Below, in pieces: positions 1-64,000 of a stretch of 64,000 nt of DNA (positions are counted from its first letter, which is position 1; each line of letters begins with the position of its first letter). The notes beneath the pieces were generated by a model that did no database searches, had not been told where the DNA came from, and was given only the letters and a program-made list of their open reading frames with translations. Made by a program: the position numbers and the translations under genes. Source of the stretch: Thiomicrospira pelophila DSM 1534. GTDB taxonomy: Bacteria > Pseudomonadota > Gammaproteobacteria > Thiomicrospirales > Thiomicrospiraceae. Location of the stretch: positions 1,984,001 to 2,048,000 of the forward strand of contig NZ_JOMR01000001.1 of the NCBI RefSeq assembly GCF_000711195.1. Reading direction: 5' to 3'.

Positions 1-231
1 TTACAGCCTGGCTCAATTAACGTCACTTGCACATTCGGCTTAGCTTGCCACGATAAAAAGTTAGCGCCGCAACTAGCCGCTTTACTTAAAGACTTAAACC
101 AGCTTGATGAAGGTCACGTGGTAATTGATTTTGATAAGCTATTTAAAGCGGCCGATCATTCGCTCTACCAAGCTAAACAAGCGGGCCGAAACAAAGTTTG
201 TATGAATAACCTGCTCGATCAAGCCGAGTAA
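1..231 (+). CDS. C-terminal fragment of a GGDEF (diguanylate cyclase) protein
   Basis: The window opens inside this gene; frame 1 stays open for 76 codons to a TAA at 229-231. The fragment carries the typical end of a GGDEF domain: a strand similar to VTxSxG (VTCTFGLA), then the closing motif ADHSLYQAKQAGRNKV, which matches the family pattern AD-x-ALY-x-AK-x-x-GRN. Complete family members make cyclic di-GMP from two GTP. The GGDEF active-site motif itself lies upstream of the window, so catalytic activity and any sensor domain cannot be judged. The gene converges on coaBC with a 10-bp gap and no visible terminator. Confidence 0.85.
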   Translation, partial: LQPGSINVTCTFGLACHDKKLAPQLAALLKDLNQLDEGHVVIDFDKLFKAADHSLYQAKQAGRNKVCMNNLLDQAE

Positions 232-241
232 ATGCACTAAT

Positions 242-1498
242 TTAGCGCGTATTTTCCGCTTGATTCTGTTGGATAAAGCTCAGCAAAAGTTTCGCTTGTT
301 GGATTTTAGATGACGGCGAAAGCGGCCATTCTTGATCTTGGGTGATCAACGTTAAAGCATTGTCATCGGTATCAAATCCGCGCCCGTCGCCCACTTGATT
401 GGCGCAAATCATATCCAAACTTTTACGCTGCAACTTGGCTTTGGCATGTTCCATCAACTGCTGAGTTTCAGCCGCGAAACCCACCACATAAGGTTTATCC
501 TTTTGCACCGTGACCCAGGCGATAATATCTGGGTTTTTAACCAGCTTGAGCTCTAACTCGTCTTGATTGGAGTCTTTTTTGATTTTGTGAGTGGCAGGAT
601 TGGCCACTCTAAAATCGGCTACCGCCGCCGCGCCAATCATGATATCGGCTTGTGCATAATTTTGTTTTACGGCTTCAAACATCTGCATGGCTGAACGTAC
701 GTCGATTCGCGTCACGCTTGGTGGCGTGGCCAGATTAACCGGTCCACTGATCAAAATTACTTTTGCACCCCATTCAGCCGCCGCCGCGGCGATCGCAAAC
801 CCCATTTTGCCAGAGCTGCGATTACCAATAAAACGTACCGGGTCTAGATCTTCATAGGTTGGCCCAGCGGTAATTAGTAGCGTTTTATCCGACCACCAGG
901 CCTGGTACTTATTCTTCACCAGGCCTGGTGCTTTGTCTGTATGAGCTGTCGTAACGGTTAGCTTGTCGATTTGCTGAACAATGTATTCAAAAATAGTGGC
1001 TGGCTCAGCTAAACGCCCCGCCCCCACTTCTCCACATGCCTGTTCACCCGACGCCGGCTCTATCATTTGCCAACCGCGTGCTTGTAAAGCCGTGACATTG
1101 TCCTGGGTGGCGGCATTCGTCCACATCAAACGATTCATCGCTGGTGCAAACAAAATCGGGCGGTCAGTGGCTAAACACAAAGTAGTTAACAAATCATTCG
1201 CCATGCCGGCGCGCAAACGTGCCAACACATCCGCTGAGGCGGGCGCAATAACGATCACATCCGCCCAGCGTGCTAGTTCAATATGCCCCATGCCGGCTTC
1301 TTGCTCGAGATCAAACAAGCTGTCGCGCACTTTATGACCGCACAAGGCTTGAAAGGATAAGGGTTGAATAAACTGCTTTGCGCCTTCCGTCATCACCACC
1401 TGCACTTGGTAGCCGGCTTTGACACATAAGCGCACCAATTCCAAGGCTTTATAGGCGGCGATTCCGCCTGACACACCGACCAACACTTTCATATTCAT
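242..1498 (-). CDS. coaBC: Bifunctional phosphopantothenoylcysteine decarboxylase / phosphopantothenate-cysteine ligase
   Basis: The 418-residue protein catalyses two cytosolic steps of coenzyme A synthesis: joining cysteine to 4'-phosphopantothenate (CoaB) and decarboxylating the product (CoaC). The N-terminal flavoprotein half shows GVSGGIAAYK near residues 8-17, the APAMNRLMW substrate motif near 118 and an ACGEVGAGRL flap containing the conserved cysteine. The C-terminal half shows ITAGPTYEDLDPVRFIGNRSSG near 210, GAAAVADFR and KIKK, as in CoaB. Length is normal. The linker between the halves, about residues 190-205, is partly encoded by two copies of a 12-bp palindrome. The start follows MNM; the second Met is nearly equivalent. 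The thioesterase and esterase genes lie just upstream in the same direction. Confidence 0.97.
   Translation of the reverse strand: MNMKVLVGVSGGIAAYKALELVRLCVKAGYQVQVVMTEGAKQFIQPLSFQALCGHKVRDSLFDLEQEAGMGHIELARWADVIVIAPASADVLARLRAGMANDLLTTLCLATDRPILFAPAMNRLMWTNAATQDNVTALQARGWQMIEPASGEQACGEVGAGRLAEPATIFEYIVQQIDKLTVTTAHTDKAPGLVKNKYQAWWSDKTLLITAGPTYEDLDPVRFIGNRSSGKMGFAIAAAAAEWGAKVILISGPVNLATPPSVTRIDVRSAMQMFEAVKQNYAQADIMIGAAAVADFRVANPATHKIKKDSNQDELELKLVKNPDIIAWVTVQKDKPYVVGFAAETQQLMEHAKAKLQRKSLDMICANQVGDGRGFDTDDNALTLITQDQEWPLSPSSKIQQAKLLLSFIQQNQAENTR
895..929. repeat. Two copies of palindrome ACCAGGCCTGGT inside coaBC
   Basis: Exact copies at 895-906 and 918-929, 23 bp apart start to start. They fall in the codons linking the CoaC and CoaB halves, read as KYQAWW and APGLV in two different frames. 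Each copy is self-complementary, and the two could also pair with each other. Confidence 0.95.
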
Positions 1499-1501
1499 TA
1501 C

Positions 1502-1900
1502 CTAATCATTTTGCGGTGTAAATAGACTGTCCAGCTCGGGCGGAATTTCTGGCCGACCGCGTGCATTCAAACCCGTTCCGATGACTCTGGCTTGCATAAC
1601 TAATTTATCATCATTTGAACGGTAGATATGTTGAATAAAGGCAAACTTGAGGCGCGATTCGCGAATACATTCGACCGTAATGTAAAAGTCGTCCTGTGGG
1701 CGTAACGAGGCTTTGTAATCTAACTCGGTTCTAGTAACGACGAGATTAATGCCTTGTGCGCTTAAATTGGCAAAATTGACGTTATTGGCGAGTAGGAATT
1801 CATGGCGGGCGTGTTCAAGATAATTTTGATACACACTGTTATTCACCACTCCTTGAATATCACATTCATAGTCGCGCACGCGCATAGTTAGAATAAACAT
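1502..1900 (-). CDS. YbgC/4HBT-family acyl-CoA thioesterase
   Basis: The 132-residue protein is a single hotdog domain. The N-terminal stretch VRDYECDIQGVVNNSVYQNYLEHAR follows the 4-hydroxybenzoyl-CoA thioesterase pattern, with an acidic residue two before QGVVNN and the helix YxxYLEHAR. Family members hydrolyse acyl-CoA thioesters in the cytosol; the substrate cannot be read from sequence. The length matches stand-alone YbgC-like proteins. It overlaps the upstream esterase by one base (TAATG) and is followed by coaBC after only a few bases, so the three genes probably form one transcript. It lacks the Tol-Pal neighbours of true ybgC. Confidence 0.85.
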   Translation of the reverse strand: MFILTMRVRDYECDIQGVVNNSVYQNYLEHARHEFLLANNVNFANLSAQGINLVVTRTELDYKASLRPQDDFYITVECIRESRLKFAFIQHIYRSNDDKLVMQARVIGTGLNARGRPEIPPELDSLFTPQND

Positions 1901-2562
1901 TAGCGGTTTCCTTGCAATAATTGCTGGCTTAACCAGTTTCCGATATATTCAACCTCTTCTAAACAGAGTTGGTGCTGCATATCGTAAACTTGCCAATCTA
2001 TTTGGTAACCTTTTGTGCTTAAGTCGTCTTGCGCTTTAGCGCCCAACTCAAACGGCACAACGGGATCTTGACGACCATGAATCATCAGAATCGGTACTTC
2101 GCGATGCAAATGAAACTGCTCTACCAACGGGCACCAAGTGGATAACGCCATAATACCGCCCAAACTATGGTCGTAACTCAAGCCCGCATGCAAGGCAACC
2201 AACCCGCCTTGTGAAAATCCGGCGAGGATAATGTTTTTGGGATCGATTCCAGCGGTTTCTTGTTCATTTATTAATTTATAGACTTGGTGACAAGCAACTC
2301 GAATTCCGGCTGAATCCACATCGTTTTGCATATCTAACGAACGAATATCAAACCACGAACGCATTTGCATACCGCCGTTAATCGTCACGGGTTGGATCGG
2401 TGCGTGTGGAAAAATAAACCGAATCGCATGATCATCGGGCAAGCCTAAACTGGGGACAATTTCTTCAAAGTCATGTCCATCCGCACCTAAACCGTGCAGC
2501 CAAATGACGGCGGATTTAGCTGGTAAAGAAGGTTCGACAATAACCGGTAATAGTTCAGACAT
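1900..2562 (-). CDS. Alpha/beta-hydrolase carboxylesterase (EstB / acyl-protein thioesterase type)
   Basis: The 220-residue cytosolic protein is a phospholipase/carboxylesterase-family serine hydrolase. HGLGADGHDF near residue 24 is the oxyanion loop. GFSQGG near residue 115 holds the nucleophilic serine, HGRQDPVVPF near 163 the aspartate, and the histidine of YDMQHQLCLEE near 197 completes the triad. The length is typical for this bacterial family, which hydrolyses short acyl esters; the natural substrate is unknown. It is the first gene of the leftward esterase-thioesterase-coaBC group and is divergent from lptM-lysA across about 47 bp. Confidence 0.88.
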   Translation of the reverse strand: MSELLPVIVEPSLPAKSAVIWLHGLGADGHDFEEIVPSLGLPDDHAIRFIFPHAPIQPVTINGGMQMRSWFDIRSLDMQNDVDSAGIRVACHQVYKLINEQETAGIDPKNIILAGFSQGGLVALHAGLSYDHSLGGIMALSTWCPLVEQFHLHREVPILMIHGRQDPVVPFELGAKAQDDLSTKGYQIDWQVYDMQHQLCLEEVEYIGNWLSQQLLQGNR

Positions 2563-2609
2563 ATCAATGCGTTCCTAGATTCTGGTAAAATGGCGATCAT
2601 TTTAACGCG

Positions 2610-2801
2610 ATGGCATCAAATATGAAACGCAAGCCGCTCATGTCTTTAGAATTAAAACCTTTTTTGTTTGCCGTCAGCTTATTGGTGATGGCGTTTGTGT
2701 TGAGCGGTTGTGGCAAAAAAGGCCCGCTCAACTTACCGCAGGCTAGCCAAATAGACACAAGCTTTAACGCACCAAATCACTCAACTCGTCAGCCTTCTTG
2801 A
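2610..2801 (+). CDS. lptM: LptM (YifL)-like small lipoprotein
   Basis: This is a short lipoprotein of up to 63 residues. A charged N-terminus is followed by a hydrophobic segment and the lipobox LSGC, then GKKGPLNLP, the hallmark of the YifL/LptM family. E. coli LptM helps the LPS translocon LptD/LptE mature in the outer membrane. The gene sits immediately upstream of lysA, the family's common context. The start is uncertain because Met codons at 2610, 2622 and 2640 are all in frame and none has a clear ribosome binding site. A TGG-TAAAAT extended -10-like element at 2583-2591 would give a leader of only about 12 bases before 2610. Confidence 0.85.
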   Translation: MASNMKRKPLMSLELKPFLFAVSLLVMAFVLSGCGKKGPLNLPQASQIDTSFNAPNHSTRQPS

Positions 2802-2833
2802 ACCCGTTTCTGCATGCTGAATAAGGATTATCC

Positions 2834-4084
2834 ATGAACGACGTTTTTCACTACCAACAAAATCAGTTAATGGCCGAACAGGTCTCTTTAAGCGATTTGG
2901 CAAAACAATATGGTACACCGCTGTATGTGTACTCTCGCACCGAGCTGGAACAACGCTGGCAGGCGTTTGATCAGGCCTTTGGCACTCAGCCACACTTGGT
3001 ATGTTATGCAGTCAAAACCAACTCCAACGTAGCCGTCTTGCAAGTCTTAGCTCACTTGGGTTCAGGCTTTGATATTGTTTCACAAGGTGAACTCGAACGT
3101 GTATTACGTGCTGGTGGACAAGCTGATAAAGTCGTGTTTTCGGGTGTCGCTAAAAAAGAATCTGAAATTGAGCGTGCGTTGGAAGTCGGTATTCGTTGTT
3201 TTAATGTCGAATCGCATGCCGAGCTGGATCGCATCCAAACCGTTGCCAAACGTGTGAATAAAATCGCGCCCATCTCAATTCGAGTCAACCCAGATGTGGA
3301 CGCCAAAACCCATCCTTACATTTCAACTGGTTTGAAAGAAAACAAATTTGGCGTCGATATCCAAACCGCACCGGAACTTTATCAAACTGCGGCCGCTTGC
3401 TCTCATATCAAAGTGATCGGCATTGACTGCCATATTGGTTCGCAACTAACCGAAGTGCGGCCGTTTGTGGATGCGCTTAAAAAGGTTTTGCAACTTAAAC
3501 AACGTTTGGCCGATCAAGGGATTGAGATTCATCACTTAGATTTAGGCGGTGGGCTGGGGATTCGTTATACCGAAGAAAACCCGCCTGAGATTGCCGACTA
3601 CATCCAGGCGTTATTAAGCGAGCTGAATGATCCGACTATTGAAGTGATTATCGAACCGGGTCGTGCGATTGCGGGCAATGCTGGGGTATTAGTAACCGAA
3701 GTCGAATACTTAAAACCATCAGATCATAAGCATTTTGCCATTATTGATGCCGCCATGAACGACTTAATTCGTCCAGCCTTGTATCAAGCTTATCAACAAA
3801 TTATCCCACTCAACCCACGCACTGATGGTGTTGAGGCTCGCTGGGATTTAGTTGGCCCGGTCTGTGAAACCGGTGACTTTTTGGGGAAAGATCGCACACT
3901 TAATTTAAAAGCTGGCGACTTACTGGCGGTATTATCAGCGGGTGCTTATGGCTTCACCATGAGTTCAAACTATAATACACGTCCGCGGGCCGCCGAAGTG
4001 ATGGTGCAGAAGCACCAGGCCTGGTTAGTACGCCCACGTGAGACCTATCAAGACTTAATGGGCTCTGAAAAGCTACTCGACTAA
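2834..4084 (+). CDS. lysA: Diaminopimelate decarboxylase
   Basis: The 416-residue PLP enzyme converts meso-diaminopimelate to lysine, the last step of the pathway. YAVKTNSN near residue 60 contains the PLP-binding lysine, HIGSQ near 198 and EPGRAIAGNAG near 278 bind cofactor phosphate, and CETGDF near 347 supplies the catalytic cysteine of the partner subunit. It starts at ATG 2834 behind AAGGA. It follows lptM by 32 bp, but dapF and xerC, frequent downstream neighbours, are absent. It ends one base before the convergent gene. The C-terminal codons for HQAWL contain one exact copy of the palindrome at 4014-4025. Confidence 0.98.
   Translation: MNDVFHYQQNQLMAEQVSLSDLAKQYGTPLYVYSRTELEQRWQAFDQAFGTQPHLVCYAVKTNSNVAVLQVLAHLGSGFDIVSQGELERVLRAGGQADKVVFSGVAKKESEIERALEVGIRCFNVESHAELDRIQTVAKRVNKIAPISIRVNPDVDAKTHPYISTGLKENKFGVDIQTAPELYQTAAACSHIKVIGIDCHIGSQLTEVRPFVDALKKVLQLKQRLADQGIEIHHLDLGGGLGIRYTEENPPEIADYIQALLSELNDPTIEVIIEPGRAIAGNAGVLVTEVEYLKPSDHKHFAIIDAAMNDLIRPALYQAYQQIIPLNPRTDGVEARWDLVGPVCETGDFLGKDRTLNLKAGDLLAVLSAGAYGFTMSSNYNTRPRAAEVMVQKHQAWLVRPRETYQDLMGSEKLLD
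4014..4025. repeat. Palindrome ACCAGGCCTGGT in the 3' end of lysA
   Basis: Exact 12-bp copy read as HQAWL. From memory of related LysA proteins, the neighbouring residues align with a (D/H)QA(F/W) segment before the conserved R-R-E-T stretch without a gap, so the site appears to have arisen by substitution. Confidence 0.95.
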
Positions 4085-4085
4085 T

Positions 4086-5207
4086 TTAGTCTAACTCTGT
4101 TTTTTTTAAGCTCACCAACCACAACTCGACTTGCGTTTGCAACGCCGCGCTGGCAAGTTGATTGTCGGCTTGGCGCAAACGTCGAACCTTCGGGCTCGCC
4201 ACGTCTTGCTTATCCAATAACAAACCTACCGTCTGCCCCTCAAACAACCAAGCCCACAATTGTAACTTCGGCTGTGAATAATCTAACCACCAGGCCTGGT
4301 GCTGTTGACGGCTCAAGGCCTGCCATTCAGCGAGCTGCGTTAATAATTGGGGTTGGTTTGACAGCTCCACCTTAGTGGCTTGAGACGGCTGATCTAATGC
4401 TTGATTCAACCAGGCCTGGTATAGAGTTTCGACTTCGACCAAATATCGACATTCACCAATTTTATGGGTGACATCGGCTTCTCCGATAAATTCAGCCAAG
4501 CGATACACATCCTCCAACAAGGCGACCATTGACTGACATTGCATTGGTCGACAAGGCATGCGAGCCAAACTCTGATGCAAACGTTGTCCAATGAGTTCCG
4601 GAAAGCGTGCCGCCAAGGATAATGCCATCGAGTTAATACGCGGTAAGCTTTGTAATGAATTCAAGCGTCGTTCGTCCAATAAACAGACCTGCACTTGCTC
4701 TAATAACTCACTATTGACCTGGCGTAAACGTAGACTACGCAGAAACTTGAGGGTTTCGCTCTTGCCTGGCCAACCCAGCTTTTCAACCATATCCGTGCGT
4801 TTAGACTGAAAAAGAGCCACTCGCTCAGCTTCCGTCAAAGGCGCTCGCACTAACTCCCATGCCAGTAGAGGCGCATGGTCCAATAACTCCAACATTTGTG
4901 GATAACGACCGGCATAATGCAACAAGCTAAGCTGATGGCTAGGAAATAGCTGACAACTTTCCACCACCCATTTCGGAATCTGCTGTAACCAAAAGCGTAA
5001 CTCGCTATGAATCGACCAACTCAACACATCTAACGCGGGCGCATAATGCGGAATCGGTTCGGCCGATAACATCATTTGATCCCAACTCGGCAGGCGCAAC
5101 ACGCCTTTTTCCGGCCAAATCTGACGCAAATCTAACCAAAGCACTTGCTCTTCCAAATCCCAATAAAGTTTGCGCGAAAGTAAACGACTGTATTGACTGG
5201 GTTTCAA
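4086..5207 (-). CDS. Unrecognised 373-residue protein
   Basis: I do not recognise this family. The protein is rich in Leu, Gln and Trp, predicted soluble, with no signal peptide or transmembrane segment. It is probably mostly helical, as suggested by long runs such as FLRSLRLRQVNSELLEQV near 170. It contains several Trp residues and no obvious metal or nucleotide motif. The longest open frame begins with TTG at 5205-5207 behind a poor AGG; the next in-frame Met codons are around residues 45-46. It ends one base from lysA in a tail-to-tail arrangement. Two palindrome copies lie in its coding sequence, giving YQAWL and HQAWW. That it is a real gene is supported by length and by the lack of any competing frame. 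Confidence 0.7.
   Translation of the reverse strand: MKPSQYSRLLSRKLYWDLEEQVLWLDLRQIWPEKGVLRLPSWDQMMLSAEPIPHYAPALDVLSWSIHSELRFWLQQIPKWVVESCQLFPSHQLSLLHYAGRYPQMLELLDHAPLLAWELVRAPLTEAERVALFQSKRTDMVEKLGWPGKSETLKFLRSLRLRQVNSELLEQVQVCLLDERRLNSLQSLPRINSMALSLAARFPELIGQRLHQSLARMPCRPMQCQSMVALLEDVYRLAEFIGEADVTHKIGECRYLVEVETLYQAWLNQALDQPSQATKVELSNQPQLLTQLAEWQALSRQQHQAWWLDYSQPKLQLWAWLFEGQTVGLLLDKQDVASPKVRRLRQADNQLASAALQTQVELWLVSLKKTELD
4289..4300. repeat. Palindrome ACCAGGCCTGGT in the 373-residue gene
   Basis: Exact copy, extended to CACCAGGCCTGGTG (14 bp), read on the minus strand as HQAWW. Confidence 0.95.
4409..4420. repeat. Palindrome ACCAGGCCTGGT, second copy in the 373-residue gene
   Basis: Exact copy read on the minus strand as YQAWL, 120 bp from the previous one. 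Confidence 0.95.
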
Positions 5208-5281
5208 TTTAGCTAACCTATGTATTCAAGAGGTGCAACAGTATAACAATTTATACAAACGCAAACGATACCAAGCCTAAC

Positions 5282-5295
5282 CTGATGTAAATCAA
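5282..5295. promoter_or_regulatory. FNR/ANR-type box upstream of the PAS chemoreceptor
   Basis: CTGATGTAAATCAA matches the FNR consensus TTGAT-N4-ATCAA at 9 of the 10 defined positions. Its centre is at 5288.5. A TACAGA hexamer at 5321-5326 could serve as a -10, placing the start near 5333 and the box near -44, close to the class II activator position at about -41.5. The rest of the 199-bp region (5208-5406) is AT-rich, with GGAGA as ribosome binding site before ATG 5407. The regulator itself is not in the window. Confidence 0.5.
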
Positions 5296-5406
5296 GTTTT
5301 ATGTTTATAAACCAACGACATACAGATTAATCATAAACTATTAGCATAAAATAATTTCCTACTAAATATCCGTTCGTAAATAACCGCGTGGCTGCTGGAG
5401 AAACTT

Positions 5407-7983
5407 ATGAGACAAAACCTACCCGTAACCCAAAAACTAAAGCCAATTCCACAAAACTATCGTTTAGTCTCACGAACAGATACCGATGGCACGATTGTCG
5501 AAGCCAATGATGAGTTTATTGAAATTAGTGGTTATACCGAATCTGAGTTAATTGGTCAGCCACATAACTTATTGCGCCACCCAGATGTACCGCCTGCCGT
5601 TTTTAAAGATATGTGGCAAACTCTGCAGTCCGGCGAAGGTTGGACACAAATTGTTAAAAACCGCACTAAAAATGGCGATCATTATTGGGTCAAAGCAAAT
5701 GTGGCACCCGTTAAAAAACAAGATCAAATTACCGGTTATATTTCCGTCCGCATGCCAGCTACCGAAGCCGAAATAGAACTGGCCACCACGGCCTATCCCT
5801 TAATTAACAACGGACAACTGCTTATTAAAAAGGGACAGGTTTTTACGCCTTTACGTGCCAAGCTGGATAACCTGAACCCATTTAAGAATTGGTCGTTGTT
5901 GGCTAAGCTGAGTTTAGGCAATGTGATGTTATTGGGTTTGGCCGTATGGGTGATAGCTTGGATGCGAACTAGTGGCTTAAACCAACTCAACCAAACGGAT
6001 GCACCAGGCCTGGTGGCTGGCCAACTGCTTACCCAATTTGGCTGGCTCAGCATTCTATTACTGGTCGTTTTATCCACTTACTTTGCGATCATGAATTATG
6101 TATTGGTATCTCGGCCCTTACGTTCTTTACAAAAAATTATGCAATGCTCTCAGCGCACAGGCGATTTAAGCGTACGTGCCGTGGTTAAAAATCAAGATGA
6201 AATTGGTCAATTAGCCCGCACTTACAATCAACAAATGCAAAATATGCAGGTTGCAATTGGTGAAGCCGGACGCATGTTATCGGCGATTGCGCACGGTAGA
6301 CTCAGCGCCACCACCAGTATTCCTATGCAAGGCGACTTTGACCTACTCAAGGCCAGTACTAACCTTGCAACTCAGGCGATGCGTCAGACGACAGAAGAAA
6401 TAACAAAAGTATTACATGAGATTCGTAATGGTAACTTTAGTTACGAATCCAATACCGAGTTAGAAGGTGATTATCAACAAGCCGTTGAATATGGTCAAAC
6501 CGCTATGGTGACTCTGAAAGGCGTGTTTTTTGAAGTCAATGAGTTAATGGACCAGGTATCTGAAGGCTATTTTGAAAAACGTATTCATGCCGAAGCACAA
6601 GGCGAATTAAAGCACCTTAAAGACACTATAAACCAAACGTTGGATCAACTTGAAAAAGCCATCGCTGAAACCACGCAAGTCATGGTCGCTCAAGGCTCTG
6701 GTGATTTGACCAAACGCATACATCTTCCGCTTCACGGCACTTTGAGCATTTTAAAAGATGGGGTCAACAATGCGACTTCAAATGTATCCAGCCTGATGTC
6801 TCAGTCTAACTTTTCAGTACTACGTTTATCAGAAGGCACCAACCGCATTTCGGTTGGCATTCAAGACCTCGCTCAACGCACCCAGCAACAAGCCGCCTCA
6901 CTCGAAGAAACCGCCGCTAGTATGGAACAAATCACCTCGACAATCCGCCAAACGGCCGATAATGCTCGACAGGCTCAGGGCTTATCTGATCAATCACGCC
7001 GTGAGGCTTCTAACGCCAATCAGGTAGTCAAACAGACCATTGACGCAATTCATGAAATCAATGACTCAAGTAGTAAAATTGGCGAAATCACTAACCTTAT
7101 TGATAGCATTGCTTTTCAAACCAATTTACTGGCTTTGAATGCGGCTGTAGAGGCGGCCAGAGCAGGTGATCATGGTCGCGGTTTTGCAGTCGTCGCTTCG
7201 GAAGTTCGCAGCTTAGCCCAAAAATCGGCCGAAGCGGCTAAACAAATCAAAACCTTAATTGACGACACCTTAATCAAAGTTCAGCAAGGCACTGAACTCG
7301 CCAATCAATCTGGCCAAGCAATTGATGTCATCAACCACTCAATAGAACAAGTCAGCCAAATTATTGATGAAATAAACCAGGCTACTACCGAACAATCCCA
7401 AGGGGTTGAACAGGTGAATAATGCGATATCTTCAATTGACACGGCTACTCAGCAAAATGCCACACTGGTTGAGGAAACCGCACAACAAACACAGCAAATG
7501 ACTCGTTATGCGAACGAAGTTATTGAACTATCAAAAATGTTCAAGATTGATTTAAAGGAGATTAATTTTGAAACCGCCATGCAAACGGGTCAATTTGCTT
7601 TTGCACAAGCTCGCCGTGCGCATCAACAATGGAAAGGGTTGATTACCGCTTATATTGCAGGCATGGACGTTGGCTTAAACTTAGAGGCCGCGACCAATCA
7701 CACGAAATGTGGCTTAGGAAAATGGTTCTATAGCGCAGAAGGACAAAAGTACGCTCATCTGACAGAAATGAAGCAGGTAGAAACATGGCATGAAGAGCTA
7801 CATAAAACCATTAAGCGCATTCTCACTGCACACGACAACCAAGACTTAGCGCTCATAGAAGGCGAGTTTATAAAACTGGATGAATGCAGTGAACAAGTCA
7901 TTAAATACCTAACCGAGGCTGAATTAGCGGTCAAGAATTTAGAATCAGCTCATGCCAAATCTTTGGGTCATACAACTAAATAA
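5407..7983 (+). CDS. Aer-like chemoreceptor: PAS, two TM segments, HAMP array, MCP signalling domain, CZB domain
   Basis: An 858-residue methyl-accepting chemotaxis protein. A PAS domain spans about residues 18-118 ([35 protein letters not shown]), as in redox-sensing Aer. Membrane segments lie near 165-185 and 211-233, separated by a very short periplasmic loop, so sensing is likely cytoplasmic. HAMP-like units follow from about 235 to 450. The signalling hairpin near 560-615 contains [32 protein letters not shown]. The C-terminal CZB domain (about 728-815) shows the H...C-x-x-G-K-W...H...H zinc pattern ([24 protein letters not shown]). It lacks the C-terminal CheR-tether motif seen in the other two receptors here. 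One palindrome copy lies in the periplasmic loop (APGLV). It probably signals redox or oxygen state, and an FNR-type box precedes it. Confidence 0.93.
6003..6014. repeat. Palindrome ACCAGGCCTGGT in the PAS chemoreceptor gene
   Basis: Exact copy (CACCAGGCCTGGTG over 14 bp), read as APGLV in the short loop between the two membrane segments. Confidence 0.95.
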
Positions 7984-7985
7984 TA

Positions 7986-8726
7986 TCAAGTTGATTGAGT
8001 TAGTTTTTGCACCACCAAGCCGGCCAGCATTAAACCAAAAATGCCTGGCATATAGCTTGCAGTACCATTGACAACTCGGCCTCTTGCACCCTCTATGGCT
8101 TCGAATGGGCCAGGTTCTTTGGGAAGTTCTGTTGAAAAAATGACTGGAACTCCCTTTTTAATACCCTGTTTTCTTAAACGCTGACGCATTACACGCGCCA
8201 AACCGCAGCCATGAGTTTGACTAATATCGGTAATTGAAATTTTAGAAGGATCAATGCGGCGTCCTGCCCCCATACTAGAAACAACGGGTACTTGTTGAAT
8301 ATAGGCTTGTTCAACCAGCGCGACTTTACAATTTAAGCTATCAATGGCATCTACAACAAAATCAAAACCTGAACTGACTAGGTCTGGCATGGCTTCAGGT
8401 GTTAAAAATTCAGCTATTTTATGAATCTTACAACTCGGGTTTATATCCGCCAAGCGCTCTGCCATCACATCAACTTTCAAACGTCCCACAGTTGAATCAA
8501 GCGCTACAATCTGGCGATTTTTATTTGAGGCCGACACCTTGTCATGATCAACTAGAGTAAGATTTCCTACACCGGCACGCACTAATGCCTCAGCCACAAA
8601 ACCACCAACACCGCCAACACCAGCTACTAGGATATGACTGCTATTTAATCTAAGCATGCCATCATCAGTAAAAACTAATCGACTGCGCTCATAAAGTGGG
8701 TCGGATAACAAATCATAACCGTTCAT
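7986..8726 (-). CDS. tcdA: tRNA threonylcarbamoyladenosine dehydratase
   Basis: An E1-like enzyme (TcdA/CsdL/YgdL) that uses ATP to cyclise t6A37 of tRNA to ct6A. AGVGGVGGFVAEALVRAG near residue 35 is the nucleotide-binding glycine loop, LVDHDKVSASNKNRQ the ATP/Mg segment, and DAIDSLNCKVALV the family signature. I place the start at ATG 8726 (246 residues), which agrees with the short N-terminus of relatives and has GAGAG upstream. The frame extends to another ATG at 8750 without a ribosome binding site. With either start it overlaps the 3' end of tatD. It converges on the PAS receptor with two bases between the stops. Confidence 0.93.
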   Translation of the reverse strand: MNGYDLLSDPLYERSRLVFTDDGMLRLNSSHILVAGVGGVGGFVAEALVRAGVGNLTLVDHDKVSASNKNRQIVALDSTVGRLKVDVMAERLADINPSCKIHKIAEFLTPEAMPDLVSSGFDFVVDAIDSLNCKVALVEQAYIQQVPVVSSMGAGRRIDPSKISITDISQTHGCGLARVMRQRLRKQGIKKGVPVIFSTELPKEPGPFEAIEGARGRVVNGTASYMPGIFGLMLAGLVVQKLTQST

Positions 8727-9450
8727 ATAAATTAAAACTCTCGATTGCATTCTGTGTTGTTATGGTGGATACATCAACCAAATCCATATTTTTTAAATGG
8801 CTGATCCTGGATGCGATTAAAGACAACATCCCGAGATCACCGGTTTGGCCATCTGGGTATGAAATATTAGGTGCATCCGTTTCTAAAACCAAATGTGAAA
8901 TTGGTAAATTCCTGACAAGGTTGTGGTACCTCGGGGCATTATCTCTTAAGATCAAGCCATTCACACCAATTTTGATATCTAATTTAGCAAAACGTTTTGC
9001 CTGTTCTAAACTTCCAGGAAAGCTATGAATCGCACCCGATACTGGATAATGCTTAAGCAAAGCAAACATTTCATCATAAGCTTTTACTAAATGCAGCGAA
9101 ACTGACAAATTATATTGGCTTGCAAATCTAAGTTGGGCTTCTAAAACCTCTAATTGCTTTTGTTTATTAGCTTTATGAGAGCTTGAAAAATCTAAACCAA
9201 TTTCACCCATAATGTGAATATTATTAGACTTCATAAACTCAAATAATAGATTTAAATCTATATTAGATACCTGATCAACAAACCATGGATGAAACCCACA
9301 GGCCATAAAAACACTATTGGGGTTATTTACAGAAACAGAAAGATTTGAATGACAAGATTCTAGGTCAGTGGATACATTTATAACTGGGTATTTATAAACT
9401 TCAGAAGAGGTTTGAAGTAGATTCAGATGTGCGTGGGTATCAATTAACAT
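8713..9450 (-). CDS. TatD-family metal-dependent hydrolase (YjjV-like)
   Basis: The 245-residue protein is a TIM-barrel TatD-type DNase. The metal ligands are all present: DTHAHL at the N-terminus, GEIGLDF near 98, LHLVKA near 134, IHSFPGS near 158 and LETDAPN near 206. The stretch after IHSFPGS most resembles YjjV. Family members act as 3'-5' exonucleases on DNA or process D-tyrosyl substrates, so the exact role here is open. The gene is more AT-rich than its neighbours. It begins just beyond the rplQ terminator and overlaps tcdA by 14 bp, which suggests a two-gene unit. Confidence 0.88.
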   Translation of the reverse strand: MLIDTHAHLNLLQTSSEVYKYPVINVSTDLESCHSNLSVSVNNPNSVFMACGFHPWFVDQVSNIDLNLLFEFMKSNNIHIMGEIGLDFSSSHKANKQKQLEVLEAQLRFASQYNLSVSLHLVKAYDEMFALLKHYPVSGAIHSFPGSLEQAKRFAKLDIKIGVNGLILRDNAPRYHNLVRNLPISHLVLETDAPNISYPDGQTGDLGMLSLIASRISHLKNMDLVDVSTITTQNAIESFNLYERL

Positions 9451-9466
9451 GTTAAGACATAAATAA

Positions 9467-9490
9467 AAAGACCGACTTACGTCGGTCTTT
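9467..9490 (-). terminator. Terminator at the end of the ribosomal protein block
   Basis: AAAGACCGAC and GTCGGTCTTT form a perfect 10-bp stem around a 4-base loop (9477-9480), five bases past the rplQ stop. On the minus strand the stem is followed by TTTTATTT. This marks the end of the alpha operon. Confidence 0.9.
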
Positions 9491-9495
9491 AAAAT

Positions 9496-9897
9496 TTAAG
9501 CTTCTTCTGATACTTCAGTAGGTGCTTGAACTTTTGCCACTGGACGATCGACCAGCTCAACAATTGCCATAGGCGCATTGTCTCCAGGGCGGTATCCGCA
9601 TTTAAGAATACGAATATATCCACCTGGACGAGTCTGATAACGAACACCTAGGTCAGTGAATAGCTTACCAACAGCCGCTTTATCACGAAGACGCGAAAAA
9701 GCTAAACGACGGTTATGTACACTATCTTCCTTAGCTAAGGTGATCAATGGCTCTGCGATTGAACGCAATTCTTTAGCTTTAGCAACCGTAGTTTTAATCA
9801 CTTCATGCTCAATTAATGAAGCTGACATGTTTTTAAACATGGCTTTACGGTGCGAGCTATTGCGATTTAGTTTACGACCACTCTTACGATGACGCAT
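9496..9897 (-). CDS. rplQ: 50S ribosomal protein L17
   Basis: The 133-residue protein begins [20 protein letters not shown], the invariant L17 start. L17 sits on the back of the 50S subunit near the exit tunnel. The last ten residues or so (after VAKVQAP) are an acidic tail of the variable type. It is the last gene of the alpha operon, 16 bp after rpoA and directly before the terminator. Confidence 0.98.
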
Positions 9898-9913
9898 AAT
9901 AGCTTCCTTTTAC

Positions 9914-10903
9914 TTACGCTGACTCTTTGCTCACCAAGCTAGATGGCGGCCAGTTTTCTAATTTAGTACCTAAACTTAATCCTCTTTGCGCTAAGACGTC
10001 TTTAATCTCTTGCAAAGATTTCTTACCTAGATTTGGTGTTTTTAACAAGTGACCTTCACTACGTTGTACCAAATCACCGATATAATAGATCTGTTCAGCT
10101 TTTAAGCAGTTCGCTGAACGAACTGTTAACTCGAGATCATCAACCGGTTGTAAGAAAATAGGATCAAACTCATTTTCTTCTTCTTGAGGTGCTGAAATCT
10201 CTTGATGCTTCAAGTCAACAAAAGCATTTAGCTGGTAATGCAATACTGTTGCTGCTTGCTTAATTGCATCTTCAGGATCAAGTGTGCCATTAGTAACAAC
10301 ATCAAGAATCAATTTATCAAGATCTGTTCGCTGTTCAACGCGAGCATTTTCAACTTCATAACTTACTGTATGAACCGGACTAAAACTCGCATCTAACCGC
10401 AAGGAGCCAACCTGAGAAGAATTAGAGGCATCAATCTGGGCCGCAGCACGGTATCCAATGCCCTTTTCAACATTCAAGGTCATAGATAGTTCTGCACCCT
10501 CACTGATATGAGCAATAATGTGATCTGGATTACAGATTTCAACATCATGGTCAACAGAGATATCTTTCGCTCTTACAACAGCTGGACCGAATTTTTTCAG
10601 AACCAACTGTGCGCTATTTTTAGCGTTTAACTTGATTGATACTTCTTTAAGGTTAAGTAGGATTTCTAAAACGTCCTCTCTTACACCTTCAATAGTTGAG
10701 TACTCATGCAATACTCCATCTATCTGAGCTTCTACAATCGCAGCACCAGGCATAGATGATAAAAGAATACGTCTTAGAGCATTACCAAGTGTATGACCAA
10801 AACCACGTTCAAGCGGTTCTAAAGTCACACGACTATGGGTAGGACTCAATCTCTTGATGTCAACAAGACGTGGGGTCAACAACTGTTCTAACATCTCTTG
10901 CAT
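9914..10903 (-). CDS. rpoA: RNA polymerase alpha subunit
   Basis: The 329-residue subunit has the dimerisation and assembly NTD ([20 protein letters not shown] near 34-53) and the DNA- and activator-binding CTD ([22 protein letters not shown] near 258; [13 protein letters not shown] near 292). Length is as in E. coli, where it is also 329. It lies between rpsD and rplQ, the standard alpha-operon order. Confidence 0.99.
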
Positions 10904-10926
10904 CAGGTGTTATCTCCGTTTATAGA

Positions 10927-11547
10927 CTACTTAGAGTAAAGCTCAACAATCAAGTTTTCTGAGATTTCTGCCGGAAGATCCGTGCGATCTGGAACAGATT
11001 TAAATGTTCCTTGGAAAGCTTTTGGATCAACCTCAACCCATGAAATCGAACCCATTTTTGAGGCCAACTCTAATGCTGATGCGATACGAGTTTGATTACG
11101 TGCTTTTTCACGAATACTAACTACATCACCAGGTGAAACTTCATACGAAGGAATATTAACCGTTCCGCCATTAACTTGTATCGACTTATGCGATACCAAC
11201 TGGCGTGCTTCTGCACGAGTACTTGCAAAGCCCATACGATAGACAACATTGTCTAAACGACTTTCTAGGATCTGCAATAAGTTTACACCTGTTGAACCTT
11301 TACGACGATCCGCTTCTTTGTAATAAAGACGGAATTTCTTTTCAAGAACGCCATAAATACGTCTAACTTTCTGTTTTTCACGTAACTGAGTACCATACTC
11401 AGTTACACGCGTACGACGTGCACCGTGCTGACCAGGGACCTGATCAATCTTACACTTTGATTCAATGCTTCTTGCACCACTTTTTAAAAATAAGTCAGTG
11501 CCTTCACGACGCGCGAGCTTACATTTTGGACCAATATATCTTGCCAT
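10927..11547 (-). CDS. rpsD: 30S ribosomal protein S4
   Basis: The 206-residue primary rRNA-binding protein starts [16 protein letters not shown]. An S4 RNA-binding domain near residues 95-160 includes [23 protein letters not shown]. In E. coli S4 represses this operon by binding the rpsM leader. The zinc cysteines of some S4 proteins are absent, as in the gammaproteobacterial form. Confidence 0.98.
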
Positions 11548-11559
11548 GAACTTATATCC

Positions 11560-11949
11560 TTAAACACGACGTTTTTTAGATGGACGGCATCCATTGTGAG
11601 GAATCGGAGTTACATCAGAAATCGATGTAATCTTGAAGCCTGCACTGTGCAAACCACGAACAGCTGAGTCACGACCTGGGCCAGGTCCTTTCACCATAAC
11701 GTCCATATTCTTTACACCGTACTCATGAGCCATCTGGCCAGCACGCTCTGCAGCAACCTGAGCCGCAAAAGGTGTACTTTTACGAGACCCACGGAAACCA
11801 CTGCCACCAGCTGTTGCCCAGCACAATGCATTACCTTGACGATCTGTAATCGTCACAATTGTATTATTGAAAGAAGCATGCACGTGCGCAACGGCATCGT
11901 TTATAACTTGCTTGACTTTCTTTTTAACACGCGTATTTGCTTTTGCCAT
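11560..11949 (-). CDS. rpsK: 30S ribosomal protein S11
   Basis: The 129-residue protein of the 30S platform contains [19 protein letters not shown] near 25 and the C-terminal [14 protein letters not shown]. It lies in the normal alpha-operon order, 10 bp before rpsD. Confidence 0.98.
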
Positions 11950-11972
11950 AATTATTCTCGCAGGTTATGCGG

Positions 11973-12329
11973 TTATCTCTTAATAGGTTTCTTTGGACCT
12001 TTACGTGTACGCGCATTTGTTTTAGTGCGCTGACCACGTAAGGGCAAGCTACGACGATGACGAATGCCACGGTAACAACCCATATCCATTAGACGTTTGA
12101 TGTTCATAGAAACATCACGTCTCAAGTCACCTTCAATTTTATATTTCGCTACTTCTACACGTAGCTTTTCTAACTGATCTTCAGTCAACTCACGAACTTT
12201 TGTTGTAGGATCAAGGTCTGCAGAAACACATAGGTTCTGAGCCGTAGTTTGTCCTACGCCATAGATCGATCTTAAGCCGATAACAATATGCTTGTTAAGC
12301 GGTAAATTTACGCCGGCAATACGAGCCAT
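11973..12329 (-). CDS. rpsM: 30S ribosomal protein S13
   Basis: The 118-residue protein starts [19 protein letters not shown], has YGVG helix-hairpin motifs and ends in the basic [18 protein letters not shown]. It is first in the alpha operon behind GGGGAGCGTCAAA. The 84-bp leader upstream contains a hairpin and lacks rpmJ, which usually lies between secY and rpsM. Confidence 0.98.
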
Positions 12330-12356
12330 TTTGACGCTCCCCTAAAATCCGTCTAG

Positions 12357-12377
12357 AAAAACGAGTGATTATACTCG
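12357..12377 (-). terminator. Hairpin plus T-run between secY and rpsM, with TATAAT in its loop
   Basis: On the minus strand CGAGT (12373-12377) and ACTCG (12362-12366) pair around the loop ATAATC, and TTTTT follows (12357-12361). This resembles a weak intrinsic terminator or attenuator at the spc/alpha boundary. The same bases contain a perfect -10 hexamer TATAAT, but no good -35 lies 15-18 bp upstream. The element may be either a weak terminator or an alpha-operon promoter. Confidence 0.5.
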
Positions 12378-12413
12378 CCTTCTTGTTGAAATACTAGGTA
12401 AATAGTTGACTTT

Positions 12414-13742
12414 CTACTTACCTTTCAAATTTGCTTTTTTCATCATGCTTTCATACTGGCCTGACATCAACTGTGCTTGTATTTGTGTCATAAAATCCAT
12501 AACAACAATTACAATAATCAACAACGAAGTCCCACCGAAGTAGAAAGGTACATTCCAGTATAAAATCAAGAACTCAGGCAACAAACATACCGCCGTGATA
12601 TAGGCCGCACCAGCTAAGGTTAGCCGCCCCATAATGGTATCAATATACCGAGCCGTTTGGGGACCTGGACGAATACCTGGCAAAAAAGCACCTGATTTTC
12701 TCAAATTATCCGCTGTTTCTTTAGGATTGAAAACAATCGCAGTATAGAAAAAACAGAAGAAAATGATTGCCAATGCATAGAAAAACACATACAAAGGCTG
12801 TCCTGGAGCAAGCGTTGTAGCCAAATCTTTAAGCCAACCAAGATTTTCCGAAGAACCAAACCAACCACCTAAACTAGCTGGAAATAGAATGATACTAGAA
12901 GCAAAAATTGGAGGTATAACACCAGCCATATTCAGCTTTAGTGGTAAATGTCCTTCTTGGCCACCATATAACTTACGCCCACGCATACGTTGAGCATAGT
13001 GAACGGGTATTCTTCTCTGGCCTCTTTCAACAAATACAACAAATGCCGTTACAGCTGCAACCAATAAAAGCAGAACAACCACAGTCAAAGCATGCAAAGC
13101 ACCGGTGTGAACCTGCTCTAGAGTTCCACCTAATGCTGAGGGTAAACCTGCTACGATACCAGCAAAGATAATCAACGAAATGCCGTTACCTATACCACGC
13201 TCGGTAATTTGTTCACCAAGCCACATCAGGAATATTGTTCCACTTACTAGTGTTACGACAGCCGTGAGCATAAACATTGGGCCTGGGTTTACAACAACAG
13301 GCATACCGTTAATGTTTTGAGCTTGCAATGCTATAGAAACACCAATTGCTTGGAAGGTCGCCAAAACCACCGTACCCATTCGAGTATACTGTGTGATTTT
13401 ACGACGACCCTGCTCCCCTTCTTTCTTCAGCTGTTCTAGTGTTGGAGAAACAACCGTTAAGAGCTGCATAATAATTGCCGCTGAGATATAAGGCATTATA
13501 CCTAACGCGAAAATTGACAAACGCTCTAATGCACCACCAGAAAACATGTTAAACATGTCTAAGATAGTACCCTTTTGTTGCTCAAACATTGCAGCCAGTG
13601 CAACTGGATCAATTGAAGGAACAGGTACATGTGTACCGAAACGGAACACAATTAACGCACCTAGAACAAACAATAAACGTGACTTTAAGTCACCCCAGCC
13701 TTTAGAAGCACCACCTGCTTGACTTAAAGAAGGATTATTCAT
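12414..13742 (-). CDS. secY: Preprotein translocase subunit SecY
   Basis: The 442-residue channel subunit of the Sec translocon has about ten membrane helices. Recognisable parts are [14 protein letters not shown] near 35, the lateral-gate helix [15 protein letters not shown] near 82, the basic cytosolic loop [14 protein letters not shown] near 250 and [22 protein letters not shown] near 345. It is the last gene of the spc operon, two bases after rplO. The expected following gene rpmJ is absent. Confidence 0.99.
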
Positions 13743-13744
13743 AT

Positions 13745-14179
13745 TTACTCTTCAACACTTCCACCAGCAGAAAGAATAGCGGCTTTAGCGCCAGCCGTTA
13801 CTTTAATACCAGAAAGTTTTACTGATTTAGTTAGTTCACCAGAATTGATAACCTTAACATTTTTAATCTTTTCATTGATTAAGCTGCAAGCTTTCAAAGT
13901 AGCTAAATCAATCACATCTGAATCCAGATGATTTAACGCATCTAAACGAATTTCAGTTGAATATTTAGCTTTTAAAGAGGTAAAACCAACTTTAGGCAAT
14001 CTGCGTTGGATAGGCATCTGACCGCCTTCAAAACCAACTTTATGAAAACCACCTGAGCGAGACTTCTGGCCCTTATGACCACGCCCACCCATTTTACCTA
14101 GACCTGAACCTTGTCCACGACCTACGCGTCTTCTTTCTTTTTTTGAGCCCTCTGCAGGCGCTAATGTATTTAAAAACAT
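13745..14179 (-). CDS. rplO: 50S ribosomal protein L15
   Basis: Start placed at ATG 14179 (144 residues, [18 protein letters not shown]) with GAGGA eight bases upstream. The frame runs on to a TTG at 14194 that would overlap rpmD and has no support. The glycine-rich [25 protein letters not shown] segment is the L15 signature that threads into 23S rRNA. It follows rpmD by one base. Confidence 0.97.
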
Positions 14180-14180
14180 T

Positions 14181-14369
14181 TTACGCTTCCTCAACTTTTA
14201 GCAGATACGACACTTTATTGATCATACCGCGATTTTCGGGTGTATCAATAACGGAAACCGTATGGTGCATTCTTCGTAAACCTAGCCCAGCTACGCAAGC
14301 TTTATGAGCTGGTAAACGACCTATTGTACTTTTGACAAGGGTAACTTTAACAAGTTTCTTAGCAGCCAT
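14181..14369 (-). CDS. rpmD: 50S ribosomal protein L30
   Basis: Start placed at ATG 14369 (62 residues, [17 protein letters not shown]) with GGGTGA five bases upstream. A longer frame from a GTG at 14378 would overlap rpsE. The sequence carries the L30 pattern [22 protein letters not shown]. It lies between rpsE and rplO as usual. Confidence 0.96.
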
Positions 14370-14370
14370 A

Positions 14371-14880
14371 TTATTCACCCGTAATATCTTTTAAGTTTTT
14401 ACCACGCTTAGCAGCAATAAAATCAGGTGTATGCATTGAGGTTAATGCGTTAACAGTTGCACGTACAACGTTCACTGGTCTAGTTGTACCAATACATTTA
14501 GCCAATACATTCTTAACACCAGCTGCTTCTAACACAGCACGCATTGAACCACCTGCAATAACACCAGTACCTTCTGAAGCCGGCAACATAACAATTTTTG
14601 CAGCACCTTGTTCAAAACTGATCGGGTACTCAAGTGTACCTGATTTCAAGTGTACATCTCTCATGTTGCGACGAGCTTGTTCCATTGCTTTTTTGATTGC
14701 AACTGGAACTTCACTGGCTTTACCACTACCAAAACCAATGCGGCCGTCACCATCACCTACTACAGTAAGTGCTGAGAAAGAAAATACACGTCCACCCTTT
14801 ACAACTTTTGCAACTCGGCGAACAGAAACCAATTTCTCAATGTATCCGTCCTGACCATCTTGTAATTCTTGTGAAGACAT
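14371..14880 (-). CDS. rpsE: 30S ribosomal protein S5
   Basis: The 169-residue protein has the double-stranded RNA-binding fold ([21 protein letters not shown] near 15) and [19 protein letters not shown] near 103. S5 helps control decoding fidelity. The spectinomycin-relevant loop ([10 protein letters not shown]) reads as wild type. Confidence 0.98.
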
Positions 14881-14894
14881 ATAATACCCTTATC

Positions 14895-15248
14895 TTAAAA
14901 CTCTAGTCCGTTCGCACGTGCGGCATCAGCCAACACTTGAACGCGCCCGTGGTATTTAAAACCTGAACGGTCAAAAGCAACTTTAGTTACACCGGCTGTT
15001 TTTGCTTTTTCAGCAATCACTTTACCTACTAACTCGGCTGCTTCTTTATTACCACTGAACTTTACTTTACTTTTTACATCCGCCTGAACCGTTGAACTAG
15101 TAGCAAGTACTGTTGATCCGTCTGCAGAAATCAACTGGACATAAATATGCTTAGGTGTACGGTTAACGCATAAACGAGGCATATTTAATTCACTAATTTT
15201 CGCACGTGTCTTTTTGGCTCTACGGAGTCTAGCTTGTTTGCTATCCAT
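14895..15248 (-). CDS. rplR: 50S ribosomal protein L18
   Basis: Start placed at ATG 15248 (117 residues, [15 protein letters not shown]) behind GGGAGT; the extension to a TTG at 15260 is unsupported. 5S rRNA-binding protein with the L18 end [26 protein letters not shown]. Confidence 0.97.
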
Positions 15249-15262
15249 ATCTACTCCCAACC

Positions 15263-15796
15263 TTATTTCTTCTTAGCTTCTTTTCGCAGAATTCTTTCAT
15301 CTGCATATTTAATACCTTTACCTTTGTAAGGTTCAGGCGGACGATAACCGCGAACTTCAGCTGCGACTTGACCAACGGCCTGCTTATCAGCACCCTTAAT
15401 CACAATTTCAGTTTGGCTAGGTGTTTCAGCTGTTACACCAGCAGGAAGCTGATGGTTAACTGGGTGAGAAAAACCTAAAGTTAGGTTTATAACATTACCT
15501 TGCACCTGTGCACGATAACCAACACCCACTAACTGCAATCTCTTTTCAAAACCTTGACTTACACCAGTAACCATATTGTTAATTACTGAACGTGCAGTAC
15601 CAGCCTGCGCCCATCCGTCAACCACACCAGCTTTTGGCGAAAAACTAACCACGCCATCAGCCTGGTCAACAACAACCGCTGAATTCAATTGAAAACTTAG
15701 TGACCCGTTTGAACCTTTTACAGTAACTTCTGAACCTTTAATATTCAGTTCCACACCTTTTGGAAGGGTGATCGGAGACTTTGCGACTCTAGACAT
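15263..15796 (-). CDS. rplF: 50S ribosomal protein L6
   Basis: The 177-residue protein starts [17 protein letters not shown] and carries the L6 signature [23 protein letters not shown] at the C-terminus. It binds near the factor-binding region of the 50S subunit. Order rpsH-rplF-rplR is standard for spc. Confidence 0.98.
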
Positions 15797-15806
15797 ACAT
15801 TCTCTC

Positions 15807-16202
15807 CTAAGCTACATAGCAAATAATCTCACCGCCAACACCTTGCTTGCGTGCATCGCGATCAGACATAATGCCTTTTGAGGTTGAAACTACAGCCACA
15901 CCTAGGCCACCAATGACTTTTGGCAGTTCATCTTTATTTTTGTAAACACGTAAACCTGGACGGCTCACACGCTTTAGCAATTCGATGACAGGCTTCCCTT
16001 GATAATATTTCAAATCAACCGATAAAATTGACTTACCGTCAGTATTTTTAACGTCAAATGAAGACACATACCCTTCATCTGTTAACAGTTGTGCTAAAGA
16101 TGCCTTCAACTTTGAAGAAGGCATTGATACTTTTGCATGACCTGCTAATTGGCCGTTACGAATACGCGTTAGCATATCGGCGATTGGATCAGACATACTC
16201 AT
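15807..16202 (-). CDS. rpsH: 30S ribosomal protein S8
   Basis: The 131-residue protein starts [18 protein letters not shown] and ends with [26 protein letters not shown], diagnostic for S8. In E. coli S8 represses the spc operon through a site at the rplX-rplE junction; I did not resolve such a site here. Confidence 0.98.
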
Positions 16203-16211
16203 AATTAAATC

Positions 16212-16517
16212 CTACCAACTTGCTTTTCTTAAACCAGGAACATCGCCCTGCATTGCATATAAACGAAGCATGTTACGTGATAAACCAAATTTTCTATAAA
16301 CACCATGTGGTCTACCGGTAATTTTGCAACGACGCTGTTGTCTTACTGGCGATGCATTTCTTGGAAGCTTCGCTAGTTTATCCATAGCTTCCATACGCTC
16401 ATCATATGAAAGCGACATATCTACAGATGTTTTTTTGAGTAACGCACGCTTTTCAGCATACTTCGCAACCATTTGCTCTCGCTTGGTTTCGCGCTCTCTC
16501 ATTGAAGTTTTAGCCAT
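16212..16517 (-). CDS. rpsN: 30S ribosomal protein S14 (zinc-independent long form)
   Basis: The 101-residue S14 starts [17 protein letters not shown] and ends [38 protein letters not shown]. It lacks the paired CxxC motifs of the short zinc form, so it is the C-minus type. Confidence 0.98.
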
Positions 16518-16528
16518 GAGAAACCTCT

Positions 16529-17068
16529 CTATTTCTTAAACGGAAAATTAAAGGCTTCCAATAAAGCCTTAGCTTCTGCATCGGTGCCCGCAGTAGTTGC
16601 GATATTGATATCCATACCACGCATCATATCGACCTTTTCGAACTCGATCTCAGGGAAAATAATCTGCTCTTTAACACCAAGCGTGTAGTTACCACGACCA
16701 TCAAATGCCTTTGGATTTACACCACGGAAGTCTCTTACACGCGGCAAAGCAATATTGATTAGACGATCAAGGAACTCATACATTTTTTCACCACGCAAAG
16801 TGACCTTACAACCAATAGGCCAACCTTGACGAACCTTGAAACCTGCCACAGATTTACGAGCTAAAGTCTTTACTGGCTTCTGACCTGCGATCAGCTCCAT
16901 ATCAGACAGCGCATTATCTAAAACCTTCTTATCCGCTAACGCTGCACCGACACCCATATTAATAGTAATTTTTATTACTTTAGGTGCTTGCATAACAGAC
17001 TTGTAACCAAACTGTTCAACCAGCTTGCTTACAACCTGATCCTTATAAACTTGTTTTAATCTTGCCAT
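16529..17068 (-). CDS. rplE: 50S ribosomal protein L5
   Basis: The 179-residue 5S rRNA-binding protein contains [18 protein letters not shown] near 37 and the C-terminal [26 protein letters not shown]. Normal length and position between rplX and rpsN. Confidence 0.98.
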
Positions 17069-17082
17069 CTCTCTAACCTAAT

Positions 17083-17397
17083 TTAAGCATTAACTGCTTT
17101 ATCTGTAGACTTGAAGTAACGCACCTTAATATCGTTCTCGATACGGTAACCAATGCGATCAGCCTTTTGGGTTTCTGGGTTAAAAAGTGCCACATTTGAA
17201 ACATGGATAGGCATCTCTTTAGTAACGATCCCACCCTGGGCACCTGTCATAGGGTTTGACTTGGTATGTTTCTTTACCAAATTAACACCATCCACCAGCA
17301 CACGGGAGTCATCGATCAACTTAGAAACCGTACCTTTTTTACCCTTATCTTTGCCTGCAATGATGATAACTTCATCACCTTTCTTTAAACGATTCAC
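17083..17397 (-). CDS. rplX: 50S ribosomal protein L24
   Basis: The 104-residue assembly-initiator protein has a KOW motif at the N-terminus ([19 protein letters not shown]). It begins with GTG at 17397 behind GGAG, 11 bp after rplN. Confidence 0.97.
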
Positions 17398-17408
17398 AAC
17401 TAATCTCC

Positions 17409-17777
17409 TTATAAGACTTCAGGAGCCAAAGAAACTATTTTCATAAACTTTTCGTTACGAAGTTCTCTAGTAACTGGTCCAAAGATACGTGTTCCAATTG
17501 GTTCTTTTTTATTATTAAGAATCACAGCTGCGTTATCATCGAACTTAATCAAAGAGCCATCTTGACGTCTTACACCCTTAGCTGTTCTAACAACTACGGC
17601 ATCATAAACATCACCCTTCTTAACCTTACCACGAGGCGCTGCTTCTTTTACAGATACCTTAATAATGTCACCAACACTTGCGTAGCGGCGCTTTGAGCCG
17701 CCCAAAACTTTGATGCACTGCACACGCTTAGCACCACTGTTATCAGCGACCTCAAGTATTGTTTGCATTTGAATCAT
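17409..17777 (-). CDS. rplN: 50S ribosomal protein L14
   Basis: Start placed at ATG 17777 (122 residues, [19 protein letters not shown]), the invariant L14 start, with GGAGT six bases upstream. The frame extends 29 codons further, but that part lies in a hairpin-containing leader. It is the first gene of the spc operon, separated from rpsQ by 120 bp. Confidence 0.98.
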
Positions 17778-17825
17778 AGCGGTACTCCATTTGCTATAAA
17801 ACCGCGAAAAAAATAATCTTAACAC

Positions 17826-17873
17826 AAAAACCGCTGAATGACTAGTTCCAATTGGCTTGGTCATTCCAGCGGT
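17826..17873 (-). terminator. Terminator-like hairpin between S10 and spc operons
   Basis: ACCGCTGAATGAC (17830-17842) pairs with 17860-17873, giving about 13 bp with a single bulged base and a 17-base loop. On the minus strand TTTTT follows at 17826-17830. It lies between rpsQ and rplN, exactly where E. coli separates the S10 and spc operons. Confidence 0.75.
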
Positions 17874-17882
17874 AGAAAATCT

Positions 17883-17904
17883 AATCTAAAATTAATTTTA
17901 GATT
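17883..17904. repeat. 22-bp perfect AT-rich palindrome over the rpsQ stop codon
   Basis: The sequence is fully self-complementary around 17893/17894 (half-site AATCTAAAATT) and includes the rpsQ stop at 17898-17900. It could form an AU-only hairpin in RNA ahead of the stronger terminator-like hairpin, or serve as a protein-binding site. Confidence 0.8.
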
Positions 17905-18161
17905 TTTGCTTTCTCTTCAACCTTGACTAATGTCCAGGATTTGCGTTTTGATAACGGACGGCATTCCATAATAGTAACTCTGTCTCCAACACTACAAACA
18001 TTATCGGCATCATGTGCCATAATTTTTGTAGATTTTTTGACATATTTCTTATATTTAGGATGCTTAATATATCTTTCAGTCAGCACAACAATAGAACAAT
18101 CCATTCCATTACTGGAAACTACTCCAGAAAGTGTGCGGGCTTTAGTATTTTCTACTGACAT
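17898..18161 (-). CDS. rpsQ: 30S ribosomal protein S17
   Basis: The 87-residue OB-fold protein contains [35 protein letters not shown] and [18 protein letters not shown], typical of S17. Last gene of the S10 operon; its stop lies in a 22-bp palindrome. Confidence 0.97.
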
Positions 18162-18162
18162 T

Positions 18163-18354
18163 TCACTTACTCACTTTTTCACGCATGATGGTTTTAACTC
18201 TCGCAATCGAACGTCTTACAGACTTTAATTTAGAAGAGTTGGCCAACTGACCAGTAGCATGCTGCATTCTTAAGTTAAACTGTTCTTTAAGGAGCGACAT
18301 TAATTCTTCATTAAGTTGCTCTGCTGTTTTTTCTCTTAATTCTTGTGCAGACAT
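18163..18354 (-). CDS. rpmC: 50S ribosomal protein L29
   Basis: The 63-residue helical protein near the exit tunnel starts [31 protein letters not shown], the L29 signature. Its ATG directly abuts the rplP stop, suggesting translational coupling. Confidence 0.97.
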
Positions 18355-18768
18355 TTACATCACCGTTCTTGTTACAAACTGAGTTTTAAAAGGCAGCTTT
18401 GCAGCAGCTAAGCTAAAAGCTTCGCGTGCTAATACTTCATTTACACCCTGAACTTCGTATAATACTCGGCCTGGCTGAATCTGGGCAACCCAATATTCAA
18501 CACTACCTTTACCTTTACCCATACGAACTTCTAGTGGCTTACTTGTAATTGGCTTATCTGGAAAAACTCGAATCCAAATTTTACCGCCTCTCTTAATATG
18601 ACGAGTCATCGCACGACGTGCAGATTCGATTTGGCGTGAAGTCAGTCTACCGCGCTCAGTAGCTTTTAGACCGAATTCACCAAAGCTTACTTTACTTCCA
18701 CTTTGTGCCAAACCACGATTACGTCCCTTTTGAACTTTTCTGAATTTGGTACGCTTAGGCATTAACAT
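18355..18768 (-). CDS. rplP: 50S ribosomal protein L16
   Basis: The 137-residue protein starts [19 protein letters not shown] and contains [28 protein letters not shown]. It helps position tRNA on the 50S subunit. Normal length. Confidence 0.98.
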
Positions 18769-18782
18769 GGTTACAAATCCTT

Positions 18783-19469
18783 TTATTTACGGCTTTTCTT
18801 GGCTTTCGGTTGCTTTTGACTATCCCCAGCAAGTGACATTTTGCCAAGTTTTTCACCATGGAAAATCCAGACTTTAACGCCTATTTTCCCATAAGTGGTG
18901 TCAGCCTCGAATATTGAATAATCAATATCTGCACGGAACGTATGTAAAGGTACACGACCTTCACGATACCATTCGGTACGAGCAATCTCAGCACCGTTTA
19001 AACGTCCTGCAAGAGCAACCTTAATACCCTGAGCACCCAAACGCATAGCATTACCAACGGCACGTTTCATTGCGCGACGGAATTGAATACGTTTTTCAAG
19101 TTGTTGTGCAATACTTTCCGCAACTAACTTTGAGTCTAACTCAGGCTTCTTAATTTCCTCAATGTTGATATTGACTGGTAAACCAGTTTTTTTCATCAAA
19201 GATGCTTTAAGTTTTTCGATGTCTTCGCCTTTTTTGCCGATAACAACACCTGGTCTTGCGGTATGAATAGTTACACGAATACCATTTGCTACACGCTCAA
19301 TATGAATTTTACTAACTGAAGCATGCTTCAATTGCTCATTTAATTCTTTACGTATCTCAATATCGCTCACTAAAAAATCAGAATAGTTTTTACTATCCGC
19401 ATACCAGCGAGCATTCCAATCTTTAGTAATACCAAGACGGATACCGATAGGATGTACTTTTTGACCCAT
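18783..19469 (-). CDS. rpsC: 30S ribosomal protein S3
   Basis: The 228-residue mRNA-entry protein starts [21 protein letters not shown] domain includes [17 protein letters not shown] near 73-89. The C-terminus is a basic tail (PKAKKSRK). Confidence 0.98.
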
Positions 19470-19480
19470 TCTGGCTCTCC

Positions 19481-19813
19481 TTATTTTTCGCTTACAGTAA
19501 CGGTTATGTGACTCATTCGCTTAATAATGCGATTTCCACGGCCTTTTGCACGCGCACGCATGCGCTTCATTAATGGGCCCTCATCAACATACACTGCTGT
19601 TACTTTAAGCTCATCGACATCGGCACCTTCGTTATTTTCTGCATTTGCAATCGCAGAATTTAACACTTTCTTCATCAAATCTGCTGCTTTCTTACCACTA
19701 AAGCTAAGAATATTAACAGCTGACTCCACATCCTTTCCTCTGATAAGATCAGCAACTAAGCGAGCTTTCTGAGGAGAGATGCGAGCGAATTTATGTGTTG
19801 CACTTACTTGCAT
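19481..19813 (-). CDS. rplV: 50S ribosomal protein L22
   Basis: The 110-residue protein has [20 protein letters not shown] near 13 and the beta-hairpin [24 protein letters not shown] that lines the exit tunnel, where macrolide-resistance changes occur in other bacteria; it reads as wild type. Confidence 0.98.
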
Positions 19814-19825
19814 TTTATTCTCCTA

Positions 19826-20101
19826 TTAGCGCTTAGCTTTCTTATCAGCTACATGACCACGATAAGTACGAGTCATTGAAAACTCGCCTAACTTATGACC
19901 AACCATATTTTCAGAAACAAATACTGGGATATGTTCTTTACCATTGTGCACCGCAATTGTTAAACCAATCATATCAGGAAGAATCATTGATCTTCTTGAC
20001 CAGGTTTTAATCGGACGCTTGTTACCAGATTCTTGTGCCTCAATCACTTTTTTTGCCAAGTGATGATCTACAAAAGGTCCTTTTTTAACTGAACGTGGCA
20101 T
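19826..20101 (-). CDS. rpsS: 30S ribosomal protein S19
   Basis: The 91-residue protein starts [19 protein letters not shown] and contains the signature [32 protein letters not shown]. Normal S10-operon position. Confidence 0.98.
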
Positions 20102-20112
20102 TATGTCCTTCC

Positions 20113-20943
20113 TTATTTACTATTTCTACGACGTACAATCATATTGTTTGTACGCTTGTTGCTTCTAGTCTTCTTCCCTTTGGTCGGCACACCCCATGGT
20201 GTTACAGGATGGCGACCACCTGAAGTACGACCCTCACCGCCACCATGTGGATGGTCAACCGGGTTCATAGCAACACCACGGACAGTTGGACGAACACCAC
20301 GCCATCTTTTAGCACCAGCTTTACCAAGTTTGCGCAAGCTGTGTTCAGCATTACCAACTTCACCAACCGTCGCTCTACATTCAATATGTATTTTACGCAT
20401 TTCACCAGAACGAAGCTTAACGAGTACGTAAGAGCCTTCTTTACCGGCTATCTGTGCATAAGCACCTGCACTACGAGCAATCTGTGCTCCTTTTCCAGGA
20501 CGCAATTCAACACCGTGAACAACCGTACCTACTGGAATATTTCTCAAGGGCAACGCATTACCGGCCTTGATAGATACTCCAGCACCTGATTCAACTGTAT
20601 CACCAGCCTGTAGACTCTTAGGAGCTAAGATATAAGCACGCTCACCATCAGCATAACGGATTAACGCAATATTAGCTGTACGGTTTGGATCATATTCAAG
20701 ACGCTCTACGGTTGCTGGGATGCCATCTTTAGTACGCTTAAAATCAACCAAACGATAGTGACGTTTATGACCACCACCGTGATGGCGAACTGTGATACGT
20801 CCAGTGTTATTACGACCACCTTTTCTAGACTTTTTTTCTAATAGTGGCGCATAGGGCTCACCTTTATGCAAGGTTGGCTCAACAATACGAACTACAAAAC
20901 GCTGTCCAGGAGAAGTTGGTTTTGATTTTTTAATAATCGCCAT
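20113..20943 (-). CDS. rplB: 50S ribosomal protein L2
   Basis: The 276-residue protein next to the peptidyl transferase centre contains [22 protein letters not shown] near 43 and [31 protein letters not shown] near 222, with the functionally important histidine in HPHGGGEG. Confidence 0.99.
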
Positions 20944-20954
20944 GTTCTAACTCC

Positions 20955-21251
20955 TTATTCGCCAGATACAAAGTCAAGTTCTTGACCTTCAGTTAATCTA
21001 ACAATTGCTCTACGTGAACCATTTCTTGTTCCAGTACGCCCTTTAAACATTTTGCGCTTACCTTTTTGGTTAAGCACATTGACTGATTCAACTTTCACAT
21101 TAAATAAGCTTTCTACTGCAAGCTTAACTTCAACTTTTGTTGCATCAGGAGCAACTCTAAAGACGTACTGAGAGGCTTTTTCAGCCATCATGGCACTTTT
21201 TTCAGAAACATGTGGAGCTAATAAAACTTTTAATAAACGCTCGTTACTCAT
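20955..21251 (-). CDS. rplW: 50S ribosomal protein L23
   Basis: The 98-residue exit-tunnel protein and docking site for trigger factor contains [22 protein letters not shown] and [27 protein letters not shown]. It overlaps rplD by ATGA, so the two are translationally coupled. Confidence 0.97.
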
Positions 21252-21868
21252 GCGAACTTCTCCTCTAACTGCTTAATAGCACCTTGAGTCATAATCACAC
21301 TCTTGAAACCTACTAAGCTTAATGGATCAACTGAAGCAGCATCACATACATCAGCGTGATATATGTTACGAGCCGACAGGTACAAATACTCATCAAAAGC
21401 TTCGGTAACAACTAATACATCAGTTACGCCAAGTGATTGTAATTTTGCCTTAAAATCGCGAGTCTTCGGAGCATCGATTTTAAAATCATCGACGACAACC
21501 AATCTGCCCGTGCGGTTAAGTTCAGACAAAATTGAACGCATCGCCCCGCGATACATTTTTTTATTTACTTTTTGTGAGAAGTCACGGTTATGACCAGGAA
21601 ATGCTCGGCCACCACCAACCCAAATCGGGCTCCGAATGGTACCGGCACGCGCACGGCCAGTACCTTTCTGACGCCATGGTTTAATACCACCGCCGCGTAC
21701 TTCTGCACGTGTTTTCTGTGATTTAGTACCAGAGCGTGCACCAGCCATGTAAGAAACTACTACCTGGTGAACTAAAGATTCATTAAAATCCACGCCAAAC
21801 ACTTCTGCTGAAACGCCGACTTTACCAGCCTCTTTGCCCGTGGCCAATTCGATCATTTTTAATTCCAT
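21248..21868 (-). CDS. rplD: 50S ribosomal protein L4
   Basis: Start placed at ATG 21868 (206 residues, [19 protein letters not shown]) with AAGGTGG upstream and 10 bp after rplC; the longer frame back to 21982 lies inside rplC. The tunnel loop [29 protein letters not shown] is intact. In E. coli L4 also represses the S10 operon through the rpsJ leader; the leader here looks much shorter. Confidence 0.98.
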
Positions 21869-21878
21869 TGCGCCCACC

Positions 21879-22514
21879 TTACTTAATTGCTTTACGTACA
21901 AGAACCGTGCTGCCTTTAGCACCAGGGACTGCACCCTTAATAAGCAACAATCCGTTCTCAACATCAACACGAACCAAATCAAGATTCAAGGTAGTTTGAC
22001 GCACATCACCCATGTGACCTGCCATTTTTTTACCCTTAAATACACGACCTGGAGTCTGGTTCTGACCAATAGAACCTAGTACTCGGTGAGACAATGAGTT
22101 ACCGTGTGTAGCGTCTTGAGTTCTGAAGTTATGTCTCTTAACACCACCCTGAAAACCCTTACCTTTTGTCGTACCTACCACATCAACTACTGCAACGTCA
22201 GCAAACTTCTCAACTGTGATTTCTGAACCTACTTCAAAAGAAGAAAGCTCTTCAGCCGATAAGCGAAATTCCCACAACCCTTCACCAGCTTCAACACCCG
22301 CTTTAGCGAAGTGTCCAGCTTTTGGCTTATTAATACGGCCTGCGTGCTTTGTACCTGCTGTAACCTGAACTGCAGAATAACCTTCACCTTCTACAGTTTT
22401 GATCTGCGTAACACGATTTGGTGCGACTTCTACTACAGTCACAGGAATAGATACACCTTCGTCATTGAAGATGCGTGTCATCCCTATTTTTTTCCCAACG
22501 ACACCAATATTCAT
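21879..22514 (-). CDS. rplC: 50S ribosomal protein L3
   Basis: The 211-residue protein starts [20 protein letters not shown] and contains [56 protein letters not shown], the L3 core. It reaches toward the peptidyl transferase centre. Confidence 0.98.
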
Positions 22515-22568
22515 TTTGCTACCTCTTATTATTGAAATCAGCCATTACGATTGATGGCTTACATTTGC

Positions 22569-22880
22569 TTAACGCAATTCCAACTGAACATCAACACCCG
22601 CAGCCAAATCAAGCTTCATCAACGCATCAACCGTTTTATCGGTAGGATCAACAATATCCAGCATACGCTTGTGCGTACGAAGCTCATACTGATCACGCGC
22701 ATCCTTGTTTACGTGCGGAGATACCAAGATTGTAAAACGCTCTTTACGTGTTGGCAGCGGAATAGGACCGCGTACTTGCGCCCCAGTTCTTTTAGCTGTT
22801 TCCGTAATCTCTTTTGCAGATTGATCAATCAAACGATGATCAAAAGCTTTTAAGCGAATACGTATATTTTGTGTTGCCAT
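22569..22880 (-). CDS. rpsJ: 30S ribosomal protein S10
   Basis: Start placed at ATG 22880 (103 residues, [20 protein letters not shown]), the conserved start and length. The open frame extends to 22934 through the leader. S10 also forms the NusB partner in antitermination. It is the first gene of the S10 operon, with its own promoter between tufA and rpsJ. Confidence 0.98.
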
Positions 22881-22952
22881 AGACCACTTCTCGCTATATA
22901 TAAAAAATAAAAGCAGCAGACTACACGAGCCCACTGCTAATTAAGGTTGCGA

Positions 22953-22981
22953 ATTTTACTTCAATCTTAATTAATAATCAA
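22953..22981 (-). promoter_or_regulatory. Promoter of the S10 operon
   Basis: On the minus strand TTGATT (22976-22981) and TAAAAT (22953-22958) are separated by exactly 17 bases, a strong sigma-70 match. The start would be near 22946, giving a leader of about 66 bases to rpsJ. That is too short for an E. coli-like L4-controlled leader of about 170 bases. Confidence 0.75.
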
Positions 22982-22984
22982 GCT

Positions 22985-24179
<1,195 letters not shown>

Positions 24180-24202
24180 TTTAAAAACCCTCTAAATTAA
24201 AA

Positions 24203-26305
24203 TTAAGAACCTTTTTTCGCTTTTGCGATAATTTCTTCTTGGACAGATGATGGTGCATCTGCATACTTTTTGAATGTCATGCTATAGCTAGCACGCCCCT
24301 GAGTTAGTGAACGTACATTTGTCGCATAACCAAACATTTCTGACAAAGGTACTTCTGCTTTAAGTTGTTTGCCAGTAGGGATATCTTCCATACCCTGAAT
24401 CATACCGCGGCGTCTGTTAAGGTCGCCCATAACATCACCCATATACTCTTCAGGCGTTACAACCTCGACAGCCATAATCGGTTCTAAAATGACAGGCTTA
24501 GCACTTTGCACACCATTTTTTACACCCATTGATGATGCGACCTTAAAGGCCATTTCATTAGAGTCAACATCATGATAAGAACCATCGAACACGGTTACCT
24601 TAACGTCAACAACAGGGTAACCGGCAATAACACCATTTTCCAACTGTTCCTGAGCACCTTTTTCAACAGCACCAATATACTCTCTAGGTACAGCTCCACC
24701 AACAACTTCATTAACAAAGGTAAAGCCTGTACCTGGCTCTTGAGGCTCTATACGCAATACAACATGACCGTATTGACCACGACCACCTGACTGACGTACA
24801 AACTTTCCTTCAGCCTCAACTGACTGCTTAATAGTCTCACGATAAGACACCTGTGGAGCACCAACGTTAGCTTCAACATTGAACTCACGCTTCATGCGAT
24901 CAACAATGATATCTAGATGCAACTCACCCATACCGGAAATAATGGTTTGCCCTGTTTCTTCATCAGTACGAACACGGAATGAAGGATCTTCTGCAGCCAG
25001 TTTCTGCAAAGCAATACCCATTTTCTCTTGGTCAGCTTTTGTTTTAGGTTCTACAGCGATCGAAATTACGGGCTCAGGAAACTCCATGCGTTCGAGTGTG
25101 ATCTTGTTTTCCAAGTCGCAAATCGTATCGCCTGTTGTTACATCTTTAAGACCAACAACACAACCGATATCACCAGCACGGAATTCTTTTACTTCTTCAC
25201 GTGAGTTCGCATGCATTTTAATTAAACGACCAGCACGTTCCTTTTTACCCTTAACAGGGTTAAACACAGAACTACCAGCATCAAGCACCCCAGAATAAAC
25301 ACGAACAAATGTAAGCGTACCCACAAATGGATCCGTCATAATCTTAAACGCAAGAGCTGCGAAAGGCTCATCATCCGAAGACTTACGAGTGGCTGGTGTT
25401 TCATCTTCTAAAACACCTTCAATCGCAGGAACATCCATCGGTGAAGGGAAATACTCAATTACCGCATCTAGCAGCGCCTGAACACCCATATTTTTGAAGC
25501 TTGAGCCACAAAACATTGGGATAATTTCATTATTGATACAACGCATGCGAATGCCTTGCTTAACTTGTTCTTCGGATAATTCACCACCATTTAGATAGGT
25601 ATCCATAAACTCATCATTCGCTTCAGCAGCCGACTCAACCAACTCATCATGATACTGCTGACACTCATCAAGCATTTCAGCTGGAATATCCTCATAGGTA
25701 AATGTCATACCCTGTGATTCTTTATCCCAGTAAATTGCCTTCATCTTAACAAGGTCAACAACACCTACAAAAGCATCTTCCGCACCGATAGGCAATTGCA
25801 TTGGTACCGGGGTTGCGCCAAGACGTGTTTTAACCTGTTCTACTACACGTAAAAAGTTAGCACCAGCACGGTCCATTTTATTAACGTAACCCATTCTTGG
25901 TACGCCATACTTATCAGCTTGGCGCCATACAGTCTCAGACTGAGGCTCAACACCACCCACTGAACAGAACGCCGTAACGGCACCATCCAATACACGAAGC
26001 GAACGTTCTACTTCGATAGTGAAGTCAACGTGACCTGGGGTATCAATAATGTTAATTTGATGCTCAGGGAATTGCTTAGCCATACCCAACCAAGTACAAG
26101 TGGTCGCAGCTGAAGTAATGGTAATACCACGCTCCTGCTCCTGCTCCATCCAGTCCATGGTTGCGCCGCCATCATGCACTTCGCCAATTTTGTGTGAACG
26201 TCCTGTATAAAACAAAATACGCTCTGTAGTTGTTGTTTTACCAGCATCGATGTGCGCCATAATACCGATATTACGGTAGCGCTCTAAAGGGGTTTTACGT
26301 GCCAC
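24203..26305 (-). CDS. fusA: Elongation factor G
   Basis: The 700-residue translocase GTPase starts with GTG at 26305. The G1 motif [15 protein letters not shown] is near 17, the G3 motif [21 protein letters not shown] near 88 and the G4 motif NKMD near 142. Domain IV ([15 protein letters not shown] near 514) and domain V follow. Length is standard for the main EF-G. It belongs to the rpsL-rpsG-fusA-tufA operon. Confidence 0.99.
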
Positions 26306-26341
26306 TTTACTAACCTTTTACTTTGATGTGTTGAAACGATA

Positions 26342-26359
26342 AAGGCCCCAAAGGGCCTT
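26342..26359 (-). other. Intercistronic hairpin between rpsG and fusA
   Basis: AAGGCCC and GGGCCTT form a perfect 7-bp stem with a 4-base loop, starting nine bases after the rpsG stop. No T-run follows, so it is more likely a processing or attenuation element than a full terminator. Confidence 0.55.
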
Positions 26360-26367
26360 GTCAGATA

Positions 26368-26874
<507 letters not shown>

Positions 26875-26893
26875 CTAACGTATGTAAAAGGTC

Positions 26894-27271
26894 TTATTTA
26901 CCTTTTGGACGTTTAGCACCGTACTTAGAACGACCTTGTTTACGCTCATTTACGCCAGAACAATCTAATGCACCGCGAACTGTATGATAACGTACACCAG
27001 GCAAATCCTTAACACGCCCACCACGAATCAAAATTACCGAGTGTTCCTGCAAGTTATGACCTTCACCACCAATATAGGTTGAAACTTCAAAACCATTAGT
27101 TAAACGAACACGAGCAACTTTACGCAAGGCTGAGTTAGGCTTTTTAGGGGTTGTTGTGTATACGCGCGTACAAACACCGCGACGCTGTGGACAAGATTCC
27201 AAAGCTGGTACGGCTGATTTTTTAATTTTGTCTTTACGCGGCTTACGAACCAACTGGTTTATTGTAGCCAT
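26894..27271 (-). CDS. rpsL: 30S ribosomal protein S12
   Basis: Start placed at ATG 27271 (125 residues, [15 protein letters not shown]) with GGAG upstream; the five extra codons to 27286 are not supported. [18 protein letters not shown] near 41 and [17 protein letters not shown] near 85 carry the lysines that are wild type for streptomycin sensitivity. First gene of the str operon. Confidence 0.98.
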
Positions 27272-27319
27272 TAAAACTTTCTCCAAAATTTGAGTTTTAA
27301 CTCATTCACCTAAAATACA

Positions 27320-27341
27320 TTGTGGGCATCCTTGCCCACAA
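27320..27341 (-). other. Hairpin at the 5' end of the predicted rpsL mRNA
   Basis: TTGTGGGC and GCCCACAA pair perfectly over 8 bp around a 6-base loop, beginning about six bases after the predicted transcription start. A second small hairpin, GAGTT/AACTC at 27292-27303, precedes the ribosome binding site. There is no T-run typical of a terminator after the first hairpin. Confidence 0.6.
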
Positions 27342-27354
27342 ATAAGGTTTCAGA

Positions 27355-27383
27355 ATTTTAGTGATGCAACAAGCATATGTCAA
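27355..27383 (-). promoter_or_regulatory. Promoter of the str operon (rpsL-rpsG-fusA-tufA)
   Basis: On the minus strand a perfect TTGACA (27378-27383) is followed after 17 bases by TAAAAT (27355-27360). It lies between the rpoC stop and rpsL, with a start near 27348. The -35 lies in the loop of an imperfect CAACAAG/CTTGTTG inverted repeat (27367-27373 and 27391-27397). Confidence 0.85.
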
Positions 27384-27409
27384 GCAATAACTTGTTGAAT
27401 TTTATTTAT

Positions 27410-30400
27410 TTAAAGCTCTGAATCTTCGGGTTCGATAACACGGTCATCTACAACCGGCATCTCTTCCAGAATATCTTCACTCACACTCTCTTCTTCATAA
27501 TCATTTTGAATAAACGCACGCAACTCGCCATCCGCTATATCACTTGCCTTCTTACGAGCTTGGTGATAAGCGAAGCCTGTTCCAGCAGGAATTAGACGAC
27601 CCACAATAACGTTCTCCTTCAAACCAACCAAGGTGTCTCGCTTACCGCTAACCGCAGCTTCGGTTAGTACGCGAGTTGTTTCTTGGAATGAAGCCGCCGA
27701 GATAAATGACTCTGTCGCAAGTGAAGCTTTTGTAATACCAAGCAGAACACGCTCAAAACTAGCTTCCACTTTACCTTCTGCTCGCATTTTTTCATTTAAC
27801 TCTAAAACACGCGCATATTCAGTTTGCTCTCCCTTAATAAGACCGGTGTCTCCAGCTGCACGTATTTCAACTTTACGCAACATTTGGCGAATAATCGCCT
27901 CAATATGCTTATCGTTAATACGCACGCCCTGCAACCTATAAACATCCTGAACTTCATCAACAATATATTCTGCAAGGCGCTCTACACCCAATAGACGAAG
28001 AATGTCGTGTGCGTTCGAATTACCTTCTACAATAATATCACCACGCTCAACACGCTCACCTTCGAACACATTAACCGTACGCCATTTCGGAATTAGGGTT
28101 TCATACTGTTCGCTAGAATCTTGCGTAATAATTAAGCGCTGCTTCCCTTTGGTTTCTTTACCAAACGAAATTACGCCACTTACTTCTGCCATGATTGCTG
28201 GTTCTTTTGGCTGTCGTGCTTCAAATAAGTCAGCAACACGCGGTAGACCACCGGTAATATCTTTTGTTTTTGAAGACGCTTGCGGAATACGCGCTAAAAC
28301 GTCACCTGATACAACCTGAACACCTGATTGCACAAGTACAATCGAGTTCTCTGGTAAGTAATAGACTGCTGGGGTCTGTGTCCCTGCAAAACAAGTACTC
28401 TCTCCCTTATCATCTAATAAACGTATGAAAGGACGAGCATCTTTAACCGAGCTTGAGCGTTCTTTAGCACCTTTTACAACGCGAGTTACCAGGCCTGTTA
28501 ATTCATCAACACGCTCTTCAACTGTACCTTCAAAGTTTCCGAACTCAATTTGACCGCTTACTTCAGTGATAACTGGGTGAGTATGCGGATCCCAACTTGC
28601 AATACTCTGACCAGAGGTTAGCTTCTGACCCTCAGTAACCTCTAGAATGGCGCCATAAGGCACTTTATAACGTTCTTTCTCACGGCCTGCATCATCTAAA
28701 ATAGTGACCTCACCAGAGCGCGTTGTAACCATTACCTTATCTTCAGAGTTTTTAACTGTTTTAAGATTATGGAACTTAACGGTACCTTCGTACTTAACTT
28801 CAACCTGGCTTTGCGCCGCTGTCTGCGAAGCAGTACCCCCAATATGGAAAGTACGCATTGTCAACTGAGTACCAGGCTCACCAATCGACTGAGCAGCCAT
28901 TACACCCACAGCTTCACCCATGTTAACTAGGTGACCACGTGCCAAGTCTCGGCCATAACATTTTTGACACACACCAAATTTTGTTTCACACGTAATAGTG
29001 GATCTAACTTTCACGCGATCAATACCATGCGTATCAATGAGAGCCACTAAGCTTTCGTCTAGCAGAGTACCGGCTGCAACTATACATCCACCCTTAGCAT
29101 CAAGTACATCATCACTTAAAACACGTCCGAGAATACGCTCGCGTAGGGATTCAATTACATCACCACCCTCAACATGCGCGGTCATTTCAACTCCGCTATC
29201 TGTACCGCAGTCATTTTCTGTCACAACCACATCTTGAGCGACATCTACTAAACGACGTGTCAAATAACCAGAGTTAGCCGTCTTCAATGCCGTATCTGCC
29301 AAACCTTTACGAGCACCATGTGTAGAAATAAAGTACTGTAAAACGTTTAGACCTTCACGGAAGTTGGCTGTAATGGGGGTTTCAATGATGGAACCATCAG
29401 GTTTTGCCATCAAGCCACGCATACCACCAAGCTGACGCATCTGCGCGACCGAACCACGAGCACCAGAGTCAGCCATCATATAGATTGAGTTAAACGAACT
29501 TTGTTTAACCTCTTCACCTTCAGTGGTTGTAACCATGTCATATTGCAACTCTTCCATCATGGCTTTTGTTACAAGTTCATTTGTGTGCGACCAAATATCA
29601 ACAACTTTGTTATAGCGCTCACCCTCAGTAACCAGACCCTGTGAATACTGCGACTGAATTTCTTTAACTTGATCTTCAGCACGCTCAAGAATTCCCGCTT
29701 TTTCATCAGGAATCAACATATCATCTGAACAGAAAGATAAACCAGCCATCGTTGACCACTTAAAACCAGCGTACATCAATTGGTCAGCAAAAATAACTGT
29801 TTCTTTTGGACCAAGTACGCGGTAACAGGTATTTAAGACCTTACTGATGTTCTTCTTTGTCAAATTAGTGTTCAAAAGATCAAACGATAAACCTTTTGGC
29901 AAAATTCTGCATAACAAAGCACGACCAACAGTTGTATCGACAATGCGAGTACTTACATGCTCTTTATCATCTTCAACAATTGTCTCTTCAACTTTGAGTT
30001 TGATCTTAGTGTGCAAATGGACAACTTTAGCTTCCTGTGCTCTTACCACTTCCTGCCAGTTTGAAAAAGCTTTGCCTTCTCCAATCGAATTGATGCGCTC
30101 ACGCGTAATGTAATATAAGCCAAGTACAACGTCTTGTGATGGCACAATAATTGGCTCACCATTGGCTGGTGACAGCAGGTTGTTGGTCGACATCATTAAT
30201 GTGCGAGCTTCAAGCTGTGCTTCAAGCGACAATGGAACATGCACGGCCATCTGGTCACCATCGAAGTCAGCGTTAAAGGCAGAACAAACCAAAGGATGCA
30301 AATTAATAGCTTTGCCTTCAATCAACACAGGTTCGAATGCCTGAATACCAAGACGGTGAAGTGTTGGAGCGCGGTTCAATAATACAGGATGCTCACGAAT

Positions 30401-31645
30401 GACTTCATCCAACACATCCCATACTTCAGGCAAGCCTTGCTCAACCATTTTTTTAGCGGCTTTAATTGTTGGTGCAGCACCACGTTTTTGCAACTTACTA
30501 AAAATGAATGGTTTAAATAACTCTAACGCCATCTTTTTAGGTAAACCACACTGGTGCAATCTCAAAGTAGGCCCTACAACAATGACCGAACGTCCAGAAT
30601 AATCAACACGCTTACCAAGTAGGTTCTGACGGAAACGACCCTGCTTACCTTTGATCATATCAGCCAAAGACTTTAACTGGCGCTTGTTGGTGCCAGTTAC
30701 AGCACGGCCACGACGACCATTATCCAACAACGAATCTACGGCTTCTTGAAGCATACGTTTTTCGTTACGAACAATAATATCTGGTGCCATCAAATCTAAT
30801 AAGCGCTTAAGACGGTTATTACGGTTAATTACTCGGCGATATAAGTCGTTAAGATCCGAAGTTGCAAAACGCCCACCATCAAGTGGAACTAATGGTCTAA
30901 GTTCAGGAGGCAATACTGGAAGAACTTCCAATACCATCCATTCTGGATTATTTCCAGACGACAAGAAGGATTCAATTAGCTTTAGACGCTTACTAACTTT
31001 CTTTTGCTTTGTTTCAGAAGTGGTCGTTTCAACCTCACCTCTTAAACGTGCAGCTTCTTCTGCTAGATCAATAGACTTAAGCATGCGTTTAATAGCTTCG
31101 GCACCCATTTGTGCTTCAAATTCATCACCATGCTCTTCTAATGCATCTAAATACTCTTCTTCCGTCAGTAGCTGCCAAGGCTCTAAGGGAGTTAGACCTG
31201 GATCAACTACCATAAAAGCTTCGAAGTATAAAACAGCTTCGATTTCTTTTAATGTCATATCCAGCATCAAACCAATACGTGACGGAAGAGACTTCAAGAA
31301 CCAAATGTGAGCAACCGGTGTGGCCAAGTCAATATGACCCATACGCTCACGACGCACTTTAGACTGAGTTACTTCAACACCACACTTTTCACAGATGACA
31401 CCACGATGCTTTAATCGCTTGTACTTACCACACAAACATTCATAGTCACGAATTGGACCAAAAATCTTGGCGCAAAATAAGCCATCACGTTCAGGCTTAA
31501 AAGTACGGTAGTTAATGGTTTCTGGTTTTTTTACTTCACCATATGACCAAGAACGAATCTTTTCAGGAGAAGCAAGAGATACCTTAATGGCATCAAATTC
31601 ACTAGAAACGTTTTGTTTTTTTAGAAAACCGAGTAAGTCTTTCAT
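27410..31645 (-). CDS. rpoC: RNA polymerase beta' subunit
   Basis: The 1411-residue catalytic subunit has the N-terminal zinc site [20 protein letters not shown] near 70-89, the Mg-chelating [12 protein letters not shown] near 458, the bridge-helix region around [24 protein letters not shown] near 730 and a second zinc cluster [13 protein letters not shown] near 890. It overlaps rpoB by TAATG. A one-mismatch copy of the 12-bp palindrome occurs at 28488-28499. Confidence 0.99.
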
Positions 31646-34600
31646 TAATCTTGCTCCAACTCAATATCAATACCTAATGCACGAATCTCTTTACGCAATA
31701 CGCTAAAGGATTCTGGCATGCCTGGTTCCATGTATTCATTACCATCTACGATGTTTTTATACATGCGAGTACGACCATTTAAGTCATCAGACTTCACTGT
31801 CAACATTTCTTGAAGTGTAAAGGCTGCGCCATAGGCTTCCAATGCCCACACCTCCATCTCACCAAAGCGCTGACCACCAAATTGAGCTTTACCACCCAAT
31901 GGTTGCTGAGTAACTAAACTATATGGACCAGTAGAACGAGCATGCATTTTGTCATCAACCAAGTGATTTAACTTCAACATGTACATATAACCTACGGTTA
32001 CAGTTCTATCAAACTCGTCACCTGTACGTCCGTCAAATAGTCGCATTTGTCCTGATTCAGGTAACTCCGCTAGGCGTAACAATGATTTAATCTGACCTTC
32101 ATCGGCGCCATCGAATACTGGCGAAGCCATAGGCACGCCCTTACTCAAGTTTTTAGCAAGAACAATAATTTCATCATCACTAAACGCTTTAAAGTCAACC
32201 GACTGCCCTTGGCTTTCGTTATAAATCTTGTGTAAGAACTCACGTACATCCTTGATATCTGCATCACGCTTCATCATTGAATCAATTTTTTCACCTAATC
32301 CCCAAGCCGCTAGGCCTAAGTGAGTTTCTAAAATTTGACCAACGTTCATACGTGACGGTACACCCAGTGGGTTTAAGCAAATATCGACAGGGCGGCCTGT
32401 TTCGTCAAATGGCATATCTTCCACTGGACAAATTCGAGAGATAACACCTTTGTTACCATGACGACCGGCCATTTTATCACCAGGTTGGATGCGACGTTTA
32501 ATAGCAACATACACCTTAACCATCTTAGAAACGCCCGGCGCTAAATCATCACCTTGCGTAAGTTTTTTACGCTTCTCTTCAAAGGCTTCATTAAGTTCTT
32601 TACGCTTTGCTTTCAGCTGTTCTTCTGCTGTTTCAAGTTGACGTAGTGCATCCTCATCATCAACATTGAGACCCAGCCATTTCTTAGCCTCGAGACTATC
32701 AAGATACTCAGCTGTTAATTTCGTACCATCTTTCAACTTTAAGCCTGATAGCAAGTTCTTAATACGGTTTAATGTATCTAGTTCAAGAATTTTGTACTGC
32801 TCATCAATATCCTTACGAACCTTATCCAATTCTTCTTCTTGGATAGCCTGTGCACGCGCATCTTTCTTCATACCTTCACGAGTGAAGACTTGGACGTCAA
32901 TAACTGTACCTTCTATACCTTTGGACACACGTAAGGATGTATCTTTTACATCCGATGCTTTTTCACCAAAGATGGCTCGCAGCAACTTCTCTTCAGGTGT
33001 TAACTGTGTTTCACCCTTAGGTGTCACCTTCCCTACCAAAACATCGCCTTGCTTAACTTCGGCACCGATATAAACGATACCGCTCTCATCTAGGCGAGAC
33101 AAAGCCGACTCCCCAACATTAGGAATGTCAGACGTGATCTCTTCTGGCCCAAGCTTCGTATCACGTGCTAAACAGGTAAACTCTTCAATATGAATAGTTG
33201 TATAACGGTCTTCTTTAACAACACGTTCAGATACTAAAATCGAGTCTTCGAAGTTGTAGCCATTCCAAGGCATGAACGCGACACGCATGTTCTGACCCAA
33301 GGCAAGTTCACCTAAATCCGTTGAAGGACCATCTGCCAAAACATCACCACGTGAAACTACGTCACCTGCGCTTACAATTGGCTTTTGGTTAATACAAGTG
33401 TTCTGGTTAGAACGCTGATATTTAATTAGATTATAAATATCAACACCAGTTTCTCCCTCAACAATCTCGTCATCATGGACACGCACAACGATTCTAGAGG
33501 CATCCGATGAAACAACCTCACCACCGCGATCTGCCACTACAGTTACACCCGAGTCGATTGCTACTGTTTTCTCAATACCAGTACCAACTAAAGGTTTATC
33601 TGCACGCAGAGTAGGAACCGCCTGACGCTGCATGTTTGAACCCATCAATGCACGGTTAGCATCATCGTGTTCAAGAAATGGAATCAATGCCGCTGCTACA
33701 GATACGATTTGCTTGGGTGAAACATCCATTAAGTTAATGTCTTTAGACATAGATAACGTAAATTCATTCTGATGACGTGCAGAAATCAAGTCTTCAACAA
33801 ACTTGCCGTTTTTATCCAGTTTCGCACTAGCCTGAGCGATTACATATTGCGCTTCATCAATCGCAGAAATATAAACCACATCATCGGTGACCTTGCCATC
33901 TACAACTTTACGGTAAGGAGTTTCTAAGAAACCATACTCGTTGGTTTTTGCATAAACAGCTAACGAGTTAATCAAACCAATGTTTGGCCCTTCAGGAGTT
34001 TCAATCGGGCAAACACGACCATAGTGAGTAGGATGCACGTCACGAACTTCAAAACCAGCACGTTCACGCGTCAAGCCACCTGGGCCTAACGCTGAAACAC
34101 GACGCTTATGCGTAACTTCCGAAAGCGGATTGACTTGATCCATAAACTGAGACAACTGGCTCGAGCCAAAAAATTCTTTAATTGCAGCAGACACTGGCTT
34201 AGCATTAATCAAATCCTGAGGCATTAAACCATCAGACTCTGCCTGGTTGAGTCGTTCTTTAACAGCACGCTCAACACGAACCAAGCCAACTCTAAATGCA
34301 TTTTCAGCCATTTCGCCTACAGCACGAATACGACGGTTACCCAAAGTATCAATATCATCAACTGTACTTTGACCATTTCGAATATTAATCAATTCACGAA
34401 TAACATCAACAATATCTTCACGCTCAAGAACAAGTTTACCTTCGTTATCTTGACGACCTAAACGACGGTTTAACTTCATTCGACCTACTGAAGATAAATC
34501 ATAACGATCTTCTTGGAAAAACAAGCTATTGAATAATGCCTCGGAAGAGTCTTTTGTTGGCGGCTCACCTGGACGCATCATACGGTAAATTTCAATCTGT

Positions 34601-35706
34601 GCTTCTAGCTGAGTAGAAGTTGAATCAAGATTCAACGTATCTGACATGTATGAACCGTGAAGTAACTCATCAATATAGAGCACTTCAAACTGTAGCTTAC
34701 TTAGTTCATTAATCTTATCGAGAATATCTTGCGTGATAATCGAGTTTGCGGCTGCGATCAACTCACCTGAAGAGGTATCGACAACATTTTTGGCCATCAC
34801 TTTGCCGAGTAAAAATTCAACAGGCACATCTATAGAAGAAACACCCGCTTCAGCCATTTTTTTGATAGTACGCGCGGTAATGCGAGTGCCTTCTGCGGCA
34901 AACACCTCACCTTTGGCAGCTATATCAAAAGTCGCCATTTGACCTTTAAACTGCTCTGGATCAAATGCAAGTGAATATTTGCCTTTTGACATTTTAATTT
35001 TGGATGTATCGAAGAACATCTCTAAAATCTGTTCGTTGTCGTAACCCATCGCACGCAATAGAATTGAAATTGGTAATTTACGACGACGATCGATACGAGT
35101 AAATAAACAATCATTATGATCAAACTCGAAATCTAACCAAGAACCACGGTAAGGAATAATTCTGGCATTAAATAAGATTTTGCCTGAAGAATGAGACTTA
35201 CCTTTATCATTATCAAAAATGACGCCGGGAGAACGATGCAATTGAGTCACAATTACACGCTCAGTACCATTAATAACGAATGTACCGTTATCGGTCATCA
35301 AAGGCATATCACCTAAATATACTTCTTGTTCTTTAATGTCTTTAACAGGGCGATTTCCAACTGGAGCATCCTTGTCGTACATGACCAAACGCATTTTTAC
35401 GCGAAGTGGTGCGGCATAAGTTACGCCGCGCTGCTTGCATTCTTTAACATCAAATTCAGGCTGACCAAGGTGATAGCTGACATAATCCAAGTCGGCTGTA
35501 CCCGCAACGCCTTTAATTGGGAAGACTGAACTGAAAGCAGAGTGCAAACCAATGCTGGCGCGCTCTAAAGGTTTCTTATCCTTCTGGATAAAGTCATGAT
35601 ATGACCCTTTCTGAAGCGATAATAAATATGGGACATCCAACATCGAAGGTTGTGTTGAGAAGTCTTTACGGATGCGTTTCTTTTCGGTTAACGAGTAAGT
35701 CGTCAT
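31645..35706 (-). CDS. rpoB: RNA polymerase beta subunit
   Basis: Start placed at ATG 35706 (1353 residues, [16 protein letters not shown]) with AGAGG upstream; the extension to 35721 lacks support. The rifampicin pocket reads [30 protein letters not shown] with the residues of sensitive enzymes at the known Asp, His and Ser positions. [13 protein letters not shown] near 1070 is in the active-site region. It is transcribed after rplL through a partial terminator. Confidence 0.99.
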
Positions 35707-35825
35707 TGAGTACCTCTGCAAAAGAACAAGTCATAATTGATAAATAGAGAAATCTATTTAAATGTATAAAACTGTAGTATCAGTCCTCACTGAATATCAC
35801 ACTTTTACACACTACCTTAAACAAG

Positions 35826-35851
35826 AAAAGGCCGGCACCTAAGTACCAGCC
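35826..35851 (-). terminator. Attenuating hairpin between rplL and rpoB
   Basis: On the minus strand GGCTGGTAC pairs with GTGCCGGCC through nine base pairs including two G-U, with loop TTAG and a following TTTTC. E. coli has a partial terminator at the same place, which lowers rpoBC expression relative to L7/L12. Confidence 0.75.
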
Positions 35852-35888
35852 ATTTCATACTGCTTTTTACGCAGTTAAAAGCGAGAAA

Positions 35889-36260
35889 TTACTTGATTTC
35901 AGCCTGTGCACCAGCTTCTTCAACTTGCTTCTTAATTTCTTCAGCTTCTTCTTTCGATACACCTTCTTTAAGTACAGTAGGTGCTGATTCAACTGCTTCT
36001 TTAGCTTCTTTCAAGCCAAGACCTGTAATACCACGAACCGCTTTGATAGCACCAACTTTGTTGCTACCAGCGCTTGTTAGGATTACATTGAATTCAGTTT
36101 GTGCTTCAGCGCCTGCGCCTGCGTCTGCAGCTGGACCAGCTGAAACCATAGCGGCAGCTGAAACACCAAACTTCTCTTCCATTGCTGAAATCAATTCAAC
36201 AACTTCCATTACAGTCATGTTAGCAACTGCTTCTAAAATATCATTCTGTGATACGGCCAT
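35889..36260 (-). CDS. rplL: 50S ribosomal protein L7/L12
   Basis: The 123-residue stalk protein has an N-terminal dimerisation helix, an Ala/Gly-rich hinge near 37-52 ([18 protein letters not shown]) and the C-terminal factor-binding domain [24 protein letters not shown]. It recruits translation GTPases. It follows rplJ by 48 bp. Confidence 0.99.
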
Positions 36261-36308
36261 TTGATAATCTCCTAAAATTGAATTTGCGTGTCGTAATTAC
36301 TAAAGAAA

Positions 36309-36803
36309 TTACGCCGCTTCTTTGGCTTCTTTGTATGCTGCAAGTGTACGTGCCAATTTCTCGACAGGTGCTTTCATTACATACATTAACTTGCCCAATG
36401 CTTCTTCGTAAGTCGGTAGTGCAGCAATTGCATCAAGCTGGCTAGCGTCCATAACGCCAGAACCAATTGATAGCGACTTAATAACCAATGCTTCATTACT
36501 CTTTTTAAAATCTTTAGCAATACGAGCCGCAGCTGACAATTCATTTGTAGAGAAAACCAGTACAACTGGACCTACCAAATCAGACTGCATATCTTCAAAA
36601 GGTGAACCTTGTAAAGCTTTGCGTGCCAAAGTATTTTTAACAACACGGATAACTACATCAGCATCACGTGCCTTAGAGCGAAGATCAGTCATCTGCTCCA
36701 CAGTCAACCCACGATATTCAGCTACTACAATCGATACAGACTTCTCTACTATGGCAGAGACTTCTTCAACGACTAGCTTTTTATCTTCGAGTTTAAGTGC
36801 CAT
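36309..36803 (-). CDS. rplJ: 50S ribosomal protein L10
   Basis: The 164-residue stalk base protein contains VVAEYRGLTVEQMTDLRSKARDA near 26 and VVKNTLARKAL. It binds L7/L12 dimers through its C-terminal helix. In E. coli the L10-L12 complex represses its own mRNA; a matching leader lies upstream. Confidence 0.98.
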   Translation of the reverse strand: MALKLEDKKLVVEEVSAIVEKSVSIVVAEYRGLTVEQMTDLRSKARDADVVIRVVKNTLARKALQGSPFEDMQSDLVGPVVLVFSTNELSAAARIAKDFKKSNEALVIKSLSIGSGVMDASQLDAIAALPTYEEALGKLMYVMKAPVEKLARTLAAYKEAKEAA

Positions 36804-36960
36804 TCTAACCTCCTAACAGTTTAACCAGCTCCCTGATCAAACCACTCATCTACGTAGGTCTCAGATGAAATTAAGGCCACTCATTAAGTCGCCACCTACG
36901 GTCTGCGATGGGCACTCACAATTTTGGAGACCCAATTCGCAAATCCATCCTTTCAGATAG
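36804..36960 (-). promoter_or_regulatory. L10-type autoregulatory mRNA leader before rplJ
   Basis: In the 158-bp gap between rplA and rplJ the minus strand contains GACCGTAGGTGGCG, then two CTTAAT-type stretches, then GACCTACGTAGATG. CGTAGGT (36894-36900) pairs with ACCTACG (36853-36859). The arrangement resembles the L10 leader (Rfam family L10_leader) as I remember it. GGAGG precedes the rplJ ATG. No internal promoter was recognised with confidence. Confidence 0.65.
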
Positions 36961-36961
36961 A

Positions 36962-37654
36962 TTAAATCGTTGACTGATCTACTGGAACACCTGGTCCCAT
37001 CGTGCTAGATACAGTTACTTTTTTCATAAACACACCTTTTGCCGCAGAAGGCTTAGCTTTATTTAAGTCTTCTAACAATGCAGCAAGGTTTTCTTTTAGC
37101 TTTTGGGCATCAAACGAGGCCTTACCAATTGGTGCATGGATAATACCAGCCTTGTCAACGCGGTAACGAACCTGACCAGCTTTTGCATTATTGATCGCAC
37201 CAACAACATCTGGTGTAACTGTGCCGGTTTTTGGGTTAGGCATTAAGCCACGCGGACCAAGAACCTGGCCCAACATACCCACAACACGCATTGCGTCTGG
37301 ACTTGCAATAACCACGTCAAAATCCATCATGCCTTTCTTAATTTCATCAGCAAGCTCTTCCATACCAACAAAATCAGCACCGGCTTCTTTTGCAGCGGCC
37401 TGATTCGCTTCACCAGTAAACACAGCTACACGAATTGTTTTACCTAAGCCATTAGGAAGAACTGTTGCGCCACGCACAACTTGATCAGATTTACGTGGAT
37501 CAACACCCAACTTAACAGCTACATCAACTGTTTCATCAAATTTAGTTGAACCTGCAAACTCTTTAACCAAATCTAAGGCTGCAATAATGTCATATGACGA
37601 GTCTTTATTTAGACGCTCAGCAACCATTTTCTGTTTTTTCGTTAGCTTTGCCAT
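36962..37654 (-). CDS. rplA: 50S ribosomal protein L1
   Basis: The 230-residue L1-stalk protein contains [19 protein letters not shown]-like sequence (residues 39-57) and [18 protein letters not shown] near 132. In E. coli L1 represses rplKA by binding its leader. It follows rplK by six bases. Confidence 0.98.
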
Positions 37655-37660
37655 CTTCTA

Positions 37661-38089
37661 TTACTCCTCGACCGTTAGACCCATACTACGAGCTGAGCCC
37701 GCAATAATCTTGACTGCTGTTTCCAAATCATTGGCATTTAAATCAGCCATTTTGGTCGTAGCGATTTCTTCCAACTGAGCACGCGTCACTTTACCAACCT
37801 TATTAAGGTTTGGAATTGCGCTACCCTTCTGGATACCTGCTGCTTTTTTCAATAAGATGGCAGCTGGTGGGGTCTTGGTAATAAAAGTAAAGCTCTTATC
37901 ACTATAAACAGTGATAACGACAGGCAGAGGCAATCCTTTTTCAACATTTTGCGTTTGCGCATTAAATGCTTTACAGAATTCCATAATATTTACGCCGCGC
38001 TGACCTAAAGCTGGACCAACGGGTGGACTTGGATTTGCATTCCCTGCAGGGATTTGCAATTTAATATAGGCTGCAATTTTCTTGGCCAT
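37661..38089 (-). CDS. rplK: 50S ribosomal protein L11
   Basis: The 142-residue GTPase-centre protein starts [43 protein letters not shown], the L11 signature including the thiostrepton-loop prolines. The 49-bp leader after nusG contains a GC-rich stretch that might bind L1, which I could not establish. Confidence 0.98.
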
Positions 38090-38138
38090 TTTCTACTCCT
38101 TGTGGGTAATAGCGCCGTAAGGCTCCCCGTTAAAAAAA

Positions 38139-38672
38139 TCAGCTCTTAACGACTTGAGCAAACTCCAACTCAACCGGAGTTGAACGCCCAAATATTAACA
38201 CTGATACTTGTAGTCTATTTTTGTCATAATCTACGCCTTCCACTACCGCCTCGAAGTCGGTAAATGGACCATCCGTGACTCGAACCATTTCTCCCGGCTC
38301 GTAAATTACTTTTGGACGTGGCTTATCAACGTTTTCTTCTACACGTTGTAAAATTCGGTCAACTTCCTTTTGCGTAATAGGCGCAGGACGATCACTCGTA
38401 CCACCAATAAAACCCATCACCTGAGGAACACTTTTAACTAGATGCCAACTAGCCTCGTTCATTTCCATTTCTACTAAAACGTAACCAGGAAAAAACTTGC
38501 GCTCACTGGTGCGCTTTTTGCCATCACGAATTTCAACTACTTCTTCTGAAGGCACCAAAATACGTCCAAAATCATTCGTTAATTCAGCGCGCTCTATATA
38601 CTCAACTAAAGCCGCCTTAACTTTATTCTCATAACCAGAATAAGCGTGTACTACATACCATCTTTTCGCCAC
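38139..38672 (-). CDS. nusG: Transcription termination/antitermination protein NusG
   Basis: The 177-residue factor starts with GTG at 38672. The NGN domain opens with [16 protein letters not shown] and a KOW domain ([30 protein letters not shown] near 125) follows. It links RNA polymerase to Rho or to ribosomal S10. Start is two bases after the secE stop. Confidence 0.98.
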
Positions 38673-38673
38673 G

Positions 38674-39057
38674 TTAGCCTCCCTGTCCTGTCAGCAATTT
38701 AACCGCCCACAAGAAAAACATATCAATTAACCAGAGAAAAATCCCAACCAGAATAACGGCAATAACAACAATTAATGTTGTCTGCACCGTTTCTTTTCGG
38801 GTAGGCCAAACAACTTGGCGAACTTCCTTTTTGGTATGAACTAAATATTTAAACCAACTAGCGCCTAATTCAGTTTTGTAAAGCACATAACCTGCAAGGG
38901 TTACACCAAACAACACCACTAAAATTCGCACAACCGCATGCCACTCGGCAAACGTATAGTAAGCCACAATAGAACTCAACAAAATCGCAATAGATAGGAA
39001 CATCTTGATCGTATCCATTACATTTCTTGATTCTTGTACTTCTGATTTCTTATTCAT
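38674..39057 (-). CDS. secE: Preprotein translocase subunit SecE
   Basis: The 127-residue protein has three predicted membrane helices (about residues 16-35, 43-61 and 92-118), the long E. coli-type form. The conserved amphipathic stretch before TM3 reads [19 protein letters not shown]. It forms the clamp around SecY. It lies between tRNA-Trp and nusG as is usual in this group. Confidence 0.97.
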
Positions 39058-39116
39058 ACTATGTCGATATAATTAAAAAAACGATCCACATCCTATGACG
39101 TAGACCGTTAAGAATA

Positions 39117-39193
39117 TGGCAGGGGTGGAGAGACTCGAACTCCCAACCTTCGGATTTGGAATCCGCGGCTCTACCAATTGGAGCTACACCCCT
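39117..39193 (-). tRNA. tRNA-Trp (CCA anticodon)
   Basis: Acceptor arms AGGGGTG and CACCCCT pair fully. The anticodon loop TTCCAAA gives CCA, and the T-arm reads GGGAGTTCGAGTCTCTCC. The 3' CCA is encoded (39117-39119). The first anticodon-stem pair (27-43) is G-A instead of a canonical pair, and the D-loop is one base longer than in E. coli. Confidence 0.95.
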
Positions 39194-39203
39194 GTGAGTT
39201 AAA

Positions 39204-39228
39204 AAAGGGGACTATACCAGCCCCCTTT
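39204..39228 (-). terminator. Terminator-like hairpin after tufB
   Basis: On the minus strand AAAGGGG (39222-39228) and CCCCTTT (39204-39210) pair around an 11-base loop, followed by more T residues (39201-39203). It lies 20 bases after the tuf stop. The loop contains the -10 of the tRNA-Trp promoter. Confidence 0.6.
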
Positions 39229-39239
39229 GTTTTTTGCAA
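39211..39239 (-). promoter_or_regulatory. Promoter of tRNA-Trp-secE-nusG, nested in the tufB hairpin
   Basis: On the minus strand TTGCAA (39234-39239), a 17-base spacer and TATAGT (39211-39216) with an upstream TGG (extended -10) form a good sigma-70 promoter. The start near 39204 is about 10 bases before the tRNA. The GGGG/CCCC hairpin stem flanks the -10. Confidence 0.7.
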
Positions 39240-39243
39240 GATC

Positions 39244-40438
<1,195 letters not shown>

Positions 40439-40491
40439 GACGAAACCCCGTTTAGCATAATTACATTAGACTGGGCTAACCAGCCGTAAAA

Positions 40492-40567
40492 TGGAGCTCT
40501 CATCCAGAATCGAACTGGAGACCTCTTCCTTACCATGGAAGCGCTCTACCGACTGAGCTATGAGAGC
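40492..40567 (-). tRNA. tRNA-Thr (GGT anticodon)
   Basis: Acceptor GCTCTCA pairs with TGAGAGC. The anticodon stem CTTCC/GGAAG encloses ATGGTAA, giving GGT. The T-arm reads CCAGTTCGATTCTGG. CCA is encoded at 40492-40494. Last tRNA before tufB. Confidence 0.97.
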
Positions 40568-40576
40568 ATTAGACAA

Positions 40577-40651
40577 TGGAGCGGGTGATGAGAATCGAAC
40601 TCACGTCATCGGCTTGGAAGGCCGAGGTAATAACCACTATACGACACCCGC
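40577..40651 (-). tRNA. tRNA-Gly (TCC anticodon)
   Basis: Acceptor GCGGGTG pairs with CACCCGC (40581-40587 and 40645-40651). The anticodon loop CTTCCAA gives TCC. CCA is encoded at 40577-40579. Nine bases separate it from tRNA-Thr. Confidence 0.97.
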
Positions 40652-40656
40652 GAATT

Positions 40657-40741
40657 TGGTGGAGGGTGGTGGATTCGAACCACCGAAGGCTGAGCCAGCA
40701 GATTTACAGTCTGCCCCCTTTGGCCGCTCGGGAAACCCTCC
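40657..40741 (-). tRNA. tRNA-Tyr (GTA anticodon)
   Basis: An 85-base class II tRNA with a long variable arm. Acceptor GGAGGGT pairs with ACCCTCC; the anticodon stem GCAGA/TCTGC encloses CTGTAAA, giving GTA. CCA is encoded at 40657-40659. First gene of the tRNA-tufB transcript. Confidence 0.97.
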
Positions 40742-40754
40742 AAATGTGCGGCGT

Positions 40755-40782
40755 ATTTTACCGATAAAAAAGAGCCTGTCAA
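40755..40782 (-). promoter_or_regulatory. Promoter of tRNA-Tyr-Gly-Thr-tufB
   Basis: On the minus strand a perfect TTGACA (40777-40782) is followed after 16 bases by TAAAAT (40755-40760), then ACGCCGC. The GC-rich stretch just after the -10 is typical of stringently controlled stable-RNA promoters. The start would be near 40748, a few bases before tRNA-Tyr. Confidence 0.85.
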
Positions 40783-40894
40783 CCAGATTTAAACATTAAA
40801 CTTACATTTCGTTACGTAATACAAACCCACCTTATTTGATTTTCTAACATCGGTATGCGATTCTTTACGGTTTTCAGACTTAACAAGACGGGCT

Positions 40895-42211
40895 ATGCAA
40901 TCATCGAATTTTGATCAACAACATATTTGGCATCCTTATAACAAACTACCTTCCAGTCATTTGCAACTTGAGGTCGCTTCTGCAGAAGGTAGCCTGATTA
41001 CACTTCAAGATGGCCGCAAACTGCTTGATGCTATGTCGTCTTGGTGGTCGAGTATTCATGGCTATAATCATCCGGCCATTAACCAGGCCGCAATTGATCA
41101 AATTCAAACCTTATCTCACATTATGTTTGGTGGCTTCACTCACCAGCCAGCCATCCAGTTGGCAAGAAAATTAATTGAGATTAGCCCGGCTGGTTTAGAA
41201 AAAATATTCTTTGCAGATTCCGGCTCAGTGTCAGTCGAAGTTGCGCTTAAAGTCGCATTGCAATACTGGAAAAGTAAACAGCGCCCTGAGAAGAATCGAT
41301 TCCTGGCTTTGCAACACGCTTATCACGGTGACACGTTTGGCGCCATGTCGGTGTGCGACCCGATTGAAGGCATGCATCATCTATTCAGTAACAACCTTAT
41401 GCCCAACTACTTTGCGCCAGCTCCACAACCAGGCCTGGTGGTTGAAGACAATCACGACATTCAAGCACTCGAATCTTTATTTGAGCAACATCACACAGAA
41501 CTCGCGGCTTTTATTTTGGAACCATTGGTTCAAGGTGCCGGAGGTATGCGGTTTTATCGCCCAGAATACATCAAACGTGCGCGTGAATTGTGCGATCAAT
41601 ATGAGGTATTGTTAATTGCAGATGAAATTGCCACAGGGTTCGGCCGTACTGGCAAATTATTTGCATGTGAGTGGGCTCACATTTCGCCAGATATTATGTG
41701 TATTGGCAAAGCTCTAACTGGCGGCTATATGACATTGGCCGCCATGCTTTGTACACAGGAGATAAGTGACACCATTAGCCAACAAAACCCCGGACTTTTG
41801 ATGCATGGCCCAACCTTTATGGGCAACCCGCTCGCCTGCCGCATCGCACTCGCCAGCTTGGAGCTACTGTTAAGCCAGGATTGGCAAAACCAAGTCAAGC
41901 TAATCAGCACACACTTAACCCAAGCTTTCGAACCCTTGAAGCATTACCAAGAAGTCAGAGATATACGAGTGTTAGGGGGTATTGGGGTGATCGAATTAAC
42001 ACGCGATGATTTAAGTTACGCGATCCAACAAGCTGCAATTGAAAACGGCGTGTGGTTAAGACCCTTTGGTCGCCTGGTTTATACCATGCCGGCTTATAAT
42101 ATTTCAGCCGACAATTTACAGGCTTTAAGCCAAGGGATTAGCAACGCGGTATCGCACGTACTATCTACCCAACCATCTGGCGAGGCGACCTTAAGCGATC
42201 AGTTTGTATAA
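40895..42211 (+). CDS. bioA: Adenosylmethionine-8-amino-7-oxononanoate aminotransferase
   Basis: The 438-residue PLP enzyme makes 7,8-diaminopelargonate in biotin synthesis, using S-adenosylmethionine as amino donor. HIWHPYNK near 10 and MSSWWSSIHGYNHP near 47 are BioA-specific. FADSGSVSVEVALK near 107 binds cofactor phosphate, LIADEIATGFGRTG near 239 holds the PLP aspartate, and CIGKALTGGYMTLAA near 270 the Schiff-base lysine. It is divergent from the tRNA operon. The other biotin genes are not adjacent; bioD is 9 kb away. One palindrome copy encodes PGLV near residue 180. Confidence 0.97.
   Translation: MQSSNFDQQHIWHPYNKLPSSHLQLEVASAEGSLITLQDGRKLLDAMSSWWSSIHGYNHPAINQAAIDQIQTLSHIMFGGFTHQPAIQLARKLIEISPAGLEKIFFADSGSVSVEVALKVALQYWKSKQRPEKNRFLALQHAYHGDTFGAMSVCDPIEGMHHLFSNNLMPNYFAPAPQPGLVVEDNHDIQALESLFEQHHTELAAFILEPLVQGAGGMRFYRPEYIKRARELCDQYEVLLIADEIATGFGRTGKLFACEWAHISPDIMCIGKALTGGYMTLAAMLCTQEISDTISQQNPGLLMHGPTFMGNPLACRIALASLELLLSQDWQNQVKLISTHLTQAFEPLKHYQEVRDIRVLGGIGVIELTRDDLSYAIQQAAIENGVWLRPFGRLVYTMPAYNISADNLQALSQGISNAVSHVLSTQPSGEATLSDQFV
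41428..41439. repeat. Palindrome ACCAGGCCTGGT in bioA
   Basis: Exact copy, flanked AACC...GGTGG, read as QPGLVV. Confidence 0.95.
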
Positions 42212-42218
42212 CAATAAT

Positions 42219-43073
42219 CTAAAGCGCATCTAATAAGTATTGCGGCAAAGCAAAGCAGGCCTGGTGCAAGCCTGGATTATAATAGCGAGTTTTAAAACCT
42301 GCTTGCTGATAGCGGGCTTGTAGCGAATTCAAATCGAGTCCGTTTGGTTTTAAATCCTGAGAAGCCCAAGCAAAAGTCATAATTCCGCCCACATAAGTCG
42401 GCACCGCCGCACTATAAAATCCGACCTTTTCAAACAAGGGTGACAAGCGTTGTTCAGACGTTAATACTTCATCAGTTTGCAAAAAGCTCACACCATTTTG
42501 TGCCACAAACACGCCACCCGAATTTAAACAGCGCTTAATGCCTGTGTAAAAACGTGAAGTAAATAACACTTCGCCCGGCCCGACCGGATCGGTGGAATCG
42601 GAAATAATCACATCAAACGACAAATCAGTGTCGTTAACAAACGCCACGCCATCACCGATCACCAGATTCAAACGTGCATCGTCAAACGCGCCATCCGAAT
42701 GCTTAGGGAAGTAGGTTTTACACATCTCAACCACTTGAGCATCGATCTCTACCTGAGTCACACTTGTGACACTTGAGTGTTTTAATACCTCACGTAAAAT
42801 CCCGCCATCACCGCCGCCGATAATCAATACTGACTTGGGTTCTGGATGCGTAAACATCGGAACATGTGTCAACATCTCGTGATAAATAAATTCATCACGC
42901 TCGGTGGTTTGAATCATGCCGTCTAACGCCATCACCCGCCCCCATTGCGCATTCTGAAAAATCACTAAATGCTGATGTTCGGTTTTGGCTTCAAACAACA
43001 CCTCGTCCATCACAAAGGATTGACCCCAGGCCTGGTGCAGGGTTTCGAGATAACGCGGCTTGGCTTGAGTCAC
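42219..43073 (-). CDS. speE: Spermidine synthase
   Basis: The 284-residue aminopropyltransferase makes spermidine from putrescine and decarboxylated [27 protein letters not shown] near 46 and [15 protein letters not shown] near 86 form the nucleotide site, and [15 protein letters not shown] near 155 carries the catalytic aspartate. It starts with GTG at 43073, directly after the speD stop, so speDE are coupled. LHQAWGQ near residue 11 is encoded by a one-mismatch palindrome copy (43025-43036). A second one-mismatch copy lies near the 3' end (42254-42265). Confidence 0.97.
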
Positions 43074-43553
43074 TTAAACTTCACCACGCAAAATGGTATC
43101 AACATTCACTTGGGTGGGCGAAAACGCCTGTTTGAGAACATCAATCGCTTTTTCAGGCTGGGCATCACCACACATAAACACATCAAATGCGGCAAAATCA
43201 CGCTCTGGCCAACTGTGCACACTAATGTGTGACTCGGCTAACACCGCCACACCAGAAATGCCGCCATTTGGGGTAAAGTGATGCAAATGGATATGCAACA
43301 AAGTCGCCCCCGCCGCTTCAACGGCCGAGCGTAATGTGCTTTCCATTAGCTCCAACTCATCTAAACGTTTTGCGCCCCACAGGTCGATAATCAGATGGGT
43401 ACCTGCATATTCCTTACCGTCACGCACAATAAAATGATCTTGGGTTAAATCTTCCACAGCTTGATCATGGGTCGGCCAATCTGACTCAATCACGGTGGTT
43501 TTTTCAATGATCTCAAAATGCTCGTTACCGGTTTTTAGAATATTTTCAGGCAT
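43074..43553 (-). CDS. speD: S-adenosylmethionine decarboxylase proenzyme
   Basis: The 159-residue proenzyme supplies decarboxylated SAM to SpeE. The self-cleavage site is in AESHISVHSWPE near residue 92-103: the serine becomes the pyruvoyl cofactor. The conserved cysteine is in FMCGDA near 120. The core is of the short bacterial class with about 30 extra N-terminal residues. It precedes speE with no gap and has its own promoter. Confidence 0.95.
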   Translation of the reverse strand: MPENILKTGNEHFEIIEKTTVIESDWPTHDQAVEDLTQDHFIVRDGKEYAGTHLIIDLWGAKRLDELELMESTLRSAVEAAGATLLHIHLHHFTPNGGISGVAVLAESHISVHSWPERDFAAFDVFMCGDAQPEKAIDVLKQAFSPTQVNVDTILRGEV

Positions 43554-43598
43554 GTATGGCCCACCTTCCTGTGTTAAATTTAAAAAAAAAGAGAGGCG

Positions 43599-43626
43599 AT
43601 TATGCCCACAAAATTAAAAATTGCAA
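43599..43626 (-). promoter_or_regulatory. Promoter of speDE
   Basis: On the minus strand TTGCAA (43621-43626), a 16-base spacer and CATAAT (43599-43604). The start near 43592 precedes an AGGAAGGTGG ribosome binding region. It lies between the OsmC-like gene stop and speD. Confidence 0.6.
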
Positions 43627-43634
43627 GCGGCGAT

Positions 43635-44060
43635 TTAATCCACTTCAACAATTTCAAAACCATGCGTCATTTCGACAGAGGCTTCGAGCATTTTCGATAC
43701 CGAACAATACTTTTCAGACGATAAACTCACCGCACGTGCCACTTTCGCTTCCGCCAAACCTTTGCCTTCGACAATATATTGCACATGAATTTTGGTATAA
43801 ACTTTGGGTACGGTTTCAGCACGCTCGGCACTGACTTCAATGCGACAATCCCTTACATCTTGCTTACCTTTCTGCAACATCATAATGACATCCACCGCTG
43901 TGCAACCACCTAAACCTAACAACACCATCTCCATTGGGCGCGGTCCAAGGTTATGACCACCAATGGCGGGAGGGCCATCCATGACGACAGCATGACCGGA
44001 TTCGGTTTGCCCGACAAAACTCATATTATCCAACCATTTTACGCTTGCGACTTTATCCAT
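43635..44060 (-). CDS. OsmC/YhfA-family protein
   Basis: The 141-residue protein has the OsmC-like fold: GHNLGPRPMEMVLLGLGGCTAVDVIMML near 45 and KYCSVSKML near 113, each carrying one conserved cysteine. The subgroup resembles E. coli YhfA instead of the peroxidase OsmC/Ohr. Start placed at ATG 44060 with AGGAG nine bases upstream; the longer frame to 44090 would start inside the palindrome repeat. Role unknown, perhaps thiol-dependent. Confidence 0.85.
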   Translation of the reverse strand: MDKVASVKWLDNMSFVGQTESGHAVVMDGPPAIGGHNLGPRPMEMVLLGLGGCTAVDVIMMLQKGKQDVRDCRIEVSAERAETVPKVYTKIHVQYIVEGKGLAEAKVARAVSLSSEKYCSVSKMLEASVEMTHGFEIVEVD

Positions 44061-44085
44061 TATCAGCACTCCTTGTTCTAACCAA

Positions 44086-44134
44086 AACAACCAGGCCTGG
44101 TGCTTGAAAATTCAAACCACCAGGCCTGGTTGTT
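44086..44134 (-). terminator. Long hairpin built from two palindrome copies, after trpC
   Basis: AACAACCAGGCCTGGTG (44086-44102) is the exact reverse complement of 44118-44134. The intervening bases contain TTGAA and TTCAA, which extend the stem to about 22 pairs. The 12-mers are at 44090-44101 and 44119-44130. On the minus strand TTTTGG follows. It begins eight bases after the trpC stop and probably ends the trp transcript. Confidence 0.75.
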
Positions 44135-44141
44135 GTTCTAA

Positions 44142-44936
44142 TTATTTAAATAAGTTAGCTAAAGCTTCACCCGGATCATGCGCGCGCATGAAGGCTTCGC
44201 CGATCAAAAAGCTATTCACCTTATGATCGCGCATTAACTGCACATCCTGTGGTGTGAAAATACCACTTTCGGTAACGACAATCCGATCTTGTGGGATGAC
44301 ATCCAATAAATCCAACGTGGTCTGCAAGCTGACTTCGAAGTTATGTAAATCGCGGTTATTAATTCCAATCATCGGCAAATCAATTTTAAGTGCACGCTCC
44401 AGTTCTTCAGCATCATGTACTTCAATTAATACATCCATACCCAAACTCTGCGCCAGCTCAGCGAGCTCGGCCATTTTTTCGTTATCCAGGGCGGCGACGA
44501 TTAGCAAAACACAATCCGCCCCCATCGCACGAGCTTCGTAAACCTGATAAGGCTCCACCATAAAATCTTTGCGTATCACTGGTAAGGACACCGCGGCACG
44601 CGCTTGCTCTAAATACTCACGCGAACCCTGAAAAAAATCGACATCAGTCAAAATTGATAAACAAGCGGCACCGTGCTTTTCATAACTTTTAGCAATCGTC
44701 ACCGGGTCAAATGGGTCACGCAATAAACCTTTACTGGGTGATGCCTTTTTAATTTCGGCAATGACCGCAGGTTGTCCTGTTGCCAGCTTAGCTTGCATTG
44801 CCTTAACAAAACCACGCGGTGCATCGGCTTGTACGGCAAGGTCTTTCATTTGATCTAAACTGACGCTTGGCCATTGTGCGCTGATTTCAGCAAATTTACG
44901 TTCAATAATCTTGTTTAAAATGGTCGGTCTGCTCAT
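44142..44936 (-). CDS. trpC: Indole-3-glycerol phosphate synthase
   Basis: The 264-residue TIM barrel closes the indole ring in tryptophan synthesis. [15 protein letters not shown] near 58 contains the catalytic lysine, [21 protein letters not shown] near 125 follows the RKD motif, and [15 protein letters not shown] near 190 binds phosphate. It is monofunctional, without the TrpF domain of the enteric enzyme. TAATG overlap with trpD. Confidence 0.98.
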
Positions 44937-45955
44937 TAAATGGCCTGTGTAAATTGTATAAATTGATCAAGTTTTTGCTGTGCCAGGCCTTGTGCAATCG
45001 CGCCACGAGCAAGCAATACACCTTCAGCAAAACTGTTTGAAATGCCGGCTACATACAAGGCCGCCCCCGCATTTAAACAAATAATATCTTTCGCCGCGCC
45101 GTCTGAATTGTTAAACGCCGCCCGAATAATATTCAAACTTTGTTGCGCCGAGTCTACCGCCAGGCCTTCTAAACTGACATGATCCATGTCATATTCTTGA
45201 GGATCAATCGTCCACTCCCGAATCTGGCCGTTTTTAAGCTCAGCCACATGCGTTGGACAAGTCACTGAAATCTCATCCAAGCCATCTTCCGCATGCACTA
45301 CCATGACGTGCTCCGAGCCCAACTGCTTTAACACTTCGGCAAATGGCACTAACAAATCGCGATCATACACACCCAAGACTTGATAAGGCGCTTGCGCTGG
45401 ATTGGTAAGCGGACCTAGCACGTTAAAAATCGTACGCACACCCAATTCTTTACGTGCGGCTACCACATGCTTCATTGCGCCATGATGTGCTGGCGCAAAC
45501 ATAAAGCCTACCCCAACCTGTTCGACGCAAGCCGCCACCTGATTCACACTTAAGTTTAAATTTACACCAGCTGCTTCTAACACATCGGCACTACCGGACT
45601 TGCTTGATACCGAACGGTTGCCGTGTTTTGCTACGCGCGCACCCGCGGCAGAAGCGACAAATGCGGTCGCCGTGGAAACATTAAAAATGTTCGCGCCATC
45701 GCCGCCGGTGCCGCAGGTATCAACCAAATGACTACGGTCATCTAACTCCACACGAGTCGATAAATTTCGCATTACTTGGGCGGCGGCGGCTATCTCTTCA
45801 ATGGTTTCGCCCTTCATGCGCAACGCCATCAACAAGCCACCAATTTGCGCATCGGTCGCCTCGCCGGACATCAAGGTTTGCATCACCGACTGCATTTCGG
45901 AACCATTCAAGTTTTCACGTTTTAATAACCGAGTTAGAGCTTCCGAAAGTGTCAT
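44936..45955 (-). CDS. trpD: Anthranilate phosphoribosyltransferase
   Basis: The 339-residue enzyme transfers phosphoribose from PRPP to anthranilate. [24 protein letters not shown] near 79 binds PRPP and [21 protein letters not shown] near 107 the substrates. Not fused to trpG. ATGA overlap with trpG. Confidence 0.98.
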
Positions 45956-46545
45956 AGCTCACCCCGTGCTTGATTTAAAAAATTCTGTAACATTTGATGT
46001 CCTTGCTCAGTCAAAATCGATTCTGGGTGGAATTGTACGCCTTCAATCATTAATGATTTATGACGCACCCCCATAATTTCATCCATTTCGCCTTGCTCAT
46101 CTTGCGTCCAAGCGGTCACCTCTAAACAATCCGGCAAACTTGCCTGCTCAATCACCAACGAATGATAGCGCGTGGTTTCAACTGGGTTGGGCAAGTCGCT
46201 AAATACGCCAGCATTGTGATGATAAACCGGTGAGGTTTTACCATGCATCACCTGTTTAGCACGAATAATCTGGCCGCCAAACGCCTGGCCAATCGCTTGA
46301 TGACCTAAACACACACCTAAAATCGGCACTTTGCCTGCGAAATGCTTAATCGCCGCCACCGAGATACCCGCTTCATTGGGCGTACAAGGGCCGGGAGAAA
46401 TCACTAAGTAATCTGGCTTTAGGGTTTCAACCTGTTCAATCGAAATTTGATCATTACGATGCACCAACACCTCTTGACCCAACTCACCAAAGTATTGCAC
46501 CAGGTTATAGGTAAACGAATCGTAGTTATCAATCATCAGCAACAT
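45952..46545 (-). CDS. trpG: Anthranilate synthase glutamine amidotransferase component
   Basis: The 197-residue class I amidotransferase has the nucleophile in [15 protein letters not shown] near 77-91 and the triad His-Glu in [15 protein letters not shown] near 168. It delivers ammonia to TrpE. In many gammaproteobacteria the same subunit also serves folate synthesis. Confidence 0.97.
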
Positions 46546-46562
46546 AAAACTTCTACCTATAG

Positions 46563-48077
46563 TTATCGGTGTGAAGAGGAAGGATTGTCAGTGCGTAAAC
46601 CTTGACTGACAAATTCAGCGGCACGAAACACGGCACGGCCCTTGTTCATGGTTTCGTCCCACTCACTTTGCGGCACCGAATCGGCGACAATGCCCGCACC
46701 GGCCTGCACATACAAACGGTCATTCTTAACTACCGCCGTACGAATCGCGATCGCCGTATCCATATTGCCATGCCAGCCTAAATAACCGACTGCACCAGCA
46801 TATACCCCACGTTTGACCGGCTCAAGTTCATCAATAATTTGCATTGCACGAATTTTAGGAGCCCCCGACACCGTACCCGCTGGGAATGTGGCGCGCAAAA
46901 CTTCAAGCGGTGACAAGCCAGGCTTCAACGTGCCATCCACATTCGACACAATATGCATCACATGCGAATAACGCTCGACAATCATTTTCTCAGTGAGCTT
47001 GACGCTACCGACTTCGGCAATGCGGCCAACATCATTACGCCCTAAATCAATCAACATCAAATGTTCGGCGACTTCTTTCGGATCATTTAATAAATCTTGT
47101 TCAAGTGCACGATCCTTCTCGACATCTGTACCACGCCGACGTGTACCGGCTATTGGGCGTACTGTGACTAAATCGTCTTCCAAGCGCACCAAAATTTCCG
47201 GTGAAGAACCCACAATTTGAAAATCGTCGAGATTTAAATAGAACATATAAGGTGATGGATTTAAATAACGCAAAGCCCGATACAAGTCCAACGACGACTG
47301 TTTAAACTCAATCGACATCTGTTGAGACAACACCACCTGCATGGCATCACCCGATAAGATGTATTCTTTTACCTTATCCACCGCGTCTTTGAACGCCTGC
47401 TCACCAAAACTAGATTTGAAATCGGCTTCATCCACTTGGCTATCCGCCGCAAAACTATCCGGTTTTTCAAATGACTGACCTAACTGCTGCTCCAGCTCAT
47501 CAATGCGCATCTGTGCTTGTTTAAACGCGTTAGGTTTGGACAAGTCGGCCTGAATAATCACATGCACTTGGCCACTCAAATTATCAAACACCACCAATTC
47601 ACGCGATACCATTAACAAAATGTCAGGCGTGCCAATTTCATCGCGCGCTGGTTGGCTTTGAGCTAAACGAGGCTCGACATAACGTACCGTGTCATAACCA
47701 AAGTAGCCCACTAAACCACCGCAAAACTTGGGTAGTTCCGCACTGTCTAGCACTTTAAACTGGGCTTGATAAGCTTCTAACCAAGCCAAAGGATCTGCCG
47801 CCACTTGATGTTCAACCACTTCACCTGCGCGCAACACTCGCACTTGTTGACCGTCCACCCGAATATGCGTATCCGAAGGCAAACCAATAATCGAATAACG
47901 CCCCCATTTATCCCCGCCCTGCACCGATTCAAATAAATAAGAATATGGGGCATTTGCCAATTTATAGTAAACCGACAAAGGTGTTTCAAAATCCGCCAAC
48001 AAGGTGCGCATCACCGGCGCATGGCTATAGCCCTGTTTGGCGAGATCATCAAAATGGGATTGGGTTTGTGCGCTCAT
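46563..48077 (-). CDS. trpE: Anthranilate synthase component I
   Basis: The 504-residue chorismate-using enzyme has the N-terminal regulatory site for tryptophan ([20 protein letters not shown] near 47) and the catalytic C-terminal part ([27 protein letters not shown] near 290; [22 protein letters not shown] near 396). It follows gph by five bases; no tryptophan leader peptide or attenuator fits in this gap, so regulation must act at the rpe promoter or on the enzyme. Confidence 0.98.
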
Positions 48078-48082
48078 ACCGA

Positions 48083-48763
48083 TTATTTCGCCTCTAAGTA
48101 ATTCGCTAATTCGACCATCGAATCCATCACCACATCCGGCTCGTAATCGCGAATGTCTTCACCGTGGTTATAACCGTATGTCATACAAAAAATGTGAAAG
48201 CCCGCTGCACGCGCCGCTTTTACATCACTTTTAGAATCGCCCAACATCAACGCGTTTTCGGGAGAAACATTCATCAACTTGGCCGCATGCAACAATGGCA
48301 TGGGATGAGGCTTCTTCTGTTCGCAAGTATCACCACTCACGATAAACTCAAAGTAGTCAAACAAGCCCTTATCTTTTAACAACGGGATCGTAAAGGCCTC
48401 GGCTTTATTCGTCACACAACTTAAACGGTAACCGTTCGCCAGCATCCACTCAATACCTTGTTTCACACCATCATAAACACAACTGCGTTTTGAGGTATTG
48501 TCTTTATATAACGCCAAGAAAATCGGATAGGCCTTTTCAAACAAGGCCTCATCCGGCTCACCATCGACCGCATTGATTAAGGCGCGACGTACTAAACGTT
48601 CCACACCATTCCCGACCCAGTCACGCACCGCATTTTCACCACGCACCGGCATATCGAGCTGCTTCATCATTTCGTCAACGCAATAAGCCAAGTCCGGCAC
48701 GCTATCAATTAACGTACCGTCCAAATCCAATAGAACAAATCCCGGCTTTATTTTCTGTGTCAT
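48083..48763 (-). CDS. gph: Phosphoglycolate phosphatase
   Basis: The 226-residue HAD hydrolase has [17 protein letters not shown] with both catalytic aspartates near 13, a helical cap, VTNKAEAFT near 118 and [16 protein letters not shown] near 172. Family members remove 2-phosphoglycolate. In an autotroph this would clear the Rubisco oxygenation product, but that role is an inference. It follows rpe after 103 bp that hold no recognisable gene. Confidence 0.92.
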
Positions 48764-48866
48764 TTAAACTCTCTTGTTATTACCCAAAGCCACGCAAGCA
48801 CGAAGAAAACATTTAATTAAATGCCTCTCAAAAACCTTCGCGCTTCTGGGGCTCAGTGGTTTGCTA

Positions 48867-49571
48867 TTAAGCCTTAGCCAATTCTTCACGCATTTGCTTA
48901 ATAATGCTGTCGTAACGGTTGGCGTCACTCGCGTTTTCTTTACCGAAAATACCGGAACCTGATACAAACGTATCACAACCTGCGGCCGCGACTTCAGCGA
49001 TGTTTTCAGCTTTTACGCCACCGTCAATTTCTAAACGGATCTCTTGACCACTCGCATCAATTAACTTGCGAGCTTCACGCAACTTGTCTAATGCACGCGG
49101 AATAAACGCTTGACCACCAAAACCAGGGTTAACCGACATAATCAAAATCATGTCAATCTTATCCATCACATGATCCAAATAACTTAAAGGCGTACCCGGG
49201 TTAAACACCAGGCCTGCTTTACAACCTTCTGCTTTGATTAATTGCAATGTACGGTCGATATGCTCAGACGCTTCTGGGTGGAAGGTAATAATGTCTGCGC
49301 CCGCGCTGGCGAAATCGCCAATCAAACGATCGACCGGCTTCACCATTAAATGCACATCAATCGGGGCTTTAATATCTTCGCGCACCATAAACTTCTTTAA
49401 CGATTCACACACCAACGGGCCAATCGTTAAGTTCGGCACATAGTGGTTATCCATTACATCAAAGTGCACCACGTCCGCACCCGCAGCCAATACATCTTTT
49501 ACATCTTTGCCCAACTGTGCAAAATCCGCTGATAAAATAGACGGTGCGATCCAATTTGCTTGCTTAGCCAT
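48867..49571 (-). CDS. rpe: Ribulose-phosphate 3-epimerase
   Basis: The 234-residue TIM barrel interconverts ribulose-5-P and xylulose-5-[33 protein letters not shown] near 34 with the metal-binding His-Asp, [31 protein letters not shown] near 145 and [12 protein letters not shown] near 180 are all family motifs. First gene of the apparent rpe-gph-trpEGDC operon. Confidence 0.98.
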
Positions 49572-49698
49572 AACATTTCCTCATCTTTAATAAAATTGAA
49601 TTCGAAGCATTTTACCAGCATCCGAATAAATTTCACCTCAAGCTTTGCCAAAAACAATATAATGCGGCCAAAAGCCCCATAAACTTAAGAGGTTCAAA

Positions 49699-50181
49699 AT
49701 GGAAATTCAACACACACGTACCACCAGCATTATCCGCCGTGGTATCGGTATTTTTGAAATCATCGGCCTAACGATCATCGCCCTCGCCACCATTTTTGCG
49801 GGTTACACCGAAGTGAAGTTCATGATCACCCAAGGCCAGGTAACACTTGGCGACTTGCTCTTATTATTTCTTTACTTAGAAGTCTTAGCCATGGTAGCTA
49901 TTTACCTCGACTCGGGTAAATTACCGATCCGCTTACCTTTATATATTGCGATTATTGCGATGGCGCGTTACTTAATTCTAGAAATGAAAGATCTCACCGA
50001 ATATGAAATGCTCGCTGTGGGCTTAACCATTGTACTGGTTGCGGCCTCTATCTTAGTATTGCGTTTTGGCTCGCTCAAATTCCCATCCGAAGACCGCGTC
50101 GGCCCAAGATGGGCCGCCATGCCTAAAAAGATCGAAAATAAAACCAAAAAGATTGAAGATGAATCGGAGAACTTGTCATGA
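49699..50181 (+). CDS. PsiE-family membrane protein
   Basis: The 160-residue protein has four hydrophobic segments (about residues 20-40, 51-70, 78-94 and 104-122) and matches the phosphate-starvation-inducible PsiE family: LGDLLLLFLYLEVLAMVAIYL and LPIRLPLYIAIIAMARYLIL. The C-terminal tail is charged and cytosolic. Function is unknown. It starts behind AAGAGG and overlaps purC by ATGA. A TATAAT at 49658-49663 may be its -10, without a convincing -35. The 127-bp region is shared with divergent rpe. Confidence 0.85.
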   Translation: MEIQHTRTTSIIRRGIGIFEIIGLTIIALATIFAGYTEVKFMITQGQVTLGDLLLLFLYLEVLAMVAIYLDSGKLPIRLPLYIAIIAMARYLILEMKDLTEYEMLAVGLTIVLVAASILVLRFGSLKFPSEDRVGPRWAAMPKKIENKTKKIEDESENLS

Positions 50182-51062
50182 ATGCGTTGTATGAATCCAA
50201 CCTGACCAGTTTAAAACTGCTTAACCGTGGGAAAGTGCGCGATATTTACGACCTAGACACTGAGCATCTACTCATTGTCACCACTGACCGCGTCTCCGCG
50301 TTTGATGTGATTTTACCCACACCCATTCCGGGCAAAGGACGCATTCTGAGCGAAACCGCCCAGTTTTGGTTCAAACGCACCCAAAACATTCTCCCCAACC
50401 ATATCGCCAACGACTTAATGCTGGCCGATTACCTAACACCCGACGAACTCCAACAGCTCGATGGGCGCGGGGTGATTGTGCGCAAATTCAAACCCCTGCC
50501 GGTCGAAGCGATCGTGCGCGGCTATTTAGTCGGTTCCGGCTGGCAAGAATACAAACAACACCAAAGTGTGTGCGGCATCGCCTTACCACCAGGCCTGGTG
50601 CAAGCCCAACAACTACCTGAGCCCATCTTTACGCCATCAAGCAAAGCCGAAGTGGGCGATCACGACGTTAACATTAGCTTCGACGAGATGAGTCAACTGA
50701 TTGGCGAAACCAAAGCCAACCAAGTGCGCGACTTTAGTTTACAACTTTATAAACAAGCCGCTGAGTTTGCGCTTGAGCGTGGCATTATTATTGCCGACAC
50801 CAAATTTGAATTTGGCGAAGATCATAATGGAAACATTTATTTAATCGACGAAGCCCTCACGCCTGACAGCTCACGTTTCTGGCCGGCTTCTAGTTACTCG
50901 CCAGGCCAAAATCCGCCTAGTTTCGACAAACAATATATTCGGGATTATCTAGAAACCCTAGATTGGAATAAAACCGCCCCCGGCCCAGAACTGCCCACTG
51001 AAGTGGTGAATAAAACCCTCGAAAAATACCAAGAAGCCAAAGCGCGCTTAACTGAAAATTAA
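50178..51062 (+). CDS. purC: Phosphoribosylaminoimidazole-succinocarboxamide synthase (long form)
   Basis: The 294-residue enzyme joins aspartate to CAIR in purine synthesis. GKVRDIYDL near 14, TDRVSAFDVILPTPIPGKG near 37, RGYLVGSGWQEY near 114 and PEPIFTPSSKAEVGDHD near 147 are SAICAR synthetase motifs; length matches the yeast-like form instead of the 240-residue enteric form. GGAG precedes the ATG. The palindrome at 50588 encodes PPGLV at a site where relatives have a similar PxGL. Confidence 0.97.
   Translation: MNALYESNLTSLKLLNRGKVRDIYDLDTEHLLIVTTDRVSAFDVILPTPIPGKGRILSETAQFWFKRTQNILPNHIANDLMLADYLTPDELQQLDGRGVIVRKFKPLPVEAIVRGYLVGSGWQEYKQHQSVCGIALPPGLVQAQQLPEPIFTPSSKAEVGDHDVNISFDEMSQLIGETKANQVRDFSLQLYKQAAEFALERGIIIADTKFEFGEDHNGNIYLIDEALTPDSSRFWPASSYSPGQNPPSFDKQYIRDYLETLDWNKTAPGPELPTEVVNKTLEKYQEAKARLTEN
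50588..50599. repeat. Palindrome ACCAGGCCTGGT in purC
   Basis: Exact copy (CACCAGGCCTGGTG over 14 bp), read as PPGLV. Confidence 0.95.
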
Positions 51063-51081
51063 CAAACCCAACTAGCAAGTT

Positions 51082-51735
51082 ATGTCTAATACAACCAGGC
51101 CTGGTGGTTATTTTATTACCGGCACCGACACCGAAATTGGCAAAAGCCACATCGCCTGCTGTATAGCGATGGGACTGATTCAGCAAGGTCACACGGTCGC
51201 GCCCCGCAAACCGATTGCCTCCGGTTGTATTAAACAACCGGACGGCTCATTGCTCAGTGTAGACGCCTACCGCCTTCAACAAGCCAGCCAAACCCATGAT
51301 TCGCTACAAACCATTTGCCCTTATCAATTTGAAGCCCCTATTTCACCGGCCCGCGCGATTCGCCAAGCCAATCAAACGATTGGTCTAGAAGATCTAAAAC
51401 AAACCTGCCAAGCCCCCGCTTCTCAGTTTTTATTGGTCGAAGGCGCAGGCGGGTTTTTATCGCCCTTGTGTGATAACGCCTTAAATGCGGATTTAGCCGC
51501 GCAACTCCAACTTCCCATCATCTTAGTAGTCGGCAATCGACTAGGCTGCATTAACCATGCCCTTTTAACGGTCGAGGCGATTCAACAACGCGGCCTCAAA
51601 CTCGCCGCGATCCTGCTCAACGATATTCAAGCCGACAGCGACCTAGATAACCTAACCGACTTAAAAAACCTCCTACCAAATCAACATATTATCCACCAAC
51701 CCCATCAAGCTAAACCCACCGCTATTTTGCTTTAA
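51082..51735 (+). CDS. bioD: Dethiobiotin synthetase
   Basis: The 217-residue ATP-dependent carboxylase forms the ureido ring of dethiobiotin. The P-loop GTDTEIGKS is near residue 14 (Ser replaces the usual Thr), KPIASGC near 40 binds diaminopelargonate, and VEGAGGFLSPL near 118 is the family motif. It follows purC by 19 bp. The palindrome lies near the start of the coding sequence, giving TRPGGY just before the first strand. Confidence 0.95.
   Translation: MSNTTRPGGYFITGTDTEIGKSHIACCIAMGLIQQGHTVAPRKPIASGCIKQPDGSLLSVDAYRLQQASQTHDSLQTICPYQFEAPISPARAIRQANQTIGLEDLKQTCQAPASQFLLVEGAGGFLSPLCDNALNADLAAQLQLPIILVVGNRLGCINHALLTVEAIQQRGLKLAAILLNDIQADSDLDNLTDLKNLLPNQHIIHQPHQAKPTAILL
51094..51105. repeat. 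Palindrome ACCAGGCCTGGT at the start of bioD
   Basis: Exact copy 12 bases into the gene, read in a third frame as TRPGG. Being at the start of translation, a hairpin here could affect initiation. Confidence 0.95.
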
Positions 51736-51771
51736 AAAACATCACATGCGTTTAAGGCCCGTCCAAAGCCG

Positions 51772-51802
51772 ATGTTGTAAAAAAACAACAACATTGGTTT
51801 TT
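51772..51802 (+). terminator. Possible terminator after bioD
   Basis: ATGTTGT (51772-51778) and ACAACAT (51788-51794) pair, and TGGTTTTT follows. The stem is AT-rich and weak. It lies about 37 bp after the bioD stop, ahead of the porin gene. The 191-bp region to the porin holds no gene. Confidence 0.4.
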
Positions 51803-51926
51803 GTGGTTTTTAAATCACACATAGTTGCACGCTCTAAAATTTATACAGTAGAGTAGCTTCCAAGTTCGCTCTAAAGCGGACAGTTTTAAAACTAAAACTC
51901 AATAACTAACTAATTAGGAAGACAGC

Positions 51927-52907
51927 ATGAAAAAGAATATTCTAGCTATCGCTATCGCATCTGCCGTTGCAGCCCCTGTTGCTATGGCTGAAGCTCCAAC
52001 CGTATACGGTCAAGCTAACGTTGGCATCGATATCGCATCTGTAGATGGTGGCACAAGCGGCCAAAACATGGATAGCCGTAACTCACGTGTTGGTGTTAAA
52101 GGCTCTGAAGACCTAGGTAACGGTCTAAAAGCCGTTTATAAGTTTGAATTTACTGTTGACCCAACTGTAAGTGGTAGCAACATGGCTTCACGTAATTCGT
52201 ATGTTGGTGTTGCAGGTGGTTTCGGTACGGTTGTTATGGGTCGCCATGACACGCCTTTACGTATGATCCAACCTTCTGATGCATTCGCTAATGCTGCTTA
52301 CACTGGTAACAACCGCTCAACTTTCAACGGTGGTTTTGAAGGTGAAGATCGTCTAGACGAAGTTCTTGCTTATATGTCTCCAGATTTTGGTGGCATTAAA
52401 TTTGCAGTTGCAGCATCTGGTCAAGATAACCTTGCTAGTGCTGGTGATGATCAAGCCTTAACAAACGGCACATCAATGAACGTGACTTACGGATCTAAGA
52501 AGTCTGGCATCTTTGCTGCAGCTGGTCAAACGACAGCCTTGGGTGGTGATTATGCAGTAACTCGTGCAACTGTTCAGTACAATGAAGCAGGTCTTTTAGC
52601 CTCTTTCATGTATAACGCAGAAAAAGACGTTGGTAACTCTATGACTTTAGGTGCGGCATATAAAATGGGTGCATTACAGCCTAAAGCTAAAATTGCCATG
52701 ATTACCTATGATGTAGCAGATGCAAACGGCGACGATTCTGCAATGAACATCGGTGTTGGTGTTAACTATGCACTTGGTAAGAAAACTACCTTAGCAGCAG
52801 AATACGCGATGCTTGCAGAAGGTGCGCGCTCTGGTAAAAATGCCGACACAGCTATTGGTAACGCGGCTACAACAGCAATTACTGTTGCTCTAAGCCACAA
52901 GTTCTAA
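51927..52907 (+). CDS. Gram-negative outer-membrane porin
   Basis: The 326-residue protein has a signal peptide (MKKNILAIAIASAVAAPVAMA, cleaved before EAPTVYGQ) and the general porin pattern: N-terminal VYGQANVGID, SRVGVKGSEDLGNGLKAVYKFEF near 43, NSYVGVAGGFGTVVMGRHDTPL near 84 and the outer-membrane insertion end SHKF with terminal Phe. It probably forms a trimeric 16-strand channel. GGAAG precedes the ATG, and a strong terminator follows, so it is transcribed alone. Confidence 0.93.
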   Translation: MKKNILAIAIASAVAAPVAMAEAPTVYGQANVGIDIASVDGGTSGQNMDSRNSRVGVKGSEDLGNGLKAVYKFEFTVDPTVSGSNMASRNSYVGVAGGFGTVVMGRHDTPLRMIQPSDAFANAAYTGNNRSTFNGGFEGEDRLDEVLAYMSPDFGGIKFAVAASGQDNLASAGDDQALTNGTSMNVTYGSKKSGIFAAAGQTTALGGDYAVTRATVQYNEAGLLASFMYNAEKDVGNSMTLGAAYKMGALQPKAKIAMITYDVADANGDDSAMNIGVGVNYALGKKTTLAAEYAMLAEGARSGKNADTAIGNAATTAITVALSHKF

Positions 52908-52942
52908 TCTAACGCTGTCCTAGACAGTTAAGATTAAAACCT

Positions 52943-52974
52943 AAAACCCCGCCGTCAAACGCGGGGTTTTTTTA
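52943..52974 (+). terminator. Terminator of the porin gene
   Basis: AAAACCCCGC and GCGGGGTTTT form a perfect 10-bp stem with an 8-base loop and continue into TTT. It starts 36 bases after the porin stop; a second small inverted repeat, CTGTC/GACAG, lies between. Confidence 0.95.
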
Positions 52975-53043
52975 TGCCTAAATTCATTAATTTTTTGATA
53001 AAAATTCTTCGCTTCACTCAGAATAACAAGTGACTTTTACAAC

Positions 53044-53059
53044 CCACCAGGCATGGTGG
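53044..53059. repeat. Degenerate palindrome copy between porin and dnaJ-like gene
   Basis: CCACCAGGCATGGTGG differs from the repeat by one base. The change converts a loop-free palindrome into CCACCA/TGGTGG with a GGCA tetraloop, so the hairpin is kept. It lies between convergent genes. Confidence 0.8.
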
Positions 53060-53081
53060 TTGATTGGAATGGTCTTTTTAT

Positions 53082-54008
53082 TTAAAAATGCGTTCTTGGG
53101 TTAAATGGCATTTTTTCCGCCATTTGTTGATAGAAGGCTTTCGCGTCTTCGGTTTGTGCCGCTGGCGTATAGATTTGCACGACGACATATTGATCTCCCG
53201 GGGTTTTGCCTAAACCGCGCCCTTTTATACGCAACTTGCTACCCGACTGAGTGCCGGCCGGAATTGATAAGTTGACCTTGCCTTTTAGAGTCGGTACTTG
53301 CACCTTGGTGCCCAAGGCCGCTTCCCAAGGGGTGAGGGGTAAATCCAGTAACACATCGTCGTCTTTCACCTTATAAAGTGGATGCGATTGCAGGTCGATT
53401 TCTAAATACAAATCGCCATTCGGCCCGCCACCAAACCCAGCACCGCCTTGACCACTCAGACGAATACGCTGGCCTTGTTTGATGCCCGCCGGAATTTTGA
53501 CTTTGATTTGTTTCTGACGGGTCACCACTTGCCCACGCGCATCGGCCTGCGGCACTTGTAAGTTTAAGGTGCGTTCGTTGCCATTTACCGCATCTTCTAA
53601 ACTCACGAGAATTTTAACCACCTGGTCGTCGCCTTTTTGTTGGTACCGTTGACCACCAAAGCCACCACCGAAACCGCCACCGCCAAAACCACCTTGGCCG
53701 CGAAATAAGGATTCAAAAAAGTCACTAAATCCGCCGGCTTGTCCACCGCCAAACATGCCTTCAAATCCGGGTGGTGGATCAAAGTGTTGACCGTTTTGGT
53801 AGTTTGAACCAAATTGATCGTACATCGCCCGTTTTTCTTTATCGCTTAAAACCTCGTAGGCTTCGCTTAAATCTTTAAACTTGGCTTCGTCACCGGTGGG
53901 TTTGTCAGGATGATATTTTCCCGCTAACTTACGATAGGCTTTTTTAATATCCGCTTCGCTCGCGCCACGCTCTATACCTAAAATTTGATAATAATCTTTA
54001 TATTCCAT
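53082..54008 (-). CDS. cbpA: DnaJ-class co-chaperone, CbpA-like
   Basis: Start placed at ATG 54008 (308 residues, [22 protein letters not shown]). An N-terminal J domain with the HPD motif ([10 protein letters not shown] near 32) is followed by a Gly/Phe-rich linker (about 70-125) and two C-terminal substrate-binding beta domains. There is no CxxCxGxG zinc centre, so it is CbpA-type and not DnaJ proper. It stimulates DnaK. No cbpM partner is visible. Confidence 0.92.
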
Positions 54009-54170
54009 TTTCGCTTCCATCTCATCAGATTGCGTTATTTATTAAGCTGTATATAAGGCGTAGAGCTTGGTTTTTCAATGCATTGGCCGAATTATTTTAA
54101 GTTGCTCGCAAGCGGCTTAAGCCGCATAATAAGCTGATTCATATAAAGATACACAAAAAGTACGTTCATT

Positions 54171-55544
54171 ATGACCTCAAACATGGATCAGATTTCGATT
54201 CGCCCCAATGGCACCCTACAAGTTTTATCTCACCAAGAGGCCGAACAGCTTTGCGACACCGGCGATAAAGGTTTAAACGAAACCTTACGCTTATGTGCGC
54301 TTGCGGTGTTAAATACCGGCAGCGATTTAGACAGCGGTTTAAAATTGTTAGAGCTAAATCCGAACTTTAATATCAAGGTGACCATTCGTGGGCGCGGCTT
54401 AGAGCTTATTTTAAACCATCCACCCGCGCGCGCATTTGTTAATGGTGAATTGATTGAAGGTTTAAAAGAACACTTGTTCGCGGTGGTGCGTGATCTGCTT
54501 TACGCACGCAACGACGTGCTGGAGTCAGACTTATTTAACCTGAATGATTCGTTTGGCATTACCAACGCCGTGTTTCATATTCTGCGTAATGCGGGGGCCT
54601 TACGCCCAAATGAACGCCCCAATATAGTGGTGTGCTGGGGTGGTCATGCTATTCCTCGTCACGAATATGAATATGCCAAGCACGTTGGCTATACCTTAGG
54701 TTTATATAAAATCAATATTTGTACCGGTTGTGGCCCAGGTGTGATGAAAGCGCCCATGAAAGGTGCCGGGGTTGGCCACCATAACCAGCGTTACGATAAT
54801 CGCCGCTACATAGGTATCTCCGAGCCGGGCATTATCGCGGCTGAAGCGCCTAATGCGGTGGTAAACGAGTTGGTAATTTTGCCGGATATTGAAAAACGTT
54901 TGGAAGCTTTTGTGCGTTTAGGTCACGGCATTATTATTTTCCCAGGCGGGCCGGGGACGCTAGAAGAGCTGCTGTACATTTTGAGTTTGTTATTGCATCC
55001 ACAAAATTCCGATTTGCCTTTCCCATTAATTTTAACGGGGGATGAGCACAGCCGACTTTATTTTGACAAGATCCAACATTTCATTAAAGCTACCTTGGGT
55101 GAAATGGCCTTGGCCCGTTTGCAAATTGTGATTAACAATCCTGAAAAAGTAGCTGACATTATGCATGAAGGCATGAATATCGTACATCAAGACCGTAAAG
55201 ACACCAGCGATGCCTACTATTTTAATTGGTTACTGCATATTGACCCATCACTGCAACAACCTTTTGAACCGACCCATGAGGCTATGAGCCAGCTAAACTT
55301 AAGTAAAAACCAGCCGATTCACGAATTGGCGGCGCAGTTACGCCGTGCATTTTCTGGCATAGTTGCAGGTAACGTTAAAGCCAGCGGCTTAAAAGCGATT
55401 GCCGAACATGGGCCATTTGAACTGCATGGCGACCCAGATATTATGCAAGCCTTGGATGAGTTGCTAAGCTTCCTAGTCGAACAAAAACGCATGAAGCTCG
55501 ACACCTCACAATACATCCCTTGTTACCGAATTATTAAAGAGTAA
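54171..55544 (+). CDS. ppnN: Pyrimidine/purine nucleotide 5'-monophosphate nucleosidase
   Basis: The 457-residue protein matches YgdH/PpnN, which cleaves nucleoside monophosphates to base and ribose-5-phosphate and is stimulated by (p)ppGpp in E. coli. The central LOG-type domain shows CTGCGPGVMKAPMKGA near 185 and FPGGPGTLEELLYILSL near 262; long N- and C-terminal domains are present, as expected for the full family length. The ribosome binding site is poor at 54171; a second Met lies four codons on. Confidence 0.93.
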   Translation: MTSNMDQISIRPNGTLQVLSHQEAEQLCDTGDKGLNETLRLCALAVLNTGSDLDSGLKLLELNPNFNIKVTIRGRGLELILNHPPARAFVNGELIEGLKEHLFAVVRDLLYARNDVLESDLFNLNDSFGITNAVFHILRNAGALRPNERPNIVVCWGGHAIPRHEYEYAKHVGYTLGLYKINICTGCGPGVMKAPMKGAGVGHHNQRYDNRRYIGISEPGIIAAEAPNAVVNELVILPDIEKRLEAFVRLGHGIIIFPGGPGTLEELLYILSLLLHPQNSDLPFPLILTGDEHSRLYFDKIQHFIKATLGEMALARLQIVINNPEKVADIMHEGMNIVHQDRKDTSDAYYFNWLLHIDPSLQQPFEPTHEAMSQLNLSKNQPIHELAAQLRRAFSGIVAGNVKASGLKAIAEHGPFELHGDPDIMQALDELLSFLVEQKRMKLDTSQYIPCYRIIKE

Positions 55545-55550
55545 CCCCTC

Positions 55551-56771
55551 ATGACTTTTGCCGATTTAGATCTAGACCCTTGTTTATTAGAAACATTGGA
55601 GTCTCTCCACTTTCATCGCCCCACCCCGATCCAGCAAGCGGCGATTCCACTGATGATGCAAGGCAAGGATGTCTTAGCGGGCGCGGCCACCGGCACCGGT
55701 AAAACGGCGGCGTTCGTATTGCCAGCGTTACAACATCTAATTGATAATCCTAAACAAAGCCGGTGGCCACGTATTTTAATGCTCGCCCCAACGCGCGAAT
55801 TGGCTTTACAAATCCGCACCGTGGTACGTCAGTTAAGCCAAAGCATGCATATTCGCTCAATGCTTATTAGCGGTGGCTTTGCGCAAAACAAACAAATTGA
55901 CAATTTAGGTCGTTCTTTTGAAATTCTGATCGCCACACCTGGTCGTTTATTAAACCTGCTTAACCAAGAAGAAATCGAACTGCACGATCTAGAGATGGTC
56001 ATTATCGATGAAGCGGATCGTATGTTAGATATGGGCTTAGGCCCAGATGTGTATGCGTTATTAGATGCGTTACCAGGCGATTTTCAGGCGGCGTTATTTT
56101 CTGCGACCCTCGCCGGGCATAATATTCAAAACTTTGCCGATCGGTTATTGGACGAGCCGACGATTGTGCAAGTGGATGCGGCTAACCAACAATCCACGCA
56201 AGTTCAACAATGGGTATATTTTGCGGATGATCGCGCCCATAAAGAAAAGCTGCTGCAAGCCATAGTGGAAGATCCAAGTTGCCAAAGTGCGATTGTGTTC
56301 TGCAATAAAAAAGAGCGTGCGATCAGCTTAACCGAATGGCTTCAAACCCAAGAGATCAATGCCCAAGTATTACACGGGGATTTTATTCAAGCCAAGCGTT
56401 TAGAAAAAGTGAGCAAGTTCAAGGAAGGCAAAATCAAAGTCCTGGTCGCCACGGATGTGGCCGCTCGTGGATTGGATTTATTAAATATCACCCACGTTAT
56501 TAACTATGATTTGCCGTTGCGTGGTGACCTTTATATTCACCGCATAGGTCGCACCGGACGTGCTCAAAATGTGGGTGTAGCGATTAGCTTAGTAGAAGGT
56601 CATGAGCTAAAGTCTTTAGAGCGCATTCAATACCACCTGCAATCTAAAATTCCAGTGAGTAAAATTGCAGGTTTGGAAGCACGCTTAACCGCAAGTAAGG
56701 TTAAAGCCGGCGCTAAGAAAAAGCCCCATAAGAAAAAAGCGGCCAAAAAAGCCGCTTCTAAAAAGAAATAG
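55551..56771 (+). CDS. DEAD-box ATP-dependent RNA helicase (SrmB/RhlE-like)
   Basis: The 406-residue protein has the Q motif (FHRPTPIQQAAIP near 24), motif I ATGTGKTAAF, Ia PTRELALQI, TPGRLL, II DEADRMLDMG, III SATLAG, IVFCNKKERA, ATDVAARGLD and HRIGRTGRA, then a Lys/Ala-rich basic tail of about 30 residues. SATLAG and the overall length point to SrmB, a 50S-assembly helicase, but RhlE cannot be excluded. It starts six bases after ppnN. Confidence 0.93.
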   Translation: MTFADLDLDPCLLETLESLHFHRPTPIQQAAIPLMMQGKDVLAGAATGTGKTAAFVLPALQHLIDNPKQSRWPRILMLAPTRELALQIRTVVRQLSQSMHIRSMLISGGFAQNKQIDNLGRSFEILIATPGRLLNLLNQEEIELHDLEMVIIDEADRMLDMGLGPDVYALLDALPGDFQAALFSATLAGHNIQNFADRLLDEPTIVQVDAANQQSTQVQQWVYFADDRAHKEKLLQAIVEDPSCQSAIVFCNKKERAISLTEWLQTQEINAQVLHGDFIQAKRLEKVSKFKEGKIKVLVATDVAARGLDLLNITHVINYDLPLRGDLYIHRIGRTGRAQNVGVAISLVEGHELKSLERIQYHLQSKIPVSKIAGLEARLTASKVKAGAKKKPHKKKAAKKAASKKK

Positions 56772-56809
56772 AACGCGTTTATATTAACGCACCTCTATTA
56801 ACCCCAGGC

Positions 56810-56821
56810 ACCAGGCCTGGT
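56810..56821. repeat. Palindrome ACCAGGCCTGGT between convergent helicase and chemoreceptor genes
   Basis: Exact copy within CACCAGGCCTGGTG. It is the only strong inverted repeat in the 57-bp space between two converging stops, so it may act as a bidirectional terminator, although T-runs are missing. Confidence 0.9.
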
Positions 56822-56828
56822 GGTTAAG

Positions 56829-59048
56829 TTAAAACTCGGCCCATTCATCCTTGCTGGTCGATTCTTTTGTTTTCTCTGTTGATGCTTGAGCCGCTAACGA
56901 AGACTTGGTTTCAGACTTGTCTTTACGCTTTGGTGGTAAGGACGGTGCTTGATTTGTCTTTGTGGTTTGGGTGGTCTTAAAAAACGCCATGCGTTCACTT
57001 AATACATGAGATTGCTCTCGCATACTTTCTGCCGCGGCCGAGGTTTGCTCAACCAAAGCTGCGTTTTGTTGTGTTCCTTCATCAATTTCAGAAATCGCTT
57101 TTTGCAATTGCAACACTCCTTCTGACTGCTCGGAGGAGGCATTTGAAATTTCAACACTCATTTCGGTGGCGCGTTCGATTGATACCGCGATTTCATTGAT
57201 GACCTCGCCTGATTCCGAGGCTAACTTGGTGCCTTGATTTATGCGATCCACACTTTCGTTAATTAAGCCAGTAATATCCTTGGCGGCATCGGCTGATTTT
57301 TGCGCTAACGCTCGCACCTCACCCGCTACAACAGCAAAGCCACGTCCGTGTTCGCCCGCTCGCGCGGCTTCTACCGCTGCGTTGAGTGCTAGTAAGTTGG
57401 TTTGAAAAGCAATACCATCAATCAAGGTTACAATTTCCGAAATTTTATGGCTGGATTGTTGAATCGCATTCATGGCTTCAATCGTAGATGCCATAACCTT
57501 AGACGCCTGCTTTGCCTTAGTCTCAACCACTCGCTCAAGCTCAGTCGCTTCCTGGGAATTTTGCGCATTGTTTTGCACCGCAGCACTAAACTCCTCCATA
57601 GTCGCCGAACTTTGTTCGATTGCAGCGGCCTGTCTTTGCACACGATCACTTAAATCCATCGAACCTTGCGCGACCTCTAGCGAAGCATGGCTAACCGACT
57701 CGGCGGTTTCAACCGCAATCGACACAATCTCATCTAGATTTTGAGTGGATTTGTTAATCGCTTGTTTTAAAACATCCAACTGACCTTGATACTCTGCTTT
57801 TATAGTTTGAGTTAAATCGCCCTCAGACTGAGCAATAACAACTTTCGTAATATCGGCGACCGCCGCCTCTAATTCGTCCATTGACTGATTCACGTTGTTT
57901 TTAAGGGTGTCCAACTGACCCTTTGCAACCACTTTCACTCGTTGCGAAAACGCACCTTGTGCCATCGAATTCATAATCTCATTCACTTCATCAATAACAT
58001 TATCAAGACTTCCCAAAGCGGCTTCGACTTGCTGACTGAATGCCTTCGGTACACGTTCATCCATCTTGGCATCAAACCGACCTTCATGCAGAGCCTGCAT
58101 AATTTTAGACAGCTCAGACATCATAAACTCTACACTTTCAACCGAACCATTTACGCCTTGCTTCAGTTCAGCTAAATCACCCTTCAAATCGGCCTGAATA
58201 CGCTTATCGAATTGCCCATTTGCCATCGCACCTACAACCGAATTGGCTTCCAAAATACTGTTGTAAACACTTTTCAACATGCCATTTAATGCGGTAGAAA
58301 TTTGATTGAGTTCATCTTTGGTTGGCTTAACTTTAGTGTCAAACTTCATGGATTGCGCAATATCCGTGACGGAGTTTACGGTTTGGATAATGCCCTTTCT
58401 GATTGACTGAGTAGTGAACCAAGATATAAGGCCGATTAATGCCAAAAATAATACGCCTAGCAGCAACATTAAATTACTCTGACTATTAGCAAAATCTTCT
58501 GCTTCTAACTGCGCTTGTCTAGCAAGCGTCATGGTTTGTGAACGGGCTTGCTGATTTAAAATTAGAGCCTCGCGAACCTGAGGATTCATCTTAGTCAGTA
58601 AATGCAAGTTAGCTTGGTTATATTGACCACTTCGAAATAGCTCAATACCGGTTTCAACACTGGATAGATAAGTATCTAAACTAGTTTGAAAACGTTTCAT
58701 TTCTTCCGCAACATAGTGTGCTTGATGATGTGCATAAAACTCTTTGAGCTGCTTTTCTATCTTGTCTCGATAAGCCAACATTTGTTCAAAATGCATGGTT
58801 TGCTCATGATCATGCATACTTACGATTTCCGGGTCTTTTGGGTCATGTTGCAATGTCAATAAATATTGGTTATGGATATTCAATAATGAGCTGTCAAGAT
58901 TCACTAACGCTCGTAATTCAGATAGGCCATCATTATAAATGACCGTATTCTTTAAACGATCATTACCCATATAGCCCAGACCCGCCAGTATGGCGAGAGA
59001 TAAAAATGAGATTAGTGACATTATGATTAAACGTAAACGAATTGACAT
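56829..59048 (-). CDS. Methyl-accepting chemotaxis protein with HAMP array
   Basis: A 739-residue receptor. TM1 about residues 7-27, a periplasmic four-helix-type sensor of about 160 residues, TM2 about 192-212, then HAMP-like units to about 440 and the signalling domain with [44 protein letters not shown] near 545. The C-terminus EWAEF matches the aromatic-x-x-aromatic tether for CheR/CheB. GGAGT precedes the ATG. It resembles the 745-residue receptor downstream of its start in module order. Ligand unknown. Confidence 0.95.
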
Positions 59049-59238
59049 GGTGACTCCATAAAAAACGATTGAAGAGATACTTGGGATTATTAATTACTTA
59101 TCGAAACAAATGTATCCGAATAGCCACCCTGAAATAAGCATAAAATGTTCATAGTGATCCGCAATTGATTTTACTCAATTATAAAGATCAGATTATATTA
59201 TTTATGCAATTAGTCTTTAGAGTTGTTTTTGGAGAGAT

Positions 59239-59264
59239 AAAAAAACCGGCAAAAGCCGGTTTTT
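59239..59264 (-). terminator. Terminator after cheW
   Basis: AAAAACCGGC and GCCGGTTTTT pair around a 4-base loop, with T-runs on both strands. It sits about 30 bp past the cheW stop. The rest of the 248-bp gap (59049-59296) is AT-rich upstream sequence of the 739-residue receptor; no gene or clear promoter was recognised there. Confidence 0.88.
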
Positions 59265-59296
59265 ATGGTGGAAAAGTATGTCTTGAATTTACGTTT

Positions 59297-59863
59297 TTAA
59301 TGTCTTTTAAAGTGCTTCACTTCGTTGAAAATACCTTGATTGGCAAGTAAGTCGATGTTCAGGATAATCACCATAATCTCTTCTAAGGTCGCCAAACCGC
59401 GCACATACTCTTCGCTGACGGCTTTATTATCACCAAACGACGGCGAGTGCTGAAGCTGATCAATATTGACATCGTGTACATCGGATACGCCATCTACCAC
59501 CAAGCCGATGGTTTTTTGCACTTCCATTTCCGAACCTTCTGCGCGGTGATTGACGTGTATCACGATCACCACCGTACTTTCATCATATGTTGGCTTGCTA
59601 ATATTAAAACGTTCGCGCATGTCAATAATCGGTACCACCGCACCACGCATATTAATGACGCCTTTGACATACCCAGGCATATTGGGCAATTGAGTCGGAC
59701 TTTCCCAACCACGAATTTCTTGCACGCGTAAAATATCAATGCCGTAGGTTTCATCGCCTAAAATAAAAGTTAGGAACTGATCTTGATCCCCACCTTTTAA
59801 GCCAATCTCACGCTCGATATCTTGAGTGGCTTGCTCCGCCGCTGCGGCTTGTGATTCGCTCAT
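59297..59863 (-). CDS. cheW: Chemotaxis coupling protein CheW
   Basis: The 188-residue adaptor links receptors to the CheA kinase. After about 28 variable residues the CheW fold begins: QFLTFILGDETYGIDILRVQEIRGW, LPNMPGYVKGVINMRGAVVPIIDMRERF near 57-84, and IGLVVDGVSDVHDV near 122. It overlaps the 745-residue receptor by TAATG. CheA, CheY, CheR and CheB are not in the window. Confidence 0.97.
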   Translation of the reverse strand: MSESQAAAAEQATQDIEREIGLKGGDQDQFLTFILGDETYGIDILRVQEIRGWESPTQLPNMPGYVKGVINMRGAVVPIIDMRERFNISKPTYDESTVVIVIHVNHRAEGSEMEVQKTIGLVVDGVSDVHDVNIDQLQHSPSFGDNKAVSEEYVRGLATLEEIMVIILNIDLLANQGIFNEVKHFKRH

Positions 59864-62100
59864 TAGAATTCACTCCATTCATCATTTTGTTCCATTCTAG
59901 CCGATTTTTGATCCTTTGAACTAGTAGATTTTGATTTGCCAGGTTTGTCAGCTGGCTTAGCCAATGCTTTAGGTGTTTCCGACTGTTGTGTTAATGCTTT
60001 AGGCTTTGAAGTTGACGTGATTCTTTTGTTGGCATGTCCTGTATTAAAGAACGCCATATCTTGACTTAAGTTAGCCGCTTGTTCACTCATGCTTTCTGAG
60101 GCGGCAGAGGTTTCTTCAACCAAAGCGGCATTTTGCTGAGTAACCTGATCAATATCAGCAATCGCCTGATGCACTTGATTCACACCTTCAGCTTGCTCGG
60201 CTGAAGCGCGGGCAATTTGTGAGATCATTTGCGTTACTTCTTCTACCGAGCCAGTAATGGCGTTTAACATTTCCCCTGATTCGGAGGCCAGCTTGGTCCC
60301 CTGATCGATACGTGACACACTTTCACCGATTAAGGCTGAAATGTCTTTAGCCGCTTCGGCCGATTTCTGCGCTAACGCACGTACTTCACCAGCGACTACC
60401 GCAAAGCCACGACCATGATCACCGGCACGCGCCGCTTCAACCGCCGCGTTTAAGGCAAGTAAGTTAGTTTGGAAGGCAATGCCATCAATTAAGGTGACGA
60501 TCTCGGAAATCTTATGACTCGACTCTTGAATCGAGTTCATCGCTTCAATGGTTTGTTGCATCACTTGCGAACCTTGGTTCGCTTGCTTTTGCACGTTTTC
60601 GGCCACATGGGTCGCTTGTTTGGCATTTTCTGTATTATTTTGGACGGCTGAATTCATCTCATCCATAGTAGCCGATGTTTCCTCTAACGCCGCAGCTTGC
60701 TCTTGTACTCGCTGACTTAAATCAAGCGCCCCCTTGGAAACTTCGTCCGCCGCAGAATGGACGATATCAGATGCCTCAATCGCTTTAGAAACCACATCGG
60801 TTAATTTTGCTGCTGAGGTGTTCACGGCTTCGGTCAACATACGTAAATCACCATGATATTCATTGGTGATATTCTGAGTTAAATCGCCTTCAGATTGTGC
60901 CACAACCACACGTGTAATATCTTCAATCGCAGCCTGTAAGGCGCTCATTGAGCTATTAATATTTTGTTTAAGTGTAGCCAACTCTCCTCGTGCTTCAGTG
61001 TTAACACGGTGTTGGAATTTACCTTGGTTCATATAATGCATCACATTATTAATCTCAACGATCACTTGATTAATACTGCTTAATGCACTTTCTACCTGTT
61101 CGCTAAAGGCGCGCGGTACACGCTCATCCATCTTGGCATCAAACTGACCGTTATACATGGCTTGCATGACTTTTGCTAACTCTTTCATCATAAAGTCAAC
61201 TTGATCAGCCGAGGCATTAACGCCTTGTTTTAACTTATCTAGATCGCCAACATATTGGGCATTTACACGTTGACTAAAGTCTGATTGAGCAATGGCTCCT
61301 ACCACACGATTCGCATCTGTAATGGCTTTAGCCATGTTTTCAAGTAGTTCATTAAAGGCCGAAGCCGCAATGCCCACCTCATCCATTTTGGATACTTTAA
61401 CACGCGCACTAAAGTCGCCTTTTTGTTGCACATGGCGAGACACTCTTACTAACTCATTTAATGGTCGTGTTACAGCCAATAAGGTCACGCGTGAAAATAA
61501 TATAGCCAGTATGAATATTAGAATCGAGCCAACAATCGCGATCATCATGGTGGATTCATAGTTGGATTGTGCCGATTCATTTAACTCACCCGCAACTTTT
61601 AACTGTAAATTCACTAAATCGGTAATAGCTTCTGAGATTGGATCGATAACTGGATAAAGTTCGTTAATACTAAACTGAGTTAAGGCCTGCATATCACGTG
61701 CTTTTACAAAACCAAGCAAGGTTTCAACTGCACGGTCAGCTGGCTGCATTAAACTTTGAGCCGTTTGTGCGAGCTTAGCTTCTTGTTCAGTTAAGGTTGT
61801 GGCCATATAGCCATCCCAAAGCTGTTTAATATCCTTTTGAGCGCTCACAATATTTTTTTCAGCTTCTTGCCAACTGATATTGCCATTTCTTAATTTGTGG
61901 TTGGTATCCACAATATTGACTGCGTAAGAATCTGCAATCCCTTTTAAATCCTGCAAAGGTACGATTCGATCGTCATACAGCGCATGTAGATCATTATTAA
62001 ATGCACGCATTTCATTAAGCCCAATGCTTATAGCAAGCACCGAAAAAGCTAACAACCCCACTACTAGGCTGAGAATTCTGTTTTTAATCGACATAGGCAC
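59863..62100 (-). CDS. Methyl-accepting chemotaxis protein, cotranscribed with cheW
   Basis: A 745-residue receptor: TM1 about residues 7-28, periplasmic helical sensor (MCP four-helix-bundle type), TM2 about 186-208, HAMP modules to about 430, and the signalling domain near 540-590 ([44 protein letters not shown]). C-terminal EWSEF is a CheR/CheB tether. It shares long stretches with the 739-residue receptor, e.g. [19 protein letters not shown] versus [19 protein letters not shown], so the two are paralogues. GAGGTGCC precedes the ATG. Confidence 0.95.
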
Positions 62101-62201
62101 CTCTTTGCTCTTATTTGTTAAGTCGGTAACTGTAAAAATACTTATCTTTATATAATGGATGCATTATATAGCAATATATTCAAAAGTTTATTAAACCTTT
62201 T

Positions 62202-63230
62202 TTATAGTGTGAGAATAGTGAACAATTCTCGAATCACCACCGTGGCGTAGCGCCCCGGTGCCAAGCTAAAATCGACTTGTAATGTTTGATTATCGACCCA
62301 TTGCCAGTTCAGTTTTTTGGGCAAAACCCGCAAAGCGCGGCGCTCTTGTTTTAAACCTAAATCCGCAAGGGCTTGGTACCAGGCCTGGTACTTGGTGAGC
62401 ACTTGGGTTTCGAGCTTGAGTGCGGCCTGCTGTGTGGCTAATTCCCCTGCCCCCACCAGTGCGCCGGTAGGGTGAATATCAAGTTCATTTACACGCTCGA
62501 TTAATTCGTTCGACGCATCGTCCACAAACCATTTATCCGAGCCTTCCAACTGAAATACATCGCCCGGCCAGGCCTGGTTCCAAGCTTGTTGGCGTACGCG
62601 CTCGGCTAAAATTTCGTTAAAAATAAACGAACGCGCGGATGAGATATAGAGGCTGCGTTGCGCCGGTTTTAAACGCGTGAGTTCGCCGTCAAAAAAACGC
62701 TGCGCCATGACGAGATTATGTTCGTTTCGACCAAAACGTTGCTCACCAAAATAGTTGGGCACACCTTGGGTTTGAATTTGCTCTAGACGTTGTTCGATTT
62801 CGGCTTGATCACCGCTCACGTCTCGCAAAGTGAGAATAAACCGATTACCACTTAAGCCGCCCGTTTGCAGCTTGCGTTGGTGACGCGTGTGTTTGAGGAT
62901 GCGCATGGAATCAAATTGAAATGCGGCAAAATCCGGATTTTCGCGCCCAGGCAGATATAGACTGAACCATTGGCGCGTAATACCGTGACGGTCTTTTAAC
63001 CCGGCGTAGCCAATATCGCGCAATCGAATGCCCGCCCATTTGGCTAAGTGTTGCGCGGCCCAATCGGTGTTTTCGCCTTGTTTTTCAACCCATAACCATA
63101 AATGTTCGCCTTCACCACTGAGCGAATAAGCAATGGTTTCTTCGACTTGAAAGTCAGCCGGTTCGGATTTAATACGGGCTTGAGCATTGGGTACGCCATA
63201 AGCGTAAGGCAGGGTTGAATAGTGGGACAA
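62202..63230 (-). CDS. truD: tRNA pseudouridine(13) synthase
   Basis: The 342-residue enzyme modifies U13 of tRNA-Glu. GYAGLKDRHGITRQWFSLYLPG near 74 contains the catalytic aspartate, and VPNYFGEQRFGRNEHNL near 151 is the TruD signature. The start is TTG at 63230; no in-frame ATG exists at a suitable place, and the N-terminus (AxIKSEPADFQVEE) aligns well with relatives. One exact palindrome (62378) and one one-mismatch copy (62567) lie in the gene. Confidence 0.95.
   Translation of the reverse strand: MSHYSTLPYAYGVPNAQARIKSEPADFQVEETIAYSLSGEGEHLWLWVEKQGENTDWAAQHLAKWAGIRLRDIGYAGLKDRHGITRQWFSLYLPGRENPDFAAFQFDSMRILKHTRHQRKLQTGGLSGNRFILTLRDVSGDQAEIEQRLEQIQTQGVPNYFGEQRFGRNEHNLVMAQRFFDGELTRLKPAQRSLYISSARSFIFNEILAERVRQQAWNQAWPGDVFQLEGSDKWFVDDASNELIERVNELDIHPTGALVGAGELATQQAALKLETQVLTKYQAWYQALADLGLKQERRALRVLPKKLNWQWVDNQTLQVDFSLAPGRYATVVIRELFTILTL
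62378..62389. repeat. Palindrome ACCAGGCCTGGT in truD
   Basis: Exact copy within TACCAGGCCTGGTA, read as KYQAWY in a poorly conserved region. A GCCAGGCCTGGT variant at 62567-62578 lies 189 bp upstream in the gene. Confidence 0.95.
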
Positions 63231-63250
63231 GGGATTCTCTTAAATTAATC

Positions 63251-63291
63251 ACCAGGCCTGGTTACTTCAATTAGCACCAGGCCTGGTGCTA
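63251..63291 (-). repeat. Pair of palindromes between the lipoprotein gene and truD
   Basis: Exact copies at 63251-63262 and 63276-63287. The second is part of a 20-bp perfect palindrome, TAGCACCAGGCCTGGTGCTA (63272-63291). It starts 18 bases after the lipoprotein stop and 21 bases before the truD start, so it may terminate the former. No T-run follows. Confidence 0.9.
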
Positions 63292-63309
63292 TTAGACGTA
63301 AAATTAAAC

Positions 63310-63768
63310 TTATATATTGCGGAAGGTTTTCGATGACATGGGTTTTTCACGTCCGGTTTGCGGCTCTTCGGCAAACAATTCCAGCTTCAGCTCTTTAATA
63401 TTGCCTGGGCGCACAAACTGGTCGATTAACTGACGAGAACCGGGCGGATCATCTTTGCCAAGATACAAATAGACATTACGCAACTGACAGTTGTTGTTAG
63501 GGTCTGACGCAGCATGACGCAACCAGCTGCTGCCTTTTAACTCATAGCCGTCATTGGTAACGAGCTGCATCGTATGATAATAAGGCGACTTAATGGCCAC
63601 CGGGTGATCCAAACAAATTTCCAGCACACGCGAAAAGTTACCTGAACCTCGGTCTATATCAGTTAACAATTGAGCACTCACGATTTTGGCGGGTTCTTTT
63701 TCGCAGCCAGTTAAGCCCAGTGCACCCAACACTAACGTGACCGCTAACACTTTTTTTAATTGCATCAT
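63310..63768 (-). CDS. Predicted lipoprotein of unknown function
   Basis: The 152-residue protein has a lipoprotein signal (MMQLKKVLAVTLVLGALGLTGC, lipobox LTGC). The mature part of about 130 residues is not recognised; it has three further cysteine-containing or proline-rich stretches (EICLDHPVAIKSPYYH, NNNCQLRNVYLYLGKDDPPG). The residue after the lipid cysteine is Glu, which does not signal inner-membrane retention, so an outer-membrane location is plausible. GAGGA precedes the ATG by seven bases. Confidence 0.8.
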   Translation of the reverse strand: MMQLKKVLAVTLVLGALGLTGCEKEPAKIVSAQLLTDIDRGSGNFSRVLEICLDHPVAIKSPYYHTMQLVTNDGYELKGSSWLRHAASDPNNNCQLRNVYLYLGKDDPPGSRQLIDQFVRPGNIKELKLELFAEEPQTGREKPMSSKTFRNI

Positions 63769-63852
63769 ATTTGTATCCTCAGAAAAGTCAGTTGAGGTTT
63801 TCCTCTATTCTTGACTGTTTTATTTATTTTTTATTATCTAAATCCCGCGTGT

Positions 63853-64000
63853 TTAAAACGGCTGTTGAATCCCTGCAATTTGCCAATCGCCTTCGCCTTT
63901 GGCTAAACGGCGAATATGCCAAATTTCATTAAAGGCGTGAGCAGGCTCATCATGAGACTCTTTAATAAAGCCACTAAACCCTAAGCTCACGACAAAATAC
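63853..64000 (-). CDS. C-terminal fragment of a Tim44-like domain protein
   Basis: The minus strand is open from the window edge to a TAA at 63853-63855, encoding 49 residues that end FNEIWHIRRLAKGEGDWQIAGIQQPF. The pattern F-x-E-x-W...W-x-(L/I)-A-G-I-Q-Q is the usual end of bacterial Tim44-like (YqxM/membrane-anchored) domain proteins. The rest lies outside the window, so the assignment is moderate. The gap to the lipoprotein gene is 84 bp of AT-rich sequence. Confidence 0.6.
   Translation of the reverse strand, partial: YFVVSLGFSGFIKESHDEPAHAFNEIWHIRRLAKGEGDWQIAGIQQPF

Follow-up and report, generated by a model that had tools for sequence, protein, structure and literature searches.

A palindromic, possibly uptake-type DNA motif that appears to arise by point substitution in the genes of Thiomicrospira and its relatives

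The 12-letter palindrome ACCAGGCCTGGT recurs through the 64-kb window, by which we mean the whole stretch of DNA analyzed here (positions 1984001-2048000 of the genome G000), and gap-free alignments of SpeE, of the window sites, of G000/G005 orthologs, and of ortholog pairs across the family support an origin of its coding copies by point substitution in pre-existing sequence and not by transposition. We give a rough probability of 0.5 to the reading that the motif, which is palindromic in most motif-rich lineages, serves as a DNA-uptake-sequence-like self-recognition watermark. This function we infer from the substitution origin, the coding share, the gene-end enrichment, the steep optimum, the clade dialects, and the A-tract flanks, which together form the pattern of uptake sequences. 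The motif accumulates by point substitution wherever protein constraint permits and is thereafter kept at the DNA level. Under the uptake reading, the type IV pilus/ComEC competence machinery would have a surface receptor that prefers motif-bearing DNA, incoming conspecific DNA would recombine, and better-matching alleles would be over-transmitted; this over-transmission would fill the genome with copies while each clade drifted to its own dialect.

The copies of ACCAGGCCTGGT in the window are not due to chance. Fifteen exact copies were found where an order-2 Markov model predicts 0.0055, and allowing up to two mismatches gave 22 matches. Across the complete genome (2,108,215 bases, ~2.1 Mb) the palindrome occurs 613 times and its reversed string, used as a control, does not occur at all; each of 28 genomes from outside the family had 0 or 1 copies of the 12-mer. 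The optimum is steep, with few near-misses. A sample of G000 contained 147 perfect copies, 54 with one mismatch, and 35 with two mismatches compared to 19 expected, and showed no excess of matches at three to five mismatches. One two-mismatch match in the window, at 44982, was omitted from the site list as probable chance. The window also contains 22 kb (6015-28487) without any copy, even at up to two mismatches, including a run of short minus-strand ORFs that form a putative ribosomal-protein cluster; a copy-free stretch of this kind would be expected if proteins under strong conservation have no space for the motif.

The speE gene, encoding spermidine synthase (42219..43073, minus strand; NCBIfam NF002010, E 7e-117, and TIGR00417), harbors a copy at 43025..43036 that matches the 12-mer at 11/12 positions within the peptide LHQAWGQ. 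The plus strand reads CCCAGGCCTGGT and the speE coding (minus) strand ACCAGGCCTGGG, in the frame CAC CAG GCC TGG GGT for H-Q-A-W-G. The initial annotation had attributed the only mismatch to a base needed for a conserved glycine codon, and this proved right: it is the first position of the Gly codon that departs from the 12-mer, and glycine is kept there in 108 of 110 SpeE sequences. Escherichia coli SpeE (L057) has LHDQFGQ at the site, with the same length and flanks, as the initial annotation had given it. All 110 fetched sequences, a set of 80 named loci and 30 family loci with two genomes in both, aligned over the seven-residue segment without a gap. The residues following LH vary among them, and the two changed residues, Q and A, occupy variable columns flanked by conserved ones. 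Within the genus, LHQAWGQ is found in G000, G002, and G004, given as ACCAGGCCTGGG / CACCAGGCCTGGGG, and the other six of the nine genomes have LHPSWGQ, again gap-free; the site has three mismatches to the 12-mer in G005 and one in G000. A second speE copy (42254..42265, 11/12, peptide HQACF) shows the same ACCAGGCCTGCT in six of eight congeners, with G007 and G008 differing from the 12-mer by 2-3 mismatches. A search of plasmids for speE returned nothing of use.

Alignments at the window's ORF sites gave a similar result. For 16 ORF matches (at most two mismatches), each compared with up to eight congeners, a hand count of rows found 63 of 67 site-by-genome pairs gap-free, the first seven sites being compared only with G005 stretches or distant matches. 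The four gapped pairs were two in coaBC, one with a distant chemoreceptor match, and one in bioA (G008, two residues). Gene names (coaBC, lysA, bioA, speE, rpe, purC, bioD, and truD) were taken from NCBIfam. Both coaBC copies are exact, lie in variable stretches, and are gapped against G005 (895..906, YQAWW; 918..929, APGLV). The exact lysA copy (4014..4025) reads HQAWLVRP as the initial annotation had stated, but G005 shares the motif there (NQAWLVRP, 12/12 bases). An ORF without an NCBIfam match (4086-5207) contains two exact copies: HQAWW at 4289..4300, common to G005, and YQAWL at 4409..4420, which in G005 is YRTWL with four mismatches and no gap. The chemoreceptor-like ORF has an exact copy (6003..6014, APGLV) whose matches are distant only, gapped in G004 and gap-free in G008. 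A 1411-aa ORF (27410-31645), probably rpoC, carries LTGLV at 28488..28499 (11/12).

The exact bioA copy (41428..41439, QPGLV) is common to G002 and G003 and is gapped only against G008. The rpe copy (49207..49218, 11/12, KAGLV) and the exact purC copy (50588..50599, PPGLV) are gap-free in 8/8 congeners; relatives have PAGL, QPGLV, or AAGLS at the purC site, and the PAGL expected of them is correct for G001, G005, and G007. At the bioD N-terminus an exact copy (51094..51105, TTRPG) is gap-free in the four congeners matched and gapped against G005 in the separate G000/G005 ortholog comparison. The truD gene has an exact copy (62378..62389, YQAWY) that is also exact in G001, G002, and G003, and an 11/12 copy (62567..62578, NQAWP) that is exact in G002 and NQAC in G001 and G007. 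Further exact copies form two close pairs, one at 44090..44101 (outside ORFs as called) and 44119..44130 (intergenic), the other at 63251..63262 and 63276..63287 (both intergenic). Single intergenic copies were found at 53046..53057 (11/12) and, between convergent genes, at 56810..56821 (exact). Elsewhere in the same genome, the RlmD gene (L205 17640-18917, corresponding to G000 1841640-1842917) carries the motif as the peptide DHQAWW, a short way ahead of its DAVLLDPGR segment.

Two broader comparisons also support an origin by substitution. The first used 212 reciprocal best orthologs of G000 and G005, about a fifth of each genome, in which 58 of 68 rows (45 G000 copies and 23 G005 copies) were gap-free, or 47 of 57 distinct coding copies with 11 exactly shared sites sitting in both row sets. 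None of the gaps resembled a motif-sized insertion. Gaps were present at 7 of 45 G000 sites, compared to 3.6% of background five-residue windows and 7.7% of windows matched for flank identity (p = 0.08), a small excess such as loose loops would give; loops may account for it, possibly together with other causes. Flank identity was 0.56 at motif sites and 0.73 in control windows. The sites lie in variable stretches, and the description of the palindrome as lying over conserved positions fails as a general rule.

The second comparison covered the speE neighborhoods of 30 family genomes, with 60 sites in 17 genomes and 1106 directed ortholog pairs that are non-independent. Here 930 pairs were gap-free and 176 gapped, with 3.75% of control windows gapped. 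By site, 41 of 60 had no gapped ortholog and nine were gapped against most of their orthologs, a G038 site among them against all 21; with the nine removed, gaps fell to 33 of 936 pairs, about the control level. In 117 of the 176 gapped pairs the ortholog had no part of the site. In 108 of these the site falls in an N- or C-terminal extension (5 to 97 residues), of a kind that can result from mechanical choice of starts; the other nine are internal gaps of 9-15 residues, and no gap is four residues long. Where the partner had at least three mismatches, residue identity was 52% at the sites compared to 74% in the background. Three testable sites of the separate dialect of G029 had no gapped ortholog.

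These alignments bear directly on the possibility that a small mobile element of MITE or REP type inserts the copies. Hundreds of near-identical copies, the longer perfect palindromes that enclose some intergenic ones, and the nine mostly gapped sites are in its favor. We nevertheless consider it very improbable, given the gap-free alignments, the prevalence of terminal extensions and lack of any four-residue insertion among the fully gapped pairs, the scarcity of constant sequence past ~20 bp, and the large share of copies within ORFs. Transposition as the source of the coding copies is ruled out by the alignments, and the initial proposal of point substitution is upheld.

Once present, the copies are kept at the DNA level. 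In a 464-kb sample of G000, the tripeptide QAW was found 88 times where 9.9 were expected (9-fold excess) and was coded CAGGCCTGG in 74 of the 88, though CAG accounts for 31% of Gln codons and GCC for 30% of Ala codons. In the same sample, PGL occurred 85 times (42.5 expected), 50 of them coded CCAGGCCTG, and TRPG 13 times (0.9 expected), 11 of them being the motif. The reversed tripeptides, used as controls, were not raised (WAQ 11, 9.9 expected; LGP 24, 42.5 expected). By mechanical ORF calls, 105 of 147 copies lie wholly in ORFs, in frames used 58, 36, and 11 times, and 38 touch no ORF. Among the gap-free G000/G005 sites, 11 of 38 were identical at 12/12 bases compared to 2.1% expected (p = 2e-10), and perfectly conserved motif sites were in 14-fold excess over equally variable windows. 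Codon choice and this identity together point to a DNA-level cause. The earlier suggestion of selection at the DNA level is thus sustained as regards upkeep of the DNA sequence, but selection and biased uptake or conversion (molecular drive) are indistinguishable here. An opposite order of cause, in which the peptides QAW, PGL, and TRPG are selected and the DNA repeat merely follows, would suit the unequal use of the three frames. Its likelihood is close to nil, considering the predominant coding of QAW as CAGGCCTGG, the unraised WAQ, and the copies outside any ORF; a protein-level repeat is ruled out by codon usage.

The fullest form of the motif, AA[C/G]C-ACCAGGCCTGGT-G[G/C]TT, was observed in intergenic copies. 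The consensus is two-fold symmetric over 20 bp, with a mean arm extension of 2.5 bp in intergenic and 0.86 bp in coding copies, and there is little sequence constancy beyond ~20 bp. Intergenic copies favor convergent gene spacers (16 in 4.9 kb) over divergent ones (5 in 12.0 kb; binomial p = 1e-5), and the longer perfect palindromes centered on some of them could act as terminators. Over 280 kb the copy spacing is random-like (CV 0.88; random 0.99, 95% range 0.83-1.19), and even spacing was rejected. The symmetric consensus, fuller in intergenic DNA, and the excess of perfectly conserved sites would also be consistent with a selected chromosomal site for an abundant, probably dimeric cytoplasmic protein of nucleoid, segregation, repair, or global regulatory function. 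Substitution would then supply the copies and purifying selection maintain them, with the dialects tracking changes in the protein. We regard this explanation as rather unlikely, since the copies have no regular placement, divergent (promoter) spacers are poor in them, directional dialects exist, and several sampled relatives show no comparable motif.

The motif was counted in 62 genomes of the family, comprising Hydrogenovibrio, Thiomicrorhabdus, and the window's genus (nine genomes). The core CAGGCCTG is bimodal, with 236-1173 copies in 32 genomes, here called motif-rich, and at most 74 in the 30 called motif-poor; all nine genomes of the window's genus are motif-rich. The related dialect cores are ACCAGGCCTGGT, [A/G]CAGGCCTG[T/C], AACAGGCCGGGT, and CCAGG[C/T]TGGG. 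Six of the motif-poor genomes have other dialects (G029, G030, G032, G034, G027, and G078), and nine more of the 30 were sampled. G029 contains a differently spaced palindrome, ACCGGCCGGT, 1025 times, with 15 in the next highest genome. A directional ATCTRCCAGGYTGGG occurs 288, 289, and 339 times in G030, G032, and G034, respectively, and at most once elsewhere. G027 has a directional AAAACT-AACAGGCCGGGT, the last ten bases of which were found 41 times in 160 kb, and the same ten bases 4 times in 11 kb of G078; these CAGGCCGGGT counts refer to the stretches sampled.

The A-tract of the directional form is located roughly one helical turn upstream, and its register ahead of CAGG is shared by G027 and the G030/G032/G034 group; G023 shows a weaker symmetric A-tract trace in 8 copies. 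In 160 kb of G027, the directional motif forms four close pairs (<60 bp), every one of them inverted, with starts 18-24 bp apart. The directional form is mostly outside ORFs (coding 6/21 in G030/G032/G034 and 16/41 in G027) and could be a separate element whose core is similar; an Rfam search of six directional-motif stretches identified tRNAs only.

As judged from a tree of 32 genomes (11 genes, 2930 columns), the dialects largely follow the gene tree, with two exceptions. G083 carries AGCAGGCCTGCT within a clade of ACCAGGCCTGGT genomes, and G005 is mixed, its ACC..GGT (39), AGC..GGT (44), and AGC..GCT (13) counts matching independent half-sites by hand arithmetic. Some nodes are weak (0.24, 0.35, and 0.50), and the tree does not place the two directional groups as sisters. 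A motif of comparable abundance was found neither in the 80 to 100 kb sampled from G043, G074, and G089 nor in 20 to 40 kb of G010, G016, G042, and G082. Other words were observed in some of the relatives: weak k-mers in G010/G043 (CGGTACCG); a different word, GTCCCCGACTTT, with five occurrences in 40 kb of G014 (L219/L220), a relative of 61% GC; and words like CCGGTTGCCAGT up to 15 times in 100 kb of G035 (L223, L224, and L299-L301), perhaps sitting inside one long repetitive gene. Tentatively, and at slightly less than even odds, we propose an unreported uptake-type watermark that is family-wide and has been repeatedly remodeled, being palindromic in most lineages, directional with an A-tract in others, exchanged in one genome for some thousand copies of a differently spaced palindrome, and apparently gone from several.

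Over-represented palindromes scattered through genes, as found here, are also characteristic of HIP1-type repeats. For cyanobacteria, Elhai 2015 ties iterated palindromes to methyltransferases of the same specificity (PMC4390886). By this route, a DNA methyltransferase matching the motif, together with mismatch or very-short-patch repair, would ratchet sequences toward the palindrome, leaving the copies as a mutational by-product. The motif parallels those HIPs in being palindromic, GC-rich, present in hundreds of copies, and replaced by clade-specific alternates, and it contains two adjoining CCWGG sites. However, methyltransferases of the two families tested do not follow the motif. No association with motif abundance was found among the 62 genomes, counting sub-cut-off matches as present, either for the C5 family PF00145 (11 of 32 rich and 13 of 30 poor genomes, p 0.60) or for PF01555 (13 of 32 and 11 of 30, p 0.80).

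PF00145 is present in 0/9 genomes of the window's genus, neither family was found in 13 of the 32 motif-rich genomes or in G029 with its 1025 ACCGGCCGGT, Vsr was detected in two of the 32, and the sole PF01555 match of G000, a weak one, is RlmD, an rRNA enzyme. As far as these two families show, we consider a HIP1-type origin improbable. Two specific candidates were rejected: m5C methylation with very-short-patch repair at the CCWGG sites, as the nine genus genomes gave no C5 methyltransferase or Vsr match, and PF01555 N4/N6 methyltransferases as a shared cause, given the lack of a link with abundance and the identity of the G000 match. In G043 (L145, L130), a Vsr match with an in-frame TAG stop lies ~1 kb from a C5 methyltransferase match and is possibly decaying. 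In the draft relative G026, C5 methyltransferase gave nine matches, of which several are partial, and CAGGCCTG is absent.

The uptake reading has in its favor hundreds of copies above expectation, an origin by substitution, and dialects that are clade-specific apart from G083 and G005. ComEC, the one competence gene tallied, was found in 31 of 32 motif-rich and 25 of 30 motif-poor genomes and does not discriminate between them. GspH/FimT (PF12019), considered as a receptor candidate, was detected in three of 62 genomes, all motif-poor. Literature searches on transformation or DNA uptake in Hydrogenovibrio, Thiomicrorhabdus, and Thiomicrospira, and with the 12-mer itself, found no report of the motif. 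Perfect palindromes are atypical of both DUS and USS, and such symmetry would fit a protein that binds DNA as a dimer; it is the worst-fitting point of the uptake reading and also what would make the motif new.

If this reading is true, the motif would be the first palindromic uptake sequence that we know of, and the family would provide a natural series of dialect switches. The best-known uptake sequences come from two bacterial families, and it is still debated how a genome comes by a thousand copies or exchanges them for others. The present family includes genomes with identical, related, and switched dialects and some with apparently none, and certain sites are shared, so that drive could be set against selection and the rate of turnover measured. 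The motif also runs counter, as regards the two families tested, to the linking of iterated palindromes with DNA methyltransferases, and offers a practical lead toward making sulfur-oxidizing autotrophs transformable.

Among known repeats, HIP1 (GCGATCGC) and the alternate HIPs of cyanobacteria, as described in PMC4390886, are alike in their GC-rich palindrome, high copy number, and alternates in some genomes, whereas the motif here shows no association with the two DNA methyltransferase families and has directional relatives. REP/BIME and MITE elements are palindromic, high in copy number, and often located at gene 3' ends; unlike them, the motif is mostly coding and has no insertion signature. 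The USS has AT-rich flanks, which the AT-rich stretch beside the core in some relatives here resembles.

The USS of Pasteurellaceae (AAGTGCGGT type), as described in PMC1626085, is alike in its hundreds of mostly genic copies, its substitution origin, and its clade variants. In Haemophilus influenzae, that account gives a coding share of 65%, near the 105/147 found here, and a substitution test in which 24% (115/474) of protein alignments had gaps, mostly outside the core. The substitution origin of such motifs is thus already known for Haemophilus uptake sequences. Unlike the USS, the present motif is palindromic in most motif-rich lineages, has an unrelated core, and belongs to a different family, and its uptake role is a proposed one. 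The DUS of Neisseriaceae, with its ComP receptor and its dialects, differs in the absence of such a palindrome and in abundance, several DUS dialects having 2245-5918 copies (PMC3630211) compared to 236-1173 core copies here. The same paper describes dialects that largely track the core-gene tree with small steps between some of them, inverted close pairs, a link to gene ends with a terminator association that resembles the preference for convergent pairs, and some family genomes without any abundant repeat, all of which are alike in the system described here.
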